A stretch of 37,379 bases of DNA from positions 1 to 37,379 of the forward strand of contig NZ_JNBA01000003.1 of assembly GCF_000760295.1 (NCBI RefSeq). The letters run 5' to 3'. The notes beneath the pieces are model-generated. The model had not been told where the DNA came from, did no database searches, and saw only the letters and a program-made list of their open reading frames with translations. This stretch comes from Prochlorococcus sp. MIT 0701 (lineage in GTDB: Bacteria; Cyanobacteriota; Cyanobacteriia; PCC-6307; Cyanobiaceae). Shown here in pieces: positions 1-37,379 of the stretch; within the stretch, counting starts at the first letter, position 1; each line of letters opens with the position of its first letter. Made by a program: the position numbers and the translations under genes.

Positions 1-263
1 AAGCGGGTCATTGCTCTGTTGCCGAGGTAGCTACCGCTTGGATAGCCAGCTACACAGCCGTAGCGCTCAATCAAGTTGCTAAGAGCCTGATAAGCCCAAT
101 CGGTTGGGTAAACATCTTGGAATTGGGAGATGCTGGTGACCTGCTCGCTGGAGGCCGAATAATCGGACACACCTTTGATGTCTAGGTCTGCGGCATTAGC
201 AGCCATAGGGGCCATCAGGCCCAAGGCAGCAGGTGCCACCAGCAATTGCTGGAAGAGTTTCAT
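1..263 (-). CDS. SLH-domain outer-membrane porin (SomA/SomB-like), N-terminal part
   Basis: The gene runs off the left edge, so only the first 87 codons are present, starting at ATG 263-261. The protein opens with a typical signal peptide (MKLFQQLLVAPAALGLMAP, then ANA-A as likely cleavage site). After a Ser/Thr linker comes the start of an S-layer homology domain: DVYPTDWAYQALSNLIERYG followed by CVAGYPSG. This order, secretion signal then one SLH domain and, in the family, a C-terminal beta barrel, is that of cyanobacterial SomA/SomB porins, which let small solutes cross the outer membrane while the SLH domain binds peptidoglycan-linked polymer. The barrel lies outside the window. It follows glyQ on the same strand after a 152-bp gap, so it probably has its own promoter. 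Confidence 0.85.
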   Translation of the reverse strand, partial: MKLFQQLLVAPAALGLMAPMAANAADLDIKGVSDYSASSEQVTSISQFQDVYPTDWAYQALSNLIERYGCVAGYPSGSYLGNRAMTR

Positions 264-321
264 TTGATTCCTCACACGAAAAGCCCAAAACATGGGCCAG
301 CAAAGAGTAGTGAAAAGATGA

Positions 322-367
322 GTGTTCACAACGAACACAAATAACAGACCCAAGTATCATTTGATAC
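322..367. promoter_or_regulatory. Two short inverted repeats between glyQ and the porin
   Basis: GTGTTC (322-327) pairs with GAACAC (333-338) across 5 nt, and GTATCA (354-359) pairs with TGATAC (362-367) across 2 nt. They lie between the end of glyQ and the porin start. They could be operator half-sites in the porin promoter or a weak 3-prime structure of the glyQ transcript. No U-tract follows, so a classical intrinsic terminator is not shown. Confidence 0.3.
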
Positions 368-415
368 AGGCAAAGCTAGGGCTTGAAAATCAGGCCCTTG
401 AATTTATTTAGCCCC

Positions 416-1318
416 TTAAGATTGCAATGCTTGGCCTAAAACAAGTGCCTTGTTATTCAGCAATGGGAATCCCATTGCCTCCCTTTCTGTTAACCAAGCC
501 TCTGCCACCCCGCGAGCCAGGCTGCGAATACGGCCAATCGTTGCTGTTCGCTCCGTAACCGAGATCACGCCACGAGCTTCCAGGAGATTAAAGGTATGGC
601 TGCATTTAAGAACGAAATCAAGTGCCGGTGTTGGAAGCTGCTTTGCGATCAGGTCTGACGCTTCCGCTTCATATATATCGAACAACTGCTTAAGGCGGCT
701 TGGATCAGATGATTCAAAATTGAAGTGGCAGTGACCCTTTTCTAAAGAAAGCCAAATGTCGCCATAGCTTCGTTTGCCATTCCAGCTGAGATCCCAAATA
801 TTCTCTACATTCTGTAGATACATGGCCAGTCTCTCAATGCCATAGGTGATCTCAATCGGTACAGGGCTGCAATCAAGACCACCACATTGCTGAAAATAAG
901 TGAACTGTGTAACTTCCATGCCGTCTAGCCACACCTCCCAACCAACCCCCCAGGCTCCAAGGGTGGGAGATTCCCAGTTGTCTTCTACAAAGCGAATATC
1001 ATGATCCGCCGTGCAGACGCCTAAGGATTCGAGCGATGCAAGATAGGTCTCCTGGATACCATCTGGAGAGGGCTTAATCAACACCTGATATTGAAAATAG
1101 TGTTGAGCGCGGTTGGGGTTGTCGCCGTAGCGACCATCGGTGGGGCGGCGACAGGGCTCTGGATAAGCCACAGCCCAGGGCTCCGGTCCAATAGCGCGCA
1201 GAACTGTATGGGGACTCATCGTGCCTGCGCCCTTTTCGGTGTCATAAGGCTGCAACAACAGACAGCCTTGATCAGCCCAAAAGGAATTCAGGGTTGTGAT
1301 GATGTCCTGGAAATGCAC
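416..1318 (-). CDS. glyQ: Glycyl-tRNA synthetase alpha subunit
   Basis: This 300-residue protein is the catalytic alpha chain of the bacterial alpha2-beta2 glycyl-tRNA synthetase, which charges tRNA-Gly with glycine in the cytoplasm. It opens with the family sequence around [14 protein letters not shown], has class II motif 2 at about residues 55-70 ([16 protein letters not shown]) and motif 3 at about 160-169 ([10 protein letters not shown]). The length is normal for a stand-alone alpha chain. The start is GTG at 1318-1316, chosen because the protein then begins at the family position (HFQDII) and a GGAG sequence (complement of 1329-1332) sits 10 nt upstream. The partner glyS is not in the window; in cyanobacteria the two are often unlinked. 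Confidence 0.97.
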
Positions 1319-2531
1319 TAGTGTTGTTCTCCGGGTCTTTGATCGTAATTATATTGTATTCCGATTATCGAGATGGCATGTCAGAAGATAGTCTATAGGC
1401 CTATCACTAAAGATATAAAAGAACCATATTCAGATCGAGAGTCAAACCAGAATTGACATCACAACGTCAATAGATTAGGAAAAATAGATCATTCGATCGC
1501 TAGCGTACTAACAATAGGCGAATAAGCTATATCGCAAGAGCTCCACACATGTAAAACAAGAAGATTGGCCCTAAGAGATAGATAATAAGATCAACACAAT
1601 ATGAGTTCATCTAATATTTTCTAACGATTGTTTAGCTTCGCAATACAACAACTACCTAAACATGCTGATCTATTCGTTCTAGCCATACCTATTGGCTCCT
1701 ATCAGGAGTGGCACTTTTCAAGAAAGAACATCTCAATACTTTTCCAGCTGGCAACTCCCTATCCTGAAAATGCAGAAGAATTATAATAAAGGAGATAGTA
1801 GTCGAAGATCTAATACAATGCTAGGGCAAAGGCATACGGCCAAAACAGAGACAGAGTTCTCTCCATGATTAAAATCGATAACGACAGACAGTCGTTATTG
1901 GAATTAATTAGAACAGCAAAAAAGCATTAATTTTCCGAGTATTAACATCAAATAGATATTGGGTCCAATGGTTATGAATTGACGGCCGGAACATGGCAAA
2001 GCCTAAGAAGTTGTTCTTGTAAGATATAAATTTAATTCAAGGAGCTCCAGTGGTAATTGCATTAGCCTCAGCCTAAGTGGCTTCTTATTGGCAAAATAAA
2101 GATGGTTCTAAAGAATAAACAGGCCAAGCTGATGAGTGAAAATAGCAGGTTGATATGAATGATCAATTAAGGTTAGAAGGTCTTAACAGCTCACTCTCTA
2201 CCTAGCAAAAAGCATTCAAAATCAAAACGAATGCAAGTGGCTTATTCTCCGCTGTATCTTATTCATACAGCAATTAGAGAAATAGCAATAATGGCAAGCT
2301 TGGATTAAAATAGAAGGACATATTAACTGCTAATCCCTCTTTCAAAAACATGACATGGCTCGCAGGGAAGAGGTAATTTCCAAACAGATCGACGAAATAA
2401 TCAATTCAAGAAAAATACTCTTAAGAGCAACTATCTCAAAGATAGTTTTTTATAAATTTATGCCGAAAAACCTCTCATCCAATCTCAAGGGAACTGGCTT
2501 GAAAGGTTTAAGTAATATTCACGCAGAAAAG
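1319..2531. other. Long gene-poor spacer with possible decayed coding DNA
   Basis: No convincing intact gene is present in about 1.2 kb. In the plus frame starting codons at 1921, 1981, 2041 and so on, the translation stays protein-like for about 430 bp (for example GAPVVIALASA, VASYWQNKDGSKE, TNASGLFSAVSYSYSN, ANPSFKNMTWLAGK) but is cut by about ten stop codons, as expected of a decaying gene. A 62-codon ORF at 2355-2543 has no recognisable features. An open frame at 1628-1786 (TTG start) ends in PYPENAEEL but resembles nothing I know. A 10-bp palindrome ATAGGCCTAT lies near 1392. Confidence 0.45.
1348..1353 (-). promoter_or_regulatory. glyQ: Possible -10 element for glyQ
   Basis: On the minus strand this reads TATAAT, 29 nt upstream of the GTG start and just before a GGAG ribosome binding site. 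No convincing -35 was seen at 16-18 nt spacing, which is common in cyanobacterial promoters. Confidence 0.4.
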
Positions 2532-2852
2532 TTATTGCTGTGAATTAATTAAGTATGTAATATACCCTAAAACCAAAATATTGCCTCCTATTAGCCCAAA
2601 CAGTATCAGCCCCGGGTTCTTCATTCCGGCCGGCGCCGACAATTGCAGGCCTAAGATATTAATCAATTCTTTTTTAGGACCATCAATATCCTCTTTAGCA
2701 TTTGTCAGTAAATATGGGATGCCAAATCTATTTTTTGGCTGCTCAAACTTCTCAGATTCATTACTGCTCGAGCTCGCATCGCGCTTCGACTCTTCCATGC
2801 CCTTTTGTCGACTGTAATTATTGATCTTACCATTATAATCCGCTTTAGGCAA
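2532..2852 (-). CDS. Small single-pass membrane protein, unknown function
   Basis: The frame encodes up to 106 residues. The N-terminal 70 residues are charged and Ser-rich; after a middle section (KNRFGIPYLLTNAKEDIDGP) comes one hydrophobic helix at about residues 81-102 (GLILFGLIGGNILVLGYITYL). I do not recognise the family. Synthesis may start at an internal ATG at 2798 (MEESKRD), giving 88 residues, since the first 18 residues look like spacer. Its composition (single C-terminal helix, basic and acidic cytoplasmic part) resembles many small conserved membrane proteins of marine picocyanobacteria. It lies downstream of, and on the same strand as, the TPR-methyltransferase gene, 73 bp away. 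Confidence 0.6.
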   Translation of the reverse strand: MPKADYNGKINNYSRQKGMEESKRDASSSSNESEKFEQPKNRFGIPYLLTNAKEDIDGPKKELINILGLQLSAPAGMKNPGLILFGLIGGNILVLGYITYLINSQQ

Positions 2853-2925
2853 TAGGGGAAGATATTAACATTAATTTTTCTCGCAAATAATATATCAGAA
2901 TCATGTATTTGTAGAGCTTAGTAAG

Positions 2926-5256
2926 TTATTTTCTTGTCGTCCAAAATTGGTACATTTGTCGAAATGTGTTTGGATTGGTTTGTTCATACTTGTGCCAATA
3001 GCCGAGGTCAGTCTGCATTGAATCAGATGGATAAGAGCTGGCATAATCCTTTTTAACAATACTTGGCAACACAAAGCCTAAGAATCTGAGTTCGAATTGT
3101 TCAAGCAGCGATGCTATCATCTCTAATGAATAACGATGTTCCATAATATGAAAACAAAGGTCTCTACACATAGAAGTTGTGTAGAAGTCTGGCCAGTTTG
3201 AAATTGAACTAATGTTCGGATATTCACCGTTGATCAGCTTATTCCTAAATACACGAATGCCTTCATTACTAGCCTCAAAAGATTCAGACTTAATAATTTT
3301 CCTGGCCTCGACAATGTCTTGACGTGCTAGCTCACTATAAAAACCTAATTTGAGCATTCCATCGGTTGCTAGTAATGTAAGTAGTGATTGCAGACCATCA
3401 GAAGGATCCTTCATATGATGGAGAACGCCTGTACATTCTATTAGATCAAATTCTTCATTTAGTTTTGGAAGATCAAGAATGTCCATCTCTATAAATCTAA
3501 TATTCTCAATTCCGTATTCATGAGCCTTACGTTTTGCATAAGCGATACTAGAAGAACTAAGATCGATAGCAGTTAAATCAGAGTTAGAATAAGAGAGGGC
3601 ATCGAATATTTGCTGTCCGGTTCCACAACCAGCTATTAAGACTCTAGATCTCTGCTTGGGCAAAATGATTGAAATACGATTAGGGTTTATTTCATTGTTA
3701 ATAGCTGACGGTATAGTTTGAATATTTTCACGTGAATAAGAAGCATATCTCCAACGCGGATATGGATGCTCTTCATACTGCTTTTTAACCTGAATAGAAG
3801 TACCATCATCTATAGAGCCATATTTAGGAATAGATGCTGCAAACTCATGTTCGCGTTCTGGTTCAACGAGTTGCATTGTTTTTAAATTATTTAATTTCTC
3901 ATTTGCATCCATGAATCCTCTTACTGAAGGGAACTGCTCAGAAAGTTGAGTAATGGGTATATAGCAAGCTAAGATGGAAAGTGTTTTTAGATCAAAATCG
4001 CTTCTCAAGCATGAAATTTTAAATTGTTCTATTGCATCAAGTTCTTGCTTGGTAGATGTAAAAACATATTCATTTAGGAAACACTGCTCCGCAAGAGCAA
4101 TGGTTAAGTCAACAATCCTTTTATCAAAAACATTATTGTGAATTGAAATGCATATTTGCTTTCGTATATTAGTCAATGCCTTCTCCCAGGCCATTGTGGT
4201 GAATAACATCAAGCCAAGGGCACTGATGATCTCATTATCAGCAAGAATATGTTGAAAAGAGGGGGCATCAATTAAATCATGGTTAATGCCTGAAATTTTC
4301 TCTAGGGTCTTTTCCGAGATCAAGCGGTTAATCGCTGAAAATAGATTTTTATGTGCAATATCATTTCTCTTTAATAGGCCACGAAGCAAAACTCTAGACT
4401 GGCGTTCAGGTAAGAATGAAAGATCAGATTCCTCAAGCAGTGAGTTAAGAAGCAAATATGATGATTGCTTTTGCGGGTAAAGCTCAATTTCTCTTGTTAC
4501 ATGAAATACTGCCTCCTCAATTCTGCCAAGATCCTTTAAAATTATAGAAAGGTTTAAATTGACATCAGGCAGATCGGCCTGTAAGTCCATTGCCTTTCTT
4601 GTATTCGCTTCTGCATCAGTCAAATTACCTTGGTCTTGCAAGATACCACCTAGATTCAGATATATACTTGCTGAATCATCTTGCAATTCAATTGCCATGC
4701 GTGTTGTATGTTCTGCTTCATCTAGTTTGCCTTGATTCTGTAGAATCTGACCAAGATTAACGTATGCATCAGCCAAATCTGGCTGAAGTTCAATGGCCCT
4801 TCGGGTTATATCTTCTGCATCGGTTAGTCTTCCTTTTTCTCGTAAGACTAAACCCAAGTATGAATAAGCATTGGCGAGGTTAGGCTGTAGAACAATCGCC
4901 TTGCGGATAGCCACTTCAGCATCATCTAAGATTCCTATCTGTAAGAAAAGATATCCCAAGTTTGCATGTGAAAAAGCATGGCCAGGAAATAGTTTGATGC
5001 TTTTCTTATAGACTTTTATTGCCTTATCAATCTCTCCTTGGGATTGACATATTAATGCGAAGTTAGAGAATACATCTGGATCATTTAAGCCACTATTAAT
5101 AAATTCCTGATAGGCTTTTTGTGCCTCATTTATATTGCCTTGTTGGTGATATTTAAAAGCGATAGCCTTGAGTTGATCAGGTGGTATTCGGGCAAACTTC
5201 TTGGAGGGTTGTTTATTTTTTATTTTGTTCTTTTCTCCAAATCCCTTCATGTTCAC
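2926..5256 (-). CDS. TPR-repeat protein with SAM-dependent methyltransferase domain
   Basis: A 776-residue two-part protein. Residues about 27-264 form seven consecutive 34-residue tetratricopeptide repeats, with the usual NLG, A-x-x-x-x-A and L-x-P signatures (for example AIVLQPNLANAYSYLGLVLR). A helical linker of about 220 residues follows, then YEEHPYPRW, a short motif that precedes the methyltransferase in this family. The class I methyltransferase has motif I at residues 541-547 (IAGCGTG), an acidic motif II (TAIDLSSSS) and the post-motif segment DLIECTGVLHH. TPR-methyltransferase fusions are frequent in marine picocyanobacterial islands and are usually guessed to modify glycans or proteins; the substrate here cannot be read from sequence. 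It has an AT-rich, accessory-type composition unlike the chlG block. Confidence 0.85.
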   Translation of the reverse strand: MNMKGFGEKNKIKNKQPSKKFARIPPDQLKAIAFKYHQQGNINEAQKAYQEFINSGLNDPDVFSNFALICQSQGEIDKAIKVYKKSIKLFPGHAFSHANLGYLFLQIGILDDAEVAIRKAIVLQPNLANAYSYLGLVLREKGRLTDAEDITRRAIELQPDLADAYVNLGQILQNQGKLDEAEHTTRMAIELQDDSASIYLNLGGILQDQGNLTDAEANTRKAMDLQADLPDVNLNLSIILKDLGRIEEAVFHVTREIELYPQKQSSYLLLNSLLEESDLSFLPERQSRVLLRGLLKRNDIAHKNLFSAINRLISEKTLEKISGINHDLIDAPSFQHILADNEIISALGLMLFTTMAWEKALTNIRKQICISIHNNVFDKRIVDLTIALAEQCFLNEYVFTSTKQELDAIEQFKISCLRSDFDLKTLSILACYIPITQLSEQFPSVRGFMDANEKLNNLKTMQLVEPEREHEFAASIPKYGSIDDGTSIQVKKQYEEHPYPRWRYASYSRENIQTIPSAINNEINPNRISIILPKQRSRVLIAGCGTGQQIFDALSYSNSDLTAIDLSSSSIAYAKRKAHEYGIENIRFIEMDILDLPKLNEEFDLIECTGVLHHMKDPSDGLQSLLTLLATDGMLKLGFYSELARQDIVEARKIIKSESFEASNEGIRVFRNKLINGEYPNISSISNWPDFYTTSMCRDLCFHIMEHRYSLEMIASLLEQFELRFLGFVLPSIVKKDYASSYPSDSMQTDLGYWHKYEQTNPNTFRQMYQFWTTRK

Positions 5257-5317
5257 AACGAGATGTTCTTTTTTAATCTAATCGCTAAACAAATTCTTGA
5301 GCATTGAAGGTAATAGC

Positions 5318-5461
5318 ATGAAACGATGGGCTCTTATAATGGGCAAGAGATCGTCAAAAGAAGTGGCAAGAGTCATTGGATCTCAGAACACCAAGAATGT
5401 CATGTTGAGGTTGCTTCAAGGAGATGATCGACAAGAAAAATCTGCCAATTCATTGACATGA
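5318..5461 (+). CDS. Possible 47-residue basic peptide
   Basis: A short ATG-initiated ORF (MKRWALIMGKRSSKEVARVI at the N terminus, ending SANSLT) lies in the spacer before the LprI-like gene. It is basic, has no cysteine or membrane helix, and resembles no known family. It could be a real small protein or chance; no clear ribosome binding site supports it. Confidence 0.2.
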   Translation: MKRWALIMGKRSSKEVARVIGSQNTKNVMLRLLQGDDRQEKSANSLT

Positions 5462-5507
5462 ATGCTTCAATGGCATGGCATAGTTTCCAAAAGTAACAGG
5501 CAAGGCA

Positions 5508-5834
5508 GTGAAGCACGTATTCCCCTTACTCCCCCTAATTATATGGACACTACTTAGCCCATCCAAAGCAAATGAGCTCAAGTGCCCAGGAGACAACAAC
5601 TATGAGCTGAGCTATTGCGCCTCCCAAGCCCTTAAACGATCAAACAGGAGTTTAGAGTCTCAACTAAAAGCTTCGACCTTTAAGACCTGGAAGAATGCTA
5701 TAGGAGAGGTTTGTGCCGAAGCATATGCTCCATACAGCCAAGGCACGATCTATCCTTTAATGCTCATGAGATGTGATGAGAACTTAAATCAAACACTTCT
5801 TGAAGAGATGAAGGGACTCGGTGAACATCAATAG
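5508..5834 (+). CDS. Secreted LprI-like (DUF1311-type) protein
   Basis: 108 residues beginning with GTG at 5508. Residues 1-22 form a signal peptide (FPLLPLIIWTLLSPSKA), so the mature protein is periplasmic or secreted. Four cysteines (26, 37, 69, 89), Trp61 and the tail GTIYPLMLMRCDENLNQ match the pattern of the LprI / DUF1311 fold, in which an N-terminal YC-A element, a central W-x-x-x-x-x-x-x-C and a C-terminal G-T-x-x-x-x-x-x-x-x-C are linked by disulfides. Some family members inhibit lysozyme; most are uncharacterised, so inhibition is only a possibility. It stands alone, with about 265 bp of spacer downstream. Confidence 0.65.
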   Translation: MKHVFPLLPLIIWTLLSPSKANELKCPGDNNYELSYCASQALKRSNRSLESQLKASTFKTWKNAIGEVCAEAYAPYSQGTIYPLMLMRCDENLNQTLLEEMKGLGEHQ

Positions 5835-6101
5835 AGAAAAGAAAAGTTTAAAATCTACCAGGTTATATATCACCCGCTTTGATGTAGGCTTATAAAGCTC
5901 TATTAGAAAGTAGTAGAGGAGGAGGAAGACTATTAGCTGCCTAAATCCGTGAGTTAGCTTCTAAGCTAAATGATAACTCCAAAAACCATTTGATATTTCT
6001 ATTAACAAAGATTTGATAGGGTTTAAATGATTTCTCTACTCGTCAAGCCAGCTTTTGGTGATCAGCTCTACTGCTACGAGTAGGATGATTGATGGAATTT
6101 G

Positions 6102-6542
6102 ATGATCCTCATGCCAAAACCAATAGAGTTCAAAGAATTCTACGAGCTTCTCAAGGCAGCAAAGAATGGCAACAAAAAGGAGAGAGAGAAATTAGAGTGG
6201 ATCTTGGCAGAATATGAACATGCAGAAGGCTCTGAAAGTGCTTACGATGAATTAGGGCAGGTTTTTTGCCATATAGGGGTGATGGGTCTATATGACTACG
6301 CTGGTAGTGATGATATTCAATTTATTAGTCGCTTAGAGAAATCTGTATGGGATTACCTAGAAATCCGAATGGGAATGAGCCTAACTCAGCATATGGTAGA
6401 AACAATGATAGAACATGCTAAACAACATGAATTATCAACAAAAATGTGTGGCAAATGGGATATATCTAGAGAAGAGCTGGCAGAGAACATGGAGGATTTA
6501 GCAGTTTATGTTGCCGAAGGTATCATAGAAGCTATCGATTAG
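6102..6542 (+). CDS. Unknown acidic helical protein
   Basis: About 146 residues, mostly alpha-helical and acidic, with no signal peptide or membrane helix, so probably cytoplasmic. The start could be ATG 6102 or ATG 6111 (MPKPIEFKEFYELL); the second begins directly at a regular helix. Visible features are a Glu/Lys-rich helix (residues about 15-40), a central HIGVMGLYDYAGSDD segment, and a C-terminal helix ending VAEGIIEAID. I do not recognise the family. Coding quality is good: there is a long open frame with sensible composition and no strong competing frame. Confidence 0.6.
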   Translation: MILMPKPIEFKEFYELLKAAKNGNKKEREKLEWILAEYEHAEGSESAYDELGQVFCHIGVMGLYDYAGSDDIQFISRLEKSVWDYLEIRMGMSLTQHMVETMIEHAKQHELSTKMCGKWDISREELAENMEDLAVYVAEGIIEAID

Positions 6543-7513
6543 GGCAAGTCATTAAATATCATTGGAATTCTTTCTCTTCATCATTCTAGCGGCTCATAAG
6601 CGCAACAGAACACTTTATTCTGAACAAGAGTTACTATGCAAACAACAAAGATCTCTCCTCAACATTGACCATGCTTTGGAATGGTTGATACTGTATTTAT
6701 CATTCAATATTCCAAAAAGTCATCGCATATTTTGCCAGTTAAATGATGATGGCAACAATATTAGGGCCAAGGAGATTAATTTGGTCCATGCCGCCAACAC
6801 ATTCAATATCAGAGCATAACTTCAACGCCTTTCTGGCAAGGTGTGCTGCTTCAATAATGAGCCGAGGCGGTTTTTGACACAATTTATTCACTATAATAAG
6901 GTTTTTATTGTCTAACGAAAAAGCCAATAAAACATCTTGTGTTGCTATTCACAACCATTCTATTAACATCAACACAAATCGATAAAAATCAATATGAATG
7001 GCGCAGTAAGGTCACTCCAGGAGCTTGTTATTCATTTCAGAAGTGCCAATTGAATTGGCCTGCTAAATGGCCAAATCCTGCAAGCAGAAGTGATTGTCAC
7101 TTTTCATGATGGTCATTGTTAGTGATTTTAAATGATCTTGTGGATATCAACAGGTGTAAAAATAGAAGTCTTGTTATCTTTACGGCAATCAGCCTATTCA
7201 TGCCAGGTTAAAGTTTGCTTCTGCTCCTCAAAATAAGAAGATTTTGCAAGTTTAGTAAGGACGCTTACTTTGGACTTTTGGGAAGCGGCAATTTTAAGTT
7301 GAGAAGATATTCCGATTTTTCTAACCTAGTAGAGATTTTCTACGCCTGATTTAAGAATGTAAAACACCTGGGTGTAAAAGCTGATTTGAAGGGAGACAAA
7401 AAGCCTGATCTCTCTGCCAACAAGTCAACTGCTGGTTAAGCCAAATAGCAGACATTCTCATGATCAGAAGAGGCACTTCCCTCATCAAGGCCTTCCTTGA
7501 TGACGTAAATAAC
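6543..7513. other. Long spacer without a supported gene
   Basis: About 970 bp. ORFs at 6562-6819 (plus) and 6739-6927 (minus) have no protein-like pattern. A TTGACA (6874-6879) and a TATAAT (6892-6897) occur, but only 12 nt apart, which is too close for a normal promoter. Protein-like but startless stretches occur in one plus frame between about 7215 and 7440 (for example KHLGVKADLKGDKKPDLSAN), split by a stop at 7353; this may be another gene remnant. A small hairpin AAGTGA-TTG-TCACTT lies near 7090. Confidence 0.4.
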
Positions 7514-7918
7514 TCAACTGCTAAGAGCAAAACAGCGATCGAGGTGTGCAACAGCGCCATCACGGTTCGAGTGAGTGCCGTTCAGGCCCATCATTCCCAG
7601 CCAGAACCTGTCATCACCCTGAAACACCAGCACAGGCTTGGATCCCCCACCATCATGGTCATCAAGGAGTGCCATGCACAACCGTTCAACCACAATCTGA
7701 CCATTGGGACGTGCCCGCACCCTGCTCAACAAAGAATCCACCTGCGAAAAGGGCACAAAGGTGGCCTGCTGAGAATCAGTCACCAAGATCAAGCCATCAA
7801 GCCACTGCACCTCCAAAAGCAAGTCCTTAATCGAGGAGAGAAGAGAAGGGAGAGGGAAGGCCACAGCGAACTGCGTCTTAATGTTTTCTTCATAAGCTAT
7901 CGATCCGTCTTTCCGCAA
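7514..7918 (-). CDS. Conserved-looking hypothetical protein downstream of menG
   Basis: Up to 134 residues, beginning with TTG at 7918; a later GTG cannot be excluded. It starts only 24 bp after the menG stop on the same strand, so it is probably co-transcribed with hisF and menG. The sequence alternates hydrophobic strands and polar turns (LDGLILVTDSQQATFVPFSQ, then ARPNGQIVVERLCMALLDD, then VLVFQGDDRFWLG), as in a small globular alpha/beta protein, and lacks a signal peptide. I do not recognise a family. A longer open frame on the opposite strand (7460-8239) overlaps it but looks non-protein-like and crosses menG. Confidence 0.5.
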   Translation of the reverse strand: MRKDGSIAYEENIKTQFAVAFPLPSLLSSIKDLLLEVQWLDGLILVTDSQQATFVPFSQVDSLLSRVRARPNGQIVVERLCMALLDDHDGGGSKPVLVFQGDDRFWLGMMGLNGTHSNRDGAVAHLDRCFALSS

Positions 7919-7942
7919 GAGTCTTTTTGCTCGATCAGCTCA

Positions 7943-8644
7943 TCAAGCGGTAAGCAGCAAGGCACCCATCTGTCCCGCAGCCAGAGGTCGATGGCTAGCT
8001 GCGACAAATCCCGCTTCCCGAGCCAGTCGCTCCTGAACGTCTCCTTTTGGGAACTGCTGCAAGCTTTCCTCCAAATAGGCGTAATGCTCCCGCAGACCCA
8101 CCTGGGCAGCCACCGGCACCACCAACTTTCGCAGATAAAACCGCTGAAAACGTGCTGCCAAGGAACCCTCGACCATGCGATTGAAATCAAGGACTCCTGC
8201 CCGAGCACCAGGCCGCAAAAGGCGTCGAAGCTCCATTAACCCAGCGCCTGGATCCGCCAAATTGCGCAGGCCGTAAGCCATCACAGCACCGTCAAAACGA
8301 TGGGAAGGCAAACCAGTATCCAGAGCATCTCCCTGCAACCAGGAGAGGGGCAGCCAGGGCTCAACCGCGGCGCGGCGCCTTGCCACTGCAAGAGGCGCCG
8401 CAGCCGCGTCTAGCCCCAACACAGACCCTCCTGGTCGCAACCTGCGGGCCAATGCCAGTGCCAGATCACCAGTACCGCAGCAAAGGTCAAGCCAATCTTC
8501 ACCTGGAAGCGGAGACAACCAGGCCAACAACTGCCGTTTCCAGATGCGGTGCAAGCCAAGACTCAACAAGTCGTTAAGCCGGTCGTAATTAGGAGCGACC
8601 GCATCAAACAACTGCTCCACCGCCTGGGGGTCACCAGGCCTCAT
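7943..8644 (-). CDS. menG: UbiE/MenG-family quinone methyltransferase
   Basis: A 233-residue class I SAM methyltransferase of the UbiE/COQ5 family. In cyanobacteria this enzyme (MenG) methylates 2-phytyl-1,4-naphthoquinone, the last step of phylloquinone synthesis for photosystem I. Family signatures are AVAPNYDRLNDLLSLGLHR near the N terminus, SAM motif I WLDLCCGTGDLAL, the segment FDGAVMAYGLRNLADP and VLDFNR. I use ATG 8644 (MRPGDPQAVEQLF) because it matches the usual family start; the frame stays open to an ATG at 8794 overlapping the hisF stop, but the extra 50 residues are unlike the family. It lies directly downstream of hisF. Confidence 0.88.
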   Translation of the reverse strand: MRPGDPQAVEQLFDAVAPNYDRLNDLLSLGLHRIWKRQLLAWLSPLPGEDWLDLCCGTGDLALALARRLRPGGSVLGLDAAAAPLAVARRRAAVEPWLPLSWLQGDALDTGLPSHRFDGAVMAYGLRNLADPGAGLMELRRLLRPGARAGVLDFNRMVEGSLAARFQRFYLRKLVVPVAAQVGLREHYAYLEESLQQFPKGDVQERLAREAGFVAASHRPLAAGQMGALLLTA

Positions 8645-8790
8645 AAGAAGATGCCATCCAGGGGCTTGAACACTGCTTGGAGCAACTGTTGCGCCCAAGG
8701 GTGATCGATGAGCAACACATCCAAAAGCACTCTTGCCAACAGAACTTCTCCCAAATTTAGGAGTGTGATGCTGAACACAAACACAAAGCC

Positions 8791-9561
8791 TCAAGCCTCA
8801 AGAGGCCGAATCGACAAACCCCGCATCAGCAGATCAGTCTTAATTTGCTCCACACTCAGCACGCCATCGTGAAGCAGAGAGGCCAACAATGCAGCTGAGG
8901 CCTTGCCAATCGTGAAGGCTTCTGCGATGTGGTCCAGGCAACCTGCACCTCCCGAAGCGATGACAGGCACCGGCACCGCTTCCACGACTGCTCGCGTGAG
9001 CTCCAAGTCATAACCAGCCTGAGTTCCATCTCCATCCATTGAGGTCAACAGGATTTCGCCAGCACCAAGTTCCGCTACCTGCCGAGCCCAGCTCACAACA
9101 TCCAAACCTGTGTTTTGGCGTCCACCCTTGACAAAAACATCCCAACCCGAGCCCTCAGGACGACGTCGAGCATCGATGGCCACCACAATGCACTGACAGC
9201 CAAAACGGTCAGCTCCCTGCGCTACGAGATCTGGATCACGCACAGCAGAGGAATTAAGACTCACCTTGTCGGCACCCGCCCGAAGCAACTCTGTGATGCC
9301 ATCCAAAGAGCTGATTCCCCCTCCAACTGTGAATGGAATGGTCACGGCCTCAGCAGTACGTCGAACTAACGCCACCAGCGTGGCCCGACCTTCATGGCTG
9401 GCAGCGATATCAAGAAACACCAACTCATCAGCTCCAGCCTGGCTATAGCGGCAGGCAAGCTCCACGGGATCACCCGCATCACGAAGGTCCACAAAGTTCA
9501 CGCCCTTCACAACTCGACCATCAGCCACGTCAAGGCAAGGAATCAAACGAAGCGCGACCAT
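8791..9561 (-). CDS. hisF: Imidazole glycerol phosphate synthase cyclase subunit
   Basis: 256 residues, full length. HisF cyclises PRFAR with ammonia from HisH to give imidazole glycerol phosphate and AICAR in histidine synthesis. It is a TIM barrel with both catalytic aspartates: Asp11 in [15 protein letters not shown] and Asp130 in VVAIDARRR. Phosphate-binding loops are visible as FTVGGGISS and [12 protein letters not shown]. The start ATG is at 9561, giving the family N terminus [11 protein letters not shown]. It is divergent from petP, with 56 bp between the starts, and is followed on the same strand by menG. Confidence 0.97.
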
Positions 9562-9617
9562 TGGGATAAAGCAGTGACGACTGTTAAGGTTGCGCCACCT
9601 TCTAAGCCTTGCAGGCC

Positions 9618-9836
9618 ATGTCCCAGGCTGCCACTTCCTACAGAATCGGGTCCAAGGTCCGAGTCTCTCGCGTTCGTGATCGCATTCCAGCCAAACTGGT
9701 AGAACTGCTCAAGAAATCTGACATTGGTAGGGTCACCGGCTACAAAATGACTGACGGCATGGGCATTGGCTTGGTCGTAGAACTTAGCGATGGCACTGTC
9801 AGCTGGTTCTTTGACGACGAAGTCACCTCCGCCTGA
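9618..9836 (+). CDS. petP: PetP-like cytochrome b6f regulatory subunit (DUF2862)
   Basis: A 72-residue soluble protein with an SH3-like beta pattern: [20 protein letters not shown], then [12 protein letters not shown], then [20 protein letters not shown]. This matches the Ssr2998/PetP family, a small cytoplasmic-side factor of the cytochrome b6f complex that tunes electron flow in Synechocystis. The symbol rests on family resemblance. ATG 9618 is preferred over the in-frame TTG at 9609. The gene ends 10 bp before the GTG start of chlG, so petP, chlG and the following PBP gene form a tight unit. Confidence 0.75.
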
Positions 9837-9846
9837 GGCGCCTGCC

Positions 9847-10800
9847 GTGAGCGACGCTCGCCAACTCCTTGGCATCAAAGGTGCCTCTGGCACCACCAAC
9901 ATCTGGAAGCTGCGTCTGCAGCTCATGAAGCCTGTCACCTGGATCCCACTGCTCTGGGGGGTGATTTGTGGAGCGGCTGCCAGTGGTCAATACCAATGGC
10001 GCCTACCAGATGTGCTTGCAGCCGCGGCCTGCATGGTCATGAGTGGCCCGCTTCTAACCGGTTACACCCAAACCATCAACGACTACTACGACCGCGAGAT
10101 CGACGCGATCAATGAGCCCTATAGGCCGATTCCCTCCGGGGCCATCCCGCTGACACAAGTCAAGCTTCAGATCTGGATGCTGCTTCTCGGTGGTCTTGCA
10201 GTGGCCTATGGCTTAGATCGTTGGGCTGAACACACCACTCCTGTTGTTCTGTTTCTTGCCCTAGGCGGCTCATTTGTGAGCTTCATTTATTCAGCCCCAC
10301 CTCTCAAGCTGAAACAGAACGGTTGGATAGGAAACTACGCGCTTGGTGCCAGCTACATCGCCCTGCCATGGTGGGCTGGTCAGGCGCTTTTCGGACAACT
10401 GACTTGGACCACAGCATTGCTGACACTTGCCTATAGCTTGGCTGGTCTTGGTATTGCCGTCATCAACGATTTCAAGAGTGTCGAGGGAGATCGAGCCCTT
10501 GGTCTTCAATCCCTGCCAGTTGTCTTTGGAATCAAAAAGGCCAGCTGGATCAGTGCAGGAATGATCGACATCTTCCAACTCGCGATGGTTGTTGTTCTGA
10601 TCGCCATTGGCCAGCATTTTGCCTCAGTCATTTTGATCTTATTGATCATTCCCCAGATCACATTCCAAGACATCTGGTTACTGCGTGATCCCCTGGCCTT
10701 TGATGTGAGATATCAGACCAGTGCTCAACCGTTTCTAATCCTTGGCATGCTGGTTACTGCGCTAGCCATAGGCCATAGCCCATTAACACAGGGGATGTGA
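9847..10800 (+). CDS. chlG: Chlorophyll synthase
   Basis: 317 residues, integral membrane UbiA-family prenyltransferase that attaches the phytyl or geranylgeranyl chain to chlorophyllide in the last step of chlorophyll synthesis. The first Asp-rich motif begins at residue 78 (NDYYDREIDAINEP), which binds the prenyl diphosphate through Mg2+; the second is near residue 207 (INDFKSVEGDRALGLQSLPV). About eight or nine hydrophobic helices follow the N-terminal LLGIKGASGTTNIWKLR. I use the GTG at 9847 (protein SDARQLLGIKG) because it fits the family and does not overlap petP. The stop TGA (10798-10800) overlaps the GTG start of the PBP gene, which indicates coupled translation. Confidence 0.96.
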   Translation: MSDARQLLGIKGASGTTNIWKLRLQLMKPVTWIPLLWGVICGAAASGQYQWRLPDVLAAAACMVMSGPLLTGYTQTINDYYDREIDAINEPYRPIPSGAIPLTQVKLQIWMLLLGGLAVAYGLDRWAEHTTPVVLFLALGGSFVSFIYSAPPLKLKQNGWIGNYALGASYIALPWWAGQALFGQLTWTTALLTLAYSLAGLGIAVINDFKSVEGDRALGLQSLPVVFGIKKASWISAGMIDIFQLAMVVVLIAIGQHFASVILILLIIPQITFQDIWLLRDPLAFDVRYQTSAQPFLILGMLVTALAIGHSPLTQGM

Positions 10801-12776
10801 CTCGCAAGCGCCGTCACTGGATTGTTATTGCAGGTAGTGCTGTCGCCATCGGGTGTGTCGCAGCCTTGGCTGAAAGGACTCTCACTCATGCCTTGGATTC
10901 AGTTCTGCCCGATGCCCGGCGGATTGCCAACTTCAACCGGCCAGGCACCATCACGCTGCTCTCCACTGATGGGCAGGTGATCCAAAAGCTTGGTCCCGCA
11001 ACCCGCGAGAAGGTTGAGCAAGACAAGATGCCTCTGCTTGTGGAGCAAGCCTTCGTAGCGGCAGAAGACCGCCGCTTTTATTACCACAATGGCTTGGATA
11101 TCTGGGGTATCAGTCGAGCCCTGGTGACAAACCTCCGCCAAGGTTCCGTGAGGGAAGGTGCCAGCACCATCACTCAGCAACTTGCTCGAACGGTATTCCT
11201 GAGTCAGGAACGAACCCTGCCGCGCAAACTCAAAGAAGCTGCTCTGGCCTACAAGCTGGAGCGACAGCTCAGCAAACAGCAAATCCTTGAGCAGTATCTG
11301 AATTACGTCTACTTGGGCTCAGGTGCTTACGGCGTAGCCGATGCAGCCTGGGTGTACTTCTCTAAATCCCCCAATCAACTCACACTGCCGGAAGCCGCTC
11401 TAATCGCTGGCATGCCCCCTGCTCCCTCAGTGTATTCACCACTGGTCAACCCGAAAATCGCCCTAGAGCGCCGCGCAATTGTGGTTAAACGAATGCAACA
11501 GGCCGGATTTATCTCCGCCAAAGAAGCCGATGCAGCTCGCAACAGCCCCCTCAATCTCAAGCCAGCGATCCCGAAGTACTTCAACAGCAGCGCACCATTT
11601 TTCACCAGCTGGGTAGCCCAGCAACTCCCAAATCTGCTCACCCCAGAGCAACTAGAAGTGGGTGGACTCAAGATTCACACCAGCCTCAATCTGGCTTGGC
11701 AAAAGCAAGCCCAACAGGTAATCCGCAAATACGCCCCCGGGAACACAGAGGGTTCCATGGTGTCTATCGAACCAAGCACCGGTGAGGTGCGGGTGATGGT
11801 AGGAGGCAAAAACTTCAATACCAGCCAATTCAATCGAGCAACACAGGCTCTGCGTTCACCTGGCTCCACCTTCAAGCTTTTTCCCTATGCAGCAGCCATC
11901 AATGCCGGCATCAAGCCAGAGGACAAGGTTGTGGATGCGAAACGCTGCTGGAGAGGGTATTGCCCAAAGAACTTCGGCAACAAGTACCTGGGATCAGTGG
12001 CACTCGCTGATGCCCTGAGATACTCCCTAAACACTGTTGCAGTCCAGCTACTAGACAAGGTTGGCTTTGATGCCGTGATCAGCATGGCCAATAATCTTGG
12101 CATCGGCACCACCCGCCCATTGGGCAAGTACTATCCGCTCGCTATTGGGGCCTACGAGCAAACCGTACTCGACATGACGGCAGCCTATGCCGCAGTAGCC
12201 AACCGTGGCATTTACATGAAGCCCACGCCATTTGAAGAGATCCGAGGCCCAGACGACGAGGTGATCTGGAACCATCAATTCGAAGGCTACAAAGGTCGTC
12301 GAGCCCTCGACAGCGACGTAGCAGACACCATGAACTGGATGCTCCAGCGCGTTGTCAGCGGTGGCACTGGAGTTGCGGCATCTCTCGGTGACCGGCCGGT
12401 GGCGGGCAAAACCGGCACATCCGAAGGTGCCCGTGATCTCTGGTTCATTGGCTCAATACCACAACTAACAACCGCCGTATGGTTTGGCTACGACAACAAC
12501 CGAAAGACATCTGGCGGCAGTGGTGATGCTGCATGGGCCTGGAAGCAGTTCATGACCAAGATCCAAGACAATTTTGAGATACAACCCTTCCCACCAAAAC
12601 CAGTTATGAACCGCACTTTTAGGCCACCAGGCAAAACGAGAAGCAAACCAAAGAACGGCACCGAGGATGCTGCCAAAGACCAAGATCAAACCCAGGGCCC
12701 TCCTCCACCCAGGTACATCGCACCGCCAGGAGGGCCACCAGTCAATGACAACTTCGAGCCAATGCCTATTCCCTGA
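10797..12776 (+). CDS. Class A penicillin-binding protein (transglycosylase/transpeptidase)
   Basis: 659 residues. It polymerises lipid II and cross-links peptidoglycan in the periplasm while held by an N-terminal membrane helix (about residues 8-26). The glycosyltransferase-51 domain carries the catalytic Glu90 in AAEDRRFYYHNG, plus STITQQLAR and KLKEAALAYKLE. The transpeptidase domain has all three active-site motifs: Ser357-x-x-Lys360 (SPGSTFK), Ser410-x-Asn412 (SLN) and Lys538-Thr-Gly. The C-terminal 60 residues are Pro-rich. It resembles PBP1A-type enzymes, but short GT51-TP proteins are hard to subclassify. It begins at a GTG overlapping the chlG stop (GTGA). Confidence 0.95.
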   Translation: MTRKRRHWIVIAGSAVAIGCVAALAERTLTHALDSVLPDARRIANFNRPGTITLLSTDGQVIQKLGPATREKVEQDKMPLLVEQAFVAAEDRRFYYHNGLDIWGISRALVTNLRQGSVREGASTITQQLARTVFLSQERTLPRKLKEAALAYKLERQLSKQQILEQYLNYVYLGSGAYGVADAAWVYFSKSPNQLTLPEAALIAGMPPAPSVYSPLVNPKIALERRAIVVKRMQQAGFISAKEADAARNSPLNLKPAIPKYFNSSAPFFTSWVAQQLPNLLTPEQLEVGGLKIHTSLNLAWQKQAQQVIRKYAPGNTEGSMVSIEPSTGEVRVMVGGKNFNTSQFNRATQALRSPGSTFKLFPYAAAINAGIKPEDKVVDAKRCWRGYCPKNFGNKYLGSVALADALRYSLNTVAVQLLDKVGFDAVISMANNLGIGTTRPLGKYYPLAIGAYEQTVLDMTAAYAAVANRGIYMKPTPFEEIRGPDDEVIWNHQFEGYKGRRALDSDVADTMNWMLQRVVSGGTGVAASLGDRPVAGKTGTSEGARDLWFIGSIPQLTTAVWFGYDNNRKTSGGSGDAAWAWKQFMTKIQDNFEIQPFPPKPVMNRTFRPPGKTRSKPKNGTEDAAKDQDQTQGPPPPRYIAPPGGPPVNDNFEPMPIP

Positions 12777-12782
12777 TCAGGC

Positions 12783-14138
12783 TCAGCTGAGATCCAACAC
12801 AGCTGAATAAAAACCATCACCACCATGCTCAGGATCAGGCCATAGTTGCTGTTCCTGAGACAAGCTCAATTCAGGATGCCGACCAAGGAAGGCCTTGATC
12901 TGATCACAGTTTTCGGCTGGATGGATGGTGCAAGTGGCATAAACCAACCGGCCTCCAGAGCTAAGCAGAGGCAGAAGGCCTTCAAGCAGCTTGGACTGCA
13001 AGATCACCAGCCCCTCAACCTGCAACGGAGTGACTCGCCAACGGGCATCCGCATGACGGGCCAAAGTACCTAAACCAGAGCATGGCGCATCCACAAGAAT
13101 GCGCTGGAAAGATCCTCGCCAGCTTGGCTTCACCGCCAACAGATTCGTGGCATCTGCGACTAGAGCATTGAGGCAGTCACCCCCCAAGCGAGCAGCATTA
13201 TCCGCCAAGCGCTTGAGGCGACCAGCGGAACGATCCACAGCCCACACCTCTCCCGAACCACCCATCAGCTCAACAAGATGAGTGGCCTTACCCCCTGGTG
13301 CTGCGCAGGCATCAAGAATCCGCTCCCCAGGCTGCGGCTCCAACAGCGGTGCGACCAACTGTGCAGAGCGATCCTGCACACACCAATGCCCTTGCTGATA
13401 GCCAGGCCACTGGCTTAGGTCACTAGCACTACCAGTCACCAGCAAACCATCAGGGCAGCTCTCGATCGGAGTGCTCTCCACTCCAATAGCCTCAAGCGCC
13501 AGCCTTACGTTCTCACGGCTTGTACGACGTCGATTGATCCGCAAATCAAGTGTTGGTACCTGGTTGCTGGCACGAGCAAACAGCTCAGCTCCCACCTCGC
13601 CTCGCCAAACAAGTAACTGCTCCACCAACCACAACGGTAGAGATTCCGCTTGAGCCAACCGAGCGGCAGAGTCCTCCGGCTCGAGAAGCACCATACCGGC
13701 ATCGCGTGCACGCAATGCCGCTCGCAAAATGCCATTCACCACCGGAGCTAATTTGGCAAGCTTGCCGGTCTTAGCAAGTTCAACAGTGGTGTTCACTGCC
13801 GCTGCAGGTGGAATCCGCTGCATGCGCAGAATCTGATAGAGCCCCAAATGCAGCAACCAGCGCAGCACTGGTGGCTGTTTGCAGGCAGGCACCTTGCCAA
13901 GACGATCCAACCAAGCATCGAGCCATTGCCGCTGACGGATTGCGCCATAAGCCAATTCCATGACCAGGCCACGGTCGGCAGCGCTCATGGGGTTCTGACG
14001 AAGAGCTCGTTCGAGAGCGACATCTGCATAGGCTCCTGCCGCCACTGCCTGCAAAAGCTCCCATGCCACCCGCCGCGGCAGCAGCCCCTGTACAGGTACA
14101 GATCCATCAGCGGCAGCAACGGAAGAAGACAACGTCAA
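12783..14138 (-). CDS. rsmB: 16S rRNA m5C967 methyltransferase RsmB (Sun/Fmu)
   Basis: 451 residues. The N-terminal part (about 18-155) is a NusB-like helical RNA-binding domain (ALRQNPMSAADRGLVMELAYG); the C-terminal part is a Rossmann methyltransferase with motif I LDACAAPGGKATHL. Both cysteines needed for m5C chemistry are present: Cys353 in DAPCSGLGTL and Cys403 in YATCTIHPAEN. It modifies cytosine 967 (E. coli numbering) of 16S rRNA. The frame begins with TTG at 14138, whose first bases overlap the TGA of the alkyltransferase-like gene by 4 bp, so the two minus-strand genes are probably coupled. It ends 6 bp from the end of the convergent PBP gene. Confidence 0.95.
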   Translation of the reverse strand: MTLSSSVAAADGSVPVQGLLPRRVAWELLQAVAAGAYADVALERALRQNPMSAADRGLVMELAYGAIRQRQWLDAWLDRLGKVPACKQPPVLRWLLHLGLYQILRMQRIPPAAAVNTTVELAKTGKLAKLAPVVNGILRAALRARDAGMVLLEPEDSAARLAQAESLPLWLVEQLLVWRGEVGAELFARASNQVPTLDLRINRRRTSRENVRLALEAIGVESTPIESCPDGLLVTGSASDLSQWPGYQQGHWCVQDRSAQLVAPLLEPQPGERILDACAAPGGKATHLVELMGGSGEVWAVDRSAGRLKRLADNAARLGGDCLNALVADATNLLAVKPSWRGSFQRILVDAPCSGLGTLARHADARWRVTPLQVEGLVILQSKLLEGLLPLLSSGGRLVYATCTIHPAENCDQIKAFLGRHPELSLSQEQQLWPDPEHGGDGFYSAVLDLS

Positions 14139-14536
14139 TGCTTGTCCTGGGCTGAGACGATCCTTCCAGAGCTAATGCCTTCCTGAGCTGTTGCCAACAA
14201 AAGGCCCTCATCACTCAACTGCGGCCGCCAAAGATGCCGTCGTAAGGGCAAATGACCCTCGGCATCCACAAGGATTCCTTCAGCGATCAACATCTGCCGC
14301 TGCATCCAGTCAGATCCTTCGCGGCTCAAACCCATCGAAATCATCCCTTTCGCATTCACCACTCGATGCCAAGGAACCTTGGATGGCAAAGGTAATCGAC
14401 GCATAGCCCAACCCACCTGACGGGCACATCCATAGGCACCGATCAACTCAGCAATCTGACCATAGGTCGCTAACTGACCGAAAGGGATGTGGGACACGGC
14501 ATCCCATACCCTCAAGTCAAAAGACGCTTGGCCCAT
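14135..14536 (-). CDS. Alkyltransferase-like (ATL) DNA repair protein
   Basis: 133 residues of the O6-alkylguanine-DNA alkyltransferase fold. It has the DNA-binding helix-turn-helix (FGQLATYGQIAELIGAYGCA) and the Arg finger (CARQVGWAMRRLP), but the active-site motif reads PWHRV instead of PCHRV, so the acceptor cysteine is replaced by tryptophan. Such ATL proteins cannot remove alkyl groups; they bind O6-alkylguanine and hand the lesion to nucleotide excision repair. The ATG at 14536 gives the family N terminus (MGQASFDLRVWDAV). An upstream extension in the same frame (to 14647) lies inside trmH and is unlike the family. The start codon is interlocked with that of trmH on the other strand. 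Confidence 0.9.
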   Translation of the reverse strand: MGQASFDLRVWDAVSHIPFGQLATYGQIAELIGAYGCARQVGWAMRRLPLPSKVPWHRVVNAKGMISMGLSREGSDWMQRQMLIAEGILVDAEGHLPLRRHLWRPQLSDEGLLLATAQEGISSGRIVSAQDKH

Positions 14537-15224
14537 GCCTCTGCTGCCTCGCCGATTTGATCGTCTCAAGGCTGTTCTGGATTGCCGAATGGCAGATCTG
14601 ACGGTTCTGCTTGAGCACGTGGAAAAGCCCCACAACCTCTCAGCCATTCTGCGCAGCTGCGATGCAGTGGGTGTCCTAGAAGCCCATGCAGTGAACTATT
14701 CAGGACGTCTGCCCACCTTCAACAGTACCGCCCAGGGAAGCCAAAAGTGGATACCGCTCAAGGAACACAGCAACATCGAAGTTGCCGTCAAGGCCATTAA
14801 AGAAAGTGGCTTTCGGCTTTATGGAACCCATCTAGGTGGAAGTGCACGCGACTACCGCGACTGCGACTTCTGCGGACCTACAGCCTTCGTCCTGGGGGCT
14901 GAGAAATGGGGCCTTAGTGAGCTTGCGACACCATTGATGGATGAAGGAATCTTCATCCCAATGTGCGGCATGGTGCAGTCGTTGAATGTTTCGGTAGCAG
15001 CAGCAACCTTGCTATTTGAGGCCCTACGTCAACGACGGCTGGCTGGGATCGCACCTCAAGCCGGCGAAGGCCTAGAACCAGCGCTTTATCAACAACGCCT
15101 ATTTGAGTGGGCCTATCCAGAAGTTGCTGCATGGTGCCAGCAGGAAGGCAGGTCATATCCTGCCCTTAACGATCAAGGCGAAATCCAAGGAAGCCTCCCC
15201 CGCAACGTGAGATTGCGCTGTTAA
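14535..15224 (+). CDS. trmH: tRNA (guanosine-18-2'-O)-methyltransferase, SpoU family
   Basis: 229 residues. A SPOUT methyltransferase with the three family motifs: the Asn-containing motif 1 (VEKPHNLSAILRSCDAVGV), motif 2 (FVLGAEKWGLS) and motif 3 (IPMCGMVQSLNVSVAAA). It methylates the ribose of G18 in the D-loop of tRNAs. ATG 14535 gives MPLLPRRFDRLKAVL, the usual start in cyanobacteria; the frame is open back to ATG 14487 but the extra residues do not fit. It ends 15 bp from the convergent small membrane protein gene. Confidence 0.92.
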   Translation: MPLLPRRFDRLKAVLDCRMADLTVLLEHVEKPHNLSAILRSCDAVGVLEAHAVNYSGRLPTFNSTAQGSQKWIPLKEHSNIEVAVKAIKESGFRLYGTHLGGSARDYRDCDFCGPTAFVLGAEKWGLSELATPLMDEGIFIPMCGMVQSLNVSVAAATLLFEALRQRRLAGIAPQAGEGLEPALYQQRLFEWAYPEVAAWCQQEGRSYPALNDQGEIQGSLPRNVRLRC

Positions 15225-15239
15225 GCAACCAGCCAACAC

Positions 15240-15557
15240 TCAAAATGGCATCAGCACATCTTTGCTTGCCTGAGACCGATTGATCACAAGTTGGTTTTGA
15301 CGGGCCGCAGGAAGACGCAAACCAATCAGCAAGACAATGCTTTCCAGCAAAATATTTTGGCCTATAAACAGCACAACCATGGCCAAGCCGATCGCCAGCA
15401 TCTGCTCAAGCAGACCGATCACATCATCAGGATTTCGGCGACCGGAGACCCAAAGGAAGATCATCAGCGCCAGCAAGATCAACGTGATCCACCAGGGCAT
15501 GGTTTGAAGCAAGGACTTCCCCCAGTGTGGCCCTCCAAAGGATGCAATGGGAGTCAT
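15240..15557 (-). CDS. Small two-helix membrane protein, unknown function
   Basis: 105 residues with two clear hydrophobic helices at about 20-38 (MPWWITLILLALMIFLWVSG) and 53-79 (MLAIGLAMVVLFIGQ, continuing to LLIGLRLP). It lies 6 bp downstream of the ABC permease gene on the same strand and is likely co-transcribed with it. I do not recognise a family. The position next to dppC and trmH suggests a conserved neighbour in this lineage, but no function follows. Confidence 0.65.
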   Translation of the reverse strand: MTPIASFGGPHWGKSLLQTMPWWITLILLALMIFLWVSGRRNPDDVIGLLEQMLAIGLAMVVLFIGQNILLESIVLLIGLRLPAARQNQLVINRSQASKDVLMPF

Positions 15558-15563
15558 CTGACA

Positions 15564-16499
15564 TCAGTCAGTCGACTCATCGAGACCACTCACCCATGCC
15601 TCCAGCCCCTCACCAAGGAATGAGAGACCCAGCACCAATACGAACATGGCCAGGCCTGGATAGAGAGCAGTCCACCAAATCCCAGTTGGCACTGCTGCCA
15701 GAGCCATATTCAGATCACTACCCCATTCAGGCACCGTTTCCGGCAGTCCCAGGCCGAGAAAACCAAGGCCACCAAGCACCAAAACCGCATCAGCAGCATT
15801 CATGGTCAGCAGTACTGGCACGGATGTGATCACATTGCGAAGCAAGTATTTGCGCAAAATCCAAATGGGGCCAGCACCAAGGGAACGGGCAGCCTCCACA
15901 AACAGTTCTGCTTTTACCTGGGCTGTTTGGTTACGAACCACGCGGAAGTACTGGGGCACATAAACAACACAAAGGGCTGCGGCCGCATTGGGAATACCCC
16001 TTCCAAGCAAAAAAGCCAAGACCACAGAAAGCAAGAGCACCGGCAAGGTGTAGAGGGTGTCCATCACCAACACCAACATGCGGTCAAAAGCACCTCCGAG
16101 GTAGCCACTCATCATCCCTAGGGGCACCCCCACCAACACAGCCAAGGTCACCGCAAGAAGAACCACCTGCAAAGCCACGCCACTACCCTCCATGGTGCGA
16201 ACACAGACGTCCCGTCCGAGACGATCAGTTCCGCACCAATGCCCCCATGAAGGAGCCGCATAAATGGGATTATCAAGACCAACATTGGCCTCAGGCAAAA
16301 CACCCACCATCACCAACAAGGGGGTGATTAAGGCCACCAACAGATAGATGGCAACAATCACCATCCCCCAGCGCGCCATGCGAGTCGACAAGGTCGCTCG
16401 TGACAGACGCAGAGACGAAAGGTCAAAGCTCACTGCTGAAGGATGAGACAGAACAGTCTCTGCATTGTTGCTAGGGCGGCTGACAACGTTGCAACTCAA
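15564..16499 (-). CDS. ABC transporter inner-membrane permease, DppC/OppC-like
   Basis: Up to 311 residues. A binding-protein-dependent transport permease of the peptide/nickel (DppC) type, with about six membrane helices and the cytoplasmic EAA loop EAARSLGAGPIWILRKYLLR that contacts the ATPase. GTDRLGRDVCVRTMEGS is a hallmark of the DppC side of the pair. No DppB, ATPase or binding protein is nearby, so the rest of the transporter must be encoded elsewhere. The start is uncertain: the ATG at 16499 overlaps the histidine kinase end by 29 bp, and an internal ATG at 16379 (MARWGMVIVAIYLL) lies just before the first helix. Confidence 0.88.
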   Translation of the reverse strand: MSCNVVSRPSNNAETVLSHPSAVSFDLSSLRLSRATLSTRMARWGMVIVAIYLLVALITPLLVMVGVLPEANVGLDNPIYAAPSWGHWCGTDRLGRDVCVRTMEGSGVALQVVLLAVTLAVLVGVPLGMMSGYLGGAFDRMLVLVMDTLYTLPVLLLSVVLAFLLGRGIPNAAAALCVVYVPQYFRVVRNQTAQVKAELFVEAARSLGAGPIWILRKYLLRNVITSVPVLLTMNAADAVLVLGGLGFLGLGLPETVPEWGSDLNMALAAVPTGIWWTALYPGLAMFVLVLGLSFLGEGLEAWVSGLDESTD

Positions 16500-17982
16500 T
16501 CACAAAGATCGCTCCACCATCATCAGCATTCTCAACCCAAACGCGGCCTCCCATCCGCTTCACCAACGAGCGCACAAGCGCTAGACCAACGCCACTGCCA
16601 GGTTGTTGTGTCGTGTTACTGCCGCGCTGAAACTGCTCAAAAATCAGCTCCTGATCAGCCTCTGGCACCCCGGGGCCATAATCTCGAACTTGCAATCTCA
16701 CATGCTCATGCGTGCTAATGCAGCTCAATTCAACTCGCTTGTCTTCTGGGCTGTACTTGAAAGCATTCTCAATCAAATTGCCAAGACACTGAACGACCCT
16801 GTCGTGATCACCAAGAGCCCAGGTCTGATCAACACCGTGTGAACTCGATTGCATTTTCAAGCGAGCCTCATGATCACCTTGGTTCAGCAAAAGCACCTGC
16901 TCTAAAGTCTCAAATACGGAAAAAGGCTCTGACGTAATCACCAGAGTGCCAGACTCCTCACGCGCAATATCTAGTAGATCAGTGATTAACCTTCCGAGAC
17001 GGCGCGTCTCATCATCAACAATGGTCAATTGATGCCGCTGATCTTCACTGAGATTTCCTGATCGGCGCAAAACCCTGGAGGTATAGCCAATAATCAAAGT
17101 AATTGGTGTGCGCAGCTCATGGCTGAGAGCATTGGCAAACTTCCTCTGATGATTCCAAGAATCAGCCAAATGATCTAAAAGCGCATTAAACGAACCGGCA
17201 AGCGGCTTAAGTTCCAAAGGTTCATATTTCGGATCACAGCGATGATCATCGAGAGATCCAGACGAGACTGATTCGATCACTCCGCCAAAACGCTGCAAAG
17301 GCTCCAAACCTCGTCGAATGCCTGTACGCGTGAGGAATAAGGTCACCATCGAAGCAAGCAAAGCAGCTAGAATAAGAATTATGGTTACAATATTTTGCTG
17401 GCGGATCTGACGACTAACATCCTGCAGCAGGTAAATATTCCAAGTATTTCCATGCAGCTCAATTTCATCTTTAATGATTGAGTAATAAGCTGAATCAATA
17501 TCAATAAGAACAGGCCCATATTTGGAATCACCCTGATACTTTTGCATATCATAAGAAGCTAAAATCTTGCCAAGATTGACACTTCCTCTCACATCAGGCA
17601 TCACAAAGCCAGCCTCAAACCCCTTGGGGTGCATTGAAATCAGAAGATGAAAAGATGAGAAATCACTCAGCAATCTCTTCAGCAAAAGTCGATCAATACT
17701 GTCTTCAGATGCCGATACCGAATCGGCGCGAAGGATCAAATCCTTCGACTGACGAAGAATAGCCTTGGCATAGTTAAGGTCTTCCCGCTGAGCCTGCCGG
17801 CGCTGTTCAGCCGGGAGCTGCAGATTAAACAACAATAACAAGCCATATCCCAACCCCACAGCCATCAAGCTGGTGCGCTCTAGAACGCGGCGAATCGAAT
17901 AAGGCGGATGCCTAAAATTGATCCAGGCCCGTCTTACCCTAAATGATTTAAGAAGAAGGTTAAGGTCCAACCAAAAACTCAT
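16471..17982 (-). CDS. Membrane sensor histidine kinase
   Basis: 503 residues. Topology: helix 1 at about 38-54, an extracytoplasmic sensor region of about 140 residues with no recognised fold, helix 2 at about 198-218, a HAMP-like linker, then HisKA and HATPase domains. The phosphoacceptor is His288 in ALSHELRTPITL. ATP-lid boxes are clear: N box (NLIENAFKYSPED), G1 (VRDYGPGVP), F (LIFEQFQRG), G2 (GSGVGLALV). It should autophosphorylate and pass phosphate to a response regulator, but none is encoded in the window. The start (ATG 17982) lies 65 bp downstream of a perfect TGTGA-N6-TCACA palindrome. It sits between the ABC permease and the pilin genes, same strand as both. Confidence 0.92.
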   Translation of the reverse strand: MSFWLDLNLLLKSFRVRRAWINFRHPPYSIRRVLERTSLMAVGLGYGLLLLFNLQLPAEQRRQAQREDLNYAKAILRQSKDLILRADSVSASEDSIDRLLLKRLLSDFSSFHLLISMHPKGFEAGFVMPDVRGSVNLGKILASYDMQKYQGDSKYGPVLIDIDSAYYSIIKDEIELHGNTWNIYLLQDVSRQIRQQNIVTIILILAALLASMVTLFLTRTGIRRGLEPLQRFGGVIESVSSGSLDDHRCDPKYEPLELKPLAGSFNALLDHLADSWNHQRKFANALSHELRTPITLIIGYTSRVLRRSGNLSEDQRHQLTIVDDETRRLGRLITDLLDIAREESGTLVITSEPFSVFETLEQVLLLNQGDHEARLKMQSSSHGVDQTWALGDHDRVVQCLGNLIENAFKYSPEDKRVELSCISTHEHVRLQVRDYGPGVPEADQELIFEQFQRGSNTTQQPGSGVGLALVRSLVKRMGGRVWVENADDGGAIFVIELQRCQPP

Positions 17983-18046
17983 TACTGGATACTAGATAAT
18001 TTCGCTGTTCTCAACGACTACAGCCATGAGCGGGATCATTCATCCC

Positions 18047-18062
18047 TGTGATTTAGCTCACA
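18047..18062. promoter_or_regulatory. CRP-type operator TGTGA-N6-TCACA
   Basis: The sequence TGTGATTTAGCTCACA is a perfect match to the consensus of CRP-family activators, including cyanobacterial SyCRP1. It ends 65 bp before the histidine kinase start, a usual place for an activator site. Expected chance frequency for ten fixed bases in a window of this size is about 0.04. Confidence 0.6.
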
Positions 18063-18160
18063 ATCCCAATGAGGGGAGGGATCTAAGCTAAAAAGCTTGC
18101 CAAATTGTTTGTCCTAATAAGTTGATCATCCAACCCTAAATTCCGGCCCTGATTGATGCA

Positions 18161-18178
18161 ACCCTTCAAACGAAGGGT
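18161..18178 (-). terminator. Hairpin downstream of the minus-strand pilin operon
   Basis: A perfect 7-bp stem with a 4-nt loop lies about 260 bp after the last gene of the operon. No U-tract follows on either strand, so it is a possible terminator or an RNA-processing end. Confidence 0.3.
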
Positions 18179-18437
18179 ATTCATCTCATCTGCTGTTCTG
18201 TTATCAAAACAAGCACGCGTGAAACTCCATCGCAAAACAGTTGCTTGCTAGCATCCTCAATTCCGCACAAAGAGTATTACAGCAAAGCCATCTTATGAGC
18301 AATTTAAGCATCATTAGCGTCGAATACTTGCGGCCAAATAGCTTATATCTGATCCGAATATAGCATCGATACAAGTAAACTTGATTTAGCATGACATGCT
18401 TTTTACATACGCCAATCAATCATCAAAGTGCTGGGCA

Positions 18438-19043
18438 TCAAGCAGAGGCCGCTGAACGGATGCGCTGCATCTTCCCGTCAGGGGTCTGAAACTGCTGCTC
18501 CAGTTCAAGGCGCAACACCGGCAGGAGTGGGTCCTGACGAGCCACAAAACCAAGCTCGCCATCACTGAGCGAGGAAGGCAAGCCATCGATCAGCACACGG
18601 TTCTGGAAGCTGCCTGCGAGGTTAGGCTCGCCGTTGATGTCAAACGCCGGGCCACAGCGCATCAACACCTGGCTGCGCCAAATCGGCGATGGAGCAGGTC
18701 CAACCGAGTAGATGATGGCTCGTCGACGAACTTCCGGATCATCTGGTGCTGTAGCGATAGCCAACACAGGCTGACGACCAGCCAAAGAACAAGGCCAAAG
18801 GTTGGAGATTGGCGGATCAGCCAGCCAGCCATAGCCGCGCGCCAAGTCGGCCTTGATCAACATCAGGGTGCGTTTCTGAAGGCCCCGCTCACGCAGGCGC
18901 TGGGCCATTGCATGACCAAGGGAAAGATCTCTAGTGATCACGCCAAGGGCCATCGCAACAAACAACATCCCCAAACTGATCACCAGCATCAGCTCCACCA
19001 AGGTGAAGCCATCAACAACGCCATCGCCTTTAGAGCACTTCAT
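18438..19043 (-). CDS. PilW/GspJ-like minor pilin
   Basis: 201 residues from ATG 19043. Short basic leader (MKCSKGDGVVDG) followed by the prepilin peptidase site G-FTLVELMLV with Glu5 and a hydrophobic alpha1 helix (FTLVELMLVISLGMLFVAMA). The continuation (RERGLQKRTLMLIKADLARG) and the Cys-containing C-terminal domain fit PilW/GspJ-like minor pilins, which form part of the pilus tip complex that starts assembly. The frame is open to 19073, but the extra residues precede a better start. It overlaps the end of the FimT-like gene by 14 bp and is last in a four-gene unit. Confidence 0.8.
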   Translation of the reverse strand: MKCSKGDGVVDGFTLVELMLVISLGMLFVAMALGVITRDLSLGHAMAQRLRERGLQKRTLMLIKADLARGYGWLADPPISNLWPCSLAGRQPVLAIATAPDDPEVRRRAIIYSVGPAPSPIWRSQVLMRCGPAFDINGEPNLAGSFQNRVLIDGLPSSLSDGELGFVARQDPLLPVLRLELEQQFQTPDGKMQRIRSAASA

Positions 19044-19572
19044 TAGGTAAACAACGTGAACTGCTAAGACCAATTGCTGGATCGAGGGGATCGCCGTCGT
19101 AACGGCCGATACGGCTAACCCCCAAGGGCAGGCTGATCACCAAACAGCGTCGATAAGGGCTGTGAAGACTGCCCAAAACAACGGTTCCACCATCCAACGT
19201 CAAACCATTCGCCGCAAAGCGCATCAGCTGAGGCAAGTTGCTCTGCCAAGTCAGTGGCACTTCAGCGAATGGTTCCTGCAGGCTCAATTGAGAGGACACA
19301 CAAGCTGCCAACTCACTAACAAGCGGCTTCTGCCAACCCTCAGCAGAAACACGCAAACCGCAAGGCTGCCGCTGACTTAAAGCAAAGAGTCGAGCGCGCT
19401 CCAAGCCAAGCTGCAGTCGTCGAGCAGCAACATCCACCTGCAAACGATGGCGGTACTCACCAGCATTAACCAGGCTGAAGCCAGCCAGAACTGCCAGGAT
19501 CGAGAGAATCAGCAACAGCTCCAACAAGCTGAACCCCTGCTCGGCAGGGGCTGCATAGGACAAACGGCTCAT
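19030..19572 (-). CDS. FimT/GspH-like minor pilin
   Basis: 180 residues from ATG 19572. Leader MSRLSYAAPAEQG, cleavage before FSLLELLLILSILAVLAGFS with Glu5 present. The segment after the helix (RLQLGLERARLFALSQRQP) is the typical GspH/FimT motif, and the C-terminal half is beta-rich with a late Cys pair. In some bacteria FimT binds DNA for natural transformation; no DNA-binding motif can be asserted here. The start overlaps the stop of the preceding gene in ATGA, so translation is probably coupled. Confidence 0.82.
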   Translation of the reverse strand: MSRLSYAAPAEQGFSLLELLLILSILAVLAGFSLVNAGEYRHRLQVDVAARRLQLGLERARLFALSQRQPCGLRVSAEGWQKPLVSELAACVSSQLSLQEPFAEVPLTWQSNLPQLMRFAANGLTLDGGTVVLGSLHSPYRRCLVISLPLGVSRIGRYDGDPLDPAIGLSSSRCLPNEVL

Positions 19573-19997
19573 GACTGCGCCTTCAGAGTGGGCCTGCACC
19601 AACCAGTACCCGCGGGCGTAAGCAACTGACGACGTCGAAGCGGCTCAACAGGCGAGCCCTTAAGCGGTTTCGCGTCAATCTCAAGCCAAAGTCCAGCCCC
19701 ATAAGCTTGCCAATGCCGCTCAAGCTCCTCCGGCAAAGGCAAAGCCATATCTGCCGAACGAGAAACGGCGGCAAGATCAAAACGGCAACTCCCATTGGCA
19801 GTGAGAAGCTCAGAACCATGGCCAACACCTGACAACCAACGCTGGCCGGCCAACAACTGCAACTCAACAGACTCAAGCTGCTCCTCTTTGAGCCAACCAA
19901 CATGAGCAGCCAGGCTGGCCTGCCCCCAAACGTGCAGCCCGCTCGTTGCACTGCCAACCAACAACAGTGAAGCCACCATCAGCTCGGTCAAACTCAT
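19569..19997 (-). CDS. PilV-like minor pilin without an encoded leader
   Basis: 142 residues beginning directly with MSLTELMVASLLLVGSATSG, a pilin alpha1 helix in which the initiator Met takes the place of the usual Phe1 and Glu5 is kept. No prepilin leader is encoded: the codons just upstream in frame read A-G-K-A after a stop and offer no start codon. The downstream part (HVGWLKEEQLESVELQLLAG, Cys pair) resembles PilV-like proteins. The ATG overlaps the previous stop (ATGA). Either this protein is inserted without PilD cleavage or the true start is unusual; family assignment is by position and helix only. Confidence 0.65.
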   Translation of the reverse strand: MSLTELMVASLLLVGSATSGLHVWGQASLAAHVGWLKEEQLESVELQLLAGQRWLSGVGHGSELLTANGSCRFDLAAVSRSADMALPLPEELERHWQAYGAGLWLEIDAKPLKGSPVEPLRRRQLLTPAGTGWCRPTLKAQS

Positions 19998-20491
19998 GGC
20001 CTTACCTGCTCAACTGTGACCAGAGGTCGCATCGGCCCAACCTCACGTACAACTGGGCCATCAGGGTCTAATGCGAGCAAAAACGCAGCTCGAGCACCAG
20101 CGTCAAGACGCAGCCTCAAGCGACCTGTGTCACCACTGGGAACCCAATCAATCAAGGACCAAACGTCCTCGCCGATCGTGCCTTGTTGAAGACGACCGGG
20201 ATCAGCATCAGCGCATTGAAAGCCCAAATCGTTCCAACTGCTGGAAGGCCAAGTGAGAAGGCAGGCGTGGGAATCTGTAGCCAGCTGTGCGAAGTGCTGA
20301 GCAGCGGAGCGAAGCTGATCTACGCGCATCCGCTCAGCCGTGCTGATGCGCGTGCGACTACGGCTCAGAAGTGCAAGCGAATGCAGCGAAGTGCTGCCTA
20401 GTAAAATTACAAATGCAGCCGAAAGCGCCAGGGGCAACACCAAGCCAGCGGTGGTGTTTTGACAACAGCCCCGATGGCGATAGGAAATCAT
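19994..20491 (-). CDS. PilX-like minor pilin
   Basis: 165 residues from ATG 20491 (MISYRHRGCCQNTTAG); an earlier ATG at 20536 is possible. The N terminus is a basic leader followed by a Gly and a hydrophobic helix without Glu5 (LVLPLALSAAFVILLGSTSL), the pattern of PilX/GspK-type minor pilins. The rest (ERMRVDQLRSAAQHFAQLAT, then Cys-bearing segments) is globular. It is the first gene of the minus-strand unit and its start faces the plus-strand pilin operon across a 369-bp spacer. Confidence 0.7.
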   Translation of the reverse strand: MISYRHRGCCQNTTAGLVLPLALSAAFVILLGSTSLHSLALLSRSRTRISTAERMRVDQLRSAAQHFAQLATDSHACLLTWPSSSWNDLGFQCADADPGRLQQGTIGEDVWSLIDWVPSGDTGRLRLRLDAGARAAFLLALDPDGPVVREVGPMRPLVTVEQVRP

Positions 20492-20860
20492 CTCAAAACA
20501 ACAACTACGACAAGGATTCCCCGCTGCCGCAGGCAAGCAGCAATCGCAAACGATGATGATCTTGATCAGTAAGAAGCCAAGAGATCAGTCCGGCAAAAAC
20601 CTTCTTAACAAGGCGTTGAGATCAATCAACAGCGATAGCAATCGGCAAACAAGCTTCGGATTACTCAAAGCCTGAGAGGCCAGAGGCCAAAGCAGATCAG
20701 CTCAAGGGCAAAAGGATGAAAGAAAGCACTCGCGCCAACAGTCAACGAGCCTCTAAGCCGGCTCAAAGAGAACTCTCAGAGAAGCCTTAGAGGATCCTTC
20801 ACCACAAAATCGCCATAGCAAGGCAATATAATGAAGCCAATATTGAAATTGCATATCACC
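20492..20860. promoter_or_regulatory. Divergent pilus-operon control region
   Basis: The spacer between the two pilus operons must hold both promoters. On the plus side TATAAT lies at 20827-20832, placing a start site about 20 nt before ATG 20861. Just upstream is a long imperfect inverted repeat: CCTCTAA (20750-20756) pairs with TTAGAGG (20787-20793), extended inward by GGCT/AGCC. It could be an operator or an RNA stem-loop. No NtcA-type GTA-N8-TAC site was seen. Confidence 0.5.
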
Positions 20861-21328
20861 ATGAGCATCCTCAACCAACAGCTAAAGCTTGCGCTGTTGA
20901 GACGCCAGAAGGGAGCTAGCGCTTTACAGCAAGGCTTCACCCTGGTGGAGCTGATGATCGTGATTGTGATCGTTGGCATCCTGAGTGCGGTTGCCCTACC
21001 TCAATTCACCGGGATTAAAGAAAAAGCCGAACTCAACACACAACTCGGTGAAGGAGCTGGCCTTGCCAAAGAATGCGGCGCAGCAATCATTACCGACGGG
21101 CCATATCCTGAGAATTATGTGTCACTAACACCAAGCACAGGCCTAGTGATCTCTGGCAATTGCAATGATGGATCTGGTGGTGCGCCATCCAGAGCCATCA
21201 CCTACACCACCCAAAAGAGTGATGCTGACGGCAGAGCAAAATGCAACGGTGAAGCATTAAAGAAAGACAAGTCATGCATTATCACTGTAAACGCAACTAC
21301 CGGGCAAGTTTCACAAGCATCAAGCTGA
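20861..21328 (+). CDS. Major-type type IV pilin (PilA-like)
   Basis: 155 residues with a 25-residue leader ending LQQG and cleavage before FTLVELMIVIVIVGILSAVA, the classical type IV pilin helix with Glu5. The mature pilin is about 130 residues with four cysteines, the last two (KCNGEALKKDKSC) probably forming the C-terminal D-loop disulfide; the tail is Ser/Gln-rich. I prefer ATG 20861 to ATG 20831 because the latter overlaps the -10 element. It is probably the main structural pilin of this locus and is separated from the next gene by a strong hairpin. Confidence 0.9.
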   Translation: MSILNQQLKLALLRRQKGASALQQGFTLVELMIVIVIVGILSAVALPQFTGIKEKAELNTQLGEGAGLAKECGAAIITDGPYPENYVSLTPSTGLVISGNCNDGSGGAPSRAITYTTQKSDADGRAKCNGEALKKDKSCIITVNATTGQVSQASS

Positions 21329-21416
21329 ATCTAACGACAACAACTACAAGAAATAGTTACACATAGGCCATCAATAAAAGCAATTACCCCAATCAACACA
21401 ATTACATATTGAGCGA

Positions 21417-21448
21417 AGGCCTAAATCTTTCTCCAAAGATTTAGGCCT
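21417..21448 (+). terminator. 14-bp perfect stem-loop after the PilA-like gene
   Basis: AGGCCTAAATCTTT (21417-21430) and its exact complement (21435-21448) flank a CTCC loop, about 90 bp after the pilin stop. No T-run follows. It is best read as a terminator or as a 3-prime stabilising/attenuating hairpin that lets pilin be made in excess over the downstream minor pilins. Confidence 0.6.
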
Positions 21449-21606
21449 AGAATGCTGGCAAAAATCAACATGACCATGAGACAATCCATTGAGGCTTTTT
21501 TATTGAAGTCATCTTCTGCATAAGATTCACAATCACTTCTCATCATTTTCTAAGTCTTGAGCAAAAGAACCCTAATAGAGTAACAATATGAAGGGCAAGT
21601 TTTCGC

Positions 21607-22131
21607 ATGAAGCTACTTTCAAGGCAAATAGATAGTGAACTAACTAGCGCCTTTACGCTTGTAGAAGTGCTGCTTACGGTAGTAATTATGGGAATCCTCA
21701 GCGCTGTAGCGTTGCCGAATTACTTTACCCAAGTACAGAGAGCTAAGCAAAGTGAGGCTGTCGCCATTCTGGCTCAGATACAAAACACCCTGGCAGCCTA
21801 TATCGATGAGTTCAATAAAATCCCCACTGGCTGGGCCGAACTGAATGACATCGCAGCGATCATGACAACCAGCGGACCGGCAAGTCTTACCACTTTCGGC
21901 TCAATCAATCTGCCTGGAGGCAATTACACGTTAAGCCGCACGGACAATGGAGGCAACACTAACTACTACGAATTTACGGCAAAGCCAACGAGTAAAAATC
22001 CAGAAGTGGCCAAGTTCAATGTGATCGCTTGCATTGATCTTGGAACGGGTGCGAGCGATTTAAAACAGGGTAGGAAAGACAGCAAAAATGCAGCTAGCAA
22101 CGCTGATCTTGTCTGCAGAGGAGATAGCTGA
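21607..22131 (+). CDS. Type IV pilin with Ala at the cleavage position
   Basis: 174 residues. Leader MKLLSRQIDSELTSA, then FTLVEVLLTVVIMGILSAVA with Glu5. The -1 residue is Ala instead of the nearly invariant Gly, which slows or alters PilD processing in studied systems. The body resembles a PilA/PilE-type pilin (LPNYFTQVQRAKQSEAVAIL, then IPTGWAELN, and a cysteine pair in the C-terminal part). The stop TGA shares its last base with the ATG of the next gene (TGATG), so translation is probably coupled. Confidence 0.87.
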   Translation: MKLLSRQIDSELTSAFTLVEVLLTVVIMGILSAVALPNYFTQVQRAKQSEAVAILAQIQNTLAAYIDEFNKIPTGWAELNDIAAIMTTSGPASLTTFGSINLPGGNYTLSRTDNGGNTNYYEFTAKPTSKNPEVAKFNVIACIDLGTGASDLKQGRKDSKNAASNADLVCRGDS

Positions 22132-24038
22132 TGCCTAAAATTAAAAAAGGATTATTGCATCATTACCTCTATTTTTCTCGTCAGAGAAAAGCCCCAAATG
22201 GGGAAGAAGGTTTAGCATTATTGTTAGCATTGCTAACGGGTTTAACCTTACTGACCGGCGCCACCGGATTGCTCATCCGTCAACTGATGGCCAGGAAGCT
22301 AGGGGCATCCGAAAGCTATCAACAGATGGCCGAAGCTGCTGCCGTCAATGGCTTCAATAGAATTCTGAGCAAGCTCAACCAAAATGATCCTGAAAACTAT
22401 AGAGGCTTTCTTTTCACACTCAATAATCAAGAAAATACTAATAATCCCAATAACGGATTCTCCTGGGAACTCATCAATACGACAGAAGCACAACCTCTTG
22501 AAGAGCTATGTACTGACACCTCAATGGGGTTACCCATTCATCCATCCAGCGAAACAGCCAAATGGCCGACAGGCCACGTGGGTGGAGGAAATACAGAAAC
22601 AATTATCTCAGTTCCATTTATTGCTGATGAAACGAGAACCCAGCGTCAGGATGGCAAAGGCAGCATCCAAACATTTTACCGCCTACGTGATTACTTAAGC
22701 CCAGGCAAGAATGGGCTGGGCGAAGGAGTCTTCCAAATTGAAGGCATCGCCAAAAGAGTCGGTTCTTCTGACGAAGACTATTTAGCTCGAACACTTCTAA
22801 TACGCTCATTATACGTCAGCTCAAGTGTTGTAAAGCCTGAGGACTGGGGTGTACTTGCAGCACAGCATATTGATCTTGGCCCTGCAAACATCAGTGGCGC
22901 AGGCCTCATTCTTTGGGACGTGGAATCTCCAAACAGTTTCCAAAAACAAGGTGGATGTGATGCCAACACTCTCATAGGTGACATTCAAGGCCAATCAAGC
23001 GCTGTGGCAGATCGAATTTGGCCAGTGCTGAACAGAGGGCTACCAAGCACAGCTCTTTACGACAAGAACAAAGTCATCGACACGATGCCAAACAACTCAG
23101 GAGCTACGCGTGTATGGAGTATTGATGACACAGGCAACAATTCAAATTTTAATTGCGGTACCGACCAAATTGTCTGTACAAGAGCGAACAACAGCCAGAC
23201 CACATCTGTACCACCAGGAATCCAGATCACTAGCAAAGTCAGCTCTGGTGGTCAAACCTCTCAGCAAGCTTCTAATGGATTCACCTGGGATGCAACTCTG
23301 GCATGTATATACAACTGGTGTTATACAGGCAAACCAACTCTTAGAGATGGCTACAGCTGGTACAGATCGTCAGTTTATTACAAAACCTGGAAATCCTGGA
23401 CAACACAAGAGCAGAAGGAGTGGGAGGTAAGGATCAGGCAGAGTGATATTTGTTCCAATCGAAATGGGGAATGTCATATTTACTTGGAGCACATCAACCT
23501 AAAAAACACGAAAGTATTGATTGAAAATGACAATAGACCGATAGTTTTGCACCTTGAATTACCTATCTCAGGTTCTACCCAAACGAATCTAAGTAGACGT
23601 ATAGAACTATCAGAGAGCAGCCTGCTCTGTGGGGTTGACTCTGGGAAAACCACATGCAACAACCGTCCAGAACGCTTTGTGGTTACGGCTTCGACAGGGG
23701 ATGCACCTAGCGACTGCGATACCAATAGAGTTTTAGAGGATCCCTACGTTTTGAGCATTGCCGGCAACAGTTTGCCTGCTGCATGGGTCGCTCTTGGCAA
23801 AGGAACGTTCACGCTCAGCAGTGATGCAGAGATGCGTGGTGTGATTTGGGCAAATAGCTTCTGCTCACAAGATCACTCACTCAATCTGATCACCGATCGC
23901 GCCGATGGCGGCAAAGGATCTGTCACTCAGGCAGCCGAAGAACTCTGGCAGTGGAGCACTGATGGCTTCAAAGGCTATGGCCGCACCATAGCCCGAGGTA
24001 TTCGAGGCACAGGCCTAGACACGTTCAGGCGATGGTAA
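22131..24038 (+). CDS. Large PilX-like minor pilin with extended C-terminal domain
   Basis: 635 residues. A 27-residue basic leader ends NGEEG; the following helix (LALLLALLTGLTLLTGATGL) lacks Glu5, and QMAEAAAVNGFNRILSKLNQ matches the PilX N-terminal region. Typical PilX proteins have 150-200 residues; here more than 500 residues follow, rich in Asn, Thr, Ser and Cys, like an extracellular beta domain. Around residues 392-423 there is an aromatic cluster (CIYNWCY, then GYSWYRSSVYYKTWKSW). The C-terminal part (PAAWVALGKGTFTLSSDAEM, then RGVIWANSFCS) resembles the C-terminal region of other PilX-like proteins. No known adhesin domain was recognised. Confidence 0.8.
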   Translation: MPKIKKGLLHHYLYFSRQRKAPNGEEGLALLLALLTGLTLLTGATGLLIRQLMARKLGASESYQQMAEAAAVNGFNRILSKLNQNDPENYRGFLFTLNNQENTNNPNNGFSWELINTTEAQPLEELCTDTSMGLPIHPSSETAKWPTGHVGGGNTETIISVPFIADETRTQRQDGKGSIQTFYRLRDYLSPGKNGLGEGVFQIEGIAKRVGSSDEDYLARTLLIRSLYVSSSVVKPEDWGVLAAQHIDLGPANISGAGLILWDVESPNSFQKQGGCDANTLIGDIQGQSSAVADRIWPVLNRGLPSTALYDKNKVIDTMPNNSGATRVWSIDDTGNNSNFNCGTDQIVCTRANNSQTTSVPPGIQITSKVSSGGQTSQQASNGFTWDATLACIYNWCYTGKPTLRDGYSWYRSSVYYKTWKSWTTQEQKEWEVRIRQSDICSNRNGECHIYLEHINLKNTKVLIENDNRPIVLHLELPISGSTQTNLSRRIELSESSLLCGVDSGKTTCNNRPERFVVTASTGDAPSDCDTNRVLEDPYVLSIAGNSLPAAWVALGKGTFTLSSDAEMRGVIWANSFCSQDHSLNLITDRADGGKGSVTQAAEELWQWSTDGFKGYGRTIARGIRGTGLDTFRRW

Positions 24039-24790
24039 AACACACGAGATCTGGTGCGAACCTAAAAAAAGATCGATGGAATCAAACCATTGACAGGATC
24101 CTAAGCAATCACCTGCTTAAACCATATTTCAAACAAATTCATTGGATAAGACTTAGCCAACAAAAACAAGGCTCATGTTCACCTAGAGAAAACACTAGGC
24201 GAATCATTACAAATCAGCTAAGACTTTTCAGTACCAGCAGCAATAGCAATCAAACAGATCAGCAAAATAGGGATTCTGGCTTCACCATGGTGGAAGTCCT
24301 GATTGCTGGTGTGTTGCTGGCCATGGTGATGACTGCAGTCAGTAGGTTCTCCCTTTCAGCACTAATCAACAGCAGGAATCAACTGGAGCGAACTCGTATA
24401 GAAGCAGCAATTAATGACAACATTCAGCTCTTGCAACAAGCTGACTCTCTACTTACTTTTGACTCAATCCCAAGCCAAGATGAGCAGCAATCTGCCTGTA
24501 ATGACCCTCCTAATTACCTGAAAGAGCAAATCATTGAGAGCGCGGGTCGACAATATGTCCCAGCTCCAAATCTCAAGAATGAATCAAACAAACAACTGAT
24601 CAATAGAACAGTTAATACCACCGCTGCAGAAGAAATTGCGGTTGTCATCTACAGCTTTGAAGGGCCAGGAGCAACAACAGTTGCCGACAACGATTCTGCT
24701 GAGCTACTCCATGAAACTGAGATGAAAAATGCTACTGAACAAAGAGTGCTGGAACTCAATCCAAATTTCCAGGCGAGGTGCTACAAATGA
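24032..24790 (+). CDS. PilV-like minor pilin with 83-residue leader
   Basis: 252 residues. The cleavage site DSG-FTMVEVLIAG comes only at residue 84, so the cytoplasmic leader is 83 residues long, basic and Ser/Gln/Asn-rich; usual leaders have 6-30. No ATG lies between the start and the site. After it come a PilV-like helix with Glu5 (FTMVEVLIAGVLLAMVMTAV) and NSRNQLERTRIEAAINDNIQ, then a globular part with few cysteines. The ATG overlaps the end of the PilX-like gene by 7 bp and the stop overlaps the next ATG in ATGA. Confidence 0.83.
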   Translation: MVKHTRSGANLKKDRWNQTIDRILSNHLLKPYFKQIHWIRLSQQKQGSCSPRENTRRIITNQLRLFSTSSNSNQTDQQNRDSGFTMVEVLIAGVLLAMVMTAVSRFSLSALINSRNQLERTRIEAAINDNIQLLQQADSLLTFDSIPSQDEQQSACNDPPNYLKEQIIESAGRQYVPAPNLKNESNKQLINRTVNTTAAEEIAVVIYSFEGPGATTVADNDSAELLHETEMKNATEQRVLELNPNFQARCYK

Positions 24791-25419
24791 AAAACTTACG
24801 TTCTGATCAACACACCTCGCAGGGTTACAGCCTGCTAGAGCTTTTGGTTGTGATCACAATTGTAAGTATTTTATCTGCGTATGGGGTACCAAAATTTCGC
24901 CGAAATGTAGCTCAAGGACAGGTGGATCGCTACACACAATTTGTTGAATCTGGTTTGTTCAGCTTGCGGGCAAGATTAGGACAGTCAAAATCAAGCTGCA
25001 GCTTTAGCCTTGATCAGGATCTAAGCCAAAAAACATTTGGACCACCTTGGCTTCTGCTGGAATTTCAACAACCTGATGGCTCTCAAAGTAATACTCAACG
25101 TCTGAAGTGTTGCTGGAATCAAGATGGGGAGATTGTCAACTGCACACCCGAATTGCTAAAAGGAAAATCACGTTATCGCTTTCTCAGTATTGAAGGAACC
25201 AGAGAGTCAAAAGAGGTCGAGGTGTCTGCGTCACAAGCCAGCTATGAATTATCACCGCCGGGAACAAGCGCACAACATGACAATCTCACGATCCTAGTTA
25301 GATCTCGACATAGTGCCCAAGAGCCTCTGCTGAGAACCCGATGCGTGGAGTTCTCAGGCAATGGCCATATCCAAAGCGGAACCTGGAATGATGACACTGA
25401 TTTCTGCGACAGCAGTTAA
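24787..25419 (+). CDS. FimT/GspH-like minor pilin
   Basis: 210 residues from ATG 24787, overlapping the previous stop by 4 bp. Leader MKNLRSDQHTSQG, cleavage before YSLLELLVVITIVSILSAYG with Glu5. The body has a helix then beta-rich part with several cysteines (LKCCWNQDGEIVNC; a C-terminal pair at RTRC and DFC). By position and motif it corresponds to the FimT/GspH slot of minor-pilin operons. A hairpin (GATTGAGA and TCTCAATC, 25459-25482) lies in the 111-bp gap before the next gene. Confidence 0.8.
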   Translation: MKNLRSDQHTSQGYSLLELLVVITIVSILSAYGVPKFRRNVAQGQVDRYTQFVESGLFSLRARLGQSKSSCSFSLDQDLSQKTFGPPWLLLEFQQPDGSQSNTQRLKCCWNQDGEIVNCTPELLKGKSRYRFLSIEGTRESKEVEVSASQASYELSPPGTSAQHDNLTILVRSRHSAQEPLLRTRCVEFSGNGHIQSGTWNDDTDFCDSS

Positions 25420-25458
25420 TCGTTGTCTTCAGACAATCTTCAGGAAACATTCACAGCT

Positions 25459-25482
25459 GATTGAGAAAAAAAGATCTCAATC
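25459..25482. repeat. Inverted repeat before the vWA pilin gene
   Basis: An 8-bp perfect stem (GATTGAGA/TCTCAATC) with an A-rich 8-nt loop. It stands in the 111-bp gap between the FimT-like and the vWA pilin genes and could be an attenuator or partial terminator that sets the level of the last gene. Confidence 0.35.
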
Positions 25483-25530
25483 CTGTCATCGTTAAACCAT
25501 CAAAAGCCATAGTTCTATGGCACTTGATCC

Positions 25531-27105
25531 ATGAAACTGCTAAAGAACCTTTATCAGCGCCGATCTCATCCTTTGCCTACCAATGGTTTTGGGATGTCTG
25601 AAGCCGTCGTCGCAGCGGGGGCAGGCATTCTGCTAATCGGAGCATCCTCATTAGCGCTGCGCTCAACGCAGACATTGATGGATAGGGCTGAAAGCAAGGC
25701 AACCCTGCGGCAAAACACAACCAATGGCCTTCGCCTGCTGCGATCAGAAATCGAACGGAGTATCCATATCCTGGTCAATAACAGCGACGCTGTACCAGCT
25801 GGAATGGAACATACCGATATGGCAAATGAGCAATATCAAGACACTCTCCAGCAATGTGGTCTGCTCGCAGAAGCTCGACATCAAGTGTTCAAGCCAGTCT
25901 TCGGCATCAAGATGGCTGAACTGAACACACCAGTTCTTTATGGGCTCAGTGTTAATTCAAATAAAGCAGGCTATGCCCTGATGCGATGTGGTGCTCCTCT
26001 AAGCCTTGATGGACGCTATAGCGAAACAGAAGATGCATTTATTGCCAAAGCAATTGAAGATATCGGAGTAATGAAATGCACAAAAAATGAAGGTGATTGC
26101 GAGCACTTAACAAACAATGAGGGTGATATTAAAAGTCTCAGAGAAGTCATTGAAGGCCTTGATGTGACCTTTACATCTGACAGCACGCCAGTACGCACCT
26201 TTATGGAGCCGGCTCTTGGCGTGATGACTGATAAACAACGCAAGTTGGTAAAATTCACTGATCCGAACCCCAACAACGACCCAGAGAAATTTGAGACTGA
26301 GAGTTATCTTGAAGCCATCAGTGCTGCACGCATAATTACCAAATATCCACTTTATCTTGCGGCATTCGCCAGAGCAGACAAGCGTATTGAGCACTATGGA
26401 GATGATAGCAATGGTGTACTTAATGGGGCCTACTTCCGCAATGTGAAAAGCAAGCACATCCGCTTCCTTGTTGATGGCTCAGGCTCAATGAGTGCTTGCA
26501 TCCTTTGGGGGAGTACCTATGGCAACTGGAAAATATATTGGAGTGGAAGTTACTATTTCTGGTCACGTCAGAACTGCGCCTTAACCAGAATGGAATCACT
26601 GCAAACTGAACTCACCAGCTTACTTACAGCACTTTCTCCAGATACAAAAGTCAGCATCCAATCCTTCAGCTCACCAGGTCGGAAAAACCACAAAGTTTGG
26701 GAGCAATCAAGCAATGGCTTGATTAAAATTGGAAATGATGGTATGCGCGAATCCGCAATCGCATTCGTTAATTCACTGGACAATGGTCGTCCCACAAAGT
26801 GGGGCGGAACCTATCCATGGGAAGGATTAGATGCCTCTTTCAAAGACAACGAAACGGACACACTTTACTTCCTCTCAGACGGGGAGCCTAATGCCGATCG
26901 TATGGGCGGTAGCTGGCAAGCCAATGATCATGACCCTACAGTTGCTCACTATTCAAACTTCAACAACACACGAGAACAGGTACTCAAAACAAACACGATA
27001 GCCCTTGGATTAGAATCACCTTGGATGGAGAAATTATCAACTAACACCACAGGTGACTATCTACAAATCGATAAGGATTACGTAACAACCAATTCCAGTC
27101 AATAA
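25531..27105 (+). CDS. PilW-like pilin fused to a von Willebrand A domain
   Basis: 524 residues. A 19-residue leader ends PTNG, followed by a pilin-type helix (FGMSEAVVAAGAGILLIGAS, Glu5 present) and NGLRLLRSEIERSIHIL, a PilW-like continuation. After a middle domain of about 220 residues, a vWA domain begins at about residue 308 with the full MIDAS metal site: Asp315-x-Ser317-x-Ser319, Thr427 (KWGGTYP) and Asp450 (FLSDGEPN). Between Cys323 and Cys349 lies a loop with nine aromatic residues, absent from ordinary vWA domains and a likely ligand-binding surface. The whole resembles a tip adhesin carried on a minor pilin. It ends 11 bp from convergent lepA. Confidence 0.88.
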   Translation: MKLLKNLYQRRSHPLPTNGFGMSEAVVAAGAGILLIGASSLALRSTQTLMDRAESKATLRQNTTNGLRLLRSEIERSIHILVNNSDAVPAGMEHTDMANEQYQDTLQQCGLLAEARHQVFKPVFGIKMAELNTPVLYGLSVNSNKAGYALMRCGAPLSLDGRYSETEDAFIAKAIEDIGVMKCTKNEGDCEHLTNNEGDIKSLREVIEGLDVTFTSDSTPVRTFMEPALGVMTDKQRKLVKFTDPNPNNDPEKFETESYLEAISAARIITKYPLYLAAFARADKRIEHYGDDSNGVLNGAYFRNVKSKHIRFLVDGSGSMSACILWGSTYGNWKIYWSGSYYFWSRQNCALTRMESLQTELTSLLTALSPDTKVSIQSFSSPGRKNHKVWEQSSNGLIKIGNDGMRESAIAFVNSLDNGRPTKWGGTYPWEGLDASFKDNETDTLYFLSDGEPNADRMGGSWQANDHDPTVAHYSNFNNTREQVLKTNTIALGLESPWMEKLSTNTTGDYLQIDKDYVTTNSSQ

Positions 27106-27116
27106 AAAGGCCATAA

Positions 27117-28931
27117 TTAACTTTCCTGATTTAGCTTCAACACAGCCATGAATGCTTCCTGAGGCACATCCACTTTGCCCATGGCCTTCATCCGTTTTTT
27201 ACCCTTGGCCTGTTTCTTCAGTAACTTCTTTTTTCTTGAGATGTCTCCGCCATAACACTTAGCAAGCACATCCTTGCGCATGGCACTGATGCTCTCGCTG
27301 GCAATAATGCGACTACCAATGGATGCCTGTAAGGGAATTTTAAACTGTTGTCTTGGGATCAGCTCCTTGAGTTTCTCCACCAGACCCTTACCAATACTAT
27401 AAGCCTTATCACGGTGCACAATTGTGGTAAGTGGATCAGCCTTTTCTGCATTGATCAAGACATCCAAGCGCACCAGATCATTGCGGCGATAGCCAATCAA
27501 GTGATATTCCATTGAGGCATAACCCTTTGTGCGACTCTTCATCTGATCAAAGAAATCCGTCACCACCTCAGCCAAGGGCAGCTCATAAATTAAGGTGACT
27601 CTCTCAGTGGTGATGTACTTCATATCAATGTATTCACCACGCCTTTCCTGACACAAACCCATCAGAGTGCCGTTGTACTCATTGGGGGCATAAATCTCCA
27701 TCCGTACATAAGGCTCCTCAATTGATTCCCGCTTCTGCGGATCTGGCAATGTTGCAGGATTGTCCACCATCAACATGTCCCCATCAATCATATTCACCTT
27801 GTAGATCACTGAAGGAGCAGTAACGATCAAATCCAAGTCGTATTCACGCTCAAGCCGCTCCTGCACAATCTCCATATGCAGGAGTCCTAGAAAGCCACAA
27901 CGAAAGCCAAAACCCATCGCACTGCTGGTTTCAGGTTCATACTTCAATGCCGCATCTGAAAGCTGCAGCTTGTCAAGCGCTTCCCTTAGATCTGGATATT
28001 GATCTGCATCCGTAGGGAACAAGCCACAAAACACCATCGGCTTTGCCTCGGTGTAACCAGGCAGAGGCTCATCTGCTGGGGAATTGAGGAGCGTAATCGT
28101 GTCTCCAACCCGTGCGTCAGCAACCGCCTTGATCGAGGCCGCCAGATAACCCACCTCCCCGGCATGAAGTTCATTGACCTCACACTCATCTGGTGACATC
28201 ACACCGATCTCATCAAGCTCATAGCTCTTCTTGCTGGCCATCAGCAACACTTTGTCCTTCGTGCTAATCCGGCCACTGATCACCCGGAAATAAACAATCA
28301 CGCCTCGGTAGGAGTCGTAGTAAGAATCGAAGATCAGTGCCTTCGTTGGCTCATCAAGGGAATCTGCAGGGGGCGGGATACGATCCACCACCGCCTGCAT
28401 AATCTCTGGTACACCTAAGCCTGTTTTGGCAGAACAGGCAATTGCTGTTGAAGTGTCAAGACCAATGATCGCCTCGATCTCCTCTTTAATCCGTTCTGGA
28501 TCAGAACCCGGCAGATCAATCTTATTGAGCACTGGAATAATCTCTAGATCGTTTTCCAGCGCTAGATAGACATTTGCCAAGGTCTGGGCCTCAACACCCT
28601 GACTGGCATCCACCACCAACAGGGCCCCCTCACAGGCCTGCAAGGAGCGGCTCACCTCATAAGAGAAATCCACATGGCCAGGGGTATCGATCAGGTTGAG
28701 CACATAGCTTTCGCCATCGGCAGCCGTGTAGTTCATCCGGGCAGCCTGGAGCTTGATCGTGATGCCCCGCTCCCTTTCCAAATCCATGTTGTCGAGAAAC
28801 TGCTCCTGCATATCCCGACCGGCCACCGTGCCAGTGTCCTGCAACAGCCTGTCAGCCAAAGTCGACTTGCCGTGATCGATATGGGCAATGATGCAGAAGT
28901 TCCTCAAGCGAGAAACGGGAACGTCGGTCAT
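27117..28931 (-). CDS. lepA: Elongation factor 4 (LepA), ribosome back-translocase GTPase
   Basis: 604 residues, full length. GTPase motifs: G1 [15 protein letters not shown]3 [15 protein letters not shown]4 NKIDLPG, followed by EF-G-like domains and the LepA-specific C-terminal domain ([20 protein letters not shown]) in place of EF-G domain IV. It acts on the ribosome during initiation or stalled translocation. ATG 28931 gives the family start [20 protein letters not shown]. It is transcribed towards the pilin cluster and shares an 11-bp gap with the vWA pilin gene. Confidence 0.97.
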
Positions 28932-29185
28932 GCGTTGGCGAATTCCCCTCTCGGGCGCTTTGGAGTCAGAATCCAGATTCTAAGGATCCTGCTGATCTGA
29001 CCAGCGTGAAGAATGCTGGTACCGAACTATTCAACCCCATAGCCTCGTATGTGAATGGGGAGATGTTGCTGCATCTTCAACCTAAGTTGAATCAAAAGCA
29101 TCAAATATTCTTCGCCAAAGTGCAGGTTTTCTAAAGCTTATACATCCCGATCATTAACAATCTCGATAGTGTCAACAACTAATGA

Positions 29186-29819
29186 AGCAAGAAGCTCTCT
29201 TTAAAGAAGAAAAGTCAAAGCCAGCAAAACAACGGCGAAGATTCCGAGCCTCTCCTAGAGGAAAATCCAACTGCTGAACCATCAAGTAATCACGACATGA
29301 TGAATTTCGATGATCTACTTAACAACGTGGCAGACAACTACGATGAGACCAACGCGATAGCATCAGGATACATTAACTTCGCACAAGATGGAGTCAATAC
29401 ATTAGTGAGTTTTGATGCTGGTGGCAGCACTTGCGACAACAATAAGGGAGTTGTTATCGCAACGCTTCAAGATGTGAGCGCTTCAATCCTGAGCACTGAT
29501 AATATTGATTCGGATTATTCATCCGGTAGGCTTAGATCCAATCACTGGAACAATAGAAACACAAGCTGAAGAATATTCAATCGCTACAGCTGGAGGGGCA
29601 ACTGATGCAATCATCAATTCAAGTGATGATGCAATCGCAACTTTAACAACATTAGGAGGAACTAATGCTATGGACACATCTGGGGCCATCGAAGCAGTAA
29701 CAATTCCAACAACAACATCTGAGACGACGACATCTACGACATCCCCTACATCAACAACATCAGAAGCGACAAGTTCAACCGATATCGTCACAGCAGCGAT
29801 AGCCACTGCCGTCGATTAA
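29186..29819 (+). pseudogene. Frameshifted remnant of a large type I-secreted adhesin
   Basis: Two overlapping open frames, 29297-29569 and 29505-29819, together read as one protein end. The first (open from 29186) contains ASGYINFAQDGVNTLVSFD, then VIATLQDVSASILSTDNI, a close match in pattern to C-terminal domains of RTX/VCBS-type giant adhesins exported by type I systems (FxQDGxDTLxxxD, then TLxxVxxSxLTxDN). Shortly after that the frame ends, while the next frame continues with PVGLDPITGTIETQAEEYSI and a long Ser/Thr-rich tail. A single indel near 29505-29530 would join them. It may instead be the truncated 3-prime end of a gene whose bulk has been deleted. Confidence 0.5.
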
Positions 29820-29891
29820 AACACCATTTAACCAAAACAAGGCTTTCAAGGTCAACATCTAAAGTCTCATCATGAGCTGATCATCACAGCA

Positions 29892-31403
29892 TCAACTTAA
29901 ACCATCTTTTTGTACACCAAAACCAATCAATCCATCAGTACGTGTGCGCATTTTTTTCAGCAATTCAGGATCGGAATTGAGATCCTGGCCATAACTGGGC
30001 AACAACTTACGCAACCGCTGTTTCCACGATTCACTCTCCATCCGCTCGCTCCAACAACGTTGAAGCACCTCCAGCATGATTGTTACCGCTGTACTGGCCC
30101 CAGGCGATGCCCCCAATAAAGCAGCAAGTGAACCATCAGCAGCAGAAACCACCTCTGTGCCCAGCTGTAGCCGACCTCCCTCAGCTGTGCGTTTGATGAT
30201 CTGAACTCTTTGACCAGCAACTGAACGATTCCAATCATTCAATTGCGCATTAGGTAAAAAATCCCTAAGGGATGCGAAACGATCCTCCTCGCTCTGACGC
30301 AGCTGAGAGATGAGATAGGTCACTAGATCAAAGTTTTTGAGACCCACCTCAAGCATCGAACCAAAATTACTGCGCCGCACAGAACGCAACAGATCCAGGC
30401 GAGAACCCTGCTTCAGAAATTTGCTACTGAAACCCGCATAAGGCCCGAAAAGCAACGAGCGGCGACCAGCAATCCAGCGGCTGTCGAGATGTGGCACAGA
30501 CATCGGAGGCGCTCCCACCTTCGCCTTGCCGTAGACCTTGGCGTAATGCCGTGCCGTTAGCGCTGATTCAGTGCAAACCAACCACTCCCCACTCACTGGA
30601 AAGCCCGCGTAGGCGGCAGCTTCAGGAATTCCCGATCGCTGCAGCAAAGGCAAAGCACCGCCCCCAGCACCGAGGAACACAAAAGGTGTTTGCACTGAGC
30701 GACTTCCAGAAGAGTGCTTGAGATCAAGATGCCACTGCGCCTTGCCCTGCCGGCGCAAATCAACAACTTCGCAGCAGCAACTCAATTCCAAAGCTCCGCT
30801 TGCTTGCAATGACTCCAGATAGGCCCCTGTTAGCAATCCGAAATCCACATCCGTGCCCCGCTTAATGCGAGTTGCTGCAACAAGCTCTGCATTGGCTCGC
30901 CCTTCCATGACCAATGGCATCCATTCGGCAAGCTCAGCGAAATCAGTACTCCATTGCATGGAGGCAAAGGCCGGCAACGCACTCAATTGCTGAAAGCGCT
31001 GATGCAAGAGAGCCACATCAGCATCACCAAAAACCACACTGATATGGGGGACCAGATGCAGAAATTGCTGCGGTAGCAACTTGCCCTTTTCCGTCAGCGA
31101 AGCCCAGAACTCCAATGAGCGCTCAAAAGCGGCATTGATGGCCAACGCCTTAGCCGTAGACACACGGCCATCAGGTTGAAGAGGTGTGTAATTCAGTTCG
31201 CAATTAGCCGCGTGACCAGTGCCTGCATTGTTCACGGCCGCACTGCTCTCAAGACCCGGCGCCTGCAAACGCTCAACCATCAACAAACGCAGCTGAGGAT
31301 CGAGCTCATGCAATAAGGCCGCCAAGGTGGCACTCATGATTCCAGCCCCGACAAGCACCGCGTCGTAGCGAGACTGGGATCCAGAAACATCAGAGACGGC
31401 CAC
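29892..31403 (-). CDS. mqo: Malate:quinone oxidoreductase
   Basis: 503 residues. Peripheral membrane FAD enzyme that oxidises malate to oxaloacetate and reduces the quinone pool, used in cyanobacteria that lack or bypass NAD-malate dehydrogenase. The N-terminal dinucleotide fold is [19 protein letters not shown]; other family signatures are [34 protein letters not shown] and the C-terminal [17 protein letters not shown]. The frame starts with GTG 31403. It is divergent from the NifU-like gene with 76 bp between starts. Confidence 0.95.
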
Positions 31404-31479
31404 AACTTGATAGCAACCCTGCTGGCCAGGATATGAGCGAACTCCCTAGGCTGAATAGAACCAAACTTGAAGAGCATCC

Positions 31480-31725
31480 ATGAGTACAGAAGCCATGGCC
31501 CTCACCAACGAGAACGTAGAAACCGTGCTCGATGAATTACGGCCCTTTCTGATGGCAGACGGTGGCAATGTCGAAATCGTCGAAATCGATGGTCCTGTGG
31601 TGAAAGTGCGTCTTCAAGGTGCTTGCGGCAGCTGCCCCAGTAGCACCATGACCCTAAAAATGGGTATCGAACGCAAGTTGCGCGAAATGATCCCCGAAGT
31701 CAGTGAAGTGGTGCAGGTGCTGTAA
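31480..31725 (+). CDS. NifU-domain iron-sulfur scaffold
   Basis: 81 residues, a stand-alone NifU C-terminal domain (cyanobacterial NifU/CnfU type). Cys49 and Cys52 in [17 protein letters not shown] hold a [4Fe-4S] or [2Fe-2S] cluster across a dimer; the protein delivers clusters to photosystem I and other apoproteins. The hydrophobic core motif [12 protein letters not shown] is typical. ATG 31480 or 31495 ([15 protein letters not shown]) are both possible. Confidence 0.93.
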
Positions 31726-31768
31726 AGCCTGTCAGCAAAAATAAATTCGACGTCGGGCTCATTCAAAT

Positions 31769-32758
31769 TCAGCCTTTGGTCCAAACGCGGCGGTTGAGAT
31801 TGAGCTCTTCAACGACACCTATCGCCATAGCCATGTCATCCACATAGCTCTTAATGAGCGTCTTGCACCAAAGGGTTCGAAAAACCCTGGCCTCAAACAT
31901 GTCATGGTCGCTCGGAATGGCGACATAAACGTTCTCACCACAAAAAGAAAGACGAATTTTTTGGCCGGTTCGCTCGCGAAATGAAACGATCCGCTCCATA
32001 AGATTCGGGGTGAGAATGTATCTCGCTTCATCTTGATCATCCCCGTAAACCACAAAATACTTTTCGAAAGCAGGATCTTCCAGGGTGATGAGCTCGGGAT
32101 GTCGGCCAAGCTTATGAATGTTTTGAAGAAATTTTCCAAGCCCGCCAAAAAGACGTTCTGCTACATCTGGAAGCACCACCGTGGTGCCTTTAATTTGCTT
32201 ATTAAAGTCGCCAACGAAAAACAGGCCTTTGAAAATCGTGTGCCATGAGGTGTGCGTGGACCCATCAGAATCGACGCTCTGAGACTGATATTCGGCATGT
32301 ACCTCACTGAACTCGATACGGGTCTTATCAAGAACTCCAAAAACCCGATCCTCTCCACGGTAACGATCAGGAGAAGCATTAAATAGCCCACTCTGCAAAA
32401 ACTGAGACTCAGAAACGCGACCGTGTGGATCGTATTGAAGAGTTGAATCAAAGAAGTTAACGATCGCTGTAATAACCTGCTGCTTGAACTGCGACATATA
32501 TTGCTTGGTGAGTTGCCTGTAGGCGATAGCAAAGACAACCACCAGTAGTGGAAGCAAAACAAAAGCAGCGATGGGCGGAATTAACTGATAGGCAAGCAGA
32601 ATGACTACAGCAATTATCAACAAGGCGATTAAGAGTATGATTATCAATATCTTCTGAAGAATGCGTTTTCGCCTTGCTTCAAATATCCGTAAAACCGGCA
32701 TAATCTCCTGGCGAAAATAAGAAGGGTGACCTCCAAAAAAGGATCTTGGATTCGCCAT
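31769..32758 (-). CDS. DUF3137 membrane protein
   Basis: 329 residues with a short cytoplasmic N terminus (basic, EARRKRILQK), two adjacent membrane helices at about 36-78 (KILIIILLIALLIIAVVILL, then IPPIAAFVLLPLLVVVFAI) and a soluble domain of about 240 residues. The sequence pattern (ESQFLQSGLF, DRYRGEDRVFG, then HTIFKGLFFVGDFNK) fits the DUF3137 family, which is commonly encoded beside LemA. The start codon shares a base with the LemA stop (TAATG), so both are one operon and may act in a common membrane complex. The molecular role is unknown. Confidence 0.85.
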   Translation of the reverse strand: MANPRSFFGGHPSYFRQEIMPVLRIFEARRKRILQKILIIILLIALLIIAVVILLAYQLIPPIAAFVLLPLLVVVFAIAYRQLTKQYMSQFKQQVITAIVNFFDSTLQYDPHGRVSESQFLQSGLFNASPDRYRGEDRVFGVLDKTRIEFSEVHAEYQSQSVDSDGSTHTSWHTIFKGLFFVGDFNKQIKGTTVVLPDVAERLFGGLGKFLQNIHKLGRHPELITLEDPAFEKYFVVYGDDQDEARYILTPNLMERIVSFRERTGQKIRLSFCGENVYVAIPSDHDMFEARVFRTLWCKTLIKSYVDDMAMAIGVVEELNLNRRVWTKG

Positions 32759-33381
32759 TATCCGGCAAAGATTTTAGCTGCATTAGGGTTCTCTCTTTCG
32801 ATAGCAGGCATTTCAAAAAGAGGGCGTAGCCGATAGCCGATCAGGCCAGCCAAAACATTACTGGGAAACATTTCAACAGCGTCATTATAGTCAGTGGTTA
32901 CGGCATTAAAGGTACGTCGAGCGGCAGAAAGCTGCTCCTCAATCTCATTAAACGAGCCCTGGAGCGCAAGAAAATTCTGGCTAGCCTTAAGATCTGGATA
33001 ATTCTCAACTGCAACCATGATTGACTCCATAGTCTGGGAAAATTGATTTTCAAGCTCAACCCTGCCACGTGTGCCCAGCCTTCCACTCTGAGCCAACCCT
33101 CGAAGCTCTGTTAACTTAGAGAGGGTTCCTTGCTCATGCTGCATATATTGATTGACAGTTGCAATGAGGTTCGGGACAAGGTCATATCGCTTCTTGAGCT
33201 GAACATCTACAGATGCAAAGGCGTTTTTAACTCGGTTCTTTTTAGCAACTAGTGAATTAAACATCACTACCAATACAATAAATATTAGCAAGATTGCTAA
33301 TAGGAAGAAGACAGAGTTAAGCAAAGACAAAAAGGAAAAGACAAGTTCTTTCGTATTAACACACTTAATCCTGAGAGGCAA
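32758..33381 (-). CDS. LemA family membrane protein
   Basis: Up to 207 residues from TTG 33381. An N-terminal membrane helix (about 20-43) precedes the LemA signature LVAKKNRVKNAFASVDVQLK, then RYDLVPNLIATVNQY, and the conserved helical-bundle part DLKASQNFLALQGSFNEIEE, ending YNDAVEMFPSNVLAGLIGY. Family length is about 185-200, so the true start is probably here or slightly downstream. LemA proteins are helical, membrane-anchored and of unclear function. It is co-transcribed with the DUF3137 gene. Confidence 0.93.
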   Translation of the reverse strand: MPLRIKCVNTKELVFSFLSLLNSVFFLLAILLIFIVLVVMFNSLVAKKNRVKNAFASVDVQLKKRYDLVPNLIATVNQYMQHEQGTLSKLTELRGLAQSGRLGTRGRVELENQFSQTMESIMVAVENYPDLKASQNFLALQGSFNEIEEQLSAARRTFNAVTTDYNDAVEMFPSNVLAGLIGYRLRPLFEMPAIERENPNAAKIFAG

Positions 33382-33478
33382 GAAAAAGAAGTAAGACGTT
33401 GGAAGAATTGTAAGAAGTCATCAAGCACAAGCTTTGATTGGTTAGAATGTATTCGTCATAGTCAGAGATCAACATTCC

Positions 33479-33649
33479 ATGCCCAGTGAAGAAGAGGATC
33501 CCCGTGATCAAATGCCCAACATCTCTCCTCTGCCTAGCTCGAAAGAACTGCTTCAACTTCCTCTGCAAGTGGTGATTTCTTTTGTAATTTTAGCGGCATT
33601 ATGCTATCTAATTGGCATGGGAGGAATAGTGCCAAGATTTGGCCTATAA
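33479..33649 (+). CDS. Small single-helix membrane protein (56 residues)
   Basis: ATG 33479 opens a 56-residue protein: an acidic, Pro-rich N terminus (MPSEEEDPRDQMPNISPLP), then an amphipathic stretch and one transmembrane helix (VVISFVILAALCYLIGMGG). The composition, a clean start and a well-defined helix make it a likely real gene. It is divergent from LemA with 97 bp between starts. Similar tiny membrane proteins often serve as subunits of photosynthetic or respiratory complexes, but I recognise no specific family. Confidence 0.6.
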   Translation: MPSEEEDPRDQMPNISPLPSSKELLQLPLQVVISFVILAALCYLIGMGGIVPRFGL

Positions 33650-34068
33650 CAAAAACTACAGCAGATCGAGCAAAATACTCATTTACCTCTTCAACCTTTT
33701 GACCAATATATCTATTTTCGCATGGGAACTAAGTAGAAAACAGTTCATTCGACACAGCATAAGGCCCTCTAGTATTTATTATTTTCCTAGCAAATTTCCG
33801 GGAAACACTAGGATACTTTTGAAGAGCAAATACCGACAATAGAATATATCAGTCGAGTGCTAAAGCGCTTTCTTCAGAGGTTGAATCTTAGGTAAAAGTG
33901 ACATGCGATGGTGGTTATAAATATCCTCAGATGATGAACTCAATCATCTGAGGAATGAACGCACATCACCTAAACAATCAATACATTCTAAGTCGAAGAA
34001 TGAAAACCCTCAAGCTTCTGGTTCTGGCTTGACGAAGAAGGTTTGTTTCGAAGATGGTGAGTTGAAGA
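33650..34068. other. Spacer with a long hairpin and gene fragments
   Basis: A perfect 11-bp inverted repeat, CCTCAGATGAT (33925-33935) and ATCATCTGAGG (33943-33953), has a 7-nt loop and no T-run. In one plus frame from 33922 a protein-like but startless stretch reads SSDDELNHLRNERTSPKQ and ends near 34130, overlapping the next ORF in another frame. The 67-codon ORF at 33639-33842 looks random. Confidence 0.4.
33925..33953. repeat. Perfect 11-bp inverted repeat
   Basis: CCTCAGATGAT, GAACTCA loop, ATCATCTGAGG. It can form a stable RNA hairpin on either strand. It may end the transcript of the 56-residue protein or be a processing site. Confidence 0.5.
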
Positions 34069-34245
34069 ATGCTTCTAGTGGTTATAAACACCACACCCAC
34101 AAGGCGAATCCATCTCAGGCCCTTTGGTGAATTATTCTCTGATGATGACCTAGAAGGGGCTTATGGTGGTGGCAAACAGTTTGATATCATGAGAAACCCC
34201 TTAGAACAAACACTTTCATTTTCCCCTTTAACGAGTCATGACTAA
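34069..34245 (+). CDS. Possible double-glycine-leader peptide (RiPP-like)
   Basis: A 58-residue ORF. Residues 20-35 read GELFSDDDLEGAYGGG, which resembles the end of Nif11/nitrile-hydratase-type leader peptides (ELSDEELEGVAGG), cut after Gly-Gly by a C39 peptidase of an ABC exporter. The segment after the motif is 23 residues without cysteine, so it is not a lanthipeptide core of prochlorosin type. The leader is far shorter than normal, and the first 19 residues are unlike any leader, so it may be a fragment. It overlaps the next ORF by 8 bp. Confidence 0.3.
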   Translation: MLLVVINTTPTRRIHLRPFGELFSDDDLEGAYGGGKQFDIMRNPLEQTLSFSPLTSHD

Positions 34246-34642
34246 GGACAAAACTGACTTGGAAATTCTTTTGTCTAAGGATGAAGATATTGAACCTCCT
34301 GATGAAGATGATGGTAGCTGGAGATTTGACTATATGGATGATAAGGTTATCGAAGAGCTGATGAGAGTTGGCATAACCAAACAGACCTATGAGATTTTTC
34401 TCATTGACGTCTTCGAAGACAAACAATCTTTCATAGATGAACACCTAAATGGTGATACCTCAATAGTAGATATTTATTCAAATAATGATGAGATGTTTAG
34501 GAACAATTATCAAATAGGTTGTTACTGGGTGGACAAAGACCTGAACGAAACTCACTATAAATTCAACTTTCCCTTTGTTGTTTTCTACCATCAACAACAC
34601 AGAAAGGAGGAATGGACACGTTACGTTTCCGTAGATGATTGA
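34238..34642 (+). CDS. Unknown acidic protein (134 residues)
   Basis: ATG 34238 opens an acidic, cytoplasmic protein with many Asp and Glu residues (for example DEDIEPPDEDDGSWRFDYMD) and a C-terminal aromatic part (YQIGCYWVDKDLNETHYKFN). No signal peptide, membrane helix or known motif was found. Long clean frame, AT-rich. Its start lies inside the end of the 58-residue ORF, suggesting coupled translation if that ORF is real. Confidence 0.55.
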   Translation: MTKDKTDLEILLSKDEDIEPPDEDDGSWRFDYMDDKVIEELMRVGITKQTYEIFLIDVFEDKQSFIDEHLNGDTSIVDIYSNNDEMFRNNYQIGCYWVDKDLNETHYKFNFPFVVFYHQQHRKEEWTRYVSVDD

Positions 34643-35034
34643 TTACACCTCCATATGAATAATCATATCCCTAACTAGGGAGAATCTTATGTTCAGATAT
34701 TATATCGAATTCTATTCACTGACATGCACTACAAAACAATACATAATCTTGATATGATGCATAAAGACGCCTGCCCCGCACTCGCTAACAAGATCTAATT
34801 TAACGAGTGAGCTTTACTCCAACAGCCTGAGAAATCTCTTACAGTGCAATCCTTGTCGGAAATAGAGTATCAAGCACATACCAACAGCTTTATTAACATT
34901 ATCCGCAGATGTCAGGAGTAATCCCTATAAAAAAAGCCATGGAGTATGAGTAGATAGTGGTTATAGATAATCAGTAAATAACTGACTAGATAAATATTAA
35001 GCCAGTAAATGGTTCTTCTTCGATCCTCGTCCTC
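34643..35034. other. Spacer, no gene recognised
   Basis: About 390 bp between the acidic protein gene and the end of the desaturase gene. It contains only short ORFs and no hairpin with a T-run was seen. Confidence 0.5.
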
Positions 35035-36240
35035 TTACCAAGGATTTTTCCAGACATAGCGGCCACTGCTCTCTTCCCGAGTAACAGCTATGCAGTTCGT
35101 AGAAATAAGCCAAAGAGACTTAAGAATTGACGTTGGGTTGAAAAGGTAGACCTTTGGGAAAGCATTTTTCAGGGCAATAGTAGCTTTGCCAGCATGGTAA
35201 TGAGGCATCCAAGGTGCGATGTGATGAATAACATGAGTAGAGCCTATCTTGTGATGGAGGAAATCAATTACTTTTCCATATGGCCTATCAATCGATAGGA
35301 ATGCACCTCGCAATTGGGAGAAGTCTGAGCTGTCAAGGTGGGGAACATCAGTATCAGTATGATGAAGCCATGTATAGGTCACTAGCCAGATATTGACTAC
35401 TAACAGAGGAGCTATATAAATTGCAAAAACAGTAACAAAGCCATCATGCAGGCTCCAGGCAATCAATGCAAACAGAGTCAGGCATATCCCCCAATCGGAA
35501 AGCCAAACTTTATTGATCCATTTTTTTGTCCACAATTTTTCAGAGAAAGGGGCTATCGGCCAGAAGTGATTCGTTAGGCCATATGTTGGGCCTCCCGTCT
35601 TCCCAGTCAGTAAATAGGCTGGCCAGCCAAAAACTAGGTGAAGCACCAGCTGAAATACACCATATTGAACTTTTCCTAATTTGCTTGCTATGGCAATATC
35701 TGTTTCTCCACCAGCTTGCTCGTCTATTCCATTGCCACGAATGACCAAAGGCACGTGGGTTTCACCATTGGCTATATGGTTTGTATAAGTATGGTGAACC
35801 AAATGTGAACGCTGCCATGAGAAATATGGAACAAGAAGCATCGAATGCAACACATATCCAACGCATGTTTCTAGTATCCTATTTCTCGAAAAAGCACCGT
35901 GTCCGCATTCATGGGCAATGACCCATAGGCCCATTGCTGTTGTGCCAGATACAAGCCAGTAGAGAACCCAAACAGGCAATATTTCTACATTGAGAGGTAT
36001 GGACATCCCTATAAAAATTACAATGGCCTGTATCGTCAGGGATTGCGCTAAATAAGCAAGCGAAGTATTGGTGCTGGTATTGAAGCATTTATCAGGCAAA
36101 ACAGCCTTAATTGAGGCCAGATCAGGTATATCGTCTTTGGAAACATTAAGCGCCTTCCCCTTTAGGGCAGACATCTTGATACCTTTAAAAGTTTTGTTTC
36201 TAAAAGATGTCTCTTCTTGGCTTGTGGAATGATCTTTCAA
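35035..36240 (-). CDS. Membrane fatty acid desaturase, FAD2/omega-6-like
   Basis: 401 residues, integral membrane di-iron desaturase. All three His boxes are present: His110-E-C-G-His114, His146-L-V-His149-His150 and His336-V-I-His339-His340. The sequence after box 1 (LHSMLLVPYFSWQRSHLVHH) and the end (MPHYHAGKATIALKNAFPKV) resemble eukaryotic-type FAD2/FAD3 delta-12/omega-3 enzymes at least as much as the cyanobacterial DesA pattern. Desaturases of this group put double bonds into acyl chains of membrane lipids, for example in cold response. Membrane helices surround residues 68-110 and 190-300. The start is ATG 36240; a later ATG at 36174 (MSALKGKALN) is possible. Confidence 0.9.
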   Translation of the reverse strand: MKDHSTSQEETSFRNKTFKGIKMSALKGKALNVSKDDIPDLASIKAVLPDKCFNTSTNTSLAYLAQSLTIQAIVIFIGMSIPLNVEILPVWVLYWLVSGTTAMGLWVIAHECGHGAFSRNRILETCVGYVLHSMLLVPYFSWQRSHLVHHTYTNHIANGETHVPLVIRGNGIDEQAGGETDIAIASKLGKVQYGVFQLVLHLVFGWPAYLLTGKTGGPTYGLTNHFWPIAPFSEKLWTKKWINKVWLSDWGICLTLFALIAWSLHDGFVTVFAIYIAPLLVVNIWLVTYTWLHHTDTDVPHLDSSDFSQLRGAFLSIDRPYGKVIDFLHHKIGSTHVIHHIAPWMPHYHAGKATIALKNAFPKVYLFNPTSILKSLWLISTNCIAVTREESSGRYVWKNPW

Positions 36241-36922
36241 TGACTATGCTTAGTAAGGGCTCATTGGATATCATAATTTATAAGCTCCCTGATTGTCGCA
36301 TTATGAGCAACTCATGATCAAGGCAAATTATCGGCGATAGCTTATGAGAGATTTCCCACCTTTGCATCCCAATCAGTAATCCAAAGGCAATTCAGATTGT
36401 CTATTCGAAAACAATAGGTCATGAGAGTAAAATGTGAATTTTCCAATATTTATCAATAAGCTTTAATTACTATCGATCGTTACATAAAAAGACTTCCATA
36501 TTGGACTTTCAATCAATGTTTTTTCGATTGTGGTTCCTCACATCTATATCTATGGCATAAGCACGTTGCAGCATATGGCTTTGCAGAGCCTTAGTGAGGG
36601 AAGGCAGGATATTCATAAAACAACTCTAGCAACAGCTATAGCAATGCTGTCAACAAAAACAAGAAGAAATATTGATGAGCAGCAAGGCATGGGATATCGA
36701 TAGAAGTTGGATATAAAGCAGGCTCCGCTTCTCATCTATCCACGACTTAACACACCTACTCGCCCTAAATGATCAAGTCTCAAGGAAATGAGTCGTGCTT
36801 TGAAGGGTGTATATGGGGTAATCCAGGCCTTCTCCATGCATTAAGGGGCTTCAGAGATTTCTGTCATATGTGCTGCTAAAGTATCAAAGGCTAGCTAAAG
36901 TAAGATTAGCGTATTTACACCT
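36241..36922. other. Long spacer before the repeat protein
   Basis: About 680 bp. A 36-codon Cys-containing ORF (36769-36879, ending CHMCC) is the only peptide of note and has no clear ribosome binding site. Nothing else is supported. Confidence 0.45.
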
Positions 36923-37270
36923 ATGGCTAAATCTAAAGAAGCAATCTTGCACTTATTGAGCTTGAACTCTGTGAGAGTTCTTTATACTTCCATGGCTTTA
37001 GTTTTAATGTTGACTGTATCATCTTCTATAGCAGGGGAGATTGATCCCAAACTATCTATTTCAGACGAACCAGCATTTACGCCAAAACAAAAAGGTTCTG
37101 GTGATCCCAAACTATCTATTTCAGACGAGCCAGCATTTACACCAAAACAAAAAGGTTCTGGTGATCCCAAACTATCTATTTCAGACGAGCCAGCATTTAC
37201 ACCAAAACAAAAAGGTTCTGGTGATCCCAAACTATCTATTTCAGACGAGCCAGCATTTACGCCAAAATAA
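36923..37270 (+). CDS. Secreted protein made of 20-residue tandem repeats
   Basis: 115 residues. Residues 1-39 form a long signal peptide with a hydrophobic core (VLYTSMALVLMLTVSSSIAG). The rest is three full copies and one partial copy of a 20-residue unit (DPKLSISDEPAFTPKQKGSG). The fourth copy ends at a stop where the other copies have Gln: CAA has become TAA at 37268, and the frame stays open after it for about 30 codons (AGSGMTRKDR). No known domain. A secreted or periplasmic repeat protein is the direct reading. Confidence 0.6.
   Translation: MAKSKEAILHLLSLNSVRVLYTSMALVLMLTVSSSIAGEIDPKLSISDEPAFTPKQKGSGDPKLSISDEPAFTPKQKGSGDPKLSISDEPAFTPKQKGSGDPKLSISDEPAFTPK
37043..37270. repeat. 60-bp tandem repeat, 3.8 copies
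   Basis: Units at 37043-37102, 37103-37162, 37163-37222 and 37223-37270 (partial). Copies 2 and 3 are identical; others differ at single third-codon positions (GAA/GAG, ACG/ACA). Near-identity at synonymous sites points to recent duplication, and the array could vary in copy number. Confidence 0.95.
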
Positions 37271-37379
37271 AAATATGCTGGTTCTGGCATGACAAGAAAA
37301 GATAGGAAGAGAAATTGCTCTCTGCTGCGAGACTGCTCTCGATTCAACGCAACCAAGTCGCACTAACAGATCATGTGTC

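Follow-up and report, generated by a model that had tools for sequence, protein, structure and literature searches.

A minor pilin with a C-terminal von Willebrand A domain as a candidate pilus-tip adhesin in Prochlorococcus

RESULTS

A vWA pilin gene closes a conserved minor-pilin operon

The window, the whole 37,379-nucleotide stretch of Prochlorococcus sp. MIT 0701 that was analyzed, contains at 25531-27105 on the plus strand a single unbroken open reading frame of 524 amino acids, which is the last gene of a conserved minor-pilin operon (Table I). All 17 named related loci have an I-like and an H-like gene ahead of the vWA gene, and 16 have a K-like gene there too; in both the window and the named relatives the order of K-, I- and H-like genes followed by the vWA gene is that of the second minor-pilin set on the opposite strand. 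The pilA1 cluster of Synechococcus WH7803 (L060) keeps the whole series in unchanged order, closing with the vWA pilin and with lepA beyond it, so that the form is not unique to the organism of the window. By gene order against WH7803 (PMC7994388), the first pilin of the plus-strand series is probably the major pilin PilA1. Three matches to PilB/PilT-type ATPases are present in the genome.

Table I. Features of the two minor-pilin sets and of the vWA pilin
Feature	Position	Strand	Basis or detail
Short J-like pilin (211 aa), lacking an effector module	18438..19073	-	Shares RCG-x6-G with the vWA protein
H pilin, second set	19030..19602	-	Pfam GspH 9.1e-8, over cut-off
I-like pilin, second set	19569..19997	-	By order; no Pfam match
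K-like pilin, second set, without Glu5	19994..20536	-	By order; no Pfam match
Pilin, 165 aa, first of plus-strand series	20831..21328	+	N_methyl 1.1e-8
Second pilin, 174 aa	21607..22131	+	Below cut-off: ComP_DUS 5e-5, GspG model 3.5e-10
K-like minor pilin, 635 aa, without Glu5	22131..24038	+	Sequence, synteny; no family match
I-like minor pilin	24032..24790	+	N_methyl 3.1e-5; assigned largely by elimination
H-like minor pilin	24778..25419	+	N_methyl 6.1e-6; GspH 4.3e-5 below cut-off, not its best model
Probable J-type minor pilin with C-terminal vWA	25531..27105	+	Leader 1-19, pilin module ~20-280, vWA ~300-515
Prepilin peptidase site GFGMSE, codons 19-24	25585..25602	+	G19/F20, Glu at +5
MIDAS motif 1, D315-x-S317-x-S319	26473..26487	+	Sequence, alignment
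Insertion between invariant Cys323 and Cys349	26497..26577	+	Modeled strands 323-337 and 342-352, right after MIDAS motif 1
MIDAS Thr427 (WGGT)	26809..26811	+	Sequence, alignment
MIDAS Asp450 (SDG)	26878..26880	+	Sequence, alignment
lepA, flank outside the cassette	27117..28931	-	Sequence, synteny

Among the H-I-J-K assignments only one model, GspH for the H pilin of the second set, scored over its cut-off. The I-like gene at 24032..24790 drew several models, all below cut-off (HpsC 3.1e-5, PRK10557 0.0077, type II secretion protein J 0.012 and gspI 0.017), and its start is matched about equally weakly by I and J models. A blastp comparison between the K, I, H and J genes of the two sets gave nothing significant, and an HMM of the vWA-form pilin barely set the short J apart, at E 0.0065 against 0.011 for the I-like pilin and 0.013 for PilA. 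The parallel between the two K-I-H-J sets therefore rests on order, size, the lack of Glu5 and weak models.

One polypeptide combines a prepilin leader, a pilin module and a vWA fold

The N terminus of the 524-residue protein has the features of a class III leader, with Gly19 at -1, Phe20 at +1 and Glu24 at +5, and the hydrophobic stretch that follows the leader (G19/FGMSE) reads AVVAAGAGILLIGA. Some relatives have the canonical GFTLPE or GFTATE at this position, and in the 29 rows of alignment A2 the glutamate lies at +5 from the aligned glycine in 15 and at +6 in 13; one row starts within the leader. The model of the pilin module (pTM 0.75) predicts a helix at 5-58, its start at low pLDDT, followed by strands, and in the AlphaFold2 model the low-confidence segments are the helix at 18-45 and the linker at 282-296. 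Residues 309-513 of the latter model form alternating strands and helices of the vWA type, which superpose on the heavy chain 1 of inter-alpha-inhibitor (6fpy_A) with a Z score of 17.3 and an rmsd of 2.4 over 162 residues. The only structural row above it, at Z 17.4, bears the title B19V capsid. Thus the original prediction of a pilin and a vWA domain in one polypeptide is borne out by the single reading frame, the leader motif and both predicted folds, the structure prediction that it called for having placed a vWA fold in the C-terminal part.

Family models recover these modules in relatives. Even at E up to 1, Pfam gave no family, PF05567 included, for the window protein itself, which also matched neither N_methyl nor TIGR02532, the latter being weakly matched by 6 of the 19 rows of alignment A3. 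With an E threshold of 1, VWA_2 is matched by 27 of the 29 A2 rows (best 4.8e-4) and VWA_3 reaches 1.1e-5 among them, neither with a match in the window protein; the vWA and N_methyl models are thus reached by relatives only. Both halves are under purifying selection, with dN/dS values of 0.14 and 0.14 against the orthologue in G003, where dS is near saturation, and of 0.16 and 0.21 against L047.

The MIDAS is complete and invariant in two alignments

The five MIDAS residues proposed in the original prediction (D315-G-S317-G-S319, T427 and D450) carry the right numbers, are all present, and are invariant in both A2 (29 rows) and A3 (19 rows), each of which includes the window protein; A2 leaves out L006, which has no vWA, and L007, which lacks the last MIDAS aspartate. 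The chance that five random columns in the region 300-524 would all be invariant is 2e-4 in A2 and 3e-5 in A3, values that are indicative only since conserved columns cluster. Of 11 small-genome homologues inspected, 3 (L107-L109) have a degenerate MIDAS, and a fourth, L081, has serine in place of the threonine. In the model, the insertion that follows the first MIDAS motif may form an arm pinned by a disulfide between Cys323 and Cys349.

A PF13519 search for exported vWA proteins elsewhere in the genome gave two matches; one we take to be the Mg-chelatase subunit ChlD, and the second lies in a 153-aa reading frame without a visible leader. The model also misses the protein studied here, so it may overlook a divergent vWA domain.

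The pilin carrier resembles J-type minor pilins

Structural and profile comparisons point, with moderate strength, to a J-type (GspJ/PilW) minor pilin as the likely carrier of the vWA domain. The best seven structural rows obtained with VIA for the pilin module are J-containing pseudopilin entries (9a1f, 5bw0, 3nje, 5vtm, 3cfi, 6utu and 2ret, of which 3nje is XcpW by title), at Z scores from 7.3 to 5.8 that, lying under 8, are moderate, the J chains in the complexes having been judged by length and numbering. Only VIA put J-containing entries first, and Foldseek gave no row for the pilin module with E below 0.3. A profile of the RTX-form pilin, built without either window protein, matched the vWA protein at E 2e-13 and the short J at 1.4e-14 over ~150 residues each (E-values calculated for 15 proteins), versus shorter stretches near the start at E 7e-7 or worse for the other window pilins. 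With hhalign, the profile of the vWA-form pilin aligned to the short J over 65 columns (E 3e-5, probability 73%), compared with 10 and 12 columns at 6% and 1% for the I-like and H-like neighbors, respectively. Judged by these profiles, the vWA pilin and the short J of the second set belong to a common pilin family. The gspJ model gave no match; PRK10557, found in 7 of the 19 A3 rows (best E 0.0072), was dropped as evidence for a J identity because the I-like neighbor matches it as well.

Relatives carry other modules, and the locus probably recombines

Near-full-length matches to the vWA form were found in 42 of 400 genomes of the same family, 5 of the 42 having one in-frame stop within the match. 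The other 358, some of them incomplete genomes, have no such match, so piliation in general does not depend on the vWA form. The same type of pilin continues into RTX-like repeats, in one continuous match, in 23 of the 400, and in one relative a low-complexity tail stands in place of the vWA domain. Further long J-like pilins, in L095, L096 and L099-L101, have unnamed C-terminal parts. The J-type module thus probably serves in these relatives as an interchangeable tip, its C-terminal part being a vWA domain in some, RTX-like in others and a low-complexity tail in one.

In a tree of the pilin module (which L106, its leader missed by the motif search, entered from its first residue), the Synechococcus-type and small-genome vWA pilins form separate groups, and a single vWA-pilin clade, as one origin of the fusion would give, is not rejected (p-AU 0.33; several long branches flagged). 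Exchange of the vWA domain by itself between close relatives was considered and rejected, since in a sliding window the synonymous divergence falls at ~360-400, inside the vWA domain. The whole upstream cassette is divergent and the tail is as similar as lepA, a pattern that we read as homologous recombination at the edge of the cassette and not as domain swapping.

PilY1 was not found in the cyanobacterial genomes searched

PilY1 (PF05567) was found neither in the genome of the window nor in that holding L063, in searches in which no control genome matched, nor in any of 386 cyanobacterial genomes, in a run in which the controls were silent; a PF05567 search matched 38 of 75 control genomes, 35 of them above cut-off, the controls being the class of the genome that holds L063. 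The search for a separate PilY1 called for in the original prediction thus came back empty, with none in the same genome and 0 of 386 cyanobacteria versus 38 of 75 controls. The further proposal of a cyanobacterial tip adhesin replacing PilY1 stands in part: the vWA fold, the failure to find PilY1 and the PilB-like architecture all agree with it, and the site at the tip and the adhesion are what we infer from them.

DISCUSSION

Taken together, these data make it reasonably probable that the protein is the J subunit of an HIJK priming complex of a type IV pilus, with a C-terminal vWA domain exposed at the tip as a MIDAS adhesin. PilD would remove the leader by cleavage behind Gly19, and the pilin helix would insert beside the I, H and K subunits from the same operon, such that the growing pilus would push the HIJK complex outward as its tip with the vWA domain exposed. 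There the MIDAS would coordinate Mg2+ or Mn2+ and, together with the adjoining Cys323-Cys349 arm, could engage a ligand carried by particles or by other cells; chitin, which some low-light Prochlorococcus use, was considered in this role. Such a pilus would need no separate PilY1, and since the carriers of relatives present RTX-like repeats, the J slot would act as an interchangeable mount.

The likeness to PilB of Streptococcus sanguinis, which the original prediction drew, fits the architecture: on one chain, both join a class III leader and a pilin module to a MIDAS-bearing vWA domain at the C terminus. PilB is described as having a canonical MIDAS flanked by arms, as using its MIDAS-vWA for adhesion, and as modeled to be compatible with the tip only (PMC8179133). 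In the window protein a putative arm between two invariant cysteines follows the first MIDAS motif. An intact MIDAS is not proof of ligand binding, because PilB is reported to bind fibronectin and fibrinogen without metal (PMC8179133). The settings differ, PilB belonging to a monoderm in which the tip has three subunits, A-B-C (PMC9934059), whereas here the carrier looks J-type and belongs to an H-I-J-K set of a diderm. A sequence search of the PDB at E up to 1 returned 0 chains for the protein and two chance matches for its profile, with no vWA or pilin chain; PilB was absent by title among the 50 matches listed in the structure searches, an absence that carries no weight.

The pilin module also resembles GspJ/XcpW/EpsJ and PilW in its predicted fold and in its place in the minor-pilin series; to our knowledge those subunits have no vWA domain. 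The vWA fold is shared with LapA, whose vWFA structure (9no5) is among the structural matches, and with CglB, the model of which matches 7 of the 19 A3 rows (best E 9.4e-4), and we know of neither LapA nor CglB as a pilin. In gliding myxobacteria, CglB serves as a surface adhesin and has a von Willebrand domain (PMC13104615). PilY1/PilC of Proteobacteria and Myxococcus is likewise a tip protein on a minor-pilin complex, with a vWA domain in Pseudomonas (PMC8179133), but it is a separate non-pilin with a C-terminal beta-propeller (PF05567), which was not found in the window protein.

Modular pilins with vWA domains are therefore already known from S. sanguinis PilB, and the present protein is a variant on what is probably a J-type carrier. 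New here are that probably J-type pilin part, the alternative modules in relatives and the count of 0 PilY1 in 386 genomes. In openly licensed PubMed Central papers, preprints aside, we found nothing on modular pilins with RTX repeats and, for modular pilins with von Willebrand domains, none that was cyanobacterial by title. A query on minor pilins, von Willebrand domains and cyanobacteria led to a review of gliding in which the von Willebrand passages concern CglB (PMC13104615). The WH7803 paper names the pairs PilA1-PilE, PilA2-PilV and PilA3-PilW and marks other genes "?", of unknown function, and its accessible text contains none of the terms "PilY", "von Willebrand", "vWA", "VWFA" or "MIDAS" (PMC7994388).

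It is unlikely, though worth weighing, that the vWA domain is a mechanical or regulatory element for surface sensing or the control of pilus assembly and retraction, its MIDAS serving conformational switching and not adhesion. In Pseudomonas, PilY1 and minor pilins are described as modulating FimS-AlgR activity (PMC5979040), a histidine kinase lies in the window at 16471-17982 with similar open reading frames in 10 of the 17 related loci (kinases being widely alike), and such cells are said to seldom meet surfaces (PMC7994388). However, the link to the kinase is one of proximity alone, and the RTX-like repeats or low-complexity tail in relatives favor an exchangeable presentation over a conserved switch.

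We regard it as very improbable that the operon forms a type II secretion-like pseudopilus whose vWA-bearing J subunit handles a secreted substrate. The structures nearest to the pilin module are GspJ-type pseudopilins, but GspJ and PilW-type pilins are related, so the structural match cannot separate type II secretion from type IV pili. Against a pseudopilus, a PilA-type pilin opens the series, and PilA1 of the corresponding WH7803 cluster is reported to make up as much as 25% of the exoproteome, the mutant being without long pili (PMC7994388).

Equally hard to credit is a vWA module acting as DNA receptor for natural transformation, for which minor pilins serve in other bacteria (PMC12288463). 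The second pilin of the operon does weakly match ComP_DUS, below cut-off, but the plain short J-like pilin of the second set would be the better candidate for DNA uptake. Nor do we know of vWA or RTX modules as DNA-uptake receptors.

A J subunit that carried its adhesin to the tip would bear on a question raised in a 2025 review, according to which it is difficult to say, for DNA uptake in cyanobacteria, which minor pilins might make up a tip complex, and a better grasp is needed of how these pilins shape the function of the pilus (PMC12288463). The present analysis names a concrete candidate tip set with a putative exposed adhesive module and suggests where the role of PilY1 went in a phylum in which none was found. 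The pili of suspended picocyanobacteria are reported to affect sinking and grazing (PMC7994388), and if they had a dedicated tip adhesin, one would have to ask what such cells hold on to. Because WH7803 has a homologue, and pilin genes have already been knocked out there (PMC7994388), the idea is directly testable. More tentatively, and with somewhat less than even confidence, J might be the fixed subunit of an HIJK tip that mounts a Mg-type vWA, a Ca-type RTX roll or other tails at a site prone to recombination, frequently next to lepA, and so replaces PilY1 in picocyanobacteria. If this were true, the tip chemistry of ocean cyanobacteria would be set by the exchange of alleles and modules at a single locus.

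The vWA protein carries a prepilin leader and an intact MIDAS

The vWA protein is encoded at window 25531-27105 (+) by 524 codons in a single open frame without interruption. The original prediction had placed a prepilin leader and a vWA domain with a complete MIDAS, the five-residue metal site, motif on this one chain, and its coordinates and residue numbers proved correct when frame and sequence were re-read. Residues 19-24 are GFGMSE, followed by AVVAAGAGILLIGA; with Gly at -1, Phe at +1 and Glu at +5, this reads as a class III prepilin leader. All five MIDAS residues are present (D315-G-S317-G-S319, T427 and D450). The protein matched no Pfam family at E up to 1, and its single NCBIfam match was weak and irrelevant. 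The MIDAS residues are invariant in a 29-row alignment that includes the window protein and omits two homologues (L006, with no vWA, and L007, without the last Asp), and also in 19 rows comprising the window protein and 18 proteins from 16 of 17 named loci (L056 omitted). Among the 29 rows, Pfam VWA_2 matched 27, VWA_3 10 and VWA 9 at E up to 1 (best 1.1e-5), and the window row matched none of the three. The leader Glu lies at +5 in 15 of these rows and at +6 in 13, and the leader is therefore not canonical across the whole family.

The structure prediction that had been proposed as a check supports the vWA assignment. In an AlphaFold2 model from 19 sequences (mean pLDDT 76.6, pTM 0.48; low confidence in the leader, the helix start at 18-45 and the linker at 282-296), the C-terminal part is predicted to adopt a vWA fold, with inter-alpha-inhibitor heavy chain 1 as a structural match (6fpy_A; Z 17.3, rmsd 2.4, 162 residues, 20% identity). 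One row ranks higher (9c4f_I, Z 17.4, entry title B19V capsid), and the 25 Foldseek rows with E up to 0.001 include the LapA adhesin's vWFA domain. An insertion flanked by invariant Cys 323 and 349 and modelled as two strands immediately follows MIDAS motif 1; Streptococcus sanguinis PilB has two arms beside its MIDAS (PMC8179133), to one of which the insertion might correspond.

Conservation of the protein and its gene series

Within the same family (Cyanobiaceae), the first alignment matched 63 of 400 genomes at E up to 0.001, 42 of them near full length by manual count of matches covering about 500 of 527 positions; seven of the 42 hold two near-full-length copies, and in five the best match has one in-frame stop. 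Across the phylum, full-length matches were seen solely in family f1 (19 of 386 genomes, manual count), and the remaining matches listed comprised the pilin part alone or, in two genomes (G516 and G425), the vWA part alone. Compared with the orthologue in genome G003, dN/dS is 0.14 and 0.14 for the two halves, at a dS of about 1.6-1.7 that is near saturation, and both halves are under purifying selection.

A single scan of named genome contigs yielded 17 loci with a vWA gene, the carriers including Prochlorococcus AG-412-I05 and Synechococcus RCC307, UW105, UW140 and WH7803. I-like and H-like genes lie upstream of the vWA gene in all 17, and a K-like gene too in 16, the remaining locus being L056, a 3-kb contig that begins at the I-like gene. 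Thirteen of the 17 loci contain lepA, and in nine it is the gene immediately after a vWA gene. The L056 contig is filed under Coxiellaceae and another, L063, under Gammaproteobacteria, both with cyanobacterial-looking pilin operons. We take them to be misassigned cyanobacterial DNA, and thus probable binning errors, because the BLAST scores of L056 equal those of a copy in Synechococcus L050 and the L063 lepA is 91% identical to that of the window.

A separate PilY1, for which a search had also been proposed, was not found by its family model PF05567 in this genome, nor in 386 cyanobacterial genomes. The model was silent in the 14 control genomes of that search and matched 38 of 75 genomes (35 over cut-off) in the class of the genome holding L063; the cyanobacterial absence is therefore meaningful, at that model's sensitivity. 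PF13519 detects two further vWA proteins encoded by this genome, and no sign of export was seen in either.

Two minor-pilin gene sets in the window

We read both the plus-strand and the minus-strand genes, from order and sequence features, as K-I-H-J sets, the latter being a candidate DNA-uptake tip set. By blastp, the K, I, H and J genes of the two sets gave no significant match to each other. All six N_methyl matches of the genome fall inside the window, and the vWA protein is not one of them. Three frames in the genome, 646, 403 and 366 aa long, match PF00437, which fits PilB and PilT-type ATPases.

Pilin genes and neighboring features of the window. Set labels, GspH at 19030 excepted, are based on order, size, missing Glu5 and below-cut-off models.
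Feature	Window position	Strand	Remark
Histidine kinase	16471-17982	-	HisKA, HATPase_c; near pilin genes
Second minor-pilin set	18438-20536	-	divergently transcribed; with short J-like pilin
Short J-like pilin, 211 aa	18438	-	last of minus-strand set
H	19030	-	Pfam GspH 9.1e-8; third of minus-strand set
I-like	19569	-	second of minus-strand set
K-like	19994	-	no Glu5; first of minus-strand set in own direction
Pilin	20831	+	first gene of plus-strand series
Pilin	21607	+	second gene of plus-strand series
K-like	22131	+	635 aa, no Glu5
I-like	24032	+	I and J models both match weakly
H-like	24778	+	directly before vWA protein in series
vWA protein	25531	+	last gene of plus-strand series
Small ORF	29297-29569	+	between lepA and next gene

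ORFs similar to the histidine kinase occur in 10 of 17 related loci. The small ORF had no significant Pfam match; its sequence may resemble the end of RTX-type secreted proteins.

The pilin module is likely a J subunit

A model of the pilin module by itself (residues 19-300, built from 19 sequences) reached a pTM of 0.75. Its seven top VIA rows all come from J-pseudopilin-containing entries (9a1f, 5bw0, 3nje, 5vtm, 3cfi, 6utu and 2ret; 3nje is XcpW by entry title), with Z 7.3 to 5.8 over 111 to 150 residues and rmsd 3.3 to 4.2, the matched chains within complexes being taken as J chains from their length and numbering. The next rows were a helix-only match (5.4) and Thermus TTHA1219 (5.3). A VIA Z under 8 is modest, and Foldseek alone gave no significant match for the module.

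The second line for J is the order of the gene series together with kinship to the short pilin at 18438, the last gene of the minus-strand set. When RTX-bearing relatives were used to build a pilin profile, leaving out both the 18438 pilin and the vWA protein, it matched residues 19-168 of the former (E 1.4e-14) and residues 1-169 of the latter (E 8.6e-13 for that stretch), and other window pilins in shorter stretches near the start only (best E 7e-7; E-values for 15 proteins). By hhalign, the vWA-form pilin profile shares 65 aligned columns with the 18438 pilin, RCG-x6-G among them (E 3.1e-5, probability 73%), and 10 (6%) and 12 (1%) with the neighboring I-like and H-like proteins. A plain HMM of the vWA form barely discriminates (E 0.0065 for 18438, 0.011 for 24032 and 0.013 for 20831). 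PRK10557 matches seven of 19 rows but also the I-like protein at 24032, and provides no evidence for J. We regard a J identity as likely, though not proven.

Other modules on related J-like pilins

Eight partial matches in the 400-genome search covered the N-terminal part only, starting at 6-16 and ending at 157-178. Examined in full, G391 proved to be a vWA form; the other seven share the pilin module, their RCG-x6-G being exact or almost exact, and continue into RTX-like repeats. PF00353 was above cut-off in five of six RTX forms scanned, L102 falling below it at 17.9 bits. Another pilin gene precedes each of the seven, its best window match being the H gene at 19030 in two (L071 and L074) and other window pilins in five. 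lepA lies next to two of the seven (L073 and L074), and none was seen in the 4-5 kb around the other five.

A seven-row RTX-form alignment matched 23 of 400 same-family genomes in one unbroken stretch spanning the pilin and RTX parts (manual count), the weakest six or so being of the L102 kind, with repeats below the Pfam cut-off; the search total of 293 genomes consists mostly of partial matches to other pilins or RTX proteins. Six of the 23 are also among the 42 genomes with a vWA form, and all five stretches taken from genomes with both (L102-L106) combine a vWA gene with an RTX-like gene and lepA. One of them (L104, genome G317) has, within 19 kb around lepA, a pair of vWA pilin genes and a single RTX-like pilin gene. 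J-like pilins bearing RTX-like calcium-binding repeats at the position of the vWA occur at L067-L071, L073, L074 and L102-L106.

In the L006 homologue, encoded directly before lepA, the pilin part is retained (45% identical to that of the window protein), but a Q/D/T-rich tail takes the place of the vWA; in the pilin tree this homologue falls inside or beside the vWA rows, with which it groups at 100/99. A third form, found in small-genome relatives, joins a J-like pilin to a diverged vWA. Of 11 such proteins inspected, seven retain D-S-S-T-D, in one the Thr is replaced by Ser, and three (L107, L108 and L109) lack at least two of the five MIDAS residues. Long J-like pilins (399-582 aa) also occur in other cyanobacterial families (L095, L096, L099, L100 and L101), and a Pfam scan of L095, L096, L099 and L101 gave no family beyond N_methyl.

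Precedents and tip location

As the J subunit of an HIJK complex, the pilin module would be located at the pilus tip. S. sanguinis PilB, which mediates adhesion and likewise has its vWA domain C-terminal to a pilin module, was modelled as compatible solely with the tip, and its authors list vWA as one of the 15 most frequent modular pilin architectures in InterPro (PMC8179133). A second paper argues that presenting effectors at the tip is a general role of minor-pilin complexes (PMC9934059). Pili of marine Synechococcus and Prochlorococcus, with the WH7803 pilin cluster, are already published, several cluster genes being marked unknown (PMC7994388), and by gene order the WH7803 vWA gene should be among these. 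The terms von Willebrand, vWA, VWFA, MIDAS and PilY are absent from the text of PMC7994388. In our searches of openly licensed PubMed Central papers we found no description of a vWA or RTX pilin in cyanobacteria and no report of an RTX-bearing modular pilin architecture. Particular to the window system are the J-like carrier, the differing modules on that carrier and the lack of a detected PilY1.

Divergence of the minor-pilin cassette

Synonymous divergence per site between the window and Prochlorococcus AG-412-I05 (L047) is 0.71 in K, 0.70 in I and 0.66 in H, and within J falls from 0.65 in residues 1-60 to 0.14 in residues 401-460; lepA stands at 0.19 and the gene after it (29892) at 0.40. 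Across window 22131-26700, the change in divergence from L047 falls inside the vWA, at about residues 360-400. In the comparison with G003, which covered I, H, J and lepA, J as a whole reaches 0.67, H 0.66 and I 0.64, with lepA at 0.15. Divergence of the minor-pilin cassette thus greatly exceeds that of lepA, a pattern that an exposed, exchanged structure would be expected to show.
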